From the NCBI GenBank assembly GCA_009777725.1, contig WRLG01000004.1:62001-126000 (forward strand): 64,000 nucleotides of DNA. The letters run 5' to 3'. This DNA is from Oscillospiraceae bacterium (GTDB lineage Bacteria > Bacillota > Clostridia > Oscillospirales > Ruminococcaceae). The translations under genes and the position numbers were made by a program. The notes beneath the pieces are model-generated. The model was given only the letters and a program-made list of their open reading frames with translations. It had not been told where the DNA came from and searched no databases. Shown in pieces: positions 1 through 64,000 of this stretch (position 1 is its first letter; every line of letters begins with the position of its first letter).

Positions 1-863
1 TCAGCGTCCCCGCCCACAACATTGACGGAAAGCCCCTCGGGGTTGAGCGGAATTTCCTTTGCCAAAACCGATGAAAACCCTTTTTGGTAAAGCTTGGCAT
101 GGTCGTTCCAATCGTCGGGCGCGTTTAAGGTAACGCAGATAAGCGTTACGCCGTCCTTGTAAACCGCAGAAACAAGGCATCTTCCCGCCTCATCGGTGAA
201 GCCTGTTTTTACGCCGATACAGCCGTCCAATGACGAGAGCAGACGATTGGTGTTGGTAAGCCATCTTTCATAAGGAGGATTGCCGAAAGAAAGCTTAGCC
301 GACTTAGCGGAGCAAATCTCTTTAAAGGCTTCATTTTTAAGTGCTTCGCGGGTAAGCAGTGCCATATCGTAGGCGGTTGAATAATGTTCTGCGGCGTGCA
401 GTCCCGAAGAGGTTACAAAATTTGTGCGCCTCATTCCGATTTGGGCGGCGCGGGCGTTCATCAACCTTGCGAACCGCGCGTAATCGCCCGCAACGCTTAC
501 GGCTGACGCGTTAGCCGCATCATTGCCGGACGGCAGCAGCATACCGTAGCAAAGCGCGCGCTTGGTTACAATATCACCGGGCAAAAGCCCCATGGATGAG
601 CCTTCCTCCATAACCGCCACGGAGTCTACCTCAAATTCTAAATCCAAATCCCCGCTCTCTAATGTCAGCAGGGCGGACATAATCTTTGTAATGCTAGCCA
701 TAGGAAGCTTCATATGCTCATTGCCCGCCTCAATCACAGTACCCGTTCCGGCTTCAATCAAAACATATGCTTTTGCGGAAATGTCATCATCAGCCGCCGC
801 ATGAAGCCCGCAGGCTGTAAAAAATAAAACAAACGCCGTGCTTAAACTAAAAATTTTCTTCAT
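1..863 (-). CDS. dacF: D-alanyl-D-alanine carboxypeptidase, 3' end outside window
   Basis: Penicillin-binding D,D-carboxypeptidase (peptidase S11) that removes the terminal D-Ala from peptidoglycan stem peptides outside the membrane. The 287 visible residues start with a Lys-Lys plus hydrophobic signal peptide (about 1-24; a TAC segment in it could also be read as a weak lipobox). The active-site motifs are all present: SITK (S57, K60), SGN (112-114) and KTG (219-221). The ATG at 863 has AAGGAGG just upstream. It lies downstream of gerW on the same strand, a pairing seen in clostridial scpAB-gerW clusters, which fits a DacF-type, sporulation-associated role. The C-terminal domain is missing only because the window begins here. 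The exact paralogue (DacF or DacB) is inference. Confidence 0.9.
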   Translation of the reverse strand, partial: MKKIFSLSTAFVLFFTACGLHAAADDDISAKAYVLIEAGTGTVIEAGNEHMKLPMASITKIMSALLTLESGDLDLEFEVDSVAVMEEGSSMGLLPGDIVTKRALCYGMLLPSGNDAANASAVSVAGDYARFARLMNARAAQIGMRRTNFVTSSGLHAAEHYSTAYDMALLTREALKNEAFKEICSAKSAKLSFGNPPYERWLTNTNRLLSSLDGCIGVKTGFTDEAGRCLVSAVYKDGVTLICVTLNAPDDWNDHAKLYQKGFSSVLAKEIPLNPEGLSVNVVGGDA

Positions 864-969
864 ACAAGACCTCCTTATACGTTTAACAAGGTTTTAGAGT
901 TAAACCTCTCATTCCTCATTTAAAGTATATGGAGCATGTGCCGAAAATATTAGAGCAGGGGAAAACTGT

Positions 970-1392
970 TCAAAAATCAAAATCACTGGTATCGCCCAGC
1001 GGGTTGGGGATTTCAGATTTTGGGTCGTCCTTCTTTTTGGTGAAAAGAGACTGCACCTTGCTAATCAAATCGGGCACAAGATTAACGATAGCTCCTGCCG
1101 CCGAGGAATCGGAGCTGATTTGCATAAGCTGAACATCGCCGTTGCCGATAACCAAAAAAGCAATAGGCTGGATTGTAACGCCCGCTCCGCTTCCTCCCCC
1201 GAAAAGCTCATTGTTTGATTTGGAGGGCAAATCCGAGCCTCCCGCCGCAAACCCGTAAGACACCTTTGACACGGGGATAATCGTTATGGAATCATCAACC
1301 TTAATCGGCTTGCCGATTATAGTATCGGCATCGGATAATTCCCGAACCTTGGATATTGCCGACTGCACTAAATCCTTTACTTTTGTTTCCAT
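970..1392 (-). CDS. gerW: GerW/YtfJ family spore protein
   Basis: Small protein (140 aa) of the GerW (YtfJ) family, which is needed for normal spore germination in Bacillus and is made during sporulation. The family pattern is clear: an N-terminal helix, the IIGKP segment, ITIIPVSKVSYGFAAGG, a Gly/Ser stretch, then a VTIQPIAFLVIGNGDVQ strand and a polar tail. TAAAGGATGG precedes the ATG. It lies between a DUF2953 gene and the D-Ala-D-Ala carboxypeptidase. DUF2953 proteins and GerW commonly neighbour each other, so the two probably work together. It is one of two direct signs in the window that the organism makes endospores. Confidence 0.92.
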   Translation of the reverse strand: METKVKDLVQSAISKVRELSDADTIIGKPIKVDDSITIIPVSKVSYGFAAGGSDLPSKSNNELFGGGSGAGVTIQPIAFLVIGNGDVQLMQISSDSSAAGAIVNLVPDLISKVQSLFTKKKDDPKSEIPNPLGDTSDFDF

Positions 1393-1418
1393 TTTAAACC
1401 ATCCTTTATTATAATAAT

Positions 1419-2120
1419 TTATCTGTTAAGGAGTATATGCTTATTTTTGAAAAACCAAATCAGTGTAAGGAATCCGGCTTTCAGAAGCTTGGGTAAACGC
1501 ATTTTTATGTCAAACTTACCGTTCAAGCGGCTTGCCTTGCCGTCAAAGTCGCATACTATGTTAATTGACTTCACCGAAATCGGGAATAACAATCTCGCCG
1601 CCGACAGGGAGTTGTATGTCAGCGCGCTGACCGTTCCGTAGTTCATGGCGGCTTCATACGCGTCATTGCCGCATACGTGGAATTCAAGCTTCATTTGGTC
1701 AAGCATTACGGATTTGAGGGTAAGGCGCGTTATTTTTTTGATTTGAGGGTCTTCCCAAACCTCCCCGAGCTTATCTGCGATTCCTTTAATGTATTCGATT
1801 GTTTCTGTCAGTCCTTTAGTGCGCGAAGCGTCCTTGTTACTGCTTTTGCTTTGCTTCTCACGGCTTAAAGCCTTGTCTGCTCCGCCGCGCTTGCTTTTTG
1901 GGCGGGGGGCGGCTTTGTCTTTGCCTGCCCCTGCATCAAAACGGCGTTTTCTTTTTTTTTCCTTTTTTACCCTCTCTCTGAGCGGGTACAGCTTAAAGAA
2001 CATATATTTAATTTTAAAGTCAAAGACCTCATCGTAATAGCGAACCTTAATTCGCAGGCTGAAATTAAGCATAACGATAAAAAGCGTTATAAAGCAAAGA
2101 ATAATCATCAAAGCCGTCAC
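1419..2120 (-). CDS. DUF2953 domain-containing membrane-associated protein
   Basis: This 233-aa protein has an N-terminal transmembrane helix (about residues 3-22), a lysine/arginine-rich low-complexity stretch (about 55-100) and a conserved C-terminal part with LEFHVCGNDAYEAAMNYG and a hydrophobic end. This is the DUF2953 layout (Bacillus YtfI-like). It starts with GTG at 2120 behind AAGGAGG and begins 2 bp after scpB ends, so it is translated from the same transcript as scpB and gerW. Its molecular function is unknown; the context suggests a role in sporulation or germination. Confidence 0.82.
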   Translation of the reverse strand: MTALMIILCFITLFIVMLNFSLRIKVRYYDEVFDFKIKYMFFKLYPLRERVKKEKKRKRRFDAGAGKDKAAPRPKSKRGGADKALSREKQSKSSNKDASRTKGLTETIEYIKGIADKLGEVWEDPQIKKITRLTLKSVMLDQMKLEFHVCGNDAYEAAMNYGTVSALTYNSLSAARLLFPISVKSINIVCDFDGKASRLNGKFDIKMRLPKLLKAGFLTLIWFFKNKHILLNR

Positions 2121-2122
2121 AG

Positions 2123-2683
2123 CTAACCCTCCTTGTCATCCGAATTGCTCAGTTCGTCAAAGCTGACTTGACCGTCCTTACCGGGCGGCGCGGGCAGGTC
2201 GTCTAAGCTTGAAAGCTGAAAGCACCGCAGGAACGCGGGAGTGGTTTTATATGTAATCGGTCTGCCCGGCACGTCAAGCCGTCCTGCTTCTTCCAATAAG
2301 TTTTTTTCAACCAGAGAATTAACAACACTGCCGCTGTCAACCCCCCTCACATGCTCAATAAAGCCCTTGGTGACAGGCTGGTTATACGCGATAATGGTCA
2401 AAACCTCAAACGCCGCGTTTGAAAGCGGAACGGCTTTTCTTGTTTCCATAGCCGCCTTTATATAGTCAATATATTCGCCCCCGACCGAAAGCTGATAAGC
2501 CCCGCCAAGCTTCAGAACAGTAAGCGCGCTGTCAGTCTGCTCGTATCTGTCGCGAAGCAGTTCTATAATATTTTTAAGCGCGCTTGTCTCAATTCCCGAG
2601 GCTTGCGCCAGCCGCTCCGATTCCACAGGCTCACCGCTTGCGAATAAAATAGCCTCAATGATAGAAACCTGCTTGATTTTCAT
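2123..2683 (-). CDS. scpB: Segregation and condensation protein B
   Basis: ScpB is the winged-helix kleisin partner of the SMC-ScpA condensin complex that organises and segregates the chromosome. The 186 residues match the family length and contain IIEAILFASGEPVE at the N-terminus, the NAAFEVLTIIAYNQPVTKGFIEHVRGV segment (quoted in parts: AFEVLTIIAYNQPVT, EHVRGVDS) and the RPITYKTTPAFLRCFQL end typical of ScpB. The start has GGGAG upstream. It overlaps the end of scpA by 29 bp, so translation is probably coupled. Confidence 0.96.
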   Translation of the reverse strand: MKIKQVSIIEAILFASGEPVESERLAQASGIETSALKNIIELLRDRYEQTDSALTVLKLGGAYQLSVGGEYIDYIKAAMETRKAVPLSNAAFEVLTIIAYNQPVTKGFIEHVRGVDSGSVVNSLVEKNLLEEAGRLDVPGRPITYKTTPAFLRCFQLSSLDDLPAPPGKDGQVSFDELSNSDDKEG

Positions 2684-3413
2684 ATATTACTCCCGTTTGT
2701 GTTTGCTTAGTATAGTTTTTATTAAAGCTAATCATGGTATTTTCTTCGTTTAAGACGGTTCTGCCCGATTTGGTAAGCTCCAGAACAGCTAAAAACATGG
2801 CAACCCTGTCGGAGCGTTCCTTTAAGTCCCCGAATAAATCATTGATATAACACTCGCCGCTTTTATAAAGGATTCGCAAAAGCCGTATAATCTTTGAGTT
2901 AACGGATACAAAGGCTTTTGATACAAGCTCGGTAAACATCTCCGACTTTAGGGGCTTGTCCGGCGTATTAGCGTTGATTACCGCGTAAGCCGCCAAAAGA
3001 AGCTCAACTTCGTGCTGTAGGGAGTAGGTGTTGTCAATCTCTATAGCAATGGGGTTTCTTACGGTTATGACATCGGCATTATATCTGCCCTTCATGATTT
3101 CCGCGGCTTTTTTGCAGAGCGAATATTCGATAAGCCTGCCTTCAAGCTCTTTTTTCAGTTCCTCCGCTTCCTTGTAGGAGGGGAGGAGAGAAACGGTTTT
3201 TATATAAATCAGCCGCGCCGCCATCTCCAGAAATTCTCCCGCAATCTCCATATTCCTCAACGCCATGCTTTCAATATAAGCAAGATACTGCTCTACAAGA
3301 AGCATGATGGGTATATCGTATATATTAAGCTTATGCTTGGATATTAAATGAAGTAAAAGGTCAAGCGGACCTTCAAAATTCGCCGCTTCAAGCTTAAATG
3401 ATAATTGTTCCAC
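2655..3413 (-). CDS. scpA: Segregation and condensation protein A (kleisin)
   Basis: ScpA is the kleisin that bridges the SMC heads and binds ScpB. The visible family signature is FEGPLDLLLHLISKHKLNIYDIP near the N-terminus (here in parts: FEGPLDLLLHL, KLNIYDIPI), followed by a charged linker and a C-terminal winged helix (VAMFLAVLELTKSGR). The open frame extends to 3497, but I choose the GTG at 3413 because it has GGGGAG at good spacing and gives the usual length of about 252 aa. The longer reading would run into the 3' end of the M50 protease gene and adds residues unlike the family. Confidence 0.95.
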   Translation of the reverse strand: MEQLSFKLEAANFEGPLDLLLHLISKHKLNIYDIPIMLLVEQYLAYIESMALRNMEIAGEFLEMAARLIYIKTVSLLPSYKEAEELKKELEGRLIEYSLCKKAAEIMKGRYNADVITVRNPIAIEIDNTYSLQHEVELLLAAYAVINANTPDKPLKSEMFTELVSKAFVSVNSKIIRLLRILYKSGECYINDLFGDLKERSDRVAMFLAVLELTKSGRTVLNEENTMISFNKNYTKQTQTGVIYENQAGFYH

Positions 3414-3438
3414 ACTTATACTCCCCAAATAGCTCTCA

Positions 3439-4092
3439 TCATAACATCCACCCAAGCCGGATAACATCCACCCAGCCGGAAAGGAAATACATTGCATTCA
3501 TAACCAAGCCGCTGAGATAATTTAAAGGTCCGCGAAGAAGCCCCATAAATACGGCAATCAGCAAAGCAAACATAATAAACCGCTCATAAACCATGATTTT
3601 AAAATAAGTTTTTTCGGGCAGAATCAGCGTTATAATCCGCGAGCCGTCAAGCGGCGGAATCGGCATAAGGTTAAATACGGCAAGATAGACGTTAAGCAGG
3701 GCACTGTAGCTGAAAAAATAAAGCAAATAGGCATTAGAAAACCATGCCCCGCTAAAAAAAGTGATTTTCCCCAAAACAATCGAAAGATAAGCTAAAATTA
3801 AGTTAGACAGCGGTCCTGCAAAGGAGGATAACGCCATGCCTTTTTTAGGCTCTTTAAAATTTGCGGGATTAATCGGTACAGGCTTAGCCCAGCCGACCCC
3901 GGCAACCAACATCATCATTGTTCCGAATAAATCAAAGTGCTTAAACGGATTAAGCGTGATTCTGCCTTGTTCCTTAGCCGTATTATCGCCCAGCCAATGA
4001 GCGGCGAGGGCGTGCGCGGATTCGTGCACGGGGAAAGCCGTGCAGAGTACAATGATTCTTACCAGCGTGCTGAAAATATCGTTATTGTGCAT
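3439..4092 (-). CDS. Site-2 protease family (peptidase M50) membrane protein
   Basis: Integral membrane zinc metalloprotease of the M50/YwhC type (217 aa). The zinc-binding HESAH motif is at residues 23-27 in the first helix, and the second signature NLMPIPPLDGSR lies near residue 145. About six hydrophobic segments are visible. It is the first gene of the minus-strand row leading to scpA and scpB, as in many Clostridia. The last dozen residues (GWVDVIRLGWML) are encoded by two tandem copies of a 19-20 bp unit read in different frames, so the C-terminus looks altered by a recent small duplication. Its substrate is unknown. Confidence 0.92.
   Translation of the reverse strand: MHNNDIFSTLVRIIVLCTAFPVHESAHALAAHWLGDNTAKEQGRITLNPFKHFDLFGTMMMLVAGVGWAKPVPINPANFKEPKKGMALSSFAGPLSNLILAYLSIVLGKITFFSGAWFSNAYLLYFFSYSALLNVYLAVFNLMPIPPLDGSRIITLILPEKTYFKIMVYERFIMFALLIAVFMGLLRGPLNYLSGLVMNAMYFLSGWVDVIRLGWML
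3441..3479. repeat. Two-copy tandem repeat at the 3' end of the M50 gene
   Basis: The unit ATAACATCCACCCA(A)GCCGG occurs twice in a row, 20 bp then 19 bp, differing by one A. Because the unit is not a multiple of three, the second copy is read in another frame in the M50 gene and sets its stop codon. Confidence 0.9.
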
Positions 4093-4128
4093 ATTACATA
4101 TATCTGCCTTTCATAAATACCAAATTAT

Positions 4129-4157
4129 ATTATACTATATTCAACATAAAATTACAA
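4129..4157 (-). promoter_or_regulatory. Sigma-A promoter for the M50-scpAB-gerW row
   Basis: On the minus strand a -35 TTGTAA (4152-4157) is followed after 17 bp by the -10 TATAAT (4129-4134), 37 bp before the start codon at 4092. Confidence 0.7.
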
Positions 4158-4195
4158 TAGATTTATTAAATATTTTATTTTTTTCAAAAAAAAGC

Positions 4196-4224
4196 TTGCA
4201 ATCCTTATAAGACTGTGATAAAAT
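4196..4224 (+). promoter_or_regulatory. Sigma-A promoter for rpmB
   Basis: TTGCAA (4196-4201), a 17-bp spacer and TAAAAT (4219-4224) lie about 45 bp before rpmB. It is divergent from the M50 promoter. Confidence 0.7.
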
Positions 4225-4267
4225 TATAATGTTGACTTAAAATTAGCGGTAAAGGAGGTGCTGCGGC

Positions 4268-4456
4268 ATGGCAAAATGCAGTATCTGTGATAAAGGCGTT
4301 TCCTTCGGAATCAGGGTTTCCCACTCGCATCGCCGTTCCAACAGGACTTGGAAGCCTAACGTACAGCGCGTCAGAGCAATCGTAAACGGTACTCCTATGA
4401 GAATTTACGCTTGCACCCGATGCATGAGGTCGGGTAAGGTGACAAGGGCGGTTTAG
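4268..4456 (+). CDS. rpmB: 50S ribosomal protein L28
   Basis: L28 (62 aa) of the large ribosomal subunit. The sequence has the family pattern MAKCSICDKGVSFG, SHSHRRSNRTWKPN and a C-terminal CTRCMRSGKV. The two Cys pairs (C4/C7 and C50/C53) are those of the zinc-binding L28 type. AAAGGAGGTG precedes the ATG. It is a single-gene unit with its own promoter and a downstream hairpin. Confidence 0.97.
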   Translation: MAKCSICDKGVSFGIRVSHSHRRSNRTWKPNVQRVRAIVNGTPMRIYACTRCMRSGKVTRAV

Positions 4457-4495
4457 GGCTCTGTATGCTGAAATGCTAACAATGTAACAAGGGCG

Positions 4496-4546
4496 TTCAT
4501 CGGATAATTTTGAAATTTTCGGATTTCACTTTATTTATCCGATGAA
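4496..4546 (+). terminator. Hairpin after rpmB
   Basis: A perfect 12-bp inverted repeat, TTCATCGGATAA and TTATCCGATGAA (4496-4507 and 4535-4546), lies 40 bp after rpmB. The loop is long (27 bp) and only a short T-rich stretch follows, so termination is likely but not certain. Confidence 0.5.
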
Positions 4547-4582
4547 TGTCTTTTGGTTGTTAGAAAGTTATCAAATCCATGC

Positions 4583-4609
4583 AAAAAAGCGCGACTTTGA
4601 GCGCGCTTT
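4583..4609 (-). terminator. Rho-independent terminator of the 153-aa membrane protein gene
   Basis: On the minus strand the stem AAAGCGCG/CGCGCTTT (4602-4609 with 4586-4593) is followed by a run of six T. It lies 26 bp after the gene's stop codon. Confidence 0.8.
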
Positions 4610-4634
4610 GGCAACTATCTCCCGCAAGCAACCC

Positions 4635-5096
4635 CTAAGCAAACAACGATATTCCCGTAAAGATATAGATTCCGAAATAAATTGTGTGAAACAGGTTTAA
4701 AAAATAGATGGCGAGTTTAAGCTTTTGAAGCTTGTGTATGAAATCCATAACCTTTTCATTTCCGTCCATGATGCCGTTTACCATATAAACAGAAACGGCG
4801 ACTCCGGCTATGCAGTCTGCAATTAATATAGCCACAATGAGGGTAAATATGGTGTTGTTTATGATAACGGCGGTTGCAATTAAGTAAAATATAAGTATTA
4901 TCGCAAGTAAAATTGCGGCAGATAAAGCACCGTTCCAAACTCCCGTAGCCATCTGGGACGGCAGCTTTTGCGTATTTTCAATAGTATCCTCAAAGCGTTC
5001 CTTTTGATAATCTCGGTTTATTACATTTTTAGTCGCCGAAATGGTCATGATGCTGTATATTAACCATAAAATAACAATTGATATATGAACATTCAA
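4635..5096 (-). CDS. Hypothetical membrane protein (153 aa)
   Basis: I do not recognise this protein. It has an N-terminal hydrophobic segment (about 5-20), a polar stretch, then two to three hydrophobic helices around residues 60-105 and 130-150, so it is probably an integral membrane protein. The TTG at 5096 is chosen because GGAGGTG lies eight bases upstream; the nearest ATG is in another frame. It has its own promoter (TTGACA, 18 bp, TATAAT) inside the 3' end of the upstream Rpn gene and a good terminator. Confidence 0.72.
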   Translation of the reverse strand: MNVHISIVILWLIYSIMTISATKNVINRDYQKERFEDTIENTQKLPSQMATGVWNGALSAAILLAIILIFYLIATAVIINNTIFTLIVAILIADCIAGVAVSVYMVNGIMDGNEKVMDFIHKLQKLKLAIYFLNLFHTIYFGIYIFTGISLFA

Positions 5097-5131
5097 TTGC
5101 CGCTCACCTCCTTAATTTATGCCGCTGTTTT

Positions 5132-5161
5132 ATTATACCAAATATAAGATGAGGTTGTCAA
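5132..5161 (-). promoter_or_regulatory. Sigma-A promoter of the 153-aa membrane protein gene
   Basis: Minus-strand TTGACA (5156-5161), 18-bp spacer and TATAAT (5132-5137). It overlaps the last codons of the Rpn nuclease gene. Confidence 0.72.
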
Positions 5162-6005
5162 TCTCTTTTCGAGTTAAACCTGTCATACGCGCAACTTTCT
5201 CTATTGAATCCCCATCGGCAAGTAAGTTTTTGGCAAGTTGAGCGTTTCTCTCATTTATCCCCTCACGCATCCCCTCTTGCCTACCCTCACGCATCCCCTC
5301 ACGCCTTGCATGAGCCAAAGCCGAGGCTTCATTAAGTCTTGCCAGTTCTCTTAACCTTGTAGCTTCCTTAAATTCGGACGTAACTGTTACTGTTTTGTAT
5401 GCACTAATTGCCTCTTGCATTTCTTCTACCTCCATTTCCTCAATTTTTTTCAAATCTTCTTCGGTTTTCGCTTTGAATAACGCAAGCCATAGACTAAGCC
5501 TATCGGTTTTTGATAGGTTTTCAACAGGCAACTTCGGCAGTTCAAAATAATGCAGACAAAACTTATCCGTCAATTGAGTGTGTCTGCTTACTTCGAGAGC
5601 ATGAAACTCCGAGTGAAAGCCGTCATAATCTTTAAACATCGTGAAGCTTACAATGCTTATTACAATCGCCTTCGGCAAATCCGAGTAACTATCGCCTGTT
5701 TGCAAAGCAGTGGAATATTCCCGCGCCCAATAATACAGGCTTCGCTCCGGGAAATCGCCCGCGTTATCGACTTGGACTTCAAGGTCAACGCGTTGACCGT
5801 TCACCACCATGTTTATGTCGAGCCGACAAAACTTATCGCCGAGTGTCTCCGGCGGGATTTCGGCATTGCGGATTTCAAACTGCTCAATGCTGTCGAGAGG
5901 AATATTAAGCAATGTCGCTACAAGACTTTTCAGCAATTTAACATGCTTGGTAAAAATCATTTTGAATAGTAGGTCGTAAGTGAATTTGTATTCAAGTTCA
6001 TTCAT
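5133..6005 (-). CDS. Rpn family PD-(D/E)XK nuclease / putative transposase
   Basis: A 290-aa protein of the Rpn (recombination-promoting nuclease, PDDEXK_2) family; relatives are DNA endonucleases and are often annotated as transposases. The N-terminus DLLFKMIFTKHVKLLKSLV and the core LDINMVVNGQRVDLEVQVDN, which carries the D...ExQ catalytic pattern (about residues 78-97), support this. The C-terminal third is helical and charged and includes short GMREG repeats. GGGGGAAC lies upstream of the ATG. It sits alone between rpmB and efp with its own promoter, which suits an accessory, mobile gene. No inverted repeats typical of an IS are visible around it. Confidence 0.85.
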   Translation of the reverse strand: MNELEYKFTYDLLFKMIFTKHVKLLKSLVATLLNIPLDSIEQFEIRNAEIPPETLGDKFCRLDINMVVNGQRVDLEVQVDNAGDFPERSLYYWAREYSTALQTGDSYSDLPKAIVISIVSFTMFKDYDGFHSEFHALEVSRHTQLTDKFCLHYFELPKLPVENLSKTDRLSLWLALFKAKTEEDLKKIEEMEVEEMQEAISAYKTVTVTSEFKEATRLRELARLNEASALAHARREGMREGRQEGMREGINERNAQLAKNLLADGDSIEKVARMTGLTRKEIDNLILYLV

Positions 6006-6031
6006 AAATTCGTTCCCCCTTTATTAGTCTT

Positions 6032-6060
6032 ATTATAACAGATTTTCAGCAAGATGTCAA
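6032..6060 (-). promoter_or_regulatory. Sigma-A promoter of the Rpn gene
   Basis: Consensus minus-strand TTGACA (6055-6060), 17-bp spacer and TATAAT (6032-6037), 27 bp before the start codon. Confidence 0.8.
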
Positions 6061-6142
6061 GGATAAGCTAATTTGTCTTGTTAATTTAATTGTTGCTAAG
6101 TTTGTTTACAATTAAATTACCGTACAAATTTACAAAAAATAC

Positions 6143-6171
6143 TTGAAATGAGTATTATAATATGTTAAAAT
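6143..6171 (+). promoter_or_regulatory. Sigma-A promoter for efp
   Basis: TTGAAA (6143-6148), 17-bp spacer and TAAAAT (6166-6171), leaving a leader of roughly 75 bases before efp. Confidence 0.6.
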
Positions 6172-6252
6172 AGGATTTAAGCGGTTTGGATTCGTAACAG
6201 TTCCGTATGCTCTGACCGCTATTTTCCAATGATTGACAGGAGGAATGTTAAA

Positions 6253-6810
6253 ATGATAACCGCAGGCGATTTTAGGAACGGCGTAACCTTTGAGGAAGAC
6301 GGCGGAGTATGGCAGGTTGTTGAATTTCAGCATGTTAAGCCGGGTAAGGGCGCGGCTTTTGTTCGCACTAAGGTCAAGAATGTAATAACGGGCTCGGTTA
6401 TTGAAAAAAGCTATAACCCCTCGGCGAAGTTTCCTACGGCTTTTATTGAGCGGAAGGATATGGAATACACCTATGCCGACGGCGACCTTTACTATTTTAT
6501 GGATAATGAAACCTACGAGCAGGTTCCGATAAGCAAAAGCGAGCTTGGCGACAGCTTCAGATTTGTAAAGGAGCAGATGGTCTGCAAAGTTCACTCATAT
6601 AAGGGCAAGGTTTTCGCGGTTGAGCCGCCCAATACGGTCGCGCTCAAAATTATCCACACCGAGCCCGGCGTTAAGGGCGATACGGCGACAAATGTTGTCA
6701 AACCCGCCACGCTTGAAACCAATGCCGAGGTAAAAGTACCGCTGTTTATAAACGAAGGCGATACGATTAGGGTGGACACGAGAACAGGCGAATATCTGGA
6801 GCGGGCATAA
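6253..6810 (+). CDS. efp: Elongation factor P
   Basis: EF-P (185 aa) binds stalled ribosomes and helps form peptide bonds at polyproline stretches. The three-domain length and motifs are typical: [17 protein letters not shown], the tip loop [12 protein letters not shown], whose lysine is the position modified in some species, and the C-terminal [17 protein letters not shown] prefer the ATG at 6253 (AGGAGGA eight bases upstream) to the in-frame ATG at 6229, which would add eight residues unlike the family. In this genome EF-P may matter for PrkC, which has a proline-rich tail. Confidence 0.97.
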
Positions 6811-6850
6811 AATTTTGTAATTACGGCATAATAAATGAACAACGAAGCGT

Positions 6851-6884
6851 AATTATCAATTGTCAATTCTCAATTGTCAATTGT
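6851..6884. repeat. AT-rich CAATTGTCAATT repeat
   Basis: Tandem TCAATTGTCAATT-type units lie directly before the ribosome-binding site of the next gene. They resemble the arms of the larger GTTAATTGTTAA elements found elsewhere in the window. Confidence 0.6.
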
Positions 6885-6904
6885 AAAAAAGGGGAGGACT
6901 TACT

Positions 6905-7324
6905 GTGGACTTGGGTAAAAAGGCGGCTTATTTGAAAGGACTTATTGACGGCTTGTCGATTGACGAAACGACAAAGGAGGGCAGAATTATCACCCTTATG
7001 GCTGATATTCTGGAAGATACGGCTCTGATAATAGAGGATTTGCAAGAGCAAATTGACGAAATCATCGAAGTTGTCGATATTATGGACAGGGATTTGGGAG
7101 AGCTTGAAAGTGACTTTTACGACGAGGACTATTATGACGACGACGAGGACGATGAATATGACTTTTTTGAAGATGACCTTTACGAAGTAACCTGCCCCTC
7201 CTGCAAGGATACGATTTATCTGAACGAGGATATGCTGGACGAAGGCTCAATGGATTGCCCGAACTGCGAAGAATTTTTGGAATTCGATGTCGATTTTGAC
7301 GATTGGGAAGAAGACGAAGAGTAA
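6905..7324 (+). CDS. CD1247-like acidic protein with C-terminal zinc ribbon
   Basis: A 139-aa protein that resembles the clostridial family with a CD1247 N-terminal domain. The N-terminus KKAAYLKGLIDGLSIDE is helical. The middle is a very acidic run of Asp, Glu and Tyr (about residues 72-95). The C-terminus has CPSC and CPNC pairs (about 98-121), a zinc ribbon. It starts with GTG behind GGGGAGG. It follows efp, as in related genomes. Its function is unknown. Confidence 0.82.
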   Translation: MDLGKKAAYLKGLIDGLSIDETTKEGRIITLMADILEDTALIIEDLQEQIDEIIEVVDIMDRDLGELESDFYDEDYYDDDEDDEYDFFEDDLYEVTCPSCKDTIYLNEDMLDEGSMDCPNCEEFLEFDVDFDDWEEDEE

Positions 7325-7332
7325 GCCAATAT

Positions 7333-7450
7333 ACAATTAACAGTTAACAATGAACAATGAACAATTAAGGTGTTACGCCCTTGGCGTAACATTTTAATCC
7401 GTTGGCGAAGCCGATATATTCATTGCTAACTGTTAATTGTTAATTGTACA
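7333..7450. repeat. Full-length GTTAATTGTTAA palindromic element (copy 1)
   Basis: The element begins with ACAATTAACAGTTAACAATG and ends with CTAACTGTTAATTGTTAATT, which are inverted repeats of each other. Between them lie a central hairpin GTTACGCCCTTGGCGTAAC (7372-7390) and a second one around CCGTTGGCGAAGCCGA (7399-7414). It fills the gap between the CD1247-like gene and the ECF gene. Near-identical copies lie at 9821-9950 and 44252-44336. Confidence 0.85.
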
Positions 7451-7473
7451 TTGTTTTAAGGGGTGTATTTTCT

Positions 7474-8013
7474 TTGAAGGTTGATGCTAAGAAGCTGGCG
7501 GTAATGGGGTTGCTTTGTGCTTTTGCTTACATATTGATGTTTTTTATACGGATACCGCTCATGCCGGCGGCACCGTTTTTAAAATATGACCCTAAGGATG
7601 TTGTGATTATTATAGGGGGCTTTATCTACGGTCCCGCGGCGGCTTTTTGCATGTCCGCGGTTGTTTCGCTTTTGGAGATGGTGACGGTCAGCGATACGGG
7701 ACCTGTGGGCGCGTTTATGAATATGCTTTCAACCTGCTCTATTGCTTGCTCCGCGAGCCTTGTATATAAGGAAAGCAAAAGCATGAAGAGTGCGGTTATC
7801 GGACTTGCAATCGGTACTTTAATTGCCACGGCGGCAATGGTTTTGTGCAATATTTTAATCACTCCCGCTTATATGGGCGTGCCGCGCGCGGTCGTCAGCC
7901 AAATGATTATGCCCGTTTTTGTACCCTTTAATTTGATAAAGGGCGGCTTAAATTCTGTTATAACCATTTTGGTATTAAAAGGAACTCAATTGGCATTGGT
8001 TAAAAAACGGTAA
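7474..8013 (+). CDS. ribU: ECF transporter S component, RibU-like (riboflavin)
   Basis: Substrate-binding membrane subunit of an energy-coupling-factor vitamin transporter (about 179 aa, five to six hydrophobic helices). The segment FLKYDPKDVVIIIGGFIYGP and the early LAVMGLLCAFAYILMF match RibU-type S components, so riboflavin is the likely ligand. I place the start at the TTG at 7474, where AAGGGG lies about ten bases upstream; the frame is open back to 7444 inside the repeat element. No FMN riboswitch is visible upstream because a palindromic repeat fills the gap. The ATPase and EcfT subunits are not in the window. The substrate assignment is inference. Confidence 0.8.
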   Translation: MKVDAKKLAVMGLLCAFAYILMFFIRIPLMPAAPFLKYDPKDVVIIIGGFIYGPAAAFCMSAVVSLLEMVTVSDTGPVGAFMNMLSTCSIACSASLVYKESKSMKSAVIGLAIGTLIATAAMVLCNILITPAYMGVPRAVVSQMIMPVFVPFNLIKGGLNSVITILVLKGTQLALVKKR

Positions 8014-8028
8014 AGGAACGGTTACAAA

Positions 8029-9075
8029 GTGGTTAAGAAAGACATCGCTTCATACTCTCTTGACAAATTAACCGCTCAACTTTTACAATTTGAGGTAAAA
8101 AAATATCGCTCAAAACAGGTTTATGAGTGGCTTCACGACAAGAAAGTGGTAGATTTTGCCGAAATGAGCAACATTCCATTGTCATTACGCACAAAATTGA
8201 ATGATGCTTTTTATATAAATGACATAAAAATTGCAAGAAAGCTTGAAAGTAGTACAGAAAATACGGTAAAATATTTATATAGGCTTATGGACGGCAATTA
8301 TATTGAAACCGTGCTGATGGACTACAAGCACGGAAACAGCCTTTGCATATCCACGCAGGTTGGCTGCAGAATGGGTTGCCGTTTCTGCGCTTCGGGTGAG
8401 AGCGGCTTTGTCCGCAACCTTGCGCCTTCGGAGATGCTTTCTCAAATCTATGAAACGCAGAGGGAAAGCGGCGCGGTCGTTAACAGCGTTGTCCTGATGG
8501 GAATCGGAGAGCCTTTGGATAATTTCGACAACACGATTGATTTTTTAAAATTACTCTCCTTTGAAACGGGTAAGAATATGAGCCTTCGGCGAGTATCGCT
8601 CTCGACCTGCGGGCTTGTTCCCGAGATATATAAGCTTGCAGAGCTTCGGTTAGGGCTCACCCTTTCCGTATCACTCCACGCTTATAACGATGAAAAACGA
8701 AACCGACTGATGCCCGTTAATAAAAAATATAACATATCCGAGCTGATGAAGTCATGCAAATACTATGCCGAAAAGACGGGCAGACGAATCTCCTTTGAAT
8801 ATGCGGTGATTGCAGGCGAAAATAATTCGGAAGAGGATGCGGACGGACTGCTTCGGCTGCTGTCCGGCATAAATTGCCATGTTAACCTTATCCCTGTTAA
8901 CCAAGCTAAGGAGCAGGGCTTTAAGGCTACGAAAAAGGATTGCGAGGATTTTTTATCCATGCTTTCAAGGGGCGGGCTGAATGTTACAATCCGCCGTACT
9001 CTGGGCGCGGATATAAATGCCGCGTGCGGACAGCTTAGGGGACAATTATATAAGAAACCGTTGAATGATATGTAA
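8029..9075 (+). CDS. rlmN: Dual-specificity 23S rRNA/tRNA A2-methyltransferase RlmN
   Basis: Radical SAM enzyme that methylates C2 of A2503 in 23S rRNA and of A37 in some tRNAs. The 348 residues match the family. The cluster-binding motif CRMGCRFC has Cys 113, 117 and 120; GIGEPLDN, the SLSTCGLVP segment and the C-terminal Cys in INAACGQL (the catalytic thiol) are present. It begins with GTG at 8029, 15 bp after the ECF gene. It leads the conserved cluster rlmN-prpC-prkC-rsgA. Confidence 0.97.
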   Translation: MVKKDIASYSLDKLTAQLLQFEVKKYRSKQVYEWLHDKKVVDFAEMSNIPLSLRTKLNDAFYINDIKIARKLESSTENTVKYLYRLMDGNYIETVLMDYKHGNSLCISTQVGCRMGCRFCASGESGFVRNLAPSEMLSQIYETQRESGAVVNSVVLMGIGEPLDNFDNTIDFLKLLSFETGKNMSLRRVSLSTCGLVPEIYKLAELRLGLTLSVSLHAYNDEKRNRLMPVNKKYNISELMKSCKYYAEKTGRRISFEYAVIAGENNSEEDADGLLRLLSGINCHVNLIPVNQAKEQGFKATKKDCEDFLSMLSRGGLNVTIRRTLGADINAACGQLRGQLYKKPLNDM

Positions 9076-9101
9076 ACGGATTCTGAGCGGAGGTGAAGCT
9101 T

Positions 9102-9827
9102 TTGAAGGTCTATTCCGATACAAATATCGGCTTAATCAGAGATGAAAATCAAGACAGGGTTCGTACCGTCGTTTTGGGAGAGGACGCCGTTTTCGCGGTA
9201 GTTTGCGATGGAATGGGCGGAGAAAACGCGGGAAGCGAAGCAAGCGAAAAGGCAATCGGGATTATTTACGACAGGGTAACGAAGGTTTACCGCTCGGACT
9301 GTAATGCGGAGTCTGTTAGAAGTCTGCTGATTTCATCTGCGATGACGGCGAATGCCGTTATATTCGATATGGCGGCTTCCAATATGAATAAAAAGGGCAT
9401 GGGAACGACCTGCGTTGCGGCTTTGCGCCGCGGAAATCGGCTTCATGTCATAAGCGTGGGGGATTCAAGAGTATACTTAATCGGTAACGGGATTGCACAA
9501 ATCACCAAGGACCATTCGGTTGTTATGCAGATGTATGAAAACGGCGAAATCAGCAAGGAAGAAATCAAGGACCACCCCCGGCGGAATTATATCACCAAAG
9601 CGATAGGGGTAACGCCGAGCTTGACACCCGACTACTTCGCGGTTGACGTTGACGATGATTCCGTGATTATGCTTTGCTCGGACGGTCTTACCAATCATTG
9701 CGATGAGAACGCAATTTTACGCGCCGCGAAAAGCACGTCCGCAGAAGAGCTGTCCGCCAAGCTGATTAAGCTTGCCTTAGACGACGGCGGCAAGGACAAT
9801 ATAACAGTAGCAGTCATTAGCAATTAA
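9102..9827 (+). CDS. prpC: PP2C-family protein serine/threonine phosphatase
   Basis: Metal-dependent phosphatase (about 241 aa) that reverses phosphorylation by the adjacent PASTA kinase. The metal-binding PP2C motifs are present: RDENQDR, VCDGMGGENAG, GTTCVAAL, SVGDSRVY, KDHSVV, and near the end CSDGLTN and GGKDNITV. I choose the TTG at 9102, with GGAGG at 9089-9093; the GTG at 9093 overlaps that site. The stop codon lies inside the left arm of a palindromic repeat element. Confidence 0.95.
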   Translation: MKVYSDTNIGLIRDENQDRVRTVVLGEDAVFAVVCDGMGGENAGSEASEKAIGIIYDRVTKVYRSDCNAESVRSLLISSAMTANAVIFDMAASNMNKKGMGTTCVAALRRGNRLHVISVGDSRVYLIGNGIAQITKDHSVVMQMYENGEISKEEIKDHPRRNYITKAIGVTPSLTPDYFAVDVDDDSVIMLCSDGLTNHCDENAILRAAKSTSAEELSAKLIKLALDDGGKDNITVAVISN

Positions 9828-9950
9828 CAGTTAACAATTAACAATTAACAATTAAGGAGTTACGCCCGTGGCGTAACATTGCTAAACTACTACAATCCGT
9901 CGGCGAAGCCGACACATCAATTGTTAATTGTTAACTGTTAATTGTTAATT
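9821..9950. repeat. Full-length GTTAATTGTTAA palindromic element (copy 2)
   Basis: Left arm CAATTAACAGTTAACAATTA, hairpin GTTACGCCCGTGGCGTAAC (9859-9877), second hairpin CCGTCGGCGAAGCCGAC (9897-9913) and right arm ending ACTGTTAATTGTTAATT. The arms are inverted repeats. The left arm supplies the last codons and stop of prpC, and the right arm ends 8 bp before the ribosome-binding site of prkC. Confidence 0.88.
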
Positions 9951-9968
9951 AAAAAAGAGGGGTTTGTT

Positions 9969-12227
9969 ATGGATAAGAATATCGGGAAGAAGCTGGACGG
10001 TCGTTATGAAATCACCGAACTTATAGGGGTCGGCGGCATGGCGGACGTATATAAGGCTACGGATATTTTAGAGGGCAAAACGGTTGCCGTTAAGATTCTG
10101 AAGAACGAGTTTATGGATAACGAAGAGTTTATCCGCCGATTTAGGAATGAATCTAAGGCGATTGCCGTTTTATCGCATCCTAATATTGTTAAAATTTTCG
10201 ATGTGGGCTTTACCGAGAAAATTCAGTTTATCGTTATGGAGCATATTGACGGAATTACTTTAAAGGAATTTATGGAACAGCAGGGAGTGCTTAAATGGAA
10301 GGACAGCGTTCATTTTATAGTGCAAATCCTCCGCGCTCTTCAGCACGCGCACGACAGGGGGATTGTTCACCGCGATGTTAAGCCGCAAAATATAATGCTG
10401 TTCCCCGATGGGACTATCAAGGTCATGGACTTTGGAATTGCCCGCTTCGCCCGCGAGGAGGGCAGGACAATTTCCGATAAGGCGATAGGCTCTGTTCACT
10501 ATATCAGTCCCGAGCAGGCGCGGGGCGACATTACCGATGAGAAAAGCGACATCTACTCAATAGGTGCTATGCTGTATGAAATGCTTACGGGCGTTAAGCC
10601 GTTTGACGGCGATAACCCCGTTGCAGTCGCGCTTATGCACATGCAGGAGGAAGCTGAGCCGCCGCGCTCCATTAACGATTCAATCCCGGAGGGGCTTGAA
10701 GAAATTATTATCAGAACCATGCAAAAAGAGCCCTCTAAGCGGTATCAGTCGGCTTCTGAGATGATAAAGGATATTGACGAATTTAAAAAAAATCCCAGCA
10801 TTGTTTTTGAATATACTTATATTTCCGATAAAACGCAGTATTATAGTACCAGTGCGGTATCGAGGGCAGCCGCCGCTTATGAGGCAAACGCGCCTAAAGG
10901 CAACTTGCCCGCAAGAGCTACGGAGCGAAGCGTTGAGATGAAAAAGCAAAAAGCTGTTCCGGCGAGGGTAAACAGCCGAGCGTCTTATGAGTATGACGAT
11001 TACGCCGATTATGATTACGATGAATATGACGATTACGGAGATGAAACCGTTTCCAAATCTTCTTATTTCGTTGTGGTTCTTACCGCTATTGCGGCGGTGG
11101 TTATTATCCTTGTCGTCGGCTTTATCGCTTACGTAATACGGAGCGTGATAACGCCGGAGTTGCCGCCTACCTTGCAGATGCCTAATCTGGTGGGCTTGAA
11201 TTTTCAAGAGGCTAAATCTTATTATACGAGAAATTTTGAGTTAAGAATTGAAGAACAGGTGTTTTCCGTTGACAAACCCGAGGGCGCGATTATTTCTCAC
11301 AGCCCCGAGGCGGGGGAGGATTACGTTGACGGGCGGGGGATTGTCAGGGCGGTCGTAAGCAGGGGGACGCGGATGGCGACTGTTCCCAGAAATGTCGGCG
11401 TTGATTCAACGGGTGCAACGGCGGCTCTCAGAGGCGAGGGCTTCAATGTCAGAATTATTATGGAATTCAGCGACAGTGTGGTGAATGACATTGTAATCAG
11501 GTCGGACCCGCCTCAGGGCGCGGAAATTCCTTACGGCACAGAGGTTACGCTGTTTGTGAGCAGGGGCGATGAGGAGGCGAATGTAGTCGTCCCGAGCCTT
11601 GTCGGCAAAACGATTACAAACGCCAGAGCAAGCATTGGGGACGGGCTGACGATACAGGAGGTTCAAGTAAGCGACCTTGCTCCCGAGGGGACGATTCTGG
11701 AACAAAGCTTGCCGTCGCATAAGGAGGACGGCGAGGTTAACGTAGTTAGAAAAGGCTCTCTCATTGTCCTTTCGGTAAGCACGGGCGATGTCCCCGCGCA
11801 GGATGCCGTCATAAGTTTCAGCCTTCCGAATAACGCTACGGGGAGAGGGACGTTTAACTGCTATTTCAACGGCGTGATAGTAGGTACTTCTAATATAGAT
11901 AACCTTGCATACGCCTCTACCGTTAATATATCGGTGAACGGCAACGGAATCCAGAGAATCATCCTTGAAGCGGTGAACGATGACACGGGCAACAGCGCGC
12001 AGATAGGCGACTATACGGTTGACTTTACCGTTGCGCCCCCGAGTGTGACCGCAAACAGCACCGACCGGGAAGCTTTCCGCTCCGTTTTCAGCGGCGCAAC
12101 AACTACGGTTACAACCCCCTATATCCCTCCCTACGACCCATACTACCCATACGACCCGTTTACCTACCCGCCCACGGAAACAACGACCGATGAAGAGTGG
12201 TGGAACAATCTGTTCAACGGGTATTAA
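9969..12227 (+). CDS. prkC: PASTA-domain serine/threonine protein kinase
   Basis: Membrane kinase (752 aa) that senses peptidoglycan fragments and controls cell-wall growth, dormancy exit and spore germination in relatives. The N-terminal kinase domain (about 13-275) has the Gly-rich loop GVGGMA, the ATP lysine K42, HRDVKPQN (about 134-141), DFGIA and SPEQA. An acidic Tyr/Asp-rich linker precedes the single transmembrane helix (about 364-394), followed by three PASTA repeats (about 402-625) and a further beta-rich domain. The tail is rich in Pro, Tyr and Thr. I start at the ATG at 9969 (AAGAGGGG upstream), not the ATG-like start in the repeat at 9942. Genes prpC and rsgA flank it, the standard arrangement. 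Confidence 0.96.
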   Translation: MDKNIGKKLDGRYEITELIGVGGMADVYKATDILEGKTVAVKILKNEFMDNEEFIRRFRNESKAIAVLSHPNIVKIFDVGFTEKIQFIVMEHIDGITLKEFMEQQGVLKWKDSVHFIVQILRALQHAHDRGIVHRDVKPQNIMLFPDGTIKVMDFGIARFAREEGRTISDKAIGSVHYISPEQARGDITDEKSDIYSIGAMLYEMLTGVKPFDGDNPVAVALMHMQEEAEPPRSINDSIPEGLEEIIIRTMQKEPSKRYQSASEMIKDIDEFKKNPSIVFEYTYISDKTQYYSTSAVSRAAAAYEANAPKGNLPARATERSVEMKKQKAVPARVNSRASYEYDDYADYDYDEYDDYGDETVSKSSYFVVVLTAIAAVVIILVVGFIAYVIRSVITPELPPTLQMPNLVGLNFQEAKSYYTRNFELRIEEQVFSVDKPEGAIISHSPEAGEDYVDGRGIVRAVVSRGTRMATVPRNVGVDSTGATAALRGEGFNVRIIMEFSDSVVNDIVIRSDPPQGAEIPYGTEVTLFVSRGDEEANVVVPSLVGKTITNARASIGDGLTIQEVQVSDLAPEGTILEQSLPSHKEDGEVNVVRKGSLIVLSVSTGDVPAQDAVISFSLPNNATGRGTFNCYFNGVIVGTSNIDNLAYASTVNISVNGNGIQRIILEAVNDDTGNSAQIGDYTVDFTVAPPSVTANSTDREAFRSVFSGATTTVTTPYIPPYDPYYPYDPFTYPPTETTTDEEWWNNLFNGY

Positions 12228-12229
12228 AC

Positions 12230-13135
12230 ATGAACTATACGGACGGTTTAATTACTAAATCCATCGGGGGTCTTTACTTCGTTGAGACCCCTTTGGGCGT
12301 TTTAGAATGTAAGGCAAGGGGAATTTTCAGAAAAATGAATATATCCCCCTGCGCGGGCGACAGGGTTAGGGTGGAGGAGATTAGCGGCTTAACGGGTGTT
12401 ATCGCTGAAATATACGAGCGTAAAAACAGCATCGTGCGCCCGCCCTTGGCTAACCTTGACAGGCTGGTATTCGTTGTTTCGACCTGCGAGCCTTATCCTA
12501 ATTACGCTTTGCTTGACAAGTTTATCGCCGTAGCGGAATTTAAGGATATAATCAGCATGATTGCCGTGACGAAGAGCGATTTGCTGATTAATGATGAAAT
12601 CAAGGATATTTATAAAGATTCCGGGGCGGAGGTCTTTGAAATAAGCTACGATGAGCCCGAAACGGTAAAAAGTCTTTCGGAAAGGCTCGCGGGCGGCATA
12701 AGCGCGTTCACGGGTAATACGGGCGTCGGCAAATCAACATTGCTCAATTTTATTGACGGCAGGTTTGCGGTTGAAACGGGCGAGGTCAGCAAAAAACTGG
12801 GCAGGGGCAGGCATACGACAAGGAGCGTAGAACTGTATAAGCTTAAAAGCGGCGGCTATATAGCCGATACGCCGGGCTTTTCAACCTTTGATATAAAAAA
12901 ATACGGTACGATAAATAAAGAACAGCTTGAAGCCTGCTTTAGGGAGTTTGAAAGCTGTTTGGGGAAATGCCGATTTCAAGGCTGCTCTCACACAAAGGAG
13001 CAGGAATGTGCCGTAAGGGAAGCGGTTGACGGAGGCGAAATCCCAAGGCGGCGGTATAACAGCTATGTTGAAATGTATGATGAGGTTAAGGAGCTTCGGG
13101 AGTGGGAAAGTAACAAAAAACGCAGCAAATTGTAG
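12230..13135 (+). CDS. rsgA: Ribosome small-subunit-dependent GTPase A
   Basis: Circularly permuted GTPase (301 aa) that checks and finishes the 30S subunit. The motif order is G4 TKSD (114-117), G1 GNTGVGKS (162-169), then the GRHTTR switch and G3 DTPG (213-216), as expected for the family. The C-terminal zinc site uses C247, C252, H254 and C260. An N-terminal OB fold is present. I use the ATG at 12230, immediately after the prkC stop codon, rather than the start at 12197 inside prkC. Confidence 0.97.
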   Translation: MNYTDGLITKSIGGLYFVETPLGVLECKARGIFRKMNISPCAGDRVRVEEISGLTGVIAEIYERKNSIVRPPLANLDRLVFVVSTCEPYPNYALLDKFIAVAEFKDIISMIAVTKSDLLINDEIKDIYKDSGAEVFEISYDEPETVKSLSERLAGGISAFTGNTGVGKSTLLNFIDGRFAVETGEVSKKLGRGRHTTRSVELYKLKSGGYIADTPGFSTFDIKKYGTINKEQLEACFREFESCLGKCRFQGCSHTKEQECAVREAVDGGEIPRRRYNSYVEMYDEVKELREWESNKKRSKL

Positions 13136-13218
13136 TTTTTTGTTAAAGTTGCACAAATTTAACAGGTGTTCTCTTTGATTTTTCTACGCGGATTTGCTTG
13201 AAAAAATCAAAAAACCTA

Positions 13219-13247
13219 TTGCAATTGTGTTTTAGATGTGTTATAAT
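13219..13247 (+). promoter_or_regulatory. Promoter of the S10 ribosomal protein operon
   Basis: TTGCAA (13219-13224), 17-bp spacer and a perfect TATAAT (13242-13247). It leaves a leader of about 145 bases before rpsJ, which contains no obvious open frame and could carry a regulatory structure. Confidence 0.75.
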
Positions 13248-13400
13248 AGCATTTGCGTGACTGCGAAATACGATACACACGGCGGCGTTGAAGTGCGGGG
13301 ATACGGTTGAGCGGCTTAGAGCAATTCATTCACAGTTCTCACATTCCAAGCCTTAAACACCCAAATTATCCGTCAAGGATTACACAGGAGGCGATTATAA

Positions 13401-13718
13401 GTGGCGGCAGTCAATGAGAAGCTTAGAATCAAGGTTAAAGGTTACGACCATGCGGTTGTAGATGCGGCAACGACAAAAATTGTTGACGCGGCTAAACGCA
13501 GCGGCGCGAAGATTTCGGGTCCTATACCGCTTCCCACGGAGAAAGAGGTTATAACCATTCTCCGCGCGGTGCATAAATATAAGGACAGCCGCGAGCAGTT
13601 TGAAATGAGAACGCACAAAAGGCTGATAGACGTTATGCGTCCTACGGCTAAAACCACGGAAGCCTTACAGGGTCTTGAACTGCCGGCGGGCGTTGACATT
13701 GTAATGGAAATTAAGTAA
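13401..13718 (+). CDS. rpsJ: 30S ribosomal protein S10
   Basis: S10 (105 aa) of the 30S head, also a transcription antitermination partner (NusE). The pattern [28 protein letters not shown] and the conserved [10 protein letters not shown] is clear. It starts with GTG at 13401 after AGGAGG. It opens the S10 operon, with the promoter about 150 bp upstream. Confidence 0.98.
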
Positions 13719-13818
13719 ACAAGTTTACCATTTCCGAGGTTTCCGCATGAAGGTCATGTTGCTTTTTTAAAAATAAGAAAGGGCAACCAATAACCAAAAT
13801 TAGCTATTAATTAAGAAG

Positions 13819-13851
13819 CAATTGTTAATTGTTAACTGTTAATTGTTAATT
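13819..13851. repeat. GTTAATTGTTAACTGTTAATT repeat arm before rplC
   Basis: This is a copy of only the right arm of the palindromic element, placed just upstream of the rplC ribosome-binding site inside the S10 operon. Confidence 0.7.
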
Positions 13852-13873
13852 GGTAAGGGAAGGATGGTCAGTT

Positions 13874-14521
13874 ATGACAAAGGCTCTCATCGGGAAGAAA
13901 GTCGGTATGACACAGATTTTTGATGAAGCTACAGGCAAGGTGATTCCTTTGACGGTCGTTGAAGCCGGACCTTGCGTTATAGTACAGAAAAAAACCGTTG
14001 AAAACGATGGTTACAGCGCAGTCCAGATGGGATTTGGGGATATGAGGGACAAACTCGCCAACAAACCCAGAAAAGGGCATTTTGCCAAAGCGGATGCGGC
14101 TGTTAAGAAAGTTTTAAAAGAATTTAAGCTTGAAAATTCGGACACGATTGAGGTCGGTTCAATTCTGAAAGCAGATACCTTTGAGCCGGGCGACATGGTT
14201 GATGTAAGCGGGATTTCCAAGGGTAAGGGCTATCAAGGCACGATTAAAAGGCACGGATTCAGCAGAATCAAGGAAACGCACGGCTCCGGTCCTACTCACA
14301 GGCACGCCGGTTCTATGGGAGCTTGCTCCTCGCCGTCGCGCATATATAAGGGCAAGGGGATGCCGGGGCATATGGGCTTTGAGAAGGTTACGGTTCAAAA
14401 TCTTGAAGTTGTCAAGGTTGACGCGGAAAATAACCTTATAGCAATCAGAGGGGCTGTACCCGGTCCGAGCAACGGAATCGTTACCGTTTGTGACGCTGTT
14501 AAAAAGAGAAAAAAAGCATAG
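13874..14521 (+). CDS. rplC: 50S ribosomal protein L3
   Basis: L3 (215 aa) is an early assembly protein near the peptidyl transferase centre. The N-terminus [18 protein letters not shown], the central [13 protein letters not shown] and the [20 protein letters not shown] loop (quoted in parts: [14 protein letters not shown]) are characteristic. The frame opens earlier at 13850, but the ATG at 13874 gives the family N-terminus. Confidence 0.98.
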
Positions 14522-14536
14522 AAGGAGGAAGCGATA

Positions 14537-15163
14537 ATGCCTAGCGTAAAAGTTTTAGATATGACGGGTAAAGAGGTTTCCGACTACGAGCTTTCTGCTC
14601 TCGTTTTCGGCGTAACGCCGAATAAAACCGCCATGCACACGATGGTAGTCAGCTATCTGGCAAATCAAAGGCAGGGAACGCAATCTACGCTTACACGCAC
14701 GGAAGTGCGCGGCGGCGGAAGAAAACCTTGGAGGCAGAAGGGTACGGGGCGCGCCCGTCAAGGCTCGACCAGAGCTCCCCAATGGACACACGGCGGAGTT
14801 GCTTTAGGTCCTAAACCCAGAAGCTATCGGTTTTCCGTAAACAAAAAGGTTAAGAGAATCGCCATGAAATCGGCTTTGTCCACGAAGGTGCTTGACAATA
14901 ATATGATTGTTTTGGACAGCATTAAGATGAATGAGTTTAAAACGAAAACCATTATAACAATGCTGAACGATATAAAGGCTTCGGGCTCTAAAGCACTGAT
15001 TGTTATGCCGGCGGCGGACTGCCATGTGATTAAGAGTGCTTCAAATATTCCGGGGGTTAAGACGGCTCTGCCGAATACCCTTAATGTATATGATATTCTC
15101 AACTATGACAAATTTATTGTAGTTAAAGACGCTCTTTCCAAAATTGAGGAGGTGTACGCGTAA
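14537..15163 (+). CDS. rplD: 50S ribosomal protein L4
   Basis: L4 (208 aa) lines the exit tunnel and in many bacteria also controls the S10 operon. The loop motif RGGGRKPWRQKGTGRARQGS and the PQWTHGGVALGPKPRSY segment are present. GAAGGAGGAAG precedes the ATG. Its stop codon overlaps the rplW start by one base (TAATG), so translation is coupled. Confidence 0.98.
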   Translation: MPSVKVLDMTGKEVSDYELSALVFGVTPNKTAMHTMVVSYLANQRQGTQSTLTRTEVRGGGRKPWRQKGTGRARQGSTRAPQWTHGGVALGPKPRSYRFSVNKKVKRIAMKSALSTKVLDNNMIVLDSIKMNEFKTKTIITMLNDIKASGSKALIVMPAADCHVIKSASNIPGVKTALPNTLNVYDILNYDKFIVVKDALSKIEEVYA

Positions 15164-15453
15164 TGGTCGCTCAGGATATTATTGTAAAGCCCATCGTTAC
15201 GGAGAAAAGCATGGGGCTGCTGGCGGACAATAAGTACACTTTCAGAGTAGCTAAATCGGCGGGCAAAATTGAAATAGCCAAAGCAGTGGAGGAGCTTTTC
15301 AATGTTGATGTCGCCCGAGTAAACACAATGCACGTCAGAGGGCGCAGGAAGAGAATGGGCAAGTATGAGGGCGTTACGCCGAGCTGGAAAAAAGCGATAG
15401 TTACGCTTGCCGATGGTTCTAAGACAATAGAATTCTTTGACGGAATGATGTAA
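15163..15453 (+). CDS. rplW: 50S ribosomal protein L23
   Basis: L23 (96 aa) lies at the tunnel exit and docks trigger factor and SRP. The family features are IVKPIVTEKSM, NKYTFRVAKSAGKIEIAKAV and VNTMHVRGRRKRMG. GAGGTG in the end of rplD is its ribosome-binding site. Confidence 0.98.
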   Translation: MVAQDIIVKPIVTEKSMGLLADNKYTFRVAKSAGKIEIAKAVEELFNVDVARVNTMHVRGRRKRMGKYEGVTPSWKKAIVTLADGSKTIEFFDGMM

Positions 15454-15556
15454 ACGAGGTTTGAGGATTTAGGTTTGAGGGTTTTGGTTTTAGATATAAC
15501 TCCCGCCGCCTAATCTCGTTAATGAGTATGTTCTACTAATTCGAGGAGGTATTATA

Positions 15557-16390
15557 ATGGCTGTTAAATCATATAAGCCAACGACCCCTTCAAGGCGTCA
15601 GATGACTGTTACCGATTACAGCGTTCTTTCCAAGGTTGAGCCGGAAAAAAGCTTGCTGAAGCCCCTTAAAAAGAAAGCCGGCAGAAACAGCTACGGAAGA
15701 ATCACGGTTCGCCACAGGGGCGGAGGAAACAGAAGAAAATACAGGGTAATTGATTTCAAGAGAAATAAGCACGGCATGAACGCTACGGTGTTAACCCTTG
15801 AATACGACCCGAACAGAAGCGCGTTTATCGCATTGGTTCAATATGAGGACGGCGAGAAACGATATATTATAGCTCCTAACGGCTTATCTGTCGGCGATGT
15901 GATAAGCTCCGGCGCAGGCTCGGATATAAAGCCGGGCAACGCACTTAAAATGAGCGACATTCCCGTTGGTACTTTTATCCACAATGTAGAGCTTCACCCC
16001 GGCAAGGGAGCGCAGCTTGTAAGGTCGGCGGGAAATATGGCGCAGCTTATGGGTAAAGAGGGCGCATACGCGCTGGTTAGGCTTCCCTCGGGAGAGATGA
16101 GGAAGATTGAATCCGGCTGTATGGCTACTGTAGGGCAGGTTTCTAATATTGACCATGAGAATATCAACGTAGGCAAGGCGGGAAGAACGCGCCATATGGG
16201 AATCCGCCCGACGGTTCGCGGCTCGGTTATGAACCCTTGCGACCACCCTCACGGCGGAGGAGAGGGTAAATCTCCGATTGGACGCCCGGGTCCTGTTACT
16301 CCTTGGGGTAAGCCCGCGTTGGGTTATAAGACGAGAGACAAGAAAAACAAGTCCGATAAATTTATTGTTAAGAGAAGAAACGCGAAATAG
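15557..16390 (+). CDS. rplB: 50S ribosomal protein L2
   Basis: L2 (277 aa) is required for subunit joining and peptidyl transferase activity. The sequences [38 protein letters not shown] and the [17 protein letters not shown] loop with the essential histidine are all present. The RBS CGAGGAGG is strong. Confidence 0.98.
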
Positions 16391-16489
16391 CGTGCGTGGG
16401 AGCAAGAGCGGGGAGCTGGAGGCTAGGGCTTTTATAAAACTCAGATTTCAGCTTTCAAGACTTAAGCCTCAATTAACAGGAGGGTAATT

Positions 16490-16777
16490 ATGAGCAGAAG
16501 CGTAAAGAAAGGACCTTTTATACAGGAGGCTCTTTTAAAAAGAATTATCGCCATGAATGAAGCGGGCGAAAAGAAAGTTCTTAAAACATGGAGCAGGGCT
16601 TCTACCATATTCCCGGATTTTGTCGGGCATACGGTCGCCGTTCATGATGGCAGAAAGCATGTTCCCGTTTATGTTACCGAGGATATGGTAGGTCACAAAT
16701 TCGGCGAATTTGCTCCGACGAGGACCTACAAGGGTCACGCGGGGTCAAAAACCTCCAACACGGCAAAAGGCAGGTAG
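16490..16777 (+). CDS. rpsS: 30S ribosomal protein S19
   Basis: S19 (95 aa) binds 16S rRNA in the 30S head with S13. [34 protein letters not shown] and [12 protein letters not shown] match the family throughout. AGGAGGG lies upstream of the ATG. Confidence 0.98.
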
Positions 16778-16783
16778 GCAGTA

Positions 16784-16814
16784 CAGTTAACGGTTAGCAT
16801 TGACTAATGTTAAC
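16784..16814. repeat. Degenerate GTTAAC repeat between rpsS and rplV
   Basis: A short stretch with AGTTAACGGTTAGC and an inverted ATGTTAACT looks like a decayed copy of the AT-rich palindromic element. Confidence 0.45.
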
Positions 16815-16833
16815 TCCGAAAGGAATGAAATAA

Positions 16834-17169
16834 ATGGAAGCCAGAGCATATTTGAAAAATACTCGGATTGCGCCAAGAAAGGTTCAGATTGTTCTTGACC
16901 TTATCAGAGGTAAGGATATTGAAAACGCAACGGCGATTTTAAAGCATACGCCTAAAGCCGCCTGCGAGCATTTATTAAAGCTTTTAAACTCAGCCGTGGC
17001 AAACGCGGAGCATAATCACGGAATGGACAGGGATTTCCTTTATGTTTCGGAATGTTTTGTCAGCCCCGGACCGATTATGAAAAGGATTATGCCAAGGGCG
17101 CACGGCAGAGCTTTCCGCATCAACAAGAGAACTTCTAATGTTACGCTTGTTGTCAGTGAAAAATTGTAA
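16834..17169 (+). CDS. rplV: 50S ribosomal protein L22
   Basis: L22 (111 aa) forms part of the exit-tunnel constriction. [20 protein letters not shown], the NAVANAEHN-like segment and [20 protein letters not shown] are conserved. It lies in the standard place between rpsS and rpsC. Confidence 0.98.
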
Positions 17170-17238
17170 CGCAATCAAGTGCAGGCGGGGCGTGGAACAA
17201 ATACGGCGCGGACTTGCAGGAAAGGGTGGTTATTTTTA

Positions 17239-18096
17239 ATGGGACAAAAGGTTAATCCGCACGGCTTACGGGTTGGAATTATTAAAGATTGGGATTCGCG
17301 TTGGTTTGCTAATAAGGCGACCTTCGGAGACACCTTGGTTGAAGATTACAACATCCGCGAGCTTATTAAAAAAGAGCTTTATGCGGCGGGGATTCCCCGT
17401 ATAGAAATTGAGAGGTTTGCCGATAAGGTTAGAGTTCATATTCATTGCGCGAAGCCCGGTATCGTTATCGGTCGCGGCGGCGAGAATGTTGAAAAGGTGC
17501 GTTTGAAGGTCGAGAAGATGATAAGTAAGACGGTGTTAATCAACATCGTTGAGGTAAAATCACCCGATTTAAGCGCGCAAATTGTAGCCGAAAGCATTGC
17601 CGCTCAGCTTGAAAACAGAGCTTCTTTCAGACGCGCGATGAAGCAAGCAATCGGCAGAGCGATGAAATTGGGCGCAAAGGGTATTAAAACCAGAGTTTCG
17701 GGTCGCTTGGGCGGTGCTGAAATTGCACGCTCCGAGAGCTATAATGAGGGAACAATTCCTCTTCAGACGATTCGCGCGGACATAGATTACGGCACTGCGG
17801 AAGCCCACACGACCTACGGACGCTTAGGCGTTAAGGTTTGGATTTATAAAGGCGAGGTTCTCAAAGGCGATGTTGACGCGGCTAAGGCGCGCGCGGCATT
17901 ATCCGCGGCAGGCACTGAAAAGCCGGAAAGAAAAAAACGCCCCGATAACAGGAACAGGGGCGGCGGCGACAGACCGCGCAACAATTACGGCGGCGGCAGA
18001 GGCGGCGGAGGCTTTAACAACAGAGACGGCGGAAGAACAGGCTCTTCAAATAATAACGCCGGAAGAGGAGGAGGTTCGTCTAATGCTACTTCCTAA
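17239..18096 (+). CDS. rpsC: 30S ribosomal protein S3 with Gly/Arg/Asn-rich tail
   Basis: S3 (285 aa) lines the mRNA entry tunnel. [20 protein letters not shown], the KH-domain [11 protein letters not shown] and the C-terminal [15 protein letters not shown] are standard. The start is the ATG at 17239 behind AAGGGTGG; the frame opens 60 bases earlier. The unusual part is residues about 228-285, a tail rich in Gly, Arg and Asn with several RGG and GRGGG units, about 60 residues beyond the usual length. The tail's last codons also hold the AGGAGG Shine-Dalgarno of rplP, and the two genes overlap by 14 bp. Confidence 0.97.
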
Positions 18097-18508
18097 AAGA
18101 GTGAAATACAGGCGCGTTCACAGGGGCAGGATGAGAGGGCAGGCTACCAGAGGCAATACCGTTTCAAACGGCGAATTCGGATTGCAGGCTCTTGAACCTT
18201 CTTGGATTACGTCAAACCAAATTGAAGCAGCCCGTATCGCGATGACCCGTTATATAAAAAGAGGCGGTCAAGTTTGGATTAAAATTTTCCCCGACAAGCC
18301 GGTAACGGAAAAACCCGCCGAAACACGAATGGGTTCGGGTAAAGGTTCGCCCGAGTATTGGGTTGCGGTTGTAAAGCCGGGCAGAGTTATGTTTGAAATA
18401 TCCGGCGTACCCGAGGAAACCGCACGCGAGGCTATGCGCCTTGCAATGCACAAGCTCCCCGTAAAGTGTAAGTTTGTTACACGGGCGGAGCAAGGAGCGA
18501 AAGCGTAA
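18083..18508 (+). CDS. rplP: 50S ribosomal protein L16
   Basis: L16 (141 aa) positions the A-site t[22 protein letters not shown] and the conserved [20 protein letters not shown] are present. The start at 18083 is set by the family N-terminus and by GAGGAGG ten bases upstream, which is inside the rpsC reading frame. Confidence 0.98.
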
Positions 18509-18592
18509 ATCTGAAAAGCTTTGCTTTACAAAACGCGGGTTTCGGGACATTGCTTGAAACGCCGCAGCATGTAAGAAAGGGTGGTTAATATT

Positions 18593-18787
18593 ATGAAAGC
18601 TGCCGAAGTCAGGGATATGTCAGCGTTGGAGCTTGACAATAAGTTAATCGATTTGAAAAAAGAGCTTTTCGCGCTTCGTTTTCAACATGCGGTTAATCAG
18701 CTTGAAAATCCTACACGTATAAAAGTGGTAAAAAAAGACATCGCCCGAGTTAAGACAATTATGCGCGAACGCGCACTTAATCAGTAG
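18593..18787 (+). CDS. rpmC: 50S ribosomal protein L29
   Basis: L29 (64 aa), a two-helix protein at the tunnel exit beside L23. [20 protein letters not shown] and [20 protein letters not shown] fit the family. AAAGGGTGG lies upstream of the ATG at 18593. Confidence 0.97.
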
Positions 18788-18806
18788 AAAGGGAGGAACT
18801 CGAAAA

Positions 18807-19076
18807 ATGTCTGAAAAAGCATCGGTAAGAAACCTTAGGAAAACCAGAGTGGGTAAGGTTGTTTCAAATAAAATGGACAAAACGATTGTTGTTGCTATAG
18901 TTGACAGCGTGGCGCATCCGCTTTATAAGAAGATTATCAAAAGAACAATTAGGCTCAAAGCGCACGATGAAAACAACACCTGCGGCATCGGAGACAGGGT
19001 TGAAATAATGGAAACCCGTCCGCTATCCAAGGATAAGCGGTGGAGATTAGTTAAGATTATCGAAAAAGCGAAATAA
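18807..19076 (+). CDS. rpsQ: 30S ribosomal protein S17
   Basis: S17 (89 aa), an OB-fold early assembly protein. [31 protein letters not shown] and [20 protein letters not shown] are typical. AAAGGGAGG precedes the ATG. Confidence 0.98.
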
Positions 19077-19118
19077 ATCCAATTGAAAATTGACAGCGCG
19101 CAAAAAACAATGCTCTGA

Positions 19119-19149
19119 TTGTTATTTGTTATTTGTTAATTGTTAATTG
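19119..19149. repeat. TTGTTATTTGTTAATTGTTAATTG repeat before rplN
   Basis: Tandem TTGTTA(A/T)TTGTTA units, a partial copy of the AT-rich repeat family, lie between rpsQ and rplN. Confidence 0.6.
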
Positions 19150-19169
19150 AAAGAGAGGGGATTTGCGCT

Positions 19170-19538
19170 GTGGTACAGATGCAGACTTATTTAAAAGTCG
19201 CCGATAATACAGGGGCTAAGGAAATCATGTGTATCAGGGTTCTTGGCGGCACTCGCAGGAGATACGCCAATATCGGCGATGTCATAGTAGCCTCGGTAAA
19301 GAAAGCGGCACCCGGCGGTGCTGTGAAAAAGGGCGATGTGGTAAAGGCGGTAATTGTGCGCTCGGCTAAGGGGCTTCGCCGCGAAGACGGGACGTATATT
19401 CGTTTTGACGAGAATGCTGCCGTTATTATAAAAGAAGATAAAAATCCGAGAGGGACTCGTATATTCGGTCCCGTCGCTCGTGAGTTAAGGGAGAAAGATT
19501 ACCTTAAAATCTTGTCCCTCGCTCCCGAAGTGCTTTAG
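19170..19538 (+). CDS. rplN: 50S ribosomal protein L14
   Basis: L14 (122 aa) forms an intersubunit bridge and contacts the silencing factor Rsf[20 protein letters not shown] and [20 protein letters not shown] match. I choose GTG at 19170, giving the usual clostridial MVQMQT start, with GAGAGGGG upstream; the open frame begins earlier in the repeat at 19140. Confidence 0.97.
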
Positions 19539-19553
19539 GGAAGGAGCGGGGAA

Positions 19554-19880
19554 ATGAAGAATAAATTACACGTAAAAACAGGAGATACGGTGATTGTCCT
19601 GTCCGGTAAGGATAAGGGTAAAAAAGGTAAGGTTTTAGAGGTATCAACGAAGGAGAGCAAAGTAATCGTTGAGAATATTAATATCGCTAAAAAGCACCTT
19701 AAACCGCAGAGAATGGGTCAAGCAGGCGGAATTGTAAAGGTAGAGGCTCCTTTGTACGCTTGTAAGGTTATGGCTGTATGTCCTAAATGCGGAAAACCGA
19801 CAAGGCTCGCTCACAAAATAGAAGCAAACGGCGAAAAATCCAGAGTTTGCAAGCACACTGACTGCCAAAAAGAATATTAA
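19554..19880 (+). CDS. rplX: 50S ribosomal protein L24
   Basis: L24 (108 aa), an assembly initiator with an N-terminal KOW motif ([20 protein letters not shown]). The C-terminal part has CPKCG and CKHTDC, four cysteines that could bind zinc, as in some clostridial L24 proteins. GGAAGGAGCGGG precedes the ATG. Confidence 0.97.
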
Positions 19881-19896
19881 GGAGGGAGAAACTGTT

Positions 19897-20454
19897 ATGG
19901 CGTCAAATTTAAAGGAACTTTACACGAATACCGCGTCTCCCGCTTTAATGAAGCAATTCGGATATAAAAGCGTTATGCAAATCCCTAAAATTGAAAAGGT
20001 AGTCGTAAATGTCGGAGCCGGAGAGGCTAAGGATAACGCGAAGATGATTGAGGCTATTATGAACGATTTGGCTTTGATTACCGGGCAAAAGCCGGTTATC
20101 TGCCGCGCTAAGAAATCGGTCGCTAACTTTAAGCTCCGCGAGGGTATGCCGATTGGCGTTAAGGTGACACTCAGAAGCGAGAGAATGTACGAGTTTTTAG
20201 ACAGGCTTTTTAACGTAGCGTTTCCGAGGGTTCGTGACTTTAGGGGGATTAGCCCCAACTCCTTTGATGGCAGAGGAAACTATTCCACGGGTATTAAAGA
20301 GCAGCTTATTTTCCCCGAAATTGTTTATGATAAAATCGACAAGGTAAGGGGTATGGATATAAACATCATCACCACCGCCAATACGGATGAAGAAGCCAAG
20401 CTTTTGCTTGAGCTTATGGGTGCGCCTTTCGCAAGCGCGGGCGCGGGCAGATAA
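19897..20454 (+). CDS. rplE: 50S ribosomal protein L5
   Basis: L5 (185 aa) anchors 5S r[40 protein letters not shown] and the [20 protein letters not shown] loop are conserved. AAGGAGGGAG precedes the ATG. Confidence 0.98.
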
Positions 20455-20476
20455 TTCGGAAAGGAATGAACTGAAA

Positions 20477-20662
20477 ATGGCTAAAAAAGCGATGAAGCTT
20501 AAACAGCAAAGAACTCCTAAATTTTCCACAAGAGCTTATAACAGATGTAAAATCTGCGGCAGACCGCACGCTTATCTCAGAAAATTCGCCATTTGCCGTA
20601 TCTGCTTTAGGGAGCTTGCTCACGATGGGCATATTCCGGGGGTAAAGAAAGCAAGCTGGTAA
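20477..20662 (+). CDS. rpsN: 30S ribosomal protein S14, zinc-binding type Z
   Basis: The short zinc-dependent S14 (61 aa). Its [20 protein letters not shown] motif supplies four zinc cysteines and it ends in GVKKASW. The ATG at 20477 gives the exact family length. A frame open from 20387 inside rplE is not part of the gene. Confidence 0.98.
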
Positions 20663-20754
20663 TTTAGTTATCGGGAAATAGTAGTTAAGTTAGTTAGCAG
20701 TACTGCTGACGGCAGGTATTATTTTCCAGCCACAAAAAGAGGAGGTTGCAGTGT

Positions 20755-21153
20755 ATGCAGATTACAGATGCGATAGCGGATTTGTTAACCCGGATACGCA
20801 ACGCGAATTCCGCGAAGCACTCTACGGTTGACGTTCCCGCTTCTAATATGAAAAAAGCGATTACTCAAATCCTTGTTGACGAGGGATATTTGAGGAGCTA
20901 CCAGATTATTGACGACGGCAAGCAGGGGATTATAAGAATCACCCTTAAATACGGCGAAAATAAATCAAAGGTTATAACGGGCTTGCGCCGTGTTTCAAAG
21001 CCGGGCTTGCGTATTTATTCAAGCTGTGAGGATATGCCCAAGGTAATGAAAGGGCTTGGCGTTGCCATTATTTCAACGTCCAAGGGTGTTATGACCGATA
21101 AAAAAGCGAGAGCGCAGGGCGTGGGCGGAGAAGTCCTCGCGTTTGTGTGGTAA
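20755..21153 (+). CDS. rpsH: 30S ribosomal protein S8
   Basis: S8 (132 aa) binds the central domain of 16S rRNA and often regulates the spc operon. [20 protein letters not shown] and [11 protein letters not shown] and [19 protein letters not shown] are typical. AGGAGGTTG lies upstream of the ATG at 20755. Confidence 0.98.
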
Positions 21154-21169
21154 AAAGGAGGAACGCAAT

Positions 21170-21712
21170 ATGTCACGTATAGGCAGAAAACCGATTGGCG
21201 TTCCGGCGGGAGTTGACGTTAAAATCGATGGAAGCGTTGTTACCGTAAAAGGTCCTAAGGGTACGCTTTCAAATACGTTTAATTCCGCTCTGGGGATAAG
21301 CTTATCGGACAACGTAATTACCGTTGAACGCCCGAGCGACAATAAAGAACACAGAGCCTTGCACGGTCTTACCAGAACGCTGATTGGCAATATGGTTGAG
21401 GGCGTTACGAACGGCTACTCCAAAACGCTTGAAGTTGAGGGCGTTGGTTACCGCGTTGCAAAGCAGGGCAAAAGCTTGGTGATGAATTTAGGCTTTTCTC
21501 ATCAGGTTAAGATGCTGGAGGTTGATGGGATTACCATTGATGTACCATCGCCGAATAAAATCGTAATTAACGGGATTGATAAGCAAAAGGTCGGTCAGTT
21601 TGCGGCAGAGGTTCGCGAAAAGAGACCTCCCGAACCGTATAAGGGCAAGGGTATACGCTATGCGGGCGAACGTATTGTTCGCAAGGAAGGCAAGGCGGGC
21701 AAGAAGAAATAA
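21170..21712 (+). CDS. rplF: 50S ribosomal protein L6
   Basis: L6 (180 aa) near the factor-binding site. MSRIGRKPIGVPAGVDVKID, VTVKGPKGTLS and the C-terminal PPEPYKGKGIRYAGERIVRK identify it. AAAGGAGG precedes the ATG at 21170. Confidence 0.98.
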   Translation: MSRIGRKPIGVPAGVDVKIDGSVVTVKGPKGTLSNTFNSALGISLSDNVITVERPSDNKEHRALHGLTRTLIGNMVEGVTNGYSKTLEVEGVGYRVAKQGKSLVMNLGFSHQVKMLEVDGITIDVPSPNKIVINGIDKQKVGQFAAEVREKRPPEPYKGKGIRYAGERIVRKEGKAGKKK

Positions 21713-21837
21713 TTGCCGATTTAATATACGGTTGGCAACTAGTATAAATCCTGCATATAGGGGAATGGGACAGCCGGTGAGGATTTGATTATAATTGGCA
21801 GGCTACTATTTTCCGTTTAATAAGGAGTTGTGTTTGA

Positions 21838-22197
21838 ATGATAAAGCAGTTTGACAGGAGAACCGCCAGAGCTAAAAGACAAAAGCGTGTACGCGCTAAA
21901 ATAAGCGGAACGGCGGCTTGTCCGCGTTTAAACGTGTTCCGCTCGTCTAAGCATATCTATGCTCAGATTATAGATGATACCGCAGGTGTTACCATAGCGG
22001 CGGCTTCGTCCCTTGATAAGGGTTTCGAGGGCAGCGGCGGAAACAAAGAGGGCGCGTTTAAGGTCGGCTCAAAGCTTGCCGAAGCAGCTTTGGCGAAGGG
22101 CGTTAAGGATGTCATTTTTGACCGCGCCGGATACCTTTACCACGGGCGTGTTGCAGAGCTTGCCGAAGGCGCAAGAAAAGGCGGATTAAACTTCTAG
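21838..22197 (+). CDS. rplR: 50S ribosomal protein L18
   Basis: L18 (119 aa) brings 5S rRNA to the 50S subunit. [30 protein letters not shown] and [20 protein letters not shown] are conserved. TAAGGAGTTG precedes the ATG. Confidence 0.98.
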
Positions 22198-22218
22198 TTG
22201 AGAAAGGAATACGGAATT

Positions 22219-22731
22219 ATGGCTAAAGTAAACTCAAAAATAGACCCCGCCGGACTTGAATTGACCGAAAAGGTTGTCGCCGTTAACAGGGTAGCTAAGA
22301 CTGTTAAGGGCGGTCGTATTTTCAAGTTTGCCGCTTTGGTGGTTGTGGGTGACGGCAACGGAATTGTAGGCTTCGGCTTAGGTAAATCGGGAGAAGTTCC
22401 CGATGCGATTCGCAAGGGCATAGACGATGCTAAGAAAAATTTAATTAAAATATCGCTTAGGGGCTCTACCATTCCCCATGAAATTATCGGTAAATTCGGC
22501 GCGGGCAGAGTTTTGATGAAGCCTGCCGCTCCGGGTACGGGAGTTATTGCGGGCGGTCCTGTGAGGGCGGTTGTCGAAACTGCGGGGATTAAGGATATAA
22601 GGACGAAGTCCTTACGCTCCAACAATGCCTGTAATGTTGTACGCGCTACCATGGACGGCTTATCCAGATGCCGAAGTGCTAAGGAAGTGGCGCAAACCAG
22701 AGGTAAGTCCGTAAAAGAAATATTAGGTTAG
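22219..22731 (+). CDS. rpsE: 30S ribosomal protein S5
   Basis: S5 (170 aa), a fidelity protein at the mRNA entry side. [38 protein letters not shown] and [20 protein letters not shown] fit the family. AGAAAGGAA precedes the ATG at 22219. Confidence 0.98.
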
Positions 22732-22746
22732 GGGGAGCGGTAAATT

Positions 22747-22917
22747 ATGCTTAAAATTAAGCTTGTAAAAAGTCTTGCCGGCTGCAAAAAGCCGCAGGTG
22801 CTGACGGCGTATTCCCTCGGTCTCAGGAGAGTCGGTATGACCGCCCAGCAGCCGGACAATGCGGCGACAAGAGGGAAAATCGCTAAGATTTCACATCTTG
22901 TACAGGTTAACAATTAA
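22747..22917 (+). CDS. rpmD: 50S ribosomal protein L30
   Basis: L30 (56 aa). The protein reads MLKIKLVKSLAGCKKPQVLT, then SLGLRRVGMTAQQPDNAATR and KIAKISHLVQV, a clear L30 with the LGLRR motif. GGGGGAG lies eight bases before the ATG. Its last three codons and stop (Val-Asn-Asn-stop) come from the first GTTAACAATTAA of an intergenic repeat, so the repeat ends the gene. Confidence 0.95.
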   Translation: MLKIKLVKSLAGCKKPQVLTAYSLGLRRVGMTAQQPDNAATRGKIAKISHLVQVNN

Positions 22918-22957
22918 CTGCTTTTGTTAAATGTTGACTGTTAATTGTTAATTGTTT
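22906..22957. repeat. GTTAACAATTAAC / GTTAATTGTTAATTG inverted repeat pair
   Basis: The left arm GTTAACAATTAAC overlaps the rpmD stop codon; the right arm GACTGTTAATTGTTAATTG lies 20 bp downstream. They can pair into a hairpin. This copy lacks the GTTACGCC core. Confidence 0.7.
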
Positions 22958-22978
22958 ACGGGAAAGGATGGAAGCCAG

Positions 22979-23422
22979 ATGAAAATTCATGAATTATCCC
23001 CTGCCGCCGGTTCAAAAAAGTGTGTAAAAAGAGTCGGCAGAGGTCATGGCTCGGGTTGGGGCAAGACTGCGGGAAAGGGTCATAAGGGTCAAAACGCGCG
23101 CTCGGGCGGCGGTGTCCGTGTAGGTTTTGAGGGCGGGCAGATGCCTCTTAAAAGAAGAATTCCCAAGAGGGGCTTTAATAACAGCGTATTCGCTACCGTT
23201 TATGCCGTTGTCAATGTTTCCTCGCTTGAGATTTTTAATGAGGGTACGGTTGTTGACACGGAGCTTTTAATAGCTTCCGGGATTATAAAAAAGGTTTACG
23301 ACGGAGTTAAAATTCTCGGCAAAGGCGATATTACCAAAAATCTTACCGTTAAAGCCGCCGCTTTTTCGGGGACTGCAAAAGAAAAAATTGAGAAAGCCGG
23401 CGGGAAAGCCGAGGTGATTTAA
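22979..23422 (+). CDS. rplO: 50S ribosomal protein L15
   Basis: L15 (147 aa), a late assembly protein. [14 protein letters not shown], the Gly/Lys-rich [18 protein letters not shown] and [20 protein letters not shown] are hallmarks. The ATG at 22979 follows AAAGGATGG. Confidence 0.98.
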
Positions 23423-23424
23423 GG

Positions 23425-24756
23425 GTGTTTACAACGCTTAAAAACGCATGGAAGGTGCCGGAACTGCGAAAAAAGCTTATCTACACGATGATGATTATTT
23501 TAATCTTCAGAATCGGGTGCTATATTACCGTTCCGTTCCTTGACCCCGATATTGTCGCCTCTATGTTTGAGGGTGCGGGCGGCACGATTATGGATTACTT
23601 TGATACTCTTTCGGGCGGCGCGCTTTCTCAAGGTTCGCTGTTCGCGCTGTCTATTCAGCCTTATATCAATGCCTCCATTATCATGCAGCTTCTCACCTAC
23701 GCCCTGCCTGTTTTGGAGAATATGCAAAAAGAGGGCGAAGAGGGCAGGAAGAAAATTCAAAAAATCACCGCTTTTGTGGCGTTGGGAATTTCTCTTGTCA
23801 TGTCTTACGCTTATTATGTAACCCAGCGCGGTTCGGGTGCGGTTTTGTATACGCCTGCGGCGCACGGACTAGCAGGTTGGTTTGCGGGTGCAGTTATCGT
23901 TGCTTCTTTTACGGCGGGTGCTATGCTTGTCGTGTGGCTCGGCAACACCGCGAATCAAAAAGGAATTGGAAACGGCATCTCTGTTATACTTTTTGCGGGT
24001 ATAGTTGCACGCGGTCCGGACGCTATTTTCTCAATGATTTCGCTTGCTATGGTTAATCCGGCGCAATATGCGTTTATTGTTCCTCTTGTGCTTATTATAT
24101 TTGTTTTGATGATAGGCTTTATCGTGTTTATGAACGAATCGGAGAGACGGATTCCCATACAGTATGCCAAAAGAGTTGTCGGAAGAAAGCAGTATGGCGG
24201 TCAAAGCACGCATATTCCGATTAAAATTGCGATGAGCGGCGTTATGCCCATTATCTTTGCTATGGCGATTATGGCGTTGCCGTCTACCATTGCAATGTTC
24301 GCGCCGCCGCCTGTTCCCATGGAGGGCGTGGAATTTACTTTTTGGCAGAACTTTTATATTGGGTTTTTGAACTTTTTCAGCTACCAAAGCCCATGGTACG
24401 GAGTACTTTATTTCCTTTTAATTATCGCGTTTAACTATTTTTACGTTTCAATGCAGTACAACCCGATTGAAATGGCAAATAACCTAAGGCAGAATAACGG
24501 CGCGATTCCGGGAATACGTCCCGGAAAGCCTACCAGTGATTTTATAAGAAAGGTTCTTTCAAAGATTACTTTAGTGGGCGCGGTCTTTTTAGGTGTAATT
24601 GCTATTTTCCCGATTCTTACAAATGCGGCGTTCCCCGAGCTCAATATCGCAATGGGCGGTACATCGATTTTGATTATCGTAAGCGTTGTGCTTGAAACGG
24701 TCAGAACGCTTGAATCTCAAATGATGATGCGCCACCATAAGGGCTTCTTGGAATAA
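23425..24756 (+). CDS. secY: Preprotein translocase subunit SecY
   Basis: Main channel subunit of the Sec translocon (443 aa, ten transmembrane helices). FRIGCYITVPFLDP near the N-terminus, GGALSQGSLFALSIQPYINA, GIGNGISVILFAGI and the cytoplasmic loop RRIPIQYAKRVVGRK are diagnostic. It begins with GTG 2 bp after rplO ends and is followed by adk and map, the usual spc order. Confidence 0.98.
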   Translation: MFTTLKNAWKVPELRKKLIYTMMIILIFRIGCYITVPFLDPDIVASMFEGAGGTIMDYFDTLSGGALSQGSLFALSIQPYINASIIMQLLTYALPVLENMQKEGEEGRKKIQKITAFVALGISLVMSYAYYVTQRGSGAVLYTPAAHGLAGWFAGAVIVASFTAGAMLVVWLGNTANQKGIGNGISVILFAGIVARGPDAIFSMISLAMVNPAQYAFIVPLVLIIFVLMIGFIVFMNESERRIPIQYAKRVVGRKQYGGQSTHIPIKIAMSGVMPIIFAMAIMALPSTIAMFAPPPVPMEGVEFTFWQNFYIGFLNFFSYQSPWYGVLYFLLIIAFNYFYVSMQYNPIEMANNLRQNNGAIPGIRPGKPTSDFIRKVLSKITLVGAVFLGVIAIFPILTNAAFPELNIAMGGTSILIIVSVVLETVRTLESQMMMRHHKGFLE

Positions 24757-24824
24757 GCTTTAAGGAAGCTCAAAATAACAGGACCATAGTGCATGGTAAT
24801 AATGATGAAAGTGTGGTAAGGGTT

Positions 24825-25457
24825 ATGAATTTGATTTTATTGGGAGCTCCCGGTTCGGGCAAAGGAACTCACGCTGAATTTATCAGCGAAAGCTTGGGCA
24901 TACCGCAGATTTCTACCGGCAATATATTGCGCGAGGCGGTTAAAAACGGCACGGAAAGCGGTCTGAAAGCAAAGAGCATTATGGAAGCGGGCGGGCTTGT
25001 GCCGGATGAAATTGTTATAGGCGTATTAAAGGACAGGATTGCGGGTGCTGATTGTAAGGACGGGTATATTTTGGACGGATTCCCCCGCAATGTCGCTCAA
25101 GCGAAGGCGTTGGAAGAAATGGGAATTACAATTGACAGAGTGATTAACATTGAAGTCCCCGATGAAAAAATTCGGCAAAGGCTTTCGGGTCGCAGGGTTT
25201 GCGAGGGATGCGGAGCTTCTTACCATGTTGAATACAAGCCTACCAAAAAAGACGGCGTTTGCGATAAATGCGGCGGCGCGGCAGTTCTTCGTAAGGACGA
25301 TGCTCCCGAAACCGTTATTGAAAGGCTGAAAACCTACCATGAGCTAACCTCTCCTCTTATTGAGTTTTATGAAAATAAAGGAAAGCTTCACAAGGTTACG
25401 GGACAGGAGGATGTTGGCGACACTAAAAAACTAGTGTTAGATGCCATTAACGCTTAA
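24825..25457 (+). CDS. adk: Adenylate kinase
   Basis: Converts AMP and ATP to two ADP. The 210 residues include the P-loop GAPGSGKGT, the AMP-site DGFPRN and the RLSGRRVC start of the LID. The LID is the zinc type, with CEGC and CDKC pairs. The ATG at 24825 is preceded by TAAGGG; an earlier ATG at 24789 would add 12 unlike residues. Confidence 0.97.
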   Translation: MNLILLGAPGSGKGTHAEFISESLGIPQISTGNILREAVKNGTESGLKAKSIMEAGGLVPDEIVIGVLKDRIAGADCKDGYILDGFPRNVAQAKALEEMGITIDRVINIEVPDEKIRQRLSGRRVCEGCGASYHVEYKPTKKDGVCDKCGGAAVLRKDDAPETVIERLKTYHELTSPLIEFYENKGKLHKVTGQEDVGDTKKLVLDAINA

Positions 25458-25474
25458 AAGAATGGTCATAAATT

Positions 25475-26230
25475 ATGATTAAGATTAAATCCAAATCCGA
25501 GCTGGAGAAGATGCAAAGGGCTAGCATTATTGCCGCAAACGCTCTCCATCTCGGGGGACGGTCGCTAAAGCCGGGCATGACGACATTTGAGCTTAGCAGG
25601 ATTATCCACGACTATATAGTCCGGCGCGGCGCGAAGCCTTCCTTTCTGGGGTACGAGGGTTTTCGCGGCTCGGCGTGTATTTCGGTCAACGATGTGGTGA
25701 TTCACGGTATACCGTCAACCAAGACAAAGCTTAAAGAGGGCGACATAGTAAGTATTGACGTAGGCGCGTATATTGACGGCTTTCACGGCGATACGGCTTA
25801 CACTTTCCCTGTCGGAAAAATTTCTGAGGAAGCTGCGCGCTTGATTAAGGCTGCCGAGGATTGCCTTTACGCCGCTATCAGTAAGACTTTAGCGGGGAAC
25901 AGGGTCGGCGATATTAGCTACGCTATAGAAAACCACTGCGCTAAGAACGGCTATTATGTGGTAAAGGAATATATCGGTCACGGCGTGGGGCGTGAGCTGC
26001 ACGAAGACCCGGAAGTTCCGAATTACGGTAAGCCGGGTATGGGACCGAGGCTTGCAAACGGTATGACATTGGCTATAGAACCGATGGTGAATATAAAGGG
26101 AAGCGAAGTTGTGACTTTAAAGGATGGCTTCACCGTTGTTACAAAATCGGGTTCTCTTTCGGCGCATTTTGAGCATACCGTTGTGATTAGCCCTAACGGT
26201 CCTGTCATCCTTACCAAGCCGACTATATAA
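25475..26230 (+). CDS. map: Methionine aminopeptidase, type I
   Basis: Removes the initiator methionine from nascent proteins. The 251-aa sequence has the metal ligands of the pita-bread fold: the Asp in VSIDVGAYIDGFHGDTAYTF (two Asp), the His in GHGVGRELHEDPEVPNYG, and the Glu residues in LAIEPMVN and SAHFEHTVV. It follows adk by 17 bp. Confidence 0.97.
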   Translation: MIKIKSKSELEKMQRASIIAANALHLGGRSLKPGMTTFELSRIIHDYIVRRGAKPSFLGYEGFRGSACISVNDVVIHGIPSTKTKLKEGDIVSIDVGAYIDGFHGDTAYTFPVGKISEEAARLIKAAEDCLYAAISKTLAGNRVGDISYAIENHCAKNGYYVVKEYIGHGVGRELHEDPEVPNYGKPGMGPRLANGMTLAIEPMVNIKGSEVVTLKDGFTVVTKSGSLSAHFEHTVVISPNGPVILTKPTI

Positions 26231-26264
26231 ATTTTACTCGTTAAGGAGTATATGAGGTGTCTTT

Positions 26265-26495
26265 GTGGAGGTTAGGGTCGGGACGGTTGTTAAATCCGGC
26301 GCGGGTCGGGATAAGGGATTGTTTATGGTTGTAACGGCGGTTGAAGGAGATTTTGCTTATATCGCCGATGGGAAACTGCGAAAATTAGACAGTCCTAAAA
26401 AAAAGAGAATAAAACACCTAAAAGTTACCAATACTTTTTTAGATACAGTCAATCTTACTAATAAAGCTTTAAGAACATTTATAGCTCGGCTGTAA
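26265..26495 (+). CDS. KOW-domain RNA-binding protein (L14e-like)
   Basis: A 76-aa protein with an N-terminal KOW motif (VGTVVKSGAGRDKGLFMVV) and a basic middle (SPKKKRIKHLKVTNT). Small proteins of this kind sit between map and infA in many Clostridia and Bacilli and resemble archaeal L14e. It starts with GTG. Ribosome association is likely by analogy, not shown here. Confidence 0.85.
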   Translation: MEVRVGTVVKSGAGRDKGLFMVVTAVEGDFAYIADGKLRKLDSPKKKRIKHLKVTNTFLDTVNLTNKALRTFIARL

Positions 26496-26548
26496 CCCTC
26501 CCGTCTACCAAGAGGATTACACCGATTAAGCCGCAGTTATCAATGAAA

Positions 26549-26584
26549 TAATTGTTAATTGTTAACTGTTAATTGTCAATTATC
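26549..26584. repeat. GTTAATTGTTAACTGTTAATTG repeat arm before infA
   Basis: A right-arm-only copy of the AT-rich palindromic repeat family, adjacent to the infA ribosome-binding site. Confidence 0.7.
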
Positions 26585-26602
26585 AAAGAGGGGGGTATAT
26601 GC

Positions 26603-26821
26603 TTGCCTAAGGAAGATGTAATAGAAATTGAAGGTATTGTTAAAGAAGCTCTGCCTAACGCGACCTTTCAAGTTGAGCTGGCTAACGGACATAAAATATT
26701 GACCCATGTTTCGGGCAAACTTCGGATGAATTATATAAGGATAGTTCCGGGCGATAAAGTAACCGTTGAAATGTCGCCTTACGATTTAACTAAGGGCAGA
26801 ATTACATGGAGAGCGAAATAA
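26603..26821 (+). CDS. infA: Translation initiation factor IF-1
   Basis: IF-1 (72 aa), an OB-fold protein that blocks the A site during initiation. [40 protein letters not shown] and [11 protein letters not shown] are conserved. The start is TTG at 26603 (MPKED), with GAGGGGGG upstream. Its stop codon runs into another repeat copy. Confidence 0.97.
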
Positions 26822-26860
26822 TTAACAGTTAACAAACAGTTAACGGTTGATGGTTAATTA
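26819..26860. repeat. TAATTAACAGTTAACAAACAGTTAAC repeat between infA and rpmJ
   Basis: Direct copies of CAGTTAAC and a final GGTTAATTA, part of the AT-rich repeat family, beginning at the infA stop codon. Confidence 0.6.
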
Positions 26861-26877
26861 TTTAAGGAGGATTTGTT

Positions 26878-26991
26878 ATGAAGGTTAGACCTTCGGTTAA
26901 GCCGATGTGTGAAAAATGCAAGATTATCAGAAGAAAGGGCAGAGTTATGGTAATCTGCGAAAATCCTAAGCATAAACAAAGACAAGGATAA
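26878..26991 (+). CDS. rpmJ: 50S ribosomal protein L36
   Basis: L36 (37 aa). The protein reads [20 protein letters not shown] then [17 protein letters not shown]. The zinc ligands C11, C14, C27 and H32 are intact, so this is the zinc form. TTTAAGGAGG precedes the ATG. Confidence 0.97.
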
Positions 26992-27059
26992 GCAAAAGTT
27001 ACGGTTAAAAGCATGAATTGATTTAATTCAATTGTTAACGAACAAATGGAGGTGTATTT

Positions 27060-27428
27060 ATGGCACGTATTGCCGGCGTTGACCTGCCTAAAAATAAAAG
27101 AATTGAGATTGGCTTAACTTATATTTACGGGATAGGTCGCAAAACTGCGGAAACCATTATTTTGAACACAGGCTTGAATCCGAATGCGAGAGTTAAGGAT
27201 TTAAATGAAAGCGATGTTGCCAAGCTTCGTGAGTACATTGACCACAATGTAATGGTTGAGGGCGATTTAAAGAGGAATGTTGACCTTAATATTAAAAGGC
27301 TGGTTGACATTGGTTGTTATAGGGGTATCCGCCACAGAAAAGGACTACCGGTAAGAGGACAGCGGACAAAAACCAACGCCAGAACCCGCAAGGGTCCCGC
27401 AAAAACGATTGCTAACAAGAAGAAATAA
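27060..27428 (+). CDS. rpsM: 30S ribosomal protein S13
   Basis: S13 (122 aa) at the head, contacting the P-site tRNA and 50S bridges. [33 protein letters not shown] and the C-terminal [20 protein letters not shown] are typical. GGAGGTG precedes the ATG. Confidence 0.98.
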
Positions 27429-27539
27429 TTTATAAACGGCGGCTTAAGCTTTACGGGGGCGGCGGTGTAATGACAGCCTTTTCCGCGTTAAACATTGTCA
27501 CGCCTGCCGTATTATCAATGAAAGGAATGAAATATTAAA

Positions 27540-27941
27540 ATGGCTCAGGTTAAAGGGAAAAAGACAGCTGTAAGAAGACGCCGTGAGCGCAAAAACATCG
27601 AGAGCGGCGCGGTTCATATACAGTCTACTTTCAATAACACGATTGTTACCGTAACAGATACGCAGGGTAACGCCATTTCGTGGGCTTCCTCGGGCGGATT
27701 GGGCTTTCGCGGCTCAAAAAAATCAACGCCCTTCGCAGCGCAAACAGCCGCTGAAACAGCCGCTAAAGCCGCTATGGAGCACGGGCTTAAATCAGTTGAG
27801 GTATATGTAAAAGGACCGGGCTCGGGGCGCGAGGCGGCGATTAGAGCTTTGCAGACCGTAGGTCTTGAAGTGAAGATGATTAAAGACGTTACGCCTATAC
27901 CGCATAACGGTTGCCGTCCTCCTAAGAGAAGACGCGTGTAG
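27540..27941 (+). CDS. rpsK: 30S ribosomal protein S11
   Basis: S11 (133 aa) on the platform near the Shine-Dalgarno helix. [34 protein letters not shown] and the C-terminal [16 protein letters not shown] are conserved. GAAAGGAA precedes the ATG. Confidence 0.98.
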
Positions 27942-27973
27942 TCCGAATCTCACAGAAAGGAATGAAATTTACA

Positions 27974-28570
27974 ATGGCAGTAAACAGAGAGCCTATTTTA
28001 AAGAAATGCAGAACCTTGGATATATCACCGATGGTAATGGGCGCGGCGAAGTCTTCCAACAGGAATCCGGGGGCTAATTCCAGAAAAAAGGTTTCGGAAT
28101 ACGGGCTTCAGCTAAAGGAAAAGCAGAAGCTGAAGTTTATATACGGAGTTCTTGAAAAGCCGTTTTTTCGTTATTTTGAGCTTGCCGGAAAAATGGAAGG
28201 CAAGACGGGCGATAACCTTGTTACCATTTTAGAATCCAGACTTGACAATGTTGTTTTCAGAATGGGGCTTGCTTTAACCAGACGTGAATCACGCCAGCTT
28301 GCCACTCACGGGCATTTCCTCGTTAACGGCGCGAAGGTGGATATACCCTCTTACCGCGTTAAAGCGGGGGATACAATTGCGTTAAGGGATAAGAGCAAGC
28401 AGAGTGCTAAATTTAAAGATGTGGCGGAGCAGACTAAGGGAAGATTGGTTCCGGGATGGCTTGACCTTAACAGAGAGGGCTTTTCCGCTTCAATTACCCG
28501 CGCGCCCTTGATTACCGATTTAGACTATGAGTGTCAGCCTCACCTTATCGTTGAGTTGTACTCTAAATAA
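27974..28570 (+). CDS. rpsD: 30S ribosomal protein S4
   Basis: S4 (198 aa) nucleates the 30S body. The S4 domain (LESRLDNVVFRMGLALTRRE, then SRQLATHGHFLVNG) and GWLDLNREGFSASI are clear. The N-terminal part lacks the four-cysteine zinc motif of the C+ type. The start is the ATG at 27974, which gives MAVNREP. Confidence 0.97.
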   Translation: MAVNREPILKKCRTLDISPMVMGAAKSSNRNPGANSRKKVSEYGLQLKEKQKLKFIYGVLEKPFFRYFELAGKMEGKTGDNLVTILESRLDNVVFRMGLALTRRESRQLATHGHFLVNGAKVDIPSYRVKAGDTIALRDKSKQSAKFKDVAEQTKGRLVPGWLDLNREGFSASITRAPLITDLDYECQPHLIVELYSK

Positions 28571-28603
28571 TATACTTGGATATGCCGGAAAGGGAATGAA
28601 TAT

Positions 28604-29560
28604 ATGCTTGAAAGAATTGAAAAGCCGGAAATTGATACCGTTGAGCTTAAATCCAACGGGACATACGGCAGGTTTTCCGTTTCTCCGTTGGAGCGCGGTT
28701 ACGGGCATACTTTGGGCAACAGCTTAAGAAGAGTTCTTCTCTCATCACTTCCGGGCGTGGCTGTTACGTCTGTGAAGATTGACGGTATCCACCATGAATT
28801 GTCTACCATTCCGGGCGTTAAGGAAGATGTTACCGAAATTATCCTTAACATCAAGGGACTTACCGCAAAGCTTTACGGCGAGGGACCTAAGACAATCTGC
28901 ATTGATGCTGAGGGCGAATGTGATATTACCGCCGGAGATATAAAAACCGACTCAGAGGTTGAAATTTTAGTTCCGGAAATGCACATAGCAACCTTAGGCA
29001 AGGATGCCAAGCTTTATATGGAAATTACCATAGATAAAGGGCGGGGCTACGTTGCCGCTGAAAAGAACAAGCAGATTTTTAATTTCAGTATTGATACCAT
29101 AGCCGTGGACTCAATTTATACGCCCGTATTAAAGGTGAACTATCAAGTCGAGGATACGCGGCTTGGTCAGGTTACGGATTATGATAAGCTTATTCTTGAA
29201 GTGTGGACGGATGGAGTCGTCTCCGCTAAGGAAGCTGTATCGCAGGCAGCCAACCTCCTCATTGAGCATCTGAAGCTCTTCGTTGAGCTTTCCGATGAAT
29301 CCGCAATCACTGAAATAATGGTTGAAAAGGACGATAAGGGTAAAGAAAAAATCCTTGAGATGACCATTGAGGAGCTTGACTTATCGGTGCGTTCATTTAA
29401 TTGCTTAAAGCGAGCCGGTATAAATACTGTTGACGATTTAATCAATAAATCGGAAGAGGAAATGATGAAGGTTAGAAACTTGGGTAAAAAATCTTTCGAT
29501 GAGGTAAAGGAAAAACTTCAGTCTTTGGGGTTTGATTTGAGCTCTGAGGAAGAAACGTAA
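28604..29560 (+). CDS. rpoA: DNA-directed RNA polymerase subunit alpha
   Basis: RNA polymerase alpha (318 aa). The N-terminal domain has [20 protein letters not shown] and [18 protein letters not shown]; the C-terminal domain after about residue 240 has [19 protein letters not shown] and [19 protein letters not shown] for UP-element and activator contacts. GGAAAGGGAATG lies upstream. Confidence 0.98.
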
Positions 29561-29642
29561 TACTCATTTTGAACTAAATATCCAACCGCATTTTAGTTTG
29601 AACGAGTATGAACGGTTAACTGAAAAAAAGGAGTGATTATAA

Positions 29643-29984
29643 GTGCCGGGAACAAGAAAATTGGGAAGAGCCACAGACCACAGGCGGGCAATGCTCCGCG
29701 CTATGGTAACATATCTTTTGGAGAACGGTAAAATAGAAACCACTGTTACAAGGGCTAAGGAAGTACGCTCTATGGCTGAAAAAATGGTCACCACAGCCAA
29801 AACGAACAACCTGCACTCGCGGCGGCAGGTTCTTGCTTATGTTACAAAAGAGGATGTTGTTAAGAAGCTGTTTGACGATATAGCCCCCCGCTATAGCGAG
29901 CGCAACGGCGGATATACAAGGATTATAAAAATCGGTCCGCGCCGCGGGGATGCTGCGGAGATGGCGATTATTGAGTTGGTTTAG
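29643..29984 (+). CDS. rplQ: 50S ribosomal protein L17
   Basis: L17 (113 aa), the last gene of the operon. [39 protein letters not shown] and the ending [14 protein letters not shown] are conserved. It begins with GTG at 29643 after AAAGGAGTG. Confidence 0.98.
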
Positions 29985-29997
29985 TTTATTAATACAG

Positions 29998-30029
29998 GGC
30001 TTTCGCTTTAATGGGGGCGGAAGCCTTTT
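29998..30029 (+). terminator. Terminator of the S10-spc-alpha operon
   Basis: The stem GGCTTTCGC/GCGGAAGCC (29998-30006 and 30017-30025, one mismatch) is followed by TTTT, 14 bp after rplQ. Confidence 0.65.
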
Positions 30030-30370
30030 CCGCACTTAGACGTTGAACGGCGCGCCGGAGGCACGGCACTCTCAACCAGAGGAAGCCTATAATTATTACA
30101 ATAAAACATATATAATTAATTACTTGCAATTCATCTGAAAATAGTGTATACTTTAAACATAACAAATAAAAAAACCCTCCTCTCTCTAAAATATTTTTTA
30201 TTAAAGGCGAGCTTATGCTCGCTTTTGCTTTTATATCAGAACCCCAAATAAATTTGTTTAACCTATTGACAACAAGCCTGCCGTATGGTATAATATAACT
30301 TGTATTTTATATAGTGAAGTTAACAGCTTCTAAAGGTAAAGGCTGTTAATCGGCAAAGGAGGTTAACAAT
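30030..30370 (+). promoter_or_regulatory. Gene-free stretch with second terminator and rpmF promoter
   Basis: This 340-bp gap holds no credible gene. A second hairpin GCGAGC-TTAT-GCTCGC followed by TTTT is at 30207-30226. A near-consensus promoter for rpmF, TTGACA (30266-30271), 17-bp spacer and TATAAT (30289-30294), follows. The DUF177 (YceD) gene that often precedes rpmF is absent here. Confidence 0.8.
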
Positions 30371-30553
30371 ATGGCAGTGCCTAAGAATAAGGTGTCTAAG
30401 TCAAGGCGGGATAAGCGGCGTTCATCTGTTTGGAAGCTGGAAACGCCTTCGTTTACGCGGTGCTCAAACTGCGGGGAGCTTGCGGCTTCTCATAAGGTAT
30501 GCAAGAATTGCGGGTTCTATAAGGGCGTTGAAGTAATAAGTGTTGGCGACTAA
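30371..30553 (+). CDS. rpmF: 50S ribosomal protein L32
   Basis: L32 (60 aa). MAVPKNKVSKSRRDKRRSSV and the zinc site CSNC...CKNC (about residues 31-47) match the zinc type. CAAAGGAGG precedes the ATG, and it has a strong own promoter. Confidence 0.97.
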   Translation: MAVPKNKVSKSRRDKRRSSVWKLETPSFTRCSNCGELAASHKVCKNCGFYKGVEVISVGD

Positions 30554-30624
30554 ATGTTTTATACTCCTTGGCGGACAGCAAAAATCCACGCAAGCCGGCA
30601 AAATTGAGCCGTTAAGGAGCATAG

Positions 30625-30658
30625 ATAGGACAAAGTTTTTCGCTTTGTCCTATGCGAT
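30625..30658 (+). terminator. Hairpin between rpmF and the DUF512 gene
   Basis: A perfect 11-bp stem ATAGGACAAAG/CTTTGTCCTAT with a TTTTTCG loop (30625-30653), followed by GCGATTTTTT. It probably ends the rpmF transcript or attenuates reading into the next gene. Confidence 0.65.
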
Positions 30659-30681
30659 TTTTTATGCTGAAAGAGATTTTT

Positions 30682-31998
30682 ATGGCTGTTAAAATAAAGG
30701 CTCTGCAGGAAGCTTCACCCGCTGATTCTGCGGGTGTTAGGGCAGGCGATATTCTCGTTTCAATAAACGGGCAGGCGATTTCCGATGTTTTGGATTATAT
30801 GTTTTATTCCTCCGAGGAGGAAGCCTGCTTATCGCTTATCCGTGGCGAAGAAGAAATCCTTGCGGTTGTAAAAAAATCCGAATACGAGGATTTAGGGCTT
30901 ATATTTGACTCGTTTTTGCTTGACGAAAAGCAAAGCTGTAATAATAACTGTGTTTTTTGCTTTATCGACCAAAACCCTGCGGGGATGCGCGAAACAATCT
31001 ATTTTAAAGATGATGATGCACGGCTTTCGTTTTTACAAGGCAACTATGTAACCTTAAACGGTCTTGACAGTTCGGATATAGACCGAATGATTAAAATGCG
31101 CCTAAGTATAAACATCTCCGTGCATACGACAAATCCCGCGCTTAGATGCAGGATGATGAACAACCGCTTCGCAGGTGAAAAGCTGAACTACTTAAACCGC
31201 CTCTTTAATTCGGAAATCAAAATGAACTGCCAAATTGTGCTCTGCCCCGGTCTTAACGATGGCGATGAACTGGTTCGGACGCTGACGGATTTGGGCGGGA
31301 TGTATCCTGCTGTACAGAGCATAGCCGTAGTCCCCGTTGGGCTGACGAAGCACAGAAACGACCTTTATGAGCTTACGGGATTTGATGAGCATAGCGCGAA
31401 AAGCGCGTTAAAAACAATAGAGCGGTTTCAAAAATTGTTTTTATCTGAATACGGAACAAGGCTTGTCTTTGCCGCCGATGAGCTTTACCTTAAAGCAAAC
31501 CTGCCTTTTCCCAAGGGTCGGTTCTATGAGGATTACTGCCAGTTTGATAACGGGGTCGGCATGGCGCGCTCCTTGATGGATGAGTTTAAGGACGAGCTTA
31601 AAAAAACCGTAATCGACAAATCGGTTAAACGTAACATATCGGTGGTAACAGGCATGGCGGCGGGAGATTTCATCACCAAGCTGACGAGCATGGTTACCCG
31701 AAAGCGGAAAAACATAAAGTGCAGGGTCTTTAAAGTAACGAATCATTTTTTTGGTGAAACGGTTACGGTCGCGGGGCTGTTAACGGCGCAGGATATGATA
31801 GCGCGCTTAGAGGGTCAAGACTTGGGAACAGAGCTTCTGATTTCGGAAGCCATGCTCAAAAAGGATTGCTCCCTGTTTTTAGACGGCTATACAATTGCCG
31901 AGGTTGAGGAACGCCTAAAAGTTAAAATAAGAACTGTACCGAATAGCGGAAGGGAATTTTTAAAAATGCTTATTGCAGGAGAGGAGGGTAAGAATTGA
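30682..31998 (+). CDS. DUF512 protein: PDZ, radical-SAM-like core and DUF512
   Basis: A 438-aa protein of the DUF512 family common in Firmicutes and often placed next to the GTPase gene der. The N-terminal PDZ-like domain (about 1-65; LQEASPADSAGVRAGDIL) is followed by CNNNCVFCFIDQ (about 92-102), a CxxxCxxC radical SAM signature, and the DUF512 C-terminal domain with FPKGRFYEDYCQFDNGVGMA. I use the ATG at 30682 (MAVKIK); upstream in-frame ATGs at 30652 and 30664 lack a ribosome-binding site. The reaction is unknown. Its stop overlaps the start of the phosphoesterase gene (TTGA), so the two are co-translated. Confidence 0.88.
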   Translation: MAVKIKALQEASPADSAGVRAGDILVSINGQAISDVLDYMFYSSEEEACLSLIRGEEEILAVVKKSEYEDLGLIFDSFLLDEKQSCNNNCVFCFIDQNPAGMRETIYFKDDDARLSFLQGNYVTLNGLDSSDIDRMIKMRLSINISVHTTNPALRCRMMNNRFAGEKLNYLNRLFNSEIKMNCQIVLCPGLNDGDELVRTLTDLGGMYPAVQSIAVVPVGLTKHRNDLYELTGFDEHSAKSALKTIERFQKLFLSEYGTRLVFAADELYLKANLPFPKGRFYEDYCQFDNGVGMARSLMDEFKDELKKTVIDKSVKRNISVVTGMAAGDFITKLTSMVTRKRKNIKCRVFKVTNHFFGETVTVAGLLTAQDMIARLEGQDLGTELLISEAMLKKDCSLFLDGYTIAEVEERLKVKIRTVPNSGREFLKMLIAGEEGKN

Positions 31999-32660
31999 TT
32001 TGTGTAACAGGGGATATTCACGGCGATTTGAGCCGTTTTAAGCATAAGAATATTAAGAAGCTGAAAAAAAATGATATATTAATCGTATGCGGCGATTTTG
32101 GGTTTTTATGGGATAATACGCTGAAAGAAAACCGTATACTGAAAAAAATCGGGCGTAAAAAATTTTACACTCTCTTTGTAGAGGGATGCCACGAAAATTA
32201 TGACCTGCTCTCAAATTATCACGAGGACGATTTTTGCGGCGGTAAGGTAAACGTGATTTCCGGCAAGCTTTTGCACCTTAAAAGAGGCGGGATATACGAG
32301 CTTCAGGGGAAAACCTTTTTCGCTTTCGGCGGCGGGCAAACTAAAGAAATTGAGATTCGCAGAAACTCAAATACTTGGTATGAAGCCGAGCTTCCCGAAC
32401 CCGAGGAAATCAAAAGCGCAGTCCAAAACTTAAAAGAACATAAAAGCGAGATTGATTACATCATAACCCACGAGCCCCCTGCGAGCGTTAAGGAATTTTT
32501 GGATTTTGAGCCGCGCCAAATCAGCTATATGCACACATTCTTTGATGCTATAAAAAACGATGTTGAATATAAAACATGGTTTTTCGGCAAGTGTCATAAA
32601 AACAAGGTAATTCCCCCTAAGTTTAGGTGCTTATTTGATGATGTTGAAATTATAGCTTAA
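31995..32660 (+). CDS. Metallophosphoesterase family protein
   Basis: Calcineurin-like phosphoesterase (221 aa). Metal-binding motifs are GDIHGD (residues 6-11), CGDFGF and THEPP. The usual GNHE motif reads GCHE here (in VEGCHENYDLL), a substitution at the metal-bridging Asn that may alter activity or be a family trait. It starts with TTG at 31995 overlapping the stop of the DUF512 gene, with GGAGAGGAGGG upstream. The substrate is unknown. Confidence 0.85.
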   Translation: MICVTGDIHGDLSRFKHKNIKKLKKNDILIVCGDFGFLWDNTLKENRILKKIGRKKFYTLFVEGCHENYDLLSNYHEDDFCGGKVNVISGKLLHLKRGGIYELQGKTFFAFGGGQTKEIEIRRNSNTWYEAELPEPEEIKSAVQNLKEHKSEIDYIITHEPPASVKEFLDFEPRQISYMHTFFDAIKNDVEYKTWFFGKCHKNKVIPPKFRCLFDDVEIIA

Positions 32661-32694
32661 AACGCCGGCGTTCTTTACCTCGCCGGCGTTTTTA
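32661..32694. terminator. Bidirectional terminator
   Basis: A perfect 10-bp stem AACGCCGGCG/CGCCGGCGTT (32661-32670 and 32681-32690), with T runs on both strands. It lies between the converging phosphoesterase and 181-aa membrane protein genes and can end both. Confidence 0.85.
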
Positions 32695-33237
32695 ATCGTC
32701 AATTGATTTAGACATACGGAGCATAACGCCGCAAACTGCCGCGCCTGAAATGATTGAGGTCAAAATAAAGAACCATCCGAAAACAGTCGCTCCCGTAAAG
32801 TGAGGGCTTCCGCTTATCATGAAAACCCCCGCCGCGACCGCCGCACCGAAAATCATAACCGTGATTGCCGCGCTTTTTTCTTTAACAAAATAAAGCATAA
32901 AAAATCCCGCAATAAAAGGGATTGCCGACAACTGCTGGGGGATGATTCTGTTTCCGATGTATAAGCTTTTCTCAAATTCAAACAGCGAGAAGAGCTTGAA
33001 AACCCCGGCGGCAAAGAGAGCCGCGCCTAAAAGGAATACGGGTGTTTTAACATCAACCTTAAAAGGCTCTTTGGGCGGCAACTCTTCGCCGAAAGGATTT
33101 TGATAAAATTCATAATTTTCGCGCTTCAGCTGTTCTATTTCGGTTTTCAACAGCTCAATTTTGTCTTGCTCCTCCGGGATTACTTTATAAGTTATTCTTT
33201 TTTTTCTTTTATTGAATTTCTTTATTGTAACTCCCAT
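32692..33237 (-). CDS. Hypothetical membrane protein downstream of scfB
   Basis: I do not recognise this 181-aa protein. A basic N-terminus and a short coiled-coil-like stretch (about 20-45) are followed by four hydrophobic helices (about 65-85, 100-117, 122-142, 150-172), so it is a membrane protein. It begins 2 bp downstream of the scfB stop on the same strand and is therefore probably co-transcribed with the SCIFF locus, but a role there is inference. Confidence 0.7.
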   Translation of the reverse strand: MGVTIKKFNKRKKRITYKVIPEEQDKIELLKTEIEQLKRENYEFYQNPFGEELPPKEPFKVDVKTPVFLLGAALFAAGVFKLFSLFEFEKSLYIGNRIIPQQLSAIPFIAGFFMLYFVKEKSAAITVMIFGAAVAAGVFMISGSPHFTGATVFGWFFILTSIISGAAVCGVMLRMSKSIDD

Positions 33238-33239
33238 GG

Positions 33240-34607
33240 TCAGACCTCATCGGCAAGTGCCGCCTTCATCATGATGGCACATTCAAGCCGCTTTTTTTGA
33301 ATCAAGCAGGAAAACCTGTGCGGCATACGAATATCGCCGTTAAAGATATAGTTGTTGGCGTTACAGCCCCCGCTGCAATAGAATTTTGCCCAGCAGTCAA
33401 CGCAGTCCGATTTCGAGTAAATGTGACTGCCTGCAAAGGTTTTTTTCAATGCCTTATCCATCTCGCCGTCCAGAACGCTCCCCATTTTATATTCGGGGAA
33501 ACCCGCAAATTGATGGCAAGGGTAGATGCCTCCGTCCGGCGTTACGGCTACGTATTCGCTTCCCGCCCCGCAGCCGCGCAGACGCTTAATGGCGCACGGT
33601 CCTTGGTCTAAGTCAAGCATGAAATGGAAAAAGTTAAAGCCCTTGCCCCGCTTTTTGTCGGCAAGTATTCTTTTGGCTAAAATCTCATACTCCGAAAAGA
33701 TACGCGGCAAATCCCTGTCGCTCACAGCGCACGGCATATCCGGCTTCCCGATTACGGGCTCGATTGAAATCTGGTCGAAGCCCTGCTCGTAAAGGTGATA
33801 AACATCGGAGGTGAAATCAAGGTTATACTTTGTAAACGTACCTCTGATGTAGTAGTTTTCATGCCCTCTCCTGTCCGCCAGAGTTTTAAACTCGCTGATT
33901 GCCTTATCGTAACAGCCCGTGCCGTCCAGCCTCTTGCGGACACGGTCATTGGTTTCCTTTCGCCCGTCCAACGATAAGACTACGTTGGACATTTCCTTAT
34001 TGATGAAGTTGATTTTTTCATCGTCAAGCAAAATTCCGTTGGTTGTTAGGGTAAAGCGGATAATTTTCCCTGCTCTTTTGCCCTTTGAGCGCGCGTATTC
34101 CGTAATCTTTTTGACAACCTCGAAGTTCATAAGCGGCTCGCCGCCGAAAAAGTCTATTTCAAGATTTTTTCGCTCTTTGGAATTTTTAATCAGGAAATCA
34201 ATTGCTTTTTTACCGACCTTAAAGTCCATCGCGGCACATTCGTCAAAGCCGTATTTGCCCGCCTCGGCGAAGCAATACTCGCACCTTAGGTTGCAATCCT
34301 GCTCCACAATCAAGCACATCGCCTTTAGCGGAGCATCGGCTGATTGCTCGGTGAATTTCTCGTAATCGTCCTCGGAAAACAATGTCCCCGATTCGTGAAG
34401 CTTTCTTATTTCTTCATAACAGGTAATGATTTCCTCTTTATCGTAAAAACGCGAAAGCTTATTAGCCACCCTTTCCGAGCAGCTTGCTTCAAACGGCGGT
34501 GAAATATTGTCCAGCATATCATAAACCAGTTCGTCCACAACGTGAACGGCACCGCTGTTTATATCCAAAACGATATTATAGCCGCAAAGCTTATATTTGT
34601 GTATCAT
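33240..34607 (-). CDS. scfB: SCIFF peptide radical SAM maturase
   Basis: Radical SAM/SPASM enzyme (455 aa) that forms thioether cross-links in the SCIFF peptide. It starts with a PqqD-like RiPP recognition domain (residues 1-85). The SAM cluster motif is CNLRCEYC (C105, C109, C112), and FFGGEPLMN follows. The SPASM region near the C-terminus has many Cys: RLRGCGAGSEY, YPCHQFAG, CVDCWAKFYCSGGC and FSCLIQ, for two auxiliary clusters. AGGGGGGGCTTTTCTT lies upstream of the start. The peptide gene scfA is 121 bp upstream on the same strand. Confidence 0.96.
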   Translation of the reverse strand: MIHKYKLCGYNIVLDINSGAVHVVDELVYDMLDNISPPFEASCSERVANKLSRFYDKEEIITCYEEIRKLHESGTLFSEDDYEKFTEQSADAPLKAMCLIVEQDCNLRCEYCFAEAGKYGFDECAAMDFKVGKKAIDFLIKNSKERKNLEIDFFGGEPLMNFEVVKKITEYARSKGKRAGKIIRFTLTTNGILLDDEKINFINKEMSNVVLSLDGRKETNDRVRKRLDGTGCYDKAISEFKTLADRRGHENYYIRGTFTKYNLDFTSDVYHLYEQGFDQISIEPVIGKPDMPCAVSDRDLPRIFSEYEILAKRILADKKRGKGFNFFHFMLDLDQGPCAIKRLRGCGAGSEYVAVTPDGGIYPCHQFAGFPEYKMGSVLDGEMDKALKKTFAGSHIYSKSDCVDCWAKFYCSGGCNANNYIFNGDIRMPHRFSCLIQKKRLECAIMMKAALADEV

Positions 34608-34632
34608 AAGAAAAGCCCCCCCTTATACGCTT

Positions 34633-34708
34633 GCAGGGAACGCAACCCGCGTCCCCTACAAAACCCGTTAAATAAAAACCCAATAGGGGCGGCAACCTGC
34701 CGCCCCTG
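34633..34708. repeat. GTAGGGG-type palindromes between scfA and scfB
   Basis: Two hairpins lie in the 121-bp scfA-scfB gap. One is GCAGGGAACGC...GCGTCCCCTAC (34633-34659), a member of the GTAGGGG family. The other is a perfect GGGGCGGC-AACCT-GCCGCCCC (34686-34706), followed on the minus strand by TATTGGGTTTTTATTT. The second could partly terminate transcription so that the peptide is made in excess over the enzyme. Confidence 0.7.
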
Positions 34709-34728
34709 CGAAACGCATGTAACAAGCC

Positions 34729-34902
34729 TTAAGCCGGAGATTTAAGCTTTTGGTTCTCTTGAACCTTGCTTTCGCATTTTTGATTCGCAACAGTGCAGGA
34801 CGTTTTACAGGCGGACTGGCATGAAGCCTGACACTTGCCGCAGCCTCCCGTTTCGGCTGTTTCCTTTAGGTTAGCCTCATTTATGGTTTTTACGTGTTTC
34901 AT
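34729..34902 (-). CDS. scfA: Six-cysteine SCIFF ribosomal peptide precursor
   Basis: A 57-aa RiPP precursor. The leader MKHVKTINEANLKETAE is followed by the core with exactly six cysteines at 21, 24, 28, 32, 36 and 43, including the near-invariant QSACKTSCTVANQ segment. The maturase ScfB links cysteine sulfurs to nearby residues. GAAAGGAAG precedes the ATG. SCIFF is one of the most widely conserved RiPPs of Clostridia; its role is still unclear. The gene is too short for routine gene callers. Confidence 0.96.
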   Translation of the reverse strand: MKHVKTINEANLKETAETGGCGKCQASCQSACKTSCTVANQKCESKVQENQKLKSPA

Positions 34903-34986
34903 AAAGCTTTACTTCCTTTCGTTCCTCTTTTTTCTCTTTTTCTTTCTTTTGTTTCGCTACGGCACTGTACGCCGTATACATATGAT

Positions 34987-35015
34987 ATTATACCATAATA
35001 AAAAACAAAAATCAA
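34987..35015 (-). promoter_or_regulatory. Sigma-A promoter of scfA-scfB
   Basis: Minus-strand TTGATT (35010-35015), 17-bp spacer and TATAAT (34987-34992), about 85 bp before scfA. Confidence 0.7.
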
Positions 35016-35113
35016 CAGGAATTTTTTAAAATTTATTATATTCGTCATTTTGCATATATTTGCCCAAAATTATTAAAAATATTCGTCAATACAATTAACA
35101 AAATAAGCTTGAC

Positions 35114-35143
35114 TTGAAAGGGTTATAAGTAGTAAACTATAAT
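35114..35143 (+). promoter_or_regulatory. Probable guaB promoter
   Basis: TTGAAA (35114-35119), 18-bp spacer and TATAAT (35138-35143), 40 bp before guaB. I see no purine riboswitch pairing pattern in the short leader. Confidence 0.55.
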
Positions 35144-35155
35144 AAGAAGGAATAA

Positions 35156-36667
<1,512 letters not shown>

Positions 36668-36689
36668 TGAAAGGAGTATGCTCGTATTT

Positions 36690-37550
36690 ATGCTCTTTAC
36701 AGATTGCCATACTCATACCGTAAATTCGCCGGACGGGCTGATGACTGCGGAGGAGGCTGTTCAAGCCGCGCTCAAAATCGGTCTTGACGTAATTGCGTTA
36801 ACGGACCATTGCGAGGCAAACCGATTTTTCTCCTCCGCTCATTACGGTGCTTCGCCGGGCGATTACAAGTTTGACATCTACGATTACAGTATACCCTTTG
36901 AACGCTCAATGCGCGACAATACGCTGGCAAAGAACCGTAACGAGGGGAAAATCACTGTCCTATGCGGCATTGAATTGGGACAGGCGACATTTGACGAGGG
37001 GCTTGCCGAATCAATCGCCTCCGATAAGCGGCTTGATTTCGTAATTGCCTCTATGCACCAGATTCCCGATAAGAAAGACTACGTGTCTGAGGATTTCGCC
37101 TTTATGGATTACGGCAAGGTGGATGTGCAAACGGCTTTGCGCGAGTATTTCGGTGAGCTTTATAAGCTGTGCCGCTGGGGGAAATTCGATGCGCTGGGTC
37201 ATCTTACCTATACCCTGCGTTATATTGAGGGAGAATGGGGCTTAAAGCCCGACATGTCCGAGTATGAGGGTGTTATACGGGATTGCTTTAAGCTTCTTGC
37301 ACAAAAGGGGCTGGGAATCGAGATAAACACAAGCGGCTTGCGCCAGAAATACGGCAAAACTTTCCCCGATTTAAGCTATATTAAAATGTTCCGCGAAGCA
37401 GGTGGCGAAATCGTTACGCTCGGCTCGGATGCTCACAATACTGCGGATTTAAGCAAAGGCATAAAAGAGGGAGCGGAGCTTGCTTTAGCGGCGGGCTTTA
37501 AGAGAATTTGTTATTTTAAGGAAAGAAAGCCTTATTTTGCAGATATATAA
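36690..37550 (+). CDS. PHP-domain histidinol-phosphatase (HisJ) family protein
   Basis: A 286-aa metal-dependent hydrolase of the PHP superfamily. The metal motifs DCHTHTVNSPDG at the N-terminus, ALTDHCE, GIELGQ, ASMHQ, LGHLTY, EINTSG and GSDAHN are all visible. It resembles HisJ-type histidinol phosphatases, but no other his gene lies nearby, so the substrate is open. The ATG at 36690 is 13 bases from AAGGAG; the ATG at 36678 is only one base away and less likely. Start uncertainty is four codons. Confidence 0.85.
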   Translation: MLFTDCHTHTVNSPDGLMTAEEAVQAALKIGLDVIALTDHCEANRFFSSAHYGASPGDYKFDIYDYSIPFERSMRDNTLAKNRNEGKITVLCGIELGQATFDEGLAESIASDKRLDFVIASMHQIPDKKDYVSEDFAFMDYGKVDVQTALREYFGELYKLCRWGKFDALGHLTYTLRYIEGEWGLKPDMSEYEGVIRDCFKLLAQKGLGIEINTSGLRQKYGKTFPDLSYIKMFREAGGEIVTLGSDAHNTADLSKGIKEGAELALAAGFKRICYFKERKPYFADI

Positions 37551-37565
37551 CGAGGAGGCATTAAG

Positions 37566-38504
37566 GTGGAATATGAAAAGGGAGCTATACAGTCTGCGGC
37601 GGCTGTTTTGGCGGGCTTTATAAGCTGGAGCTTCTGCTTCGCGCTGTCGCTTGTTTTAGTTGCCTGCCTGCTCCTTGCCGCCGGCTCATACGCGGGCGGC
37701 AAGCTTCTTGACGAGCGCGGTATTGAGCAGATGGTTGAATCGGTTGATTTATTAAGCTTAAAGGCGGCTGATTTGCCCGACTTTATCCCGGGCGCGAAAT
37801 CGTTGGAGCTCCCTCCCGAGGCTACTATTTTGGACGGTATTTACAGCGCGTCCTCCGCAAGCGGCTTGGAGCTTACCCGGGATGAAATACGCGATGCGCT
37901 GGAATCCTCCGAGCTTAACGGGCTTTTAACGGAACGCCTTGCAGGGCTGGCGGCTTACCTTGTAACAGGCGCGCCCCCGGAAATTCCCGAGCCCGATGAG
38001 CTGAAGCAGGTATTCATCGAAAGCTTGGACGTTATCGGAGCGGTTGCGGGCATTGATTTATCGGAAGCGGAAATCAATATGGTTTTAGATGAAATATCAC
38101 AGGTGGAGCAGACTTTATCCGTCATTTCGGATATGACAACCCCCGAATCGGGCGGGATTTTGCCGCCTTTCCTAAAGAGCTTCATCTCCCCCGTTTTTAC
38201 CGCAATATTCTCACTATGCGCGCTAGCCTCCGCCGTGCTGATTTTTATTGCGCGCGCCGACTTTTCATCGGGGCTTAAATGGTGCGGTGCTTCTTTTTTG
38301 GCGGCGGGCTTAGCGGTAAGCTCGGCAACCCTTGCCTTATCCTCCGGCTGGTTTTCGGACGTTAACGGGATTTTTAGGGTATTAACACAAGGCGTCTCCG
38401 TTGTCGTCGCGGATGACCTGTATTTTATCGGAACGGCTCTTTGCGCTGTCGGTTTAGTGTTCCTATTATTACCATTGATAAAAAAAATAGTAAAACAGCC
38501 TTGA
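37566..38504 (+). CDS. Hypothetical membrane protein
   Basis: I do not recognise this 312-aa protein. It has one hydrophobic segment near the N-terminus (about 14-43), a large acidic extracytoplasmic-looking region of about 160 residues rich in Leu, Glu and Asp, and three more helices at about 217-232, 238-260 and 282-305. It starts with GTG at 37566 after ACGAGGAGG, 15 bp behind the PHP gene, and so is probably cotranscribed with guaB and the PHP gene. Confidence 0.72.
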   Translation: MEYEKGAIQSAAAVLAGFISWSFCFALSLVLVACLLLAAGSYAGGKLLDERGIEQMVESVDLLSLKAADLPDFIPGAKSLELPPEATILDGIYSASSASGLELTRDEIRDALESSELNGLLTERLAGLAAYLVTGAPPEIPEPDELKQVFIESLDVIGAVAGIDLSEAEINMVLDEISQVEQTLSVISDMTTPESGGILPPFLKSFISPVFTAIFSLCALASAVLIFIARADFSSGLKWCGASFLAAGLAVSSATLALSSGWFSDVNGIFRVLTQGVSVVVADDLYFIGTALCAVGLVFLLLPLIKKIVKQP

Positions 38505-38533
38505 ATTTTGTGCATTTTTACATGTATTTTTAC

Positions 38534-38562
38534 TGGACAAATCCTTTAAGTTGTGATATAAT
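38534..38562 (+). promoter_or_regulatory. Promoter of the fibronectin-type-III protein gene
   Basis: TGGACA (38534-38539), 17-bp spacer and TATAAT (38557-38562), about 50 bp before the start codon. Confidence 0.65.
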
Positions 38563-38611
38563 GTTATGAGTTATAGATTTAATTGATAATTTAAACACGG
38601 AGGTTTATACA

Positions 38612-41600
38612 ATGGTTGATTTTAACAAGCGCAAGCAAGCCCTCAGAGGCATTTCGGATTACGCAGAAAAGCATAAACTGCTCCTGCTCCCCTGCTTGAT
38701 TGCGGCATTTTTCGTTAAGGCTTGGTTTGCATTGATTTGCAGGCTTGATATTGCTTTTTGCGATAAAGAGGGGAATTTTTTCGGTCGCGAGGAGAGGGCT
38801 TACGAATTTAATGCAAGAAAGCGGCAAAAGGACGACATTGTATACGTTAGAAAGCCGCTTTTCGGCAGGTTGCTCTCGATGACCTTAGCGGCGGCTTTCA
38901 CCGTTGGGATTCTGCCGGGGATTTTGCCGGATTCTTGGGGGTTGCCTAAGATTGGGGTGAGTGTTGCGGCGGCAAACCCTAACATTGATAACAGCGATAT
39001 TATTCAAGCCAATGGTTTTACATATTTTAAGGTTATCGGTGCAAATCGTTATGTAAGGCGTGACGAATATCTTCTGGAAAGCGTTCCGTTGCCTACCTTT
39101 GACAGCATAGCTCTTATGACAGGGGGGAACGGCACTGTTCAAGTCAGAGCCGCCTCCAATGCACCGACGACAGCCGCCTCAAATGTCAGGCTGGTAGGCT
39201 TTACTGTTTCCTATCAAGGAAACGGTTGGCGTGACCATACCGCCAGTCATGCTTTCTCAACAACTGCAAGCGGAATTCAATCTCATAACTTTCCGGGCTT
39301 AACGGGCGGCGGAAGGTATGATTTTAACTTGGAAACCACGTATACCGTTCCGACCTATACGCTGACAGCGGCATATGATTACACTTGGACGCATACCTAC
39401 GCTCATGCAGGTACTTGCGATGCAGACCCTCAACCACAGTTACCGCAGGCAACCAGTACGCAACAAGTAACGGGGGTCATTCTCCCTAACGAACCTACAC
39501 CGCCCTCACTCCCTCCCGCTACCTTTCCTGTTACTCCTCCGACCTGCACGGGGTGTACACCTGTTGTTACATTGTCTGTTACCAACCCTAACCCGACACG
39601 GACTATAAACGCGGGAACGACCACAGGGGGGGCTACTAACCCGGTAGAAGCCGCTAATAATCCGCTTACGGCTACAAGCAACAATATCAGCACGGATAAT
39701 ATAGGGTTTACCCCCGCTACCCTCACAGTCCCGAATATAACTATAGATTACGCCCCCCACGAGCGGCTTCCTCTTGAAGCGACTGAAAAGTCTCATCAAG
39801 TAACGGTATCTTGGCAGGATAATGAAAATATACGAGATACTTACGGCAATCAAGTGCCGGACGGGTATCTGATTCGCCGCCACAGAATGACCCCCAGCAA
39901 CCCCAATAACAGAGTGGCAAATTCCATGAGATATGTAGGCGCGGTTTCGCGAAATGACATGGTCAACGGTCGCTATAGCTTTACTGATAATCCCCCCGCT
40001 TTGGGCTACGGCTTCCATTATGAATATGAGATTGAACCGTATTCAAATTTATTCCACTCCGAATATAACATTAATAACAATGCTTTAAACGCAAGAACCA
40101 ACTGGGCAGAATTAAGCATTAACAACGTATCGGAAGCTTCACTTCCGACAGTGCCCCCGCTCCCGGGAGCAGGTTGGCTTGCAGGTCCTCAGAGAGGAGT
40201 GCTTGGCAGAAGGGCGACCGAGCCGCACTTCGTAAGCCTCAACGCAAGGCAGGAGGGTGACTTTATCCGCCTTGACTGGGATTTGCCCGATTATGACCCC
40301 ACATATCACAACAATACAAATCTTCGGTTTTTAGTATACAGAACTGACCGCACAACCGCCACTGCGGCAGGCAAGTGGAACGCTGACCCGTTTGCCCTTG
40401 CCAATTCCGTTGCGGGGGCTGCGTTCAACGCGCTTATCCCTCAGAATCGCGGTACGCATAACACCCTAGCCCCGATTTTAAATGACGCGCAGGCGAATCC
40501 GCCTAGAGTAACGTCATATCAACTGCTTAATGTTTTAAGCAATGATGAGGTTGTGAGAAACCCCGATAACAGCTTCACCTATATTGACCGAAATTTGGTA
40601 ACCCCCAGATTTGAAAACGGGAATCTCTACCGCTACTGCGTAATACCTGTGTTTACTTCCGGCGGGAACACTCAGCACGGCGTTCCGTTTTACGCCGATG
40701 CCAACTACAGCGCGGAAGTATTCATACCGTTCTTACAGCTGCCCGCAACAAATGACGGTGAAATCATTTTAAGGTGGGAAAACAGGCGCATGATGGATTT
40801 CGCGCCGAACGGGTATTATATTTACATTGAAAAAGTCCGTAACGGCAACGATGGCAGGGCTTCGGAATTCGGTCCTGTTTCCAACCCCGCTACAACAAAT
40901 GATTTCAACCAAGGGCGCAGGTTTATGCTGAACCACCCAATCCCCGCCAATACCGCCGACGGGGCGATTATCGAGGTCACAATCCCTCGGGATTTCCTAA
41001 GCCAAGTGGGGCAGTTTAAGTTTTACAATAACGACACCTACAGGGTTTGGATACAGGCTTACAGAAACGCCAAGTATGACAAAGAACCTTATGACCCTTG
41101 GAGCCCCGACATGCGCTACGCAAACCCCGCCACGCCTCCCCCCGAGGACGGCACTGTAGCACTCTTTAATTTATTCCGCAATCCCCCGAACTTATGGGAC
41201 TCGCGGGATGCGCAAAGAGACCAGAATAATCGTATCTTCAGCCCCGTAAGCCAGCCCCGCGATGTAATCGTAGGCTCAAATGTACCCGCGCCGAATGATT
41301 TTGCCGTGGTTAACAGGGAGGGGCAGAATGTCCTTACTTGGAGCGGGATTACCTACCCGGCGGGCGCACAGCCTCATCAAGGTTACGCCATTTACGGCAG
41401 GGTGAATAACGGAGCTTGGACGCTTCTTACCATGCAAAACAGCACAACAACCGCACACGCCACCACGCATACATGGACGCACGAGCGTTTGGCAAGCCAC
41501 GATGTATGGGAATACGCCGTTATGGCTTACCGAACGGTTAACGGGGTGCGGGTGTTTACCGAGCGTTCGATTGTCAGAGGCTCGGCGAATACGGGTATTG

Positions 41601-42874
41601 TCATTAAGCCTCCTACGGACTTGAAGGTTACCGCCGCGGCGGGCAAGGCTACTCTTGCTTGGCAGTGGATTCGCCCGACTGCCGCAGAGCGGGACGGTCG
41701 CGGATATAACGGTCAAGACGTTGACGGGTTCGAGATTGAAGCCAGAAATATCATAACAGGGCGGGATATGCAGCCCAACTTCTACGATGCGGGCGCGGCG
41801 ACAAGGTCGTATGAGCATACAGGGCTTCGGGATGCCGAAACTTGGGAATACCGCATTCGGTCGTATAAATACATTTCGGGTGTTAAATATTACAGCGAAT
41901 GGACCACTCCGATTAGAATCCTAATTGGTCTTGCCGCCCCTACGAATTTCACGGCAACGGCAAGCGACAGGCAGGTTGCGCTTTCGTGGGCAGCGGTTAC
42001 GGGCGCGGAAGGATATGTCTTATACCTCTATAACGATGAGAAAAGGGAATTTGAACCGCTGACCATTTTATCCGCGGTGACCTATTCGCACCTCGGTCTC
42101 AGAAACGGAAGCCAATACACCTACATGGTCGCGGCATACAGGACGGTGAACGGCGAGCGGATTACGGGTAACTACTCTGTCCCCGTAACTTCTATGCCGA
42201 ATATCGGCGGCTCGCAGGCAATTGACCATGCGTTAAACATCAGGGGGGTAGCACCTCCGGGCGTTTCCCGCACGGAGCTTATTACGGCAACGGCAAGCCC
42301 TGCGGCGTTTGATGAGGATGTAGATGTATACATCACCAGCGATTTGGGCGCGACCGAATCGGTAAGGCGCGCCATGAGAGCTTACGGAGACCTAACGGAT
42401 TTCATTATCTGGTCCTTCGATATAAAAGTTTACAAAGCGGGGACATTTGAGCAAACAAGCCCTAACCCGGGCTATAACGTAACAATCAAGATGCCCATAC
42501 CCGACCAATTGATACGGTACAGGGATTTCATATCCGTGGTTCACGTAATCGAAAACGACTCGGAGGGGGATGCGCTGCTCACGGGTAAAATCGAAATTCT
42601 GCCCAGTGCGGTATTCCAAGATGAGGCAACGGAAGTTTGGTGCATAGAGTTTATAAGCGCATCGTTCTCACCGTTCGCGTTGGTGGTATGGCGTTCGCAC
42701 ATTGCCGATATATCCTCAGGCGAACCGCTCGGGGTTGCAGATGCGTTCGCGGGAATATTCGGAACAAGCGCGCTGATGTTCACCCGCCTGCCGGATATTA
42801 TGCCTTCAAACAACGGAATGAAGCTGACGAGAGGTAAAAATCGGTATAGGGTGCTTAGGCGCAAAAGAAAATAA
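38612..42874 (+). CDS. Large fibronectin type III repeat surface protein
   Basis: A 1420-aa, probably exported protein with several fibronectin type III-like modules. The clearest are near residues 1010-1110 (PPTDLKVTAAAGKATLAWQW) and 1110-1195 (APTNFTATASDRQVALSWAA, SQYTYMVAAYRTVNG); others are more diverged. The N-terminus is odd: about 30 residues, a hydrophobic stretch (LLLLPCLIAAFFVKAWFALI), 40 charged residues, then a second hydrophobic signal-like stretch (about 90-115) ending in SVAAANP. A Pro/Thr-rich segment with Cys is near 270-330. The C-terminus is strongly basic (RYRVLRRKRK) with no LPxTG motif. Its role is unknown; adhesion or wall organisation is inference. A terminator follows. 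Confidence 0.85.
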   Translation: MVDFNKRKQALRGISDYAEKHKLLLLPCLIAAFFVKAWFALICRLDIAFCDKEGNFFGREERAYEFNARKRQKDDIVYVRKPLFGRLLSMTLAAAFTVGILPGILPDSWGLPKIGVSVAAANPNIDNSDIIQANGFTYFKVIGANRYVRRDEYLLESVPLPTFDSIALMTGGNGTVQVRAASNAPTTAASNVRLVGFTVSYQGNGWRDHTASHAFSTTASGIQSHNFPGLTGGGRYDFNLETTYTVPTYTLTAAYDYTWTHTYAHAGTCDADPQPQLPQATSTQQVTGVILPNEPTPPSLPPATFPVTPPTCTGCTPVVTLSVTNPNPTRTINAGTTTGGATNPVEAANNPLTATSNNISTDNIGFTPATLTVPNITIDYAPHERLPLEATEKSHQVTVSWQDNENIRDTYGNQVPDGYLIRRHRMTPSNPNNRVANSMRYVGAVSRNDMVNGRYSFTDNPPALGYGFHYEYEIEPYSNLFHSEYNINNNALNARTNWAELSINNVSEASLPTVPPLPGAGWLAGPQRGVLGRRATEPHFVSLNARQEGDFIRLDWDLPDYDPTYHNNTNLRFLVYRTDRTTATAAGKWNADPFALANSVAGAAFNALIPQNRGTHNTLAPILNDAQANPPRVTSYQLLNVLSNDEVVRNPDNSFTYIDRNLVTPRFENGNLYRYCVIPVFTSGGNTQHGVPFYADANYSAEVFIPFLQLPATNDGEIILRWENRRMMDFAPNGYYIYIEKVRNGNDGRASEFGPVSNPATTNDFNQGRRFMLNHPIPANTADGAIIEVTIPRDFLSQVGQFKFYNNDTYRVWIQAYRNAKYDKEPYDPWSPDMRYANPATPPPEDGTVALFNLFRNPPNLWDSRDAQRDQNNRIFSPVSQPRDVIVGSNVPAPNDFAVVNREGQNVLTWSGITYPAGAQPHQGYAIYGRVNNGAWTLLTMQNSTTTAHATTHTWTHERLASHDVWEYAVMAYRTVNGVRVFTERSIVRGSANTGIVIKPPTDLKVTAAAGKATLAWQWIRPTAAERDGRGYNGQDVDGFEIEARNIITGRDMQPNFYDAGAATRSYEHTGLRDAETWEYRIRSYKYISGVKYYSEWTTPIRILIGLAAPTNFTATASDRQVALSWAAVTGAEGYVLYLYNDEKREFEPLTILSAVTYSHLGLRNGSQYTYMVAAYRTVNGERITGNYSVPVTSMPNIGGSQAIDHALNIRGVAPPGVSRTELITATASPAAFDEDVDVYITSDLGATESVRRAMRAYGDLTDFIIWSFDIKVYKAGTFEQTSPNPGYNVTIKMPIPDQLIRYRDFISVVHVIENDSEGDALLTGKIEILPSAVFQDEATEVWCIEFISASFSPFALVVWRSHIADISSGEPLGVADAFAGIFGTSALMFTRLPDIMPSNNGMKLTRGKNRYRVLRRKRK

Positions 42875-42933
42875 CACCCGAAAATCAGTTTATAAGCAAC
42901 ACTTTTGGGGATTTATAAGCAAGCTATAAAATA

Positions 42934-42978
42934 AAATAAAGCGGGGGAATTGATTCTCCCGCTTTATTTGGGTTTTGC
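42934..42978 (+). terminator. Terminator of the fibronectin-type-III protein gene
   Basis: A long stem AAATAAAGCGGGGG/CTCCCGCTTTATTT (about 42934-42970) followed by GGGTTTT. It lies 60 bp after the stop codon and just before the trpB promoter. Confidence 0.75.
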
Positions 42979-42980
42979 GG

Positions 42981-43010
42981 TTGACATTTGCTCGGCTTTT
43001 GTGATATAAT
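42981..43010 (+). promoter_or_regulatory. Promoter of trpB
   Basis: Consensus TTGACA (42981-42986), 18-bp spacer and TATAAT (43005-43010), 45 bp before trpB. No T-box or trp leader is visible in the short leader. Confidence 0.8.
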
Positions 43011-43055
43011 ATCAATGTGTTAAAAAGCAATAGCGGCAGAAAGGAAATCTAAAAA

Positions 43056-44249
43056 ATGACAAATAAAAAAGGAAGATTCGGAAATTACGGGGGGCAGTAT
43101 ATACCCGAAACGCTGATGGCGGCGGTGAATGAGCTTGAAAAGGCGTATCTGCATTTTAAGGACGATGCGGGCTTTAAAAGTGAGCTGGATTACCTGCTTA
43201 AAAATTACGCGGGCAGACCGTCAATTTTATATTACGCCGAAAAGATGACAAAGGATTTGGGCGGCGCGAAAATATATTTAAAGCGCGAGGATTTAAACCA
43301 TACGGGCTCGCATAAAATTAACAATGTTTTAGGACAAACCCTGCTTGCCAAAAAGATGGGCAAAACAAGGGTAATCGCCGAAACGGGCGCAGGGCAACAT
43401 GGCGTTGCTACGGCTACAGCCGCCGCTTTGATGGACATGAAGTGCGAGATTTTCATGGGTCGTGAAGATACCGAGCGGCAGGCTTTGAACGTCTACAGAA
43501 TGAAGCTTCTGGGCGCGGAGGTTCATGCCGTGACAAGTGGCACGCAAACGCTCAAAGATGCGGTAAACGAAACCATGCGCGAATGGGTTTCGCGCATTGC
43601 GGATACGCATTATGTGTTAGGCTCCGTTATGGGTCCTCACCCGTTTCCCGTGATAGTTCGTGATTTTCATAAAATAATTGGTGAAGAAATTAGGGAGCAG
43701 CTTAGGGCGGCTGAGGGCAGGACCCCCGATGTGGTCGCGGCTTGCGTTGGCGGGGGGAGTAATGCTATGGGGGCGTTTTATGATTTTATAGATGATGAAA
43801 ATGTGCGGCTTGTCGGCTGTGAAGCGGCGGGGCTGGGCGTTGACAACCCTAAAAATGCCGCAACGATAGCCAACGGCTCGGTCGGCATTTTCCACGGCAT
43901 GAAATCATATTTCTGCCAAGATGAATACGGGCAGATTGCGCCCGTTTATTCTATTTCGGCAGGGCTTGATTACCCCGGCATAGGTCCCGAACACGCACAT
44001 CTTTCAGATTTGGGGCGCGCCGAATATGTACCCGTGACAGATGCGGAGGCGGTTGAAGCGTTTGAATATTTGGCGCGGACGGAGGGCATTATCCCCGCCA
44101 TTGAAAGCGCGCACGCCGTCAGCTTCGCGCTCAAAGCCGCTCCCTTGATGAGTAAAAAGCAAATCATGGTCGTAACCCTTTCGGGCAGAGGGGATAAGGA
44201 CGTAGCGGCAATCGCGCGTTATACGCGGGGGTTGAGGATTGAGGAATAA
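43056..44249 (+). CDS. trpB: Tryptophan synthase beta chain (lone)
   Basis: PLP enzyme that joins indole and serine. The 397-aa protein is of the TrpB1 type: [14 protein letters not shown], the PLP lysine K87 in [19 protein letters not shown], and the phosphate loop [10 protein letters not shown]. The ATG follows AGAAAGGAAA. No trpA or other trp gene is beside it. Either the rest of the pathway is elsewhere, or this enzyme salvages free indole. It has its own strong promoter. Confidence 0.96.
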
Positions 44250-44251
44250 TC

Positions 44252-44336
44252 TAATTAACAATTAACAGTTAACAATTAACAATTTCGGTGTTACGCCCTT
44301 GGCGTAACATTATAAGCAATTTAGTTAATTGTTAAC
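44252..44336. repeat. GTTAATTGTTAA palindromic element (copy 3)
   Basis: Arms CTAATTAACAATTAACAGTT and AGTTAATTGTTAACT flank the hairpin GTTACGCCCTTGGCGTAAC (44290-44308), identical to copy 1. It lacks the second GGCGAAGCC hairpin. It follows the trpB stop codon by 3 bp. Confidence 0.85.
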
Positions 44337-44355
44337 TGAAGTGAGCAGGGGCAGT

Positions 44356-44631
44356 ATGAGTTATATAATATCAGCTTTATTTTTAGTTTTATTGGTTGTT
44401 GTTTTGGTATTGTCGGTGTCTGCTTTTAAGGCGGGGCGTAAGGGAATGAAAGAAAGTAAAAGCTTAGAGCCGCAAAACTTCCGTATCTTCGGGCGGGAGT
44501 GGTTAATCAAGGATAAAACTGCCTATTGGCTCTCTTCCGTCATTCATTTTTTATGCGGGTTATATGTTACAGCGGTTGTTACAATTATTTTCGTTTTAAT
44601 TTTCGGCATATTGATATACGGAAGGTTATGA
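44356..44631 (+). CDS. Small membrane protein (91 aa)
   Basis: I do not recognise it. It has two hydrophobic helices (about 3-22 and 60-88) with a basic, polar stretch between them. The ATG at 44356 follows GCAGGGG; the frame is open earlier but only through repeat DNA. A second small membrane protein begins five bases after its stop, so the two are likely a pair. Confidence 0.6.
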   Translation: MSYIISALFLVLLVVVLVLSVSAFKAGRKGMKESKSLEPQNFRIFGREWLIKDKTAYWLSSVIHFLCGLYVTAVVTIIFVLIFGILIYGRL

Positions 44632-44635
44632 AGTT

Positions 44636-44890
44636 ATGGGATTTATCGCGATATTACCGATAATATTGCCGGCACTTATCGCAGCGGCTATCATACTTTA
44701 TTCTATTACTGTCTCGCTTGGTTTTTGCTTATTGGCTATGGGATTCAGCGGGCTTATCATGAATAAAATCAGCGAAAGCCAAACAGAGCCGATTGCAAAG
44801 CCTGTTAAGGATTTGAATATTCTATTATCCTTTACTTTCGGCGTTGTCCTTATTTTGATTTCTTTAAGGTTGCTTATGGTTGTTTTATAA
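44636..44890 (+). CDS. Small membrane protein (84 aa)
   Basis: Unrecognised. Two hydrophobic helices (about 2-38 and 60-82) flank a polar linker. GGAAGG lies upstream within the end of the preceding gene. It lies between the 91-aa membrane protein and folC, and may be cotranscribed with both. Confidence 0.6.
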   Translation: MGFIAILPIILPALIAAAIILYSITVSLGFCLLAMGFSGLIMNKISESQTEPIAKPVKDLNILLSFTFGVVLILISLRLLMVVL

Positions 44891-44911
44891 CATCTTACTG
44901 AATGAGGTCTT

Positions 44912-46165
44912 ATGAATATTTATGATGTAATGAAATATATAGACGGCTTCTCAAAATCGGGAGAGCCTGTGAAAAATCTTTACCGCTTTAAAAGGGTTAT
45001 GAGTGCTCTCAGTAACCCGCAGGAGCGTTTAAAGCTCGTGCATGTCGCGGGGACTAACGGCAAAGGCTCGACTGCCCGAATGGTTGCAAACGCCCTTGCT
45101 TTAGCGGGCTACAAGACAGGCGAATTCACCTCGCCCTATATTAGGGCTTATAACGAGCGTATAAGAATCAACGGTGTTAACATATCCGATATGGAGCTAT
45201 GTGAAATCGTTTCTCAAATCGCCCCGCTTTTAGAGGGTGTTACCGATGGTTGTTCTCAATTTGAGATTACGACCGCGATTGCCTTGGTTTACTTTGCCGC
45301 GAAGAATTGCGAGGCTGTTGTGCTTGAAACAGGCGTTGGCGGGCTTCTTGACTGCACGAATATTATCAACACCACACTCGTTTCTGTAATTACCTCAATA
45401 TCCTACGACCATACGGCAGTTTTAGGTAACAGCCTTGAAGCCATAGCGTTCCAAAAAGCGGGAATTATAAAGCCGGGGCGACCTGTTGTATTATCTCCGA
45501 ATCAAAGCAAAGAGGCGGTTTCAGTTGTGCGCGCCGCCGCAAACGCTAAGAATTCACTGCTTATCATACCGAACACGGAGCGGCTTACGGTGGAAAAATG
45601 CGACTGCGAGGGCAATCGGTTTATCTATAAAAATGCTCTTTATGTTACGTCTATGCTTGGTAAGCACCAGATAGAAAATGCCATGACGGCTATTGAGACA
45701 ATTCGCATTTTGAGAAAAATCGGATTTCCGAAGCTGTCCTTTATCCATGCTTACGAGGGGATTAAAACTGCTAAGCCCCTTTCGCGCTGCCAAATCCTGC
45801 GCGCGGATGAGCCGTTTATTATGATAGACGGCGCGCATAATCCGGGCGGGATGAGAGCTCTTGCTGATTTTATACGGGAAATACCCAAAGCTCCCAAAAT
45901 AATGATTTGCGGCATATCAAACGATAAGGATTGGAAAACTGCCATCGGCTATATATCGCGCTATATTGATTTTGCGGTATGTGTTGACGGCTTTGCTCCT
46001 CAAACGGTGTTCGCGCCTACCTTAGCGGAACTGTTCGTAAGCGCGGAAGCCTGCCCGTTGCGAAAGGCAGTGCCAAAGGCAATTGACTTGGCGGGTGCTC
46101 ACGGAATGGTTGTTATAGCAGGCTCGCTTTATTTGGCATCGGCTTTGATGAAGCAGATGGGGTGA
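44912..46165 (+). CDS. folC: Folylpolyglutamate synthase / dihydrofolate synthase
   Basis: Adds glutamate to dihydropteroate and to folates (417 aa, Mur ligase fold). GTNGKGSTARM is the P-loop, then TGEFTSPYIRAYNERIRING, LETGVGGLLDCTN, SISYDHTAVLGNS and the C-terminal IDGAHNPGGMRAL. All are standard for FolC. It is the third gene of a short run after the trpB repeat element. Confidence 0.96.
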   Translation: MNIYDVMKYIDGFSKSGEPVKNLYRFKRVMSALSNPQERLKLVHVAGTNGKGSTARMVANALALAGYKTGEFTSPYIRAYNERIRINGVNISDMELCEIVSQIAPLLEGVTDGCSQFEITTAIALVYFAAKNCEAVVLETGVGGLLDCTNIINTTLVSVITSISYDHTAVLGNSLEAIAFQKAGIIKPGRPVVLSPNQSKEAVSVVRAAANAKNSLLIIPNTERLTVEKCDCEGNRFIYKNALYVTSMLGKHQIENAMTAIETIRILRKIGFPKLSFIHAYEGIKTAKPLSRCQILRADEPFIMIDGAHNPGGMRALADFIREIPKAPKIMICGISNDKDWKTAIGYISRYIDFAVCVDGFAPQTVFAPTLAELFVSAEACPLRKAVPKAIDLAGAHGMVVIAGSLYLASALMKQMG

Positions 46166-46199
46166 AATTTAGTTAACATTTATTATTGAAGGGGCGCGT

Positions 46200-46640
46200 A
46201 TGAAAAAATTATTTTTGATTGTGGATTTTCAAGATATGTTCGTTAAGGGCTGTGTGGGTTCTGATTTGGAGAAGGGGATTGAGGAGCGTATCATTTCCTG
46301 CCTTCATGAAAAAAATGACATTGCGTTTACATTAGACAAAGCCGGGGCGGATTTATTCGGGGGAATCGGGAAATATCTGGGCGAGGCGGTTCGGGTTTTT
46401 CAAAAACACTCTTACGGCAGTCTTGATTTCGGGAATTGGCTTTTGGGGCAAGATTACGATATAATAGAGCTTTGCGGGCTGATTACCAATATTTGCGTTC
46501 TGGCAAACGCCGTTATAGCGCGCTCCGCTCTGCCCAATGCAGAAATTATTGTAAATAAAAGCCTTACGGCTTGCTACGATGATGAGCTGGGTTTGAAAAA
46601 TCTTGCTGTAATGGAGGGGTTGAAAATTACTGTTTTGTAA
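46200..46640 (+). CDS. Cysteine hydrolase of the isochorismatase family
   Basis: A 146-aa hydrolase related to nicotinamidase and isochorismatase. The catalytic Asp in IVDFQDMF (D9), Lys in QKHSYGS (about K70) and Cys in GLITNICVLANAV (about C98) form the expected triad. It is short for the family, and the usual TxDxH metal-site segment reads FTLDKAGA, without the His. Isochorismatase or nicotinamidase activity is therefore uncertain. GAAGGGGCG precedes the ATG, and a terminator follows. Confidence 0.78.
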   Translation: MKKLFLIVDFQDMFVKGCVGSDLEKGIEERIISCLHEKNDIAFTLDKAGADLFGGIGKYLGEAVRVFQKHSYGSLDFGNWLLGQDYDIIELCGLITNICVLANAVIARSALPNAEIIVNKSLTACYDDELGLKNLAVMEGLKITVL

Positions 46641-46670
46641 ACGGTATATATTGCACAGGTGGAAAAAATT

Positions 46671-46701
46671 AAAGCGGTCTCATCAGAGACCGCTTTTTGC
46701 T
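46671..46701. terminator. Bidirectional terminator
   Basis: Perfect stem AAAGCGGTCTC-ATCA-GAGACCGCTTT (46671-46696) with T runs on both strands. It lies between the cysteine hydrolase gene and the converging lipoprotein gene. Confidence 0.9.
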
Positions 46702-46714
46702 ATTGGCTAATCGG

Positions 46715-46999
46715 TTATCTGCTTCCGGGAACAACGTCCTCTACCATAGTTTCAACGCCATCCACTACGTCACCTACAATGTTGCCGGCGTGAGTTACGA
46801 CTTCTTCAATCAAGCCGTCGCCGTCTATATCACCCGTTTCATGGCGGGTCGTATTATGATGAGTCGTCGTATGACTGGTCTCTGCTCTTGTCGTTACCGT
46901 TGTGCCTGTGCCGCTGTTGCCGGCGCCGGCTCGTCCGCATGCGGAAAGCATAGCCGCCGCCGATAACACGGCGAATGCCGGAATAAATTTCTTTCGCAT
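46715..46999 (-). CDS. Small putative lipoprotein
   Basis: A 94-aa protein with a lipoprotein signal peptide: MRKKFIPAFAVLSAAAMLSAC, where the Cys at 21 follows an LSA lipobox. The mature part is a low-complexity Thr/His-rich stretch followed by an acidic tail with GDIDGDGLIEE, which resembles a calcium-binding dockerin-like loop, then repeated Val/Asp/Gly. GGGAAAGGGAA lies upstream. No known function. Confidence 0.75.
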   Translation of the reverse strand: MRKKFIPAFAVLSAAAMLSACGRAGAGNSGTGTTVTTRAETSHTTTHHNTTRHETGDIDGDGLIEEVVTHAGNIVGDVVDGVETMVEDVVPGSR

Positions 47000-47537
47000 A
47001 AGATTCCCTTTCCCGCAGTATTTTGTCGTTTATTAATCCTTTAAAATAAATATAAATGTCGATGAATACCTTGTGTTGCTTACGGCGGATTAATAATATC
47101 TGTCTGCGAATCTTGTTATCTGTCATTCACGCGCCGCCGTGCCGCTTTAGGCTTTTTCCGGCGGCGAGCTTTTCGCAAACCCGCTTTTATAAACCGCAAA
47201 TAATACGATTTACCAACATAGTATTACATTTTTATTCGGCATTATACCGTTGAAACCCATGTTTTGGAAATGAAAATTAAACCTTTTTTTAAAAATTTTG
47301 TATCTATCCAGTCACTGAAATATTGCACAATTTTTTCGTAGGGGCGACCGCCTCGGTCGCCCGAATACTCCCTCCGCCGCCTGCGGGCGGCACCTCCCTC
47401 AAAGAGGGAGGTGTCACCCGCAGGTGACGGAGGGAGTTAAGGCGGCGGAAAGTCGCCCGAATCATTACGTTATTTATTCTTTTGCCTATCCTTTCGGGCG
47501 AACGAGGCGTTCGCCCCTACAAAAGATTACAAAATCA
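47000..47537. other. Long intergenic stretch dominated by a palindromic element
   Basis: About 540 bp with no credible gene. The first 330 bp contain short overlapping frames only. The last 180 bp are the composite GTAGGGG element described separately. Confidence 0.7.
47338..47520. repeat. Composite GTAGGGG...CCCCTAC palindromic element with nested palindrome
   Basis: It begins GTAGGGGCGACCGCCTCGGT and ends GAGGCGTTCGCCCCTAC, an inverted pair. Inside is a second, nested inverted repeat at about 47367-47436, ACTCCCTCCG...CGGAGGGAGT, which itself contains ACCTCCCTC-AAA-GAGGGAGGT. The nesting suggests one element inserted into another. Confidence 0.85.
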
Positions 47538-47538
47538 A

Positions 47539-49719
47539 TTAAAAAAGCCCGAACAGTTTAATGTTAATATTAAATAGATTTGCGGTTAAATTAAGCGGAA
47601 TATCTCTGTCTAAATCATCATCATAATATTCGCGCTTTTTTTCTATGTAGTTAACTATTTTCTTTTCTTTCAGCATTATCGGTTCGTAGCTTGCGTTTTT
47701 TTGATATTGGTTTATCCCTTGCTTTTGGTGTGCTGAAAGGTTAGTTTTGAGCTCATCGGGGAGAATAATCCTGTAATATAAGTCGGGAGTGGCTGACTTG
47801 TATCCGTTAAATATGTCATTCATATCTTTGCGAAGCTCTGTTATGTACTTTGTTTTCAACGAACCTTTAACTTTAATCGAAATAGTCCTGTCATTTTCAA
47901 TAACAGTTGCTATCGTATCTTCGCCGTATTTTAAAACAACGCCGCTTCGCCAGACTTTGCCTTGTTCAATCTCTTTATGCCGCCTTGTAATCAATCGGCA
48001 GACCGTATTCGGCGGGAGCGGGCTTTCGGCTTTGTATTCCATAAGCAGGCTGTCGTTAGGGTCAAAGTCCGGCATTTCTTCGGGCGGGGGTCTGTCCTTT
48101 TTAAGCAAGTGGGGAATGATAATTTTGGTCTCGGTTTGAGCATATGCAAGCTCAAATTTGACCATAAGTTTAAAGATATACTGAAAGTGCTCTACGGTAT
48201 AATCTTTGCTGTCACTCTTAAAAATTGCTTCATAATCGTTGAGAGAAACCGTATGTTTGCCCAAAGCAATCACTTTATAAATTCCTTTAGAAAGCCAGCT
48301 TGGGTTGATAACGAGAGAATCAAATTCCCCCATATCCTTATACCAAAGGCAAATCCCCAAAGGGTTAAGATTTATGAGTGCATTTTCGCTGTCCTCCGCT
48401 TCGTAATCAAGGGCTATTTGGTTAAAAATTTCTCTTGATATATAATGTTTCCCATCTGCAAATAATTCGTTGATACGGTTTTTAATATTATAATAGCTTT
48501 TCGGGGTTTTAAAATTCCACATGGGGTTGCCGCGTATGTATTCTTCAAGGTCGGATTTAAACTCTTCATACCCTTTATTGTCTTTTTCAATTGAAAATTC
48601 GACTAACTTTATGGATATTTCTTTATAGTTAGCTTGCAAATCATAAATAGGTATATCAAGTATATGATTATCCCGCCTGTTAACAAAAATCCAAACAGGA
48701 GCGTTACCGCCGTAATCTTTTACGTGGTTAAGCCAATATTCAAGGTCATTCCGCCGCTCGGAACGCCCGTCATAAACTATAATGTATACGCATTTGGGCG
48801 AAAGAAAGCAACGATGAGCAGAGTGCAAAATAACATCGCCGCCGAAATCCCAAATATGAGCGTTGATAAATGAATCGCCGCTTTTTATTTTCCAAATATT
48901 GGTGTTAACCTCAATAGTGCTTTCATCAGATTTAGTCATATATGGTTCTAATCCAATTAGGCGATTAGCAAGGCAGGTTTTTCCTGCGCCTCTTTCGCCG
49001 AGAATAATAACCCTTGCTTCGTCTAAGTTTTTAATGCCCTTTAGTACTTCGGCTAAATGTGCATTTGTGACGGATATAGGAACATCAAATTTAGTTATAG
49101 ATAAAATAGCTTCTGCATCATTTTTGCTAATCATAAAATTATTATCAACAACTCTTTTGAGTAAATCAGCCCAATGGTTGCCGTTCAGTTTAATAATTAT
49201 TTCTAAGAAATTTGAAAATATACTATACCAATCACTTGTCTCTTTGGCATATCTCACAAAATCATTATCATCGTTCAATATTTGTTTCGCATCGTTTAAA
49301 ACGAGGTCGAGGGGGAGGGTGAAGTCGAGGGTGAGGTAGAGGACGCGGTCGAGGTCGAGGTCGCGGGCGCGGGCGAGGGCGAGGGCGAGGATGCGGGCGT
49401 GGGCATGGTCGAGGGCGAGGGCGATGTCGCAGTCGAAGGCGAGGTCGCGGGCGAAGGCGAGGTCGAGGGCGCGGGCGAAGACGAGGGCTTTAGGGGTAGA
49501 AGAAAAAAATATTACATCATTAATCATTAAAGAAATCAACAGATAATTTAAATAGCCTATTTTTTCTTTATTAACTATTTTAATAAACCCTTCGCTAAAA
49601 CACGGAATATTTCTGAAAGATAAAACAGTCATAAATTTACCCAATTGCTCATTGTCCATTTTCTCTAATATTTCACGCAATTCTTTTTCATAATCATCTC
49701 TATTTAACAACCTAACCAA
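47539..49719 (-). CDS. Roc-COR GTPase-like protein with dipeptide-repeat N-terminal region
   Basis: A 726-aa ROCO-type protein. The Roc GTPase domain (about 234-385) has Walker A GERGAGKTC (241-249), G3 WDFGGD (290-295) and G4 VNRRD, a variant of NKxD. It is followed by a COR domain with VINPSWLSKGIYKVI. The N-terminal 75 residues are helical, and residues about 82-140 form an unusual stretch in which every second residue is Leu, Arg or Phe and the others are mostly Ala or Asp. It is encoded by a GC-rich hexamer repeat. No leucine-rich repeats or kinase domain follow. Its role is unknown; bacterial ROCO proteins are poorly studied, and some P-loop relatives act in defence. Between it and sigK lies a GTAGGGG repeat. 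Confidence 0.82.
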   Translation of the reverse strand: MVRLLNRDDYEKELREILEKMDNEQLGKFMTVLSFRNIPCFSEGFIKIVNKEKIGYLNYLLISLMINDVIFFSSTPKALVFARALDLAFARDLAFDCDIALALDHAHARILALALARARDLDLDRVLYLTLDFTLPLDLVLNDAKQILNDDNDFVRYAKETSDWYSIFSNFLEIIIKLNGNHWADLLKRVVDNNFMISKNDAEAILSITKFDVPISVTNAHLAEVLKGIKNLDEARVIILGERGAGKTCLANRLIGLEPYMTKSDESTIEVNTNIWKIKSGDSFINAHIWDFGGDVILHSAHRCFLSPKCVYIIVYDGRSERRNDLEYWLNHVKDYGGNAPVWIFVNRRDNHILDIPIYDLQANYKEISIKLVEFSIEKDNKGYEEFKSDLEEYIRGNPMWNFKTPKSYYNIKNRINELFADGKHYISREIFNQIALDYEAEDSENALINLNPLGICLWYKDMGEFDSLVINPSWLSKGIYKVIALGKHTVSLNDYEAIFKSDSKDYTVEHFQYIFKLMVKFELAYAQTETKIIIPHLLKKDRPPPEEMPDFDPNDSLLMEYKAESPLPPNTVCRLITRRHKEIEQGKVWRSGVVLKYGEDTIATVIENDRTISIKVKGSLKTKYITELRKDMNDIFNGYKSATPDLYYRIILPDELKTNLSAHQKQGINQYQKNASYEPIMLKEKKIVNYIEKKREYYDDDLDRDIPLNLTANLFNINIKLFGLF
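49305..49490. repeat. Degenerate GC-rich hexanucleotide repeat in the Roc-COR gene
   Basis: About 30 units of GAGGGC / GAGGTC / GCGGGC type follow each other (plus strand). Each unit is six bases, so changes in copy number keep the reading frame. The local base composition is far more GC-rich than the surrounding gene. Confidence 0.88.
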
Positions 49720-49744
49720 ACCCTTTCAAATCATGTTTTTTATT

Positions 49745-49773
49745 ATATTAACATGTATTTAAACAAAAGTCAA
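49745..49773 (-). promoter_or_regulatory. Promoter of the Roc-COR gene
   Basis: Minus-strand TTGACT (49768-49773), 17-bp spacer and TAATAT (49745-49750), 26 bp before the start codon. Confidence 0.55.
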
Positions 49774-49824
49774 GAAAAATATGGTGGATTTTACAAAATT
49801 TCCACCTTTGCAATAGGGTTTTAC

Positions 49825-49926
49825 GTAGGGGACAGGCTTGCCTGTCCCGCCAATAGCGAAATGGTGCTTTGTGTGCGGGTAGCGAAATGGTGCGGTTTTT
49901 TCGGGACGGGCAAGCCCGTCCCCTAC
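49825..49926. repeat. GTAGGGG...CCCCTAC palindromic element upstream of sigK
   Basis: Starts GTAGGGGACAGGCTTGCCTG and ends GGGCAAGCCCGTCCCCTAC. Between these arms a 13-bp direct repeat AGCGAAATGGTGC occurs twice (49855-49867 and 49881-49893). It is the third member of this family in the window and lies in the leader region of sigK. Confidence 0.88.
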
Positions 49927-50004
49927 GGAATAAAATCAAAAACTAAACATAGGACGTTCAGCTCCGCGCATAGAATGAAGATATGCAAAAAAGGAGATGG
50001 GAAT

Positions 50005-50442
50005 ATGTTCACCTCGTTAATAGATTTAGCACTTCAAAACCTGTTATTTTTCGCACTGCACCTTGAAAACAACGGCGCATTCCCCAAGCCGCTTTCCGCC
50101 GAAGCCGAAGCCGAATGTTTCAGCAAAATGGCGCAGGGAGATACCGGCGCGCGCAACAAGCTTATCGAGCACAATCTGCGGCTTGTAGCACATATAATCA
50201 AGAAATACTACTCCGCCGCAAACGAGCAGGACGACCTTATATCAATAGGCACAATAGGGCTCATTAAGGCGGTATCGTCCTACAGCCCGGAAAAAAAGAC
50301 TAAGTTTGCGACTTATGCGTCGAGGTGTATAGAAAATGAAGTCCTAATGCACTTCCGCTCCCTAAAAAAAACCGCGGGAGATGTTTATTTTGACGCGCCT
50401 GTGGATACGGATAAGGATGGCAACCAACTAACCCTTCAATGA
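50005..50442 (+). CDS. sigK: Pro-sigma-K, N-terminal part; gene split by a skin-like prophage
   Basis: Encodes the first 145 residues of the late mother-cell sporulation sigma factor. The start MFTSLIDLALQNLLFFALHL is the hydrophobic pro-sequence removed during activation; PKPLS and the sigma region 2 segment IEHNLRLVAHIIKKYYSA, then DLISIGTIGLIKAVSSY and ASRCIENEVLMHFRSLKKT follow. The frame ends with PVDTDKDGNQLTLQ-stop, where intact SigK continues with an Ile-Asp-Val type segment and regions 3 and 4. GGAGATGGG lies before the ATG at 50005. A CATAGAAT at 49969 could be a sigma-E type -10 (weak). As it stands the gene cannot make sigma-K without excision of the downstream DNA. Confidence 0.93.
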   Translation: MFTSLIDLALQNLLFFALHLENNGAFPKPLSAEAEAECFSKMAQGDTGARNKLIEHNLRLVAHIIKKYYSAANEQDDLISIGTIGLIKAVSSYSPEKKTKFATYASRCIENEVLMHFRSLKKTAGDVYFDAPVDTDKDGNQLTLQ

Positions 50443-50452
50443 TACATATACT
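50425..50452. other. Probable left attachment junction of the sigK element
   Basis: Similarity to sigma-K ends within CTAACCCTTCAATGA. From here the sequence no longer codes for sigma-K and eight bases separate its stop codon from the recombinase stop codon. The exact core repeat cannot be fixed without the right end. Confidence 0.6.
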
Positions 50453-51995
50453 AAATCAAAAACAAAACAGATATTTCCAAGTCCGAGTTATTATCGGATT
50501 TACTTAGCTTTTCTGTCTTAAAATAATCAATTCGGCGGATAATGGATTTCAGCATTTGGTTTTTGATATGTGCGTTTTCGTGTTTGCCGAAATTTTCGAT
50601 AACATTAGCCAATCTGTCAAGCATTTCAGAATCGGATATAATTTCAATACTTGATAGCTCAATCATTTTAAGCTGATTTTTTATATCCGAGATTTTATCC
50701 TTAATCAGCTTGGAACGCTCCAGAAAGGTGTTATTATCATAAATTCCCTGTTCAAGCAAATCATAAAGCTTGCTTTGTTGCTTTTCAAGCTTGGATAATT
50801 CCGCCTTAATTATTTTTTCGGTGTTAGGAATATTTGATTGTTTTTGCGGGGATTGAGCCATAACTTTTAAGCTTTGATAGCATCTTCTTATGTGGAGCAT
50901 AACCAGTTCGTCAACCGCTTCAATGCGGCTGCTGACTATGCTTCCCCTGCACTCAAAGCTTCGGCAATGTATATGCTCGTAGCTTCGTAGCCGCGCGCCT
51001 TTCTTATCTTTGGCATGATGTATTTTTCTTGTCATGGCGCATCCGCAATGATTGCAGAATAATAAGCCTTGGTAATAGTTCTTTAATTCCGCGCTGTGCT
51101 TATGCTTGGAATTGTGAGGTGAATTTTCAAATTTATACTGCACCTTATAAAAATCCTCTTTGGATATTATCCGCTCATGTATTCCTTGAAAAAGCTCGTC
51201 CTCCAACCCTTTTGAACGCCACCTCAGCTGCCCGGTATAAACAGGATTTTGAAGCAAGGCTTTTACGGTTTCTGCCTGCCAAGCCTGCCCCCTCTGCGTT
51301 TTGATTCCCAACCGATTCAGCTTTGCGGCAATCAGAGAACAGCCCTTGTCGTCATTCAAATAGGTATCATATATAAGCCTTACAATTTCAGCCTCCTCCG
51401 GCTCAATCTCCAGTGTATGAACCTTGGAAGAGGGGCTTATTTTTTTATAGCCATACGGCGGATACGTCCCGATATAATTGCCCTCTTTAACGGCGGCGAG
51501 CCGCCCGGCGTTCATTCTACGCTTAATCGTCTTATACTCACGGCGTGACATAAACAGAGAGAACTCGAAATATTCCTCATCAAACTCGTTATTGGGGTCA
51601 TATGTTTTGGTTGGCGTTACAATTTTGGTATTGCTGTCTCTGAAAGCCTGTGCAACAAGCCCTTGGTCGATTGTATCACCGCGCGCAAGCCTCTCGACCT
51701 CCATAACAATCACGCCGTCACATTTGCCCTCACTGACCTTTGTGAGAAGCCTTTGCATTTGCGGTCTGGCGGCTATGCTCTCGCCCGATACGATTTCACG
51801 GTAGATTTCGCCGATAGCTAATTTTTGTTTTTTTGCCAAATCGCGGAGGGTATTTTCATGCCGCGTTAAGGTTTCACCCTCGCCGCGCGCCTCCGCTTCA
51901 AGGTCGGCGCGGGATTTACGTAGGTATATATCGTATATGGTATTTCCCTCCTCATAATCTCCTAACCATTTGCAAATATTTATCGTTTTTATCAT
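50451..51995 (-). CDS. Large serine recombinase (SpoIVCA-like sigK element excisionase)
   Basis: Site-specific recombinase of about 500-515 aa. The N-terminal resolvase domain has YDIYLRKSRADLEAEA, where the Ser in RKSRAD is the nucleophile, then VMEVERLARGDTIDQG and EEYFEFSLFMSRREYK. A recombinase domain (PPYGYKKI, then RLGIKTQRGQAW) and a zinc ribbon (CNHCGCAMTRKI) with a coiled coil follow. By position it should rejoin sigK during sporulation. The start is unclear: a strong GAGGAGGG lies upstream of an ATA codon at 51936-51938 giving the family-like N-terminus, while the nearest in-frame ATG at 51995 has no ribosome-binding site and overlaps the GNAT gene. Confidence 0.92.
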   Translation of the reverse strand: MIKTINICKWLGDYEEGNTIYDIYLRKSRADLEAEARGEGETLTRHENTLRDLAKKQKLAIGEIYREIVSGESIAARPQMQRLLTKVSEGKCDGVIVMEVERLARGDTIDQGLVAQAFRDSNTKIVTPTKTYDPNNEFDEEYFEFSLFMSRREYKTIKRRMNAGRLAAVKEGNYIGTYPPYGYKKISPSSKVHTLEIEPEEAEIVRLIYDTYLNDDKGCSLIAAKLNRLGIKTQRGQAWQAETVKALLQNPVYTGQLRWRSKGLEDELFQGIHERIISKEDFYKVQYKFENSPHNSKHKHSAELKNYYQGLLFCNHCGCAMTRKIHHAKDKKGARLRSYEHIHCRSFECRGSIVSSRIEAVDELVMLHIRRCYQSLKVMAQSPQKQSNIPNTEKIIKAELSKLEKQQSKLYDLLEQGIYDNNTFLERSKLIKDKISDIKNQLKMIELSSIEIISDSEMLDRLANVIENFGKHENAHIKNQMLKSIIRRIDYFKTEKLSKSDNNSDLEISVLFLI

Positions 51996-52485
51996 ATTGC
52001 AAAGGCTCAAACCCATTTTTACGGTAGAAAGAAACAACCTTATCAATCTCTAAACATTCTAACATTACAAATCTGCCTCCGATTATATTTTTAGCGGAGT
52101 AAACAGTATCAAGGCAAAGATTGAAAAGTTCATCACCGTTAATTTCGGAAGCTGTTAATAAATCTTTCCCGAATTGACCTATGAGAATTATTCCGACCGC
52201 TCTGACATCTTTAGAAAATCCGTCAATATTCTTCGCCTTGCTCTTTGAAACAGTCTCTGAAAATGGCAATGCGTTAAGGGTTAGCGTAAAGTATCCTAAA
52301 AGCGTTTCGTTATCATCGAAAACTAAGTATGTACGCCCCTTATCACGGCGTTCAAAATCAAAAGCCTTTTGTTTAAGAAACAACTCAACATCTTTATCTT
52401 TGCAAACAAAGGTGTCGATGGTTTTAATTATTGATTCGAGCTGTCCTTCCTTGATGATTTCTCCGAGAGGCGTTGCAAAAAGCAT
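51952..52485 (-). CDS. GNAT-like acetyltransferase, possible toxin
   Basis: A 177-aa protein of the GNAT type: TYLVFDDNETLLGYFTLTL and the later VRAVGIILIGQFGKDL (acetyl-CoA loop region) and FVMLECLEIDKVVSFYRKNGFEPL. The Glu/Cys and Tyr-Arg-Lys-Asn-Gly-Phe end are characteristic. A small gene overlaps its 5' end on the same strand, an arrangement like acetyltransferase toxin-antitoxin pairs. Toxin activity is inference. It is within the prophage cargo, next to the recombinase. Confidence 0.75.
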   Translation of the reverse strand: MLFATPLGEIIKEGQLESIIKTIDTFVCKDKDVELFLKQKAFDFERRDKGRTYLVFDDNETLLGYFTLTLNALPFSETVSKSKAKNIDGFSKDVRAVGIILIGQFGKDLLTASEINGDELFNLCLDTVYSAKNIIGGRFVMLECLEIDKVVSFYRKNGFEPLQYDKNDKYLQMVRRL

Positions 52486-52625
52486 TTTAATTCATCTCCG
52501 TCTAAAATCTTATAATTCCCGCTTATATCAGGGCGAGGCGGAGCAGGTTTATTTAAAATTTCAATAAGACGGTCAGCCGCCGCGTCATCAATAACAATAT
52601 TTTTATAGAATGTCGATGTTGCCAT
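52428..52625 (-). CDS. Small protein upstream of GNAT, possible antitoxin
   Basis: A 65-aa protein beginning MATSTFYKNIVIDDAAADRL with a PAPPRPD segment and an acidic, basic helix at the C-terminus. The ATG at 52625 follows AAGGAG at good spacing. It overlaps the GNAT gene by 58 bp and has its own consensus promoter, so the two are co-expressed with this one first, as usual for an antitoxin. I do not recognise a named family with certainty. Confidence 0.65.
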   Translation of the reverse strand: MATSTFYKNIVIDDAAADRLIEILNKPAPPRPDISGNYKILDGDELKCFLQRLSEKSSRKDSSNQ

Positions 52626-52647
52626 ATAGCTCAACTCCTTTTATAAT

Positions 52648-52676
52648 ATTATATGCCATATTTAAAATTTTATCAA
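52648..52676 (-). promoter_or_regulatory. Promoter of the GNAT pair
   Basis: Minus-strand TTGATA (52671-52676), 17-bp spacer and TATAAT (52648-52653), 23 bp before the small gene. Confidence 0.75.
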
Positions 52677-52711
52677 CCCCGCCCGCTTTTGCAATCAGCC
52701 GGAGCGGGTTT

Positions 52712-53290
52712 TTAGCTTATATTTTTATTCTTACCATAAAAAATCAGTCCGGCTTCAAGGTTTTTTCGGTAATAACAGCAGCGGGCATAGAAATTATTAT
52801 CATGCAAACAAGCCGTATTATCAGAACATTCGACATATTTACCGCAACAACCTATTTTTTCAGACGGCTCAAATTTGTCCAACGAATAACACAACCGCGC
52901 ATAAAGGTATTCTTCGGCATTGTTTGAATCAAGCGGAAAAATAACATTGTATCTATAATCCTCATAGACCTTACCTTCATTATCTTTATATTTGAACTTT
53001 GATTTTCTAACTTCTGCATTATCCGGCGGAGGAATTTGAGCAAATTGCTGTCTTGTCATCTCCACCTTGTATTTATATTTTTTTCGCTTTATTATTCCGA
53101 ATACTCTGTAAGAATTTTCTTCAGTTAAGGGCTCTTTTATCCAAACGGAATAGCTCTCATCCTTGTTTTCTTCAACGGCTATGTATTTTCTGTCAACGAG
53201 CAATTTCAAACATGCTTCATTTACAATTTTTTTAAGTATTTCATAGGTATCAGCATCAATGGCATCAAATGTAATTTGTTCGGTAATCAC
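52712..53290 (-). CDS. Cysteine-rich hypothetical protein downstream of the exonuclease
   Basis: A 192-aa protein I do not recognise. The N-terminal half is a mixed alpha/beta domain with several Lys/Tyr-rich strands. The C-terminal 45 residues have eight cysteines (CCGKYVECSDNTACLHDNNF, then ARCCYYRKN), suggesting a metal-binding module. The start overlaps the end of the exonuclease gene by four bases, so the two are translated together. Confidence 0.7.
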   Translation of the reverse strand: MITEQITFDAIDADTYEILKKIVNEACLKLLVDRKYIAVEENKDESYSVWIKEPLTEENSYRVFGIIKRKKYKYKVEMTRQQFAQIPPPDNAEVRKSKFKYKDNEGKVYEDYRYNVIFPLDSNNAEEYLYARLCYSLDKFEPSEKIGCCGKYVECSDNTACLHDNNFYARCCYYRKNLEAGLIFYGKNKNIS

Positions 53291-54489
53291 AGCAAAGACA
53301 ACTCCTTAAATTTAACAAAATCCGATTCACCTATGATTTGAATATTAGCACCGTCATGATTAAACTTTATTGCTTTTTCATGCTTTCCGCCCTTAGTTCC
53401 CTCTTTATAAGCATCACTGCCCAAATCGCCCATAACCAAATAATTAAGCCCTTTTATTACACCGGGCTTTACAGTAGCTCCCAGCTCAACAAGACGATTT
53501 GACAATCGGATTTTATCACAGCAATTAAAATTACCTGTTAAACAAAACGTCTTGCCAGTTACGTCAAAAATAAAGTCAATATCGGCGGAATCGTTTATGA
53601 TTATCTTGATGACATCGGCATATCTGAGGAAGTCATATTCAGAGATTATTTTTATATTTTTACAGTTCTTAACGCTGTCAATCATCTCATCAAAATCATC
53701 TTGTAAATATTTTTTGTGCATATCATCGCTTAAAATAAGAAAATCGGCGGAATAACAAAAATAATCGGCATATCTTGCACCAATGTCGCAAAATATCCCC
53801 TTAATCTGCTCAGTTGACATCCCTTTAAATGAACCGTAAGAAATACAAAGCTTATTAAGGAAAAAGTTATTTTCAACGCTTTCATCTTTTACTTTTAAAA
53901 TATTATCCTTACTCTTGCGGTTATAAGATTTAAACTCCATAAGCGGCTTTAAAGTTTCGTAAAGTTTGTTAGCCATATGGCAATCCGCTTCGGCTCTGTG
54001 GTGGTCTGTTATATCTATGCCTAAGTGAACACTCACGGTTTCAAGGCGGTGGTTTTGCAATTCCGGCAAACATCGCCTTGACAAATGGTATGTATCTATA
54101 TAATTGTTAGAGATAGGTCGATTTAGTATTTTTTCGGACAAATCGTATAATATACAAAGGTCAAAGGCGCAAAGATTGTGTCCGATAAGCACATCATCAC
54201 CGATAAATTCTAAAAAACCGGTCAAAACATCTTCAATAAACGGCGAGCCGGCAACCATCTCATCAGTAATACCTGTTTTCTCAATAATTTTATTAGGTAT
54301 GTTCTTTTTGGGGTTCACCAGTGTTTGAAATTTATCACAAACTTTTCCGCCGCGAACCCGCAAAGCGGCTATTTCGATAACTTCTAAATCAGTAACATAT
54401 ATCCCGGTAGTTTCAAGGTCGATAACCGTATAGTTTTCGAGCTTTTTATTGACGCTACGACCTTTCAATGGTCGTTTTTTATTAGTCAT
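53287..54489 (-). CDS. DnaQ-like 3'-5' exonuclease with C-terminal BRCT domain
   Basis: A 400-aa protein. The N-terminal DEDD exonuclease domain has YTVIDLETTG (Asp and Glu of motif I), IGHNLCAFDLCIL (motif II) and HHRAEADCHM (motif III). A middle part of about 100 residues is unassigned. The C-terminal BRCT-like domain has GKTFCLTGNFN, LGATVKPGVIKGLNYLV and a repeated Gly-rich loop. DNA repair or phage DNA processing is likely. I prefer the ATG at 54489 (GAGAGGA upstream) over the TTG at 54516. Confidence 0.85.
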   Translation of the reverse strand: MTNKKRPLKGRSVNKKLENYTVIDLETTGIYVTDLEVIEIAALRVRGGKVCDKFQTLVNPKKNIPNKIIEKTGITDEMVAGSPFIEDVLTGFLEFIGDDVLIGHNLCAFDLCILYDLSEKILNRPISNNYIDTYHLSRRCLPELQNHRLETVSVHLGIDITDHHRAEADCHMANKLYETLKPLMEFKSYNRKSKDNILKVKDESVENNFFLNKLCISYGSFKGMSTEQIKGIFCDIGARYADYFCYSADFLILSDDMHKKYLQDDFDEMIDSVKNCKNIKIISEYDFLRYADVIKIIINDSADIDFIFDVTGKTFCLTGNFNCCDKIRLSNRLVELGATVKPGVIKGLNYLVMGDLGSDAYKEGTKGGKHEKAIKFNHDGANIQIIGESDFVKFKELSLL

Positions 54490-54628
54490 GATTAAAACAA
54501 TCCTCTCATTTTTCAATCAAACCGCCCCCCCAGCGGCTATTTTTATGCAGTTTCTTTTTCCAAAGCAATCTCTTCGGAATACTCTTACAAAAGAATATCA
54601 AGCCTTTCTTTAATCTGCCTCTAAAAAT

Positions 54629-54657
54629 ATTATACCACAAGAAAAAATAAAACGCAA
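54629..54657 (-). promoter_or_regulatory. Possible promoter of the exonuclease gene
   Basis: Minus-strand TTGCGT (54652-54657), 17-bp spacer and TATAAT (54629-54634). It lies about 135 bp before the start codon, so a leader or another promoter is possible. Confidence 0.45.
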
Positions 54658-54697
54658 TAATTTTATAGAAAAATCTGAAGAAAGGCAGGTGAACAAA

Positions 54698-54808
54698 ATG
54701 ACGACTAAAAACAAGGATAGAGTAATGGTTTACTTAGACCTTGAATGAACCAGAGAGGAGCGTGAAAAGTTAAGAAATAGGACAATCCGCCGAATGAATA
54801 AGCTTTAA
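54698..54808 (+). pseudogene. Small phage gene with an in-frame TGA
   Basis: From the ATG at 54698 (AGGCAGGTG upstream) the frame reads MTTKNKDRVMVYLDLE, a TGA at 54746-54748, then TREEREKLRNRTIRRMNKL and TAA. The second half is a Lys/Arg-rich helix that continues sensibly, so the TGA probably replaced a TGG (Trp) codon. Other genes in the window use TGA as a true stop, so recoding is unlikely. Confidence 0.4.
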
Positions 54809-54827
54809 TGAGAGGACGGTGCTTTTA

Positions 54828-55067
54828 ATGGAGCTTAACCAAAATAACATGCCCGAACCGCAAATTGTTCACGTTGAGGAAACCGAAACTCATATCATAA
54901 CGCATTACATTCACGGCGAATTGAAATATTCAAAAGGCGCGAAAGTGATTACAAAAGTGCCTAAGTTTGTGCCGCCGGAGGTGGAGCAAAATGCCGTAAA
55001 TAAGCTTTATGAGTTCGCAGCTGATTTTTACGGAGTTGATGTAAGGCGGTTGAGAATTATACCGTAA
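54828..55067 (+). CDS. Small phage protein (79 aa)
   Basis: Unrecognised. It is a mixed protein with VHVEETETHIITHYIHGELK and a short C-terminal helix ending VDVRRLRIIP. GAGAGGACGG lies before the ATG at 54828. It is the first of a row of small plus-strand genes in the early region of the prophage. Confidence 0.55.
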   Translation: MELNQNNMPEPQIVHVEETETHIITHYIHGELKYSKGAKVITKVPKFVPPEVEQNAVNKLYEFAADFYGVDVRRLRIIP

Positions 55068-55090
55068 AAAAGAAAGGACGTGTTTTCCCC

Positions 55091-55219
55091 GTGAATTTGC
55101 CGAATGTAGACGGACGAGCCCTAATCCCCTTGGTTGCAATTCTGATTCCGCTTCTATTAGCTCAATTTATCGAAAATATAAGGCTATCACTGGAAGGCGA
55201 GAAAGGAGAAGAGGAATGA
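55091..55219 (+). CDS. Small transmembrane phage protein (42 aa)
   Basis: A GTG-started 42-aa reading frame with one clear hydrophobic helix (RALIPLVAILIPLLLAQFI, residues 9-27) and an acidic tail. AAAGAAAGGACG lies upstream. Its stop overlaps the next start (ATGA), which supports it being a gene. Function unknown. Confidence 0.55.
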   Translation: MNLPNVDGRALIPLVAILIPLLLAQFIENIRLSLEGEKGEEE

Positions 55220-55377
55220 TTGATTTTGAAAAAATCCCCGACATGCAAATAGAGGTCAACCTTGACCGAATCATTACTGATTGCGTAGCAAAAATCAAAA
55301 CTTTACAAGCGGAGAATCTTATTCTGAAAAATAGAGTTAAGGAACTGGAAGCGAAAAACGCTAAAGCAAAGAGGTGA
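55216..55377 (+). CDS. Small coiled-coil phage protein (53 aa)
   Basis: Reads MIDFEKIPDMQIEVNLDRII and then a heptad-like helix KTLQAENLILKNRVKELEAK. It overlaps the previous gene by four bases (ATGA) and has AGAAGAGGA upstream. It resembles small phage scaffold or DNA-binding accessory proteins only in being a coiled coil; no function can be given. Confidence 0.55.
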   Translation: MIDFEKIPDMQIEVNLDRIITDCVAKIKTLQAENLILKNRVKELEAKNAKAKR

Positions 55378-55383
55378 AAAGCT

Positions 55384-55644
55384 GTGATTATGTTTGAGGT
55401 TGGAAAAACCTATAGAATTATATGTGTGAGAGCAGGTAATTTACATACCACTGCAAGGGTGACACATCGGTTTTCCCCGACTAAAATAAGGGTGGAGTTC
55501 GCAAAACCCTTGAAATATGCGCGAAAAAAGCCGATAATGTGGGATAATATTCCAATCACACTAATTGAAAGCGAGGAGCGTTCGTCTGATGCGACTTACA
55601 GAATGTTTGCTTGGGATAAAATTGAGGCAAACGAAAACAAATGA
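55384..55644 (+). CDS. Hypothetical phage protein (86 aa)
   Basis: Unrecognised. A beta-rich protein (FEVGKTYRIICVRAGNLHTT, RVEFAKPLKYARKKP). It starts with GTG at 55384, seven bases after AGAGGTGA; an in-frame ATG at 55390 is possible. It lies in the row of small early genes. Confidence 0.55.
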   Translation: MIMFEVGKTYRIICVRAGNLHTTARVTHRFSPTKIRVEFAKPLKYARKKPIMWDNIPITLIESEERSSDATYRMFAWDKIEANENK

Positions 55645-55730
55645 GCCTGCCCGGAAAGCACCCGGACAAGCTCAAAAAAACATAACCTTATCTGCATTAT
55701 AGCAGATTGCGAAAGGAATGTCAATGCTTT

Positions 55731-56009
55731 ATGGCAAAATCTAAAAAAATCTATTCTGAGCATAACCCAAAAAATCATAAATACGCCGATTTCGTCTACA
55801 TGACTATTGAGGAATCTGAAAAGCTTGAACGTCAATACGGCGTATATGCAACCGAAAAAGCCATCGAAATCCTCAATAATCATAAAGGCGCGCACGGTCA
55901 GAGGTATGTAAGTGATTACATGGCAATTAAAAAATGGGTTGTTGAATCGGATTCGTTTTTAAATTGGTGCGTGTCAAATGAAACTCACGCCCCTTGGGAA
56001 TTGATGTGA
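55731..56009 (+). CDS. Hypothetical phage protein (92 aa)
   Basis: Unrecognised. The 92-aa protein is helical in the middle (IEESEKLERQYGVYATEKAI) and ends in SNETHAPWELM. The ATG at 55731 lies 13 bases after AAAGGA, so the start is not certain; the frame is open to 55707. It lies 14 bp upstream of the ParB-like gene and is probably cotranscribed with it. Confidence 0.55.
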   Translation: MAKSKKIYSEHNPKNHKYADFVYMTIEESEKLERQYGVYATEKAIEILNNHKGAHGQRYVSDYMAIKKWVVESDSFLNWCVSNETHAPWELM

Positions 56010-56023
56010 AAGGAAGAAAAGTT

Positions 56024-57385
56024 ATGAAACTGCAAAATATTGAAATAAGCCGAATAGCAAGCAACCCGCTGAACCCCCGTAAGGATTTAGGAGACCTAAC
56101 GGAATTATCTGAGAGCATAAGAACACAAGGCATCATGCAGAATTTAACGATTATCCCTAAATACCCGGAAAAATACTCACTTATGGTTGAAAGCAAGCGC
56201 AAATATGACGGCGATTATATCGCCGTCATAGGGCATCGCCGCCTAGCCGCCGCTAAACTTGTGGGGGTGGAAACAGCCCCTTGCGTTATAGTCCCTTTCA
56301 TGTTGGATAACGAGCAGGTCGCCGTTATGATGTCGGAAAATAACAAAAGAAAAACACTGACGAACTTTGAAGAGGCTTGCGGCTTTCAAATGATGCTTGA
56401 TTTAGGTGACACAATTTCCGATATAACAGAAAAAACAGGGAGCTCAAAAACAACTGTATACGAGCGGATTGCGCCTTTTAAATTTTTGGATAAAAAGGCT
56501 GTTGAGGAGGCTTTCGAGCGGAATGCCACCTTTGAAGATTTTGCAAAGCTCAATAGAATCAAAGACGAGAAAAAACGGGCTGAATTAAGTGAATCAATCG
56601 GAACAAGCTACTTCAATTGGAGTTGTGATTCCGTTTTCGCAAGCCAAATTAAAAAAGAAAAATGGAAACAAAACAAGCCCCAAATCATTGCCAAGCTTGA
56701 GAAAATGGGAATCACTCGGAAAGCTACATATTTCCCCAAAACTGACGGATACGTACATTACATAGATACAGTTGACAGCATATCAAAAATAGACCTAAAC
56801 AAAGAATCATATTTTTATTACACCGATACTGACCACATCAAAATTTTATACGACATGAAATCAACAAAAGAGGATGCAGAAAAACTCGCAAAAAAGAATG
56901 AATTAATAATCCGTAATGATGAATTTGATGAATTATGGAATTTTGCGTATCGTATGAGGTTGCAGTTTGCACAGAGTTTCAGACCTAAAAGAGAGCAATT
57001 CTATTTAATCTACGACAAAGCGGCGGATTTTTTGTTGTTTTATTCGAACACTTGTGATTTTGATAATGAAGTATTTGGCGAACTTTTCAATATCAAAACT
57101 GACGATAGAAATGTGAATATAGTTCACCAAAAAATAAGAGTCCAATCTGAAATTGAAAGCACCATGAATCCTGCAACAAAATCATTTCGAGCAATTTATT
57201 GTTTATTAGAACAAAAATACTCGACAGTTACCCCCGACTGTTATGAGGACGAGAAAGAGGAACTTGAACCGTTGATTGAGCTTTATGAATTTATGGAAAA
57301 ACTCGGCTATGAAATGTCTGATGAGGAAAAGGCTTTACTCAACGGAACGCATGAGCTATATATTAATGATGATGAGGAGGCTTAG
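56024..57385 (+). CDS. ParB/RepB/Spo0J family partition-like protein
   Basis: A 453-aa protein with the ParB N-terminal domain: ISRIASNPLNPRKDLGD, LSESIRTQGIMQNLTIIP, YIAVIGHRRLAAAKLVG (the CTP-binding GHRR motif) and VMMSENNKRKTLTNFEEA. A helix-turn-helix (TISDITEKTGSSKTTVYERI) follows. The C-terminal 250 residues are not of a family I recognise. No ParA gene is nearby. In prophages such proteins can act in plasmid-like maintenance or transcription control. AGGAAG precedes the ATG at 56024. Confidence 0.85.
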   Translation: MKLQNIEISRIASNPLNPRKDLGDLTELSESIRTQGIMQNLTIIPKYPEKYSLMVESKRKYDGDYIAVIGHRRLAAAKLVGVETAPCVIVPFMLDNEQVAVMMSENNKRKTLTNFEEACGFQMMLDLGDTISDITEKTGSSKTTVYERIAPFKFLDKKAVEEAFERNATFEDFAKLNRIKDEKKRAELSESIGTSYFNWSCDSVFASQIKKEKWKQNKPQIIAKLEKMGITRKATYFPKTDGYVHYIDTVDSISKIDLNKESYFYYTDTDHIKILYDMKSTKEDAEKLAKKNELIIRNDEFDELWNFAYRMRLQFAQSFRPKREQFYLIYDKAADFLLFYSNTCDFDNEVFGELFNIKTDDRNVNIVHQKIRVQSEIESTMNPATKSFRAIYCLLEQKYSTVTPDCYEDEKEELEPLIELYEFMEKLGYEMSDEEKALLNGTHELYINDDEEA

Positions 57386-57458
57386 GACGGATTAGCGGAG
57401 GTTGAAGCGGCGCAATTGTCATTATATTAAGGATTATGAATATTGCAAGTCAAAATAA

Positions 57459-57484
57459 CACGGAGCGGAATAAACCGCTCCGTG
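57459..57484 (-). terminator. Terminator of hicAB
   Basis: Perfect 10-bp stem CACGGAGCGG/CCGCTCCGTG (57459-57468 and 57475-57484). On the minus strand TTATTTTG follows it, eight bases after the hicB stop. It also ends the converging ParB-like gene's transcript or separates the two. Confidence 0.7.
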
Positions 57485-57492
57485 TGGGAAGA

Positions 57493-57891
57493 TTAGGCGA
57501 GGTTGAGTTGTTCAAGTAAAGCGTTTTGCAAGGTTTGAGAAAAATTAATGCTTTTTGCGGTCGCCGCATCGTTGAGCCAACCCGGAATAGTCAGCGTTTT
57601 CTTGACGGATTTAGATTCATAATATCGCTTATAGAAAACAGTATCGCAATGCACAAATGACACGGTTTCGTTATCCTTCACGCTTAATGCTTTAGGTTCT
57701 GACGGTTCGGGTATTTCCTCACCCGCTTTCTCCATATCATAAAGACGCAAACAAAGAATATCCTCAGCCATTTCAAGTGCCTGTGCCATTCCCTCGCCCT
57801 GCGTGAAACAAGCGGGAACATCAGGGAAATCAACAAAATAAAGCCCATTTTCAACTTTTGCAAATATTGCGGGATAAACATATTTTGCCAT
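57493..57891 (-). CDS. hicB: HicB-family antitoxin
   Basis: A 132-aa HicB antitoxin. The partial RNase-H-like domain YVYPAIFAKVENGLYFVDFP, DVPACFTQGEG and EMAEDILCLRLYDME is typical, and the C-terminus carries a ribbon-helix-helix DNA-binding part (TLTIPGWLNDAATAKSINFS). Start ATG at 57891 follows ACGGAGG. It binds HicA and represses the pair. Confidence 0.92.
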   Translation of the reverse strand: MAKYVYPAIFAKVENGLYFVDFPDVPACFTQGEGMAQALEMAEDILCLRLYDMEKAGEEIPEPSEPKALSVKDNETVSFVHCDTVFYKRYYESKSVKKTLTIPGWLNDAATAKSINFSQTLQNALLEQLNLA

Positions 57892-57932
57892 AATAAAAAC
57901 CTCCGTTATATTTAGTTTTGGCTTTGCGGGGT

Positions 57933-58118
57933 TCATTTAATCCCCGCTTGCCTGTTCATTCGGTGAAATAAATCTTTTGAAACTTCTTGTGTATCATGTC
58001 TGCCTATCGGAAACATATTGCCGTTTTTTGGATTGAGCCATATTTCATGATTTGTTCCTTCATGGTGAAATTTGCAACCTCGTTTCTTTGCAAAACGCTT
58101 ATATTCCGCTATCGTCAT
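57933..58118 (-). CDS. hicA: HicA-family mRNA interferase toxin
   Basis: A 61-aa HicA toxin: dsRBD-like fold with KRGCKFHHEGTNHEIWLNPK, where the conserved histidine of GTNHEIW is catalytic, and FPIGRHDTQEVSKDL. AGGAGG lies before the ATG at 58118. It is the first gene of the hicAB pair. Confidence 0.92.
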   Translation of the reverse strand: MTIAEYKRFAKKRGCKFHHEGTNHEIWLNPKNGNMFPIGRHDTQEVSKDLFHRMNRQAGIK

Positions 58119-58138
58119 ATTCTCAACCTCCTATATAT

Positions 58139-58167
58139 ATTATAACACGTATAATAGTACGTGTCAA
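58139..58167 (-). promoter_or_regulatory. hicAB promoter with embedded operator
   Basis: Consensus TTGACA (58162-58167), 17-bp spacer and TATAAT (58139-58144) on the minus strand. The spacer and flanks hold the inverted repeat ACACGTA-CTATTA-TACGTGT (58145-58164), a likely HicB operator. Confidence 0.82.
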
Positions 58168-58220
58168 GCGTTTTGAGTAAAAATATTACACAAAATTCAA
58201 ATTGAAATTTGGTGAAATAA

Positions 58221-58997
58221 ATGCCGACTATTAGAACGAAAACTTATTCCGGCGCAGTGCTTGAATATGAGCAGTTTACAATTTCGGATACTATTGTGAA
58301 TATGAAAACAGTAAAACCGAAAACCCGCCGTGATTTAACGCCGGAAGAAAAAGCCGAGCATACCCGCCGGCAATCGAAAACTCGCTTTACCAGAGCAGTC
58401 AACCGAAATTTCACGCACAAGAGTTATTACCTCACGCTTACATATAACGCCGAAAGCCTGCCCCTAACAATTGAGGAAGCCGTTAAATCTCGAAACTTAT
58501 ATATTCGCCGTATAAAACATTCGAATCCCGATGCTAAAATCATCGCCGTAACAGGCTATGGGCGGCGGTCGGGGCGTTTGCATCATCATCTTATTATAGA
58601 TAATGCCGCCGAAGCTGATATAATAGGCAAATGGACGGGCGGCGAAGTATACCATATAGAAAACTTGCGGCGGCATAACTATTACGGAATGGTTGACCAC
58701 GGCGAGGATTTTACCGGGCTTGCTGAATATCTGTTCAGCCACGTCCCCGAAAATTACGTAGGCAAACGGTGGTATCAATCGAAAAATTTAATTAAGCCGG
58801 AAGAAAAAGATAAGCGACAATCTAAAATAGTTTATACCGAATCAAACCCGCCCAAAGCTCCGGCGGGTTATAAGCATGTAAGCACCTACAAATGCCCTTA
58901 TTATAAAAGCACCTATATCAGATTCAAGTTTGTCAGAATCACGCCGCCGAAGGACGAGCCGCCGCTGAAAATAAAACACCCTTACAGTCGAATGTGA
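58221..58997 (+). CDS. HUH-type replication initiator (Rep-like)
   Basis: A 258-aa protein with the HUH endonuclease features: the SYYLTLTYNAESLPLTIEEA strand, the metal-binding RLHHHLII motif (about residues 118-126) and a downstream Tyr-rich helix (GLAEYLFSHVPENY) with the likely catalytic Tyr. Such proteins nick DNA to start rolling-circle replication. It is divergent from hicA, with which it shares a short intergenic region. It implies that the element can replicate its own DNA after excision, though relaxase or other nicking roles are possible. Confidence 0.78.
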   Translation: MPTIRTKTYSGAVLEYEQFTISDTIVNMKTVKPKTRRDLTPEEKAEHTRRQSKTRFTRAVNRNFTHKSYYLTLTYNAESLPLTIEEAVKSRNLYIRRIKHSNPDAKIIAVTGYGRRSGRLHHHLIIDNAAEADIIGKWTGGEVYHIENLRRHNYYGMVDHGEDFTGLAEYLFSHVPENYVGKRWYQSKNLIKPEEKDKRQSKIVYTESNPPKAPAGYKHVSTYKCPYYKSTYIRFKFVRITPPKDEPPLKIKHPYSRM

Positions 58998-59118
58998 GAG
59001 CATTAAAACATTATATATAGTATAGGACAGCCGCTAAATAAGCACTGTCTTTAATCTCTTGAAATTACGGCACGTTTTACCGCTATACCCGATTTTTTTT
59101 ATTTTAGGAGTTGTGAAT

Positions 59119-59292
59119 ATGGGAAAAAGAAAGTTGACAGATGAACAAATCAAAAAAGCATATCGCGCATGGTGCGGGGGGTGGTCTTTGGTAAGGTTAG
59201 CGGAGCATTTTAATGTTTCTGAAAACACGATAAAAAGGCGATTTAAAGAACTCAATTATAAAAAAACAATCTTGCCTTTTGAAAAATTTTAA
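59119..59292 (+). CDS. Small helix-turn-helix DNA-binding protein
   Basis: A 57-aa protein that is little more than a helix-turn-helix: LTDEQIKKAYRAWCGGWSLV, then RLAEHFNVSENTIKRRFKEL. AGGAGTTG lies before the ATG at 59119. It resembles the HTH of Hin-type recombinases and may be a regulator, or a detached N-terminal part of a small terminase. Confidence 0.68.
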   Translation: MGKRKLTDEQIKKAYRAWCGGWSLVRLAEHFNVSENTIKRRFKELNYKKTILPFEKF

Positions 59293-59381
59293 AAAAAAAT
59301 TAGTTTTGGTCTTGTAATAGCTCATATTTTTATGTTAAGGTATAAGTAAAGTAAACTTATGCCTTGTTTTGGTGTTTGAAA

Positions 59382-59885
59382 ATGAAAAGTGATTATTTTG
59401 AAAAAGTAGAGCCGCGCTTCTTAGAAATAGGCGAGTGGGTAAGAGCAGGATTAACGCAAGTAAAAATGGCTGAAAACTTAGGAGTTTCCTACACGACATT
59501 CAAGAATTATAAGAAAAAACATCCTGCCCTTTCCGCCCTCTTAAAAAAAAATACACGCACACGAAACGCTGTTGCCGAGGACGCGCTTTATAGCCGCGCG
59601 ACAGGTCTGTTTGCCAAAACTGAAAAGCCAATCAAAGTAAAACATACCGAGTATGACCCAAAGACGGGGAAGAAAGTAAAAGAATTTGAAACGGTGGAAA
59701 TTACCGAAGTCAAAGAATATATCCCGCCGGATACCGCCGCGCTAATCTTTTTTCTTACAAACCGAATGGGAGAAAAATATAAAAACAATCCGCACAAATT
59801 GGAGCTTGACGGTCGAAAAGTGAAGTTAATTGAAAAAAAAGCCGAAGAAGATGATAACTGGAGGGAGGAAGCAGAAAATGTTTAA
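59382..59885 (+). CDS. terS: Putative phage terminase small subunit
   Basis: A 167-aa protein with an N-terminal helix-turn-helix (AGLTQVKMAENLGVSYTTFK), a central part with KTEKPIKVKHTEYD and the C-terminal PPDTAALIFFLTNRMGEKYK, a pattern found in small terminase and packaging proteins next to HNH genes. Small subunits recognise phage DNA for packaging. The start ATG at 59382 has only a weak ribosome-binding site. It overlaps the HNH gene by 8 bp. Confidence 0.65.
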   Translation: MKSDYFEKVEPRFLEIGEWVRAGLTQVKMAENLGVSYTTFKNYKKKHPALSALLKKNTRTRNAVAEDALYSRATGLFAKTEKPIKVKHTEYDPKTGKKVKEFETVEITEVKEYIPPDTAALIFFLTNRMGEKYKNNPHKLELDGRKVKLIEKKAEEDDNWREEAENV

Positions 59886-60579
59886 ATCTCTCTATGAGTT
59901 TTACCGCTCAAAAGAATGGGTTAATCTTGTCCGGCAATTGAAGTTGGAGAGAGTTAACAGCGCGGGGGAAATAATATGCGGGGATTGTAAAAAGCCCATA
60001 GTCCTGATGCGGGACTGCATCGGGCATCATACTATACCGCTGGAGTTAAGTAATCTCAATGATTACAGTATCAGTCTTAATCCCGATTGCATAGAACTGC
60101 TGCACTTCAAGTGCCACAATATTGTGCATAATCGTTTCGGACTTTATTCGCCGCAGAAAGTCTATCTTGTTTACGGCGCGCCGTGCAGCGGTAAAATTAC
60201 TTGGGTTCTGCAAAATAAGTTTCCGAATGATATAATTCTTGATATAGATTTTTTGTACAAAGCTGTCACAGGCTCAAATTTGTATTACAAGCCCGACCAA
60301 ATTAAATCAAATATATTCACGCTTAGGGATTGTTTGCTTGACCAAATAAAAACCCGATACGGCAAATGGCAAAACGCTTATATCATCGGAACTTATCCGA
60401 TACTTGCCGAAAGGGAGCGTATTACACAAAGCGTAGGAGCTGAACAGATTTTTATAGACGAAGATAAAGCAACCTGTTTAAAGCGTTTATACGCGGATTC
60501 AGAACGAACGGAGTTTGTTTCACTTTGGGAAAATTATATCAGTGATTGGTTCGACCAGTACCAGCCGAATTTAACTTAA
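59878..60579 (+). CDS. HNH endonuclease fused to a P-loop domain
   Basis: A 233-aa protein with two parts. The first (about 1-85) is an HNH nuclease: ICGDCKKPIVLMRD (CxxC zinc site), the GHHTIPL histidine, and LLHFKCHNIVHNRFG. The second has KVYLVYGAPCSGKITW, a P-loop-like sequence in which the residue after Lys is Ile rather than Ser or Thr, then ILDIDFLYKAVTG. HNH proteins beside terminase genes promote DNA packaging in several phages. The fusion is uncommon. GGGAGGAAG precedes the ATG. Confidence 0.75.
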   Translation: MFKSLYEFYRSKEWVNLVRQLKLERVNSAGEIICGDCKKPIVLMRDCIGHHTIPLELSNLNDYSISLNPDCIELLHFKCHNIVHNRFGLYSPQKVYLVYGAPCSGKITWVLQNKFPNDIILDIDFLYKAVTGSNLYYKPDQIKSNIFTLRDCLLDQIKTRYGKWQNAYIIGTYPILAERERITQSVGAEQIFIDEDKATCLKRLYADSERTEFVSLWENYISDWFDQYQPNLT

Positions 60580-60695
60580 CAGCCCCCCTCAATTAACTCG
60601 TCACGTTCTGGACACAGACTGTTGCTGCCCATAAATAGTGCCGAACGAGAAAAAATGAGATTTTAGAAAAAAATTCCGGGAGGAAAATATTTGAA

Positions 60696-61013
60696 ATGGA
60701 TGTTTGCGGTCGAGAAGAAAAAATAAGGGGATTTTTTGAAAAAACTGATTCAGGGCAGATGTGTGTTTTAAGTGAAGTTATTACGCAGGTTATTGCGCTG
60801 GAGGAGAAAATTAGTGAGTTGATTAAGTTGCCTTTTATTCGGGTTCATTCTAAAAATCCGGCAAAGCAGATGCAGACTGAGGCAGGCAAGCAATATGTTA
60901 AGCTTATGCAAACTTATTTAAACGCCGTCAAGATTTTAAGCGCGGAACTTAGGCGGGCGGGCGGGGAAACGGAAGATGATTTTGATAGGTTTATGAAAGA
61001 TTTTAAGCCATGA
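60696..61013 (+). CDS. Terminase-associated hypothetical protein
   Basis: A 105-aa helical protein with LPFIRVHSKNPAKQMQTEAG and YVKLMQTYLNAVKILSAELR. Proteins of this kind precede large terminase genes in many clostridial prophages and are sometimes called small terminase (P27-like). It overlaps the large subunit gene by 4 bp (ATGA), so translation is coupled. Confidence 0.65.
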   Translation: MDVCGREEKIRGFFEKTDSGQMCVLSEVITQVIALEEKISELIKLPFIRVHSKNPAKQMQTEAGKQYVKLMQTYLNAVKILSAELRRAGGETEDDFDRFMKDFKP

Positions 61014-62684
61014 CTTATTTTGAAGAGTATTACAGCAAGTGTAAAAGCGGGGTTATTTTGGTCGGGACGGAGCTTATGCAATGCCTTAATAATCTTAAAG
61101 CGGATTTGGACGGCGGATTATGGCTATATGATACGCGGCACGCGCACTTTAGGATTGCTTTTATGCAAAGGCTATGCCGGCAGTCTAAAAGCCCTTATTA
61201 CGGCAAGCCGATTGAGCTTATGCTTTGGCAGGCGGCTTTACTCGAAGTCATTTATTCGTTTAAAAATAAGGAAACAGGGCTTAGGCGGTTTAATAAAGTT
61301 ATTTTACTGGTCGCGCGGAAGAACGGTAAGACAACGATTATGGAAGCTGATGCTTTTACAGAATTAATGTGCGGCGCGGGTGGCGAAGAAATTGTATGCT
61401 CATCAAATGACGATAGGCAAGCCTCAATTGCTTTTAACGGCATAAACAAGATGAGGGAGCTTTTTGACCCTAAAGGCAGGCGAACACATAAAAACCAAAG
61501 CTTTATTATCAATAAAAATAACGGCTCTGTGATTTATAAGCTATCGGACAGAACCAGAAACAAAGAGGGCGGCAACATAGATTACGCGATTTTAGATGAA
61601 TCGCACGAGATGCGAGATGAAAGATAATATTATCGCAAAGGCTTTGGAGCAATCTCAGTCAATTAAAGAGCAACCGATTTTTATTAACATAACGACGGAG
61701 GGGATTGTAAATGACGGGTATTTGGACAGGGAGCTTAATTACGGACGTAAGGTAATTCAAGGAGAAATTGAGGACAACTCTATTTTAGTTTGGCTTTATA
61801 CGCAGGATTGCGAACAGGAAGTCTGGCAATCGCCGGAAACTTGGGTAAAATCAAATCCATCTCTGGGGACTTTGAAACAGGTTTCTTATTTGGAAAAACA
61901 ACTTAATAAATCTAAAGTTTCAAAAGCTGACAGAATTGCTGTTTTGACTAAGGATTTTAATATAAAACAAAACAATTCCGAATCTTGGCTTTTAGAGCAT
62001 GAATATACCTGTGAGGGCGCGTTTGATATTGGGGATTTCAGAGGTTACAGGTTTATCGGCGGAGTTGATTTAGCGGAAACTACTGATTTATGTGCGGCAA
62101 AAGCTCTTTTTATGAAAAAAGGCGAACGCACTAAATATATATTGAGCAGGTATTTTATACCAGAGCGCAAGGTTATTGATTCGGGCGATATTATTGATTA
62201 TAAAGAGATGGCAAGGCTGGGATTGGTTGATGTTTCGCCCGGCAACGAGGTTTTATTAGAGCGGGTTGCGGAGTGGTTTTATTCGCTTTATACCAATTAT
62301 AACATAGTGCCTTTTAAAATCGGCTATGACAATCGCTTCGCTAAGACATGGCTTTCAAAGATGGAGGATTACGGTTGGTTTTCCGGGCTCAAAGAAAGCG
62401 ACACTTGCGAGCGGGTTGACCAAAACAAGATGTCTTTATCGAACCCTATGAAGCTTTTGGAATCCGATATAAAATCGGGTTATTTGAACAATAACCAAAA
62501 CCCCGTTGACCGATGGTGCTATCAAAATACTTCCGTCAAGGTTGACGATTTGGGGTATTGTATGCCGATAAAAGCCGCAGGGCTGGCGCGAAATCGGATA
62601 GACGGAGCTGTCGCTGACATTATAGCATATGCAATTTTAATGAGATACAGGACGGAATTTTCAGAGCTTGGAATACGTAAATAG
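61010..62684 (+). pseudogene. terL: Phage terminase large subunit, disrupted by a 7-bp duplication
   Basis: Two overlapping frames make one terminase. The first (61010-61627) contains the ATPase: Walker A ARKNGKTTIM and Walker B YAILDESHEM, then ends at a TAA. The second (61620 onward, stop 62684) gives KDNIIAKALEQSQSIKEQP and the nuclease domain with GGVDLAETTDL and SKMEDYGWFSG and ending RTEFSELGIRK. At the junction CGAGATG occurs twice in tandem (61606-61612 and 61613-61619). Removing one copy restores SHEMKDNIIA with no frame change elsewhere. As read, the protein has no nuclease domain. Confidence 0.88.
61606..61619. repeat. 7-bp tandem duplication breaking terL
   Basis: CGAGATG-CGAGATG, two exact copies. 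It produces the +1 shift in the terminase gene directly after the Walker B DESH. Confidence 0.95.
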
Positions 62685-62694
62685 GGGTAAAAAT

Positions 62695-63951
62695 ATGGGC
62701 TGGATTGAGCGGGTTTTCGGGCGCAGGGGTAAGGGGGCAGTACGCTCAGGGTTTATGGAGGGGCGCGCGCCGATTTTTACAAGGTATGGAGACAGTTTGT
62801 ATAAATCCGATGTTGTAAGGCAGGCTATTTCGCGAATCACCAAAGAAATATCAAAACTTCAGCCGCGACAGATTCGGCGGGATTCTGACGGCATAATGGT
62901 GACACCGCGAAATGACATTAACCGGCTATTTGAGAACAGCCCCAACGAGCTTATGACTATTTCTGATTTCTTGGAGCGGGTTGCTTGGATTCTGTTTTTA
63001 ACGAATAATGCGTTCATTTATCCTAAATATGAGCGGGTTTATAACACAACAACGGGGCTTTATGACAAGAGATATTTAGCATTTTATCCTTTAATGCCAA
63101 TACGGGTTGAATTTTCAAGAGACAGCGCAGAGGATTTATTTATAACTCTTTATTTTCAAAACGGAGACAAAGCGCAGCTTCCTTATTCTGATATTATCCA
63201 TATCAGAAATGAATATTCCGTATCTGATTTAATGGGCGGGAACGAACTGGGGCAACCAAACACGGACGGAATTAAAGAGACGGTACAGATTAATCATGAC
63301 TTATTCTCCTCAGTCGCTATGGCGGCGAAATACGCGCTTACCGTTACGGGAATTTTGAAAATGAACACCATGATTGACGAGGAAAAGAAAAAGAGCGAAA
63401 GGGAGCGGTTTGAAGAGCAAATCCGACTGGGTAAGAGCGGAATATTAATCACTGATATTAAAGGCGAATTTGAACAGCTAAAGCGGGATATTAAGCTTGT
63501 TGATAAAGAAACTCTTGAATTTTTAGACAGTAAAATATTAAGGCAATACAATGTATCCGCCGCAATTTTGAACGGCGACTTCACAGCTGAACAGTATCAA
63601 GCTTTTTACGAAGCCGCGCTTGAAAATATTATTATTAAATTAGGACAGGCTTTCAGCAAAACCATTTTAACGCAGGGAGAGCGCAACCACGGTAATGAAA
63701 TCGTTTTTTATCCGGCGAAGCTTATGTTTGCATCCGTCAATCAAAAAACAGCTATAGCCGACATTCTGGGGAATCGCGGCGCGCTTACGAATAACATGCT
63801 GCTTGAAATGTTTGGATTGCCGCCGTATGAGGGCGGGGACGTTCGGTTACAATCGCTCAACTATGTTAATACGGAAATCGCAATGCAGTATCAAATGTTG
63901 AAAAGAGGGGTTATCAATGACGGCAAAAATAACGAGAGCTTTTCCGATTGA
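62695..63951 (+). CDS. Phage portal protein (HK97 family)
   Basis: A 418-aa portal protein, the ring through which DNA enters the capsid. WIERVFGRRGKG at the N-terminus, the AISRITKEISKLQPRQIRR segment, HIRNEYSVSDLMGG and ILNGDFTAEQYQAFYEAALE fit the HK97 portal family. ATAGGGGT precedes the ATG at 62695. It follows the terminase by 10 bp. Confidence 0.92.
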   Translation: MGWIERVFGRRGKGAVRSGFMEGRAPIFTRYGDSLYKSDVVRQAISRITKEISKLQPRQIRRDSDGIMVTPRNDINRLFENSPNELMTISDFLERVAWILFLTNNAFIYPKYERVYNTTTGLYDKRYLAFYPLMPIRVEFSRDSAEDLFITLYFQNGDKAQLPYSDIIHIRNEYSVSDLMGGNELGQPNTDGIKETVQINHDLFSSVAMAAKYALTVTGILKMNTMIDEEKKKSERERFEEQIRLGKSGILITDIKGEFEQLKRDIKLVDKETLEFLDSKILRQYNVSAAILNGDFTAEQYQAFYEAALENIIIKLGQAFSKTILTQGERNHGNEIVFYPAKLMFASVNQKTAIADILGNRGALTNNMLLEMFGLPPYEGGDVRLQSLNYVNTEIAMQYQMLKRGVINDGKNNESFSD

Positions 63952-64000
63952 ATTACGCTCGGAGCTTAACGATAACAAATACACTGTGACGGGCACTCCG
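63917..64000 (+). CDS. Probable prohead protease, 5' end only
   Basis: The window ends after 28 codons: MTAKITRAFPIELRSELNDN and KYTVTGTP. Start ATG follows AAAAGAGGGG and overlaps the portal gene by 35 bp. Position after the portal gene and the RAFPIELRSE pattern resemble HK97 prohead proteases, but too little is visible to be certain. Confidence 0.55.
   Translation, partial: MTAKITRAFPIELRSELNDNKYTVTGTP

What the first reader, a model, noticed from the sequence alone, without database searches (positions are those of the whole stretch)
49305..49490. Hexanucleotide repeat encodes a strict dipeptide pattern in a Roc-COR protein
About 60 residues alternate between Ala/Asp and Leu/Arg/Phe. The repeat unit is six bases so copy-number change keeps the frame, and the GC content is much higher than in the rest of the gene. 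Repeats that can expand or contract inside a GTPase-like signalling protein suggest rapid variation of an interaction surface. The neighbouring position, next to a prophage, suits a defence or competition role.
Basis: partly seen in the sequence, partly recalled or inferred. Interest (0 to 1): 0.65.

Follow-up and report, generated by a model that had tools for sequence, protein, structure and literature searches.

The report
Hypervariable NNC-codon array in Roco GTPase
A bacterial signalling GTPase of the Parkinson's-kinase (Roco) family carries, where such proteins usually have leucine-rich repeats, a fast-changing run of about 60 codons that all end in C; the genome's only other Roco gene has a different run at the same spot, and the same kind of run recurs in NLR-like immune proteins of cyanobacteria, so it looks like a variable recognition surface.

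Summary
The repeat is real: window 49303-49488 (-), codons 78-139 of a 726-codon Roc-COR (Roco) gene. Its deeper property is that 57 of 58 core codons end in C (21% in the rest of the gene), while codon positions 1 and 2 vary. The period-6 pattern (L/R/F)-(A/D) is one form of this.

Genome-wide, a 24-codon NNC run in frame occurs in only two genes: this one and the genome's only other Roc-COR gene. The two arrays sit at the same place, with a homologous C-terminal flank, but the arrays share no sequence. The paralog lies next to McrBC genes.

The same arrays occur just before the NCH2 domain in NACHT (NLR-like) proteins of cyanobacteria (7 of 63 genes, 0 of 60 other ORFs). In one pair the flanks are 82% identical but the arrays 38%. 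Thirty cyanobacterial Roc-COR genes have none. No template copy supports a diversity-generating retroelement, although the genome has one elsewhere.

Best reading: a slippage-grown, stop-proof hypervariable segment in the sensor position of conflict-type NTPases. Function is inferred. No close strain was available, so length polymorphism at this locus is untested. Structure models were too poor to use.

The parts
47539..49719 (-). Roc-COR (Roco-type) GTPase gene, 726 aa, TTG start; a TTG three codons further in (49710) has better Shine-Dalgarno spacing
49489..49719 (-). N-terminal segment before the array (residues 1-77); matches the paralog's N-terminus only weakly (z = 2.2)
49303..49488 (-). 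NNC-codon array, residues 78-139, hexamer YNC-GMC encoding (L/R/F/H..)-(A/D..)
49030..49302 (-). segment between array and Roc (residues 140-230), homologous to the same segment of the paralog (z = 6.0, none of 1000 shuffles reached the score)
48670..49014 (-). Roc GTPase domain (residues 236-350), P-loop GERGAGKT
48103..48504 (-). COR-A domain (residues 406-539)
47698..48048 (-). COR-B domain (residues 558-674)

Best explanation
The array is a hypervariable segment in the N-terminal sensor position of a conflict-type (probably anti-phage or self/non-self) Roco GTPase. It grows and shrinks by slippage or recombination in multiples of 3 bp. Because every codon ends in C, no change at codon positions 1-2 can make a stop codon, so residues can be reshuffled freely among 15 amino acids. 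Selection for residue change then leaves variation at positions 1-2 and almost none at position 3. The array would form, probably as helix, a variable protein-binding surface where other Roco proteins carry LRRs; binding would switch the Roc-COR dimer through its GTPase cycle. Shown here: the array and its codon signature, the second array at the same site of the paralog, recurrence in NACHT-NCH2 proteins, and faster change than the flanks. Inferred: slippage, diversifying selection, ligand binding, defence role and helical form.
For: Only the two Roc-COR genes of this genome have in-frame NNC arrays, and COR is otherwise absent at the curated cut-off from 321 class and 398 phylum genomes. The arrays occupy the same place in homologous surroundings but are unrelated in sequence. 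The same kind of array, with third-position C 0.75-1.00 against 0.12-0.24 in the rest of the gene (0.50, with T fixed at the other phase, in L301), lies before NCH2 in cyanobacterial NACHT proteins. Orthologues with 82% identical flanks have divergent arrays. In 10 of 11 arrays the third codon position is the least variable by hexamer phase (about 1e-4 if positions were exchangeable, arrays not strictly independent), the reverse of purifying selection. The paralog is beside McrBC and a DNA methyltransferase, and one array-bearing NACHT gene adjoins a type I restriction subunit. Brown-algal ROCO LRRs are reported to be under diversifying selection as candidate immune receptors (PMC11378527), and bacterial STAND/NACHT proteins are reported to carry variable C-terminal sensors (PMC10907252).
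Against: No strain-level variation was seen at this locus, because no close genome holds the gene. No known defence family matches either Roc-COR. No effector domain was found. Thirty cyanobacterial Roc-COR genes have no such array, so it is not a general Roco feature. In the window array itself, nonsynonymous types outnumber synonymous ones by about 12 to 1 by minimal count, which is only marginally significant alone. Structure models are too poor to show a fold.
Confidence: 0.5

Rival explanations
1. A length-tolerant structural element: a helix or spacer between an N-terminal domain and Roc, in which composition rather than exact sequence matters. Variation is tolerated, not selected.
For: Low-confidence models give helix throughout. 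A, L, R and D favour helix. Cyanobacterial arrays keep a large/small alternation (L,R,F,Y / A,D,S,T,N) even when decayed.
Against: The paralog's array has a different make-up (A, Y, H, V, N, S, P, C). Relaxed constraint would let third positions drift toward the gene's own 21% C; they have not.
Confidence: 0.27
2. A neutral, young microsatellite that happened to stay in frame; no function.
For: Hexamer periodicity. Simple repeats of similar form occur in many unrelated ORFs in the collections.
Against: Of all genes in the genome, the two COR genes alone have in-frame NNC arrays, at the same site. The same class recurs before NCH2 in NACHT genes of several cyanobacterial genera. Variation falls on coding-relevant positions.
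Confidence: 0.13
3. A diversity-generating retroelement (DGR) target: NNC codons result from mutagenesis of AAC template codons.
For: NNC with a fixed third base is the classic outcome of AAY templates (general knowledge). A DGR with an RT (YMDD, SQ motif) and FGE-like targets is present in this genome.
Against: A template would have to keep the third-position C's, and the whole-genome scan shows no such stretch apart from the two arrays and two unrelated linkers. A-tolerant matching to the DGR locus and 483 kb finds nothing above background. Second-base choices differ sharply between the two codon phases (T/G against C/A), unlike random A mutation.
Confidence: 0.03
4. Assembly artefact or contaminating GC-rich DNA in a draft genome.
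For: The genome is in 49 contigs, and array GC is 72-74% against 36% in the gene.
Against: The array lies inside one open frame well within a 137-kb contig. A second array exists in another contig. Complete cyanobacterial plasmids show the same.
Confidence: 0.02

Closest known systems
Prokaryotic Roco (LRR-Roc-COR) proteins, e.g. Chlorobium tepidum Roco
   Same: Roc, COR-A and COR-B in order; P-loop and WDFGG motifs; a variable segment N-terminal to Roc
   Different: No LRR found; an NNC array within a segment without any Pfam match instead. A 2019 review says all prokaryotic Roco proteins known then had the LRR arrangement (PMC6337361)
NACHT-NCH2 (PF22727) NLR-like proteins of cyanobacteria
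   Same: The same class of NNC, period-6 array in a multi-domain P-loop signalling protein, next to a helical domain
   Different: ATPase of the STAND class with the array C-terminal, before NCH2; no detectable NCH2 homology in the window protein
DGR-diversified STAND/NACHT sensors (PMC10907252)
   Same: Variation confined to codon positions 1-2 in a putative sensor, so no stop codons arise
   Different: No template repeat, no linked RT, not a C-type-lectin/FGE domain; tandem-repeat structure
ROCO candidate immune receptors of brown algae (PMC11378527)
   Same: Roco GTPase with a repeat region thought to diversify for recognition
   Different: LRR exon shuffling in a eukaryote against codon arrays in a bacterium

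Membership tests
Roco (Roc-COR) GTPases | Roc GTPase domain | tested here: met
   PF08477 3e-21, residues 236-350
Roco (Roc-COR) GTPases | COR domain following Roc | tested here: met
   PF16095 1e-19 and PF25497 7.5e-12
Roco (Roc-COR) GTPases | N-terminal LRR of the described prokaryotic group (not required for the family as a whole) | tested here: not met
   No Pfam match in residues 1-230
Roco (Roc-COR) GTPases | GTP hydrolysis and dimerisation | not testable with these tools
   needs protein
NACHT-NCH2 NLR-like proteins | NACHT NTPase and NCH2 domain | tested here: not met
   No NACHT or NCH2 hit in the window protein; hhalign with an NCH2 alignment gives probability 0.3 per cent
DGR target | adenine-bearing template repeat and reverse transcriptase | tested here: not met
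   The RT is on another contig with its own FGE-like targets; no template copy of the arrays
Catalogued anti-phage defence systems | match to a PADLOC model | tested here: not met
   Only weak AAA cross-hits for the window protein and none for the paralog

The most novel reading that the evidence does not exclude
NNC-codon arrays are a general, template-free diversification device of bacterial immune-type NTPases. They are short in-frame repeats with a locked third base that can slip and mutate without ever producing a stop codon. They arose independently at the sensor site of Roco GTPases and NACHT NLR-like proteins, and in some phage-type proteins.
Probability: 0.3. Interest if true: 0.85.

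Novelty: new variant of a known kind. Interest (0 to 1): 0.6.

Why it matters
If true, it adds a slippage-based route beside diversity-generating retroelements and repeat-domain shuffling for making variable recognition surfaces in bacterial innate-immunity proteins. It would put Roco proteins, best known through LRRK2, among candidate bacterial immune receptors. The codon signature (long in-frame NNC runs in AT-rich genes) is easy to scan for, so the idea is directly testable across genomes.

Tried and rejected
DGR mutagenesis: rejected. Hidden NCH2 in the segment after the array: a shared NG..W..L motif caught the eye, but hhalign is not significant. AlphaFold of the N-terminus and of the NACHT C-terminus: pLDDT 38 and 42, so no fold search was run. 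Relatives of the Roc-COR: none in phages or viral contigs; plasmid hits cover only the Roc-COR part. tblastn of the array alone in plasmids gave nothing, perhaps because of low-complexity masking. Near-identical NACHT genes for a strain comparison: none in the plasmid collection. The literature searches found no description of these arrays, but the held library is partial.

Full report
OBSERVATION. The tandem repeat exists where stated. TRF reports 49302-49488 with periods 6, 18 and 24. It is read in frame in the 726-aa minus-strand ORF 47539-49719, whose Roc, COR-A and COR-B domains pass their Pfam cut-offs. Array codons are CTC/CGC/TTC alternating with GCC/GAC, with single or few ATC, TGC, CAC, GTC, TAC, ACC and CCC codons; nearly all end in C. 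Array GC is 0.72-0.74 against 0.36, and third-position C 0.98 against 0.21.

HOW UNUSUAL. In 463 ORFs of at least 150 codons from 483 kb of the genome, the richest 40-codon stretch has 39 C-ending codons here and 39 in one other gene; the next is 31. A scan of the whole genome for 24 C's at 3-base spacing finds these two genes and two low-complexity linkers, one Thr-rich and one Gly/Ser-rich, in which C is not the third codon base. The other gene is the genome's only other Roc-COR gene. COR-A otherwise reaches its cut-off in none of 321 class and 398 phylum genomes, so both genes look acquired.

THE PARALOG. G000:C12 (L355:8013-10112, minus) has 29% identity over Roc-COR. The segment after its array is homologous to the window's (z = 6.0, no shuffle of 1000 reached it); the segment before is only weakly similar (z = 2.2); the arrays are not similar (z = -0.8). 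The paralog's array reads AYIPHVADACTASYAYHAVNAV..., again with NNC codons (third-position C 0.87 against 0.19). The gene lies beside McrB-like and McrC genes, with a DNA methyltransferase gene a few kilobases further on.

RELATED ARRAYS. A pattern scan of genomes led to a NACHT protein of Pseudanabaena with the same hexamers in an AT-rich gene, placed just before the NCH2 domain. A second cyanobacterium has the same residues with T fixed at one third position, so protein and reading frame matter rather than one DNA word. Among 63 cyanobacterial NACHT ORFs (found by NCH2 or NACHT similarity), 7 have at least 33 of 40 C-ending codons, against 0 of 60 other ORFs in the same loci; one of the 7 (L374) has a different period. 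Arrays reach about 150 residues in Nostoc N6 and 119 in Nostoc C057. In L297 and L301 the flanks are 82% identical but the middles 38%, and 93 against 99 aa; L301 has perfectly fixed third positions, whereas L297 is partly decayed. Thirty cyanobacterial Roc-COR genes have no such array.

CODON-POSITION SIGNATURE. For 11 arrays, the hexamer-phase average of variability is lowest at the third codon position in 10. If positions were exchangeable this would happen with probability about 1e-4 (my arithmetic; arrays are not strictly independent). Purifying selection predicts the reverse, and drift would move third positions toward AT. Young arrays plus selection for residue change explain it best. 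NNC codons cannot become stops by changes at positions 1-2, the same logic as AAY codons in DGR templates (general knowledge).

DGR TEST. The genome does have a DGR (RT with YMDD and SQ motifs, Avd-like ORF, FGE-like targets) on contig C14. No template-like copy of either array exists in the genome-wide C3 scan or by A-tolerant matching in the sampled sequence, so DGR mutagenesis is rejected.

CONTEXT. The prophage next door starts with a serine recombinase (50451-52046) that abuts a sigma-70 region-2 ORF lacking its end, as in sigK-intervening elements. The Roc-COR gene is outside it, so its nearness to the prophage says little. The one same-genus genome searched lacks the gene, so no strain comparison was possible.

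MECHANISM. Shown: the array, its codon signature, recurrence at one site in the two Roco genes and before NCH2 in NACHT genes, and faster change than the flanks. Inferred: slippage as the motor, diversifying selection, a helical recognition surface, signal to Roc-COR by GTPase switching, and a conflict role. Low-confidence models are helical but unusable. A described parallel is diversifying selection on LRRs of brown-algal ROCO proteins.

VERDICT. A real feature, better described as an NNC-codon hypervariable array than as a dipeptide repeat, in an LRR-less Roco variant, with an apparently independent counterpart in NLR-like proteins. Function remains a hypothesis at about even odds.

Noticed in passing
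window 50005-50442 (+) and 50451-52046 (-): A sigma-70 region-2 ORF (SigK-like, without its C-terminal part) is directly followed by a large serine recombinase and a prophage that continues past the window end (tape-measure-like and capsid-like ORFs in L427): a probable skin-like element splitting a sporulation sigma gene. No 3' part of sigK was noticed among the ORFs in the 10.7 kb up to the contig end.
   Followed up: partly
L425:51-3502 (G000:C14, about 21-25 kb): A diversity-generating retroelement: RT with YVRYMDDF and LGNQASQ motifs, an Avd-like ORF and two FGE-like target genes ending GGVRPALWLNL.
   Followed up: partly
L355:10778-13053 and 16413-17876: McrB-like and McrC genes and a DNA methyltransferase gene beside the second Roc-COR gene.
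   Followed up: yes
L151:2892-3692, L163:3143-3775, L174:4496-5368, L153:497-1306 (viral contigs); L114:1199-2659 (Saccharothrix): Proteins of 210-490 aa, most on viral contigs, with the same (L/R)-(A/D) NNC arrays in GC-rich DNA and otherwise almost no known domain; they could be related in function or chance simple repeats.
   Followed up: partly
window 6851, 7333, 7422, 9816, 9919, 13820, 19118, 22924, 26549, 44253: Short tandem heptanucleotide repeats (variants of ATTGTTA, 4.6-5.7 copies) recur through the window, apparently dispersed, like the short tandem repeats known from cyanobacteria.
   Followed up: no
window 43056-44249 and L355:6755-7525: The window's Roc-COR gene lies a few kilobases from a trpB gene and the paralog lies next to trpA, on different contigs; probably coincidence.
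   Followed up: no
L374:955-3387 (Calothrix PCC 7716 plasmid): A NACHT protein with an NNC array of a different period (AITFAKANTFAFANAD...), suggesting that the array type varies while the third-base rule stays.
   Followed up: no
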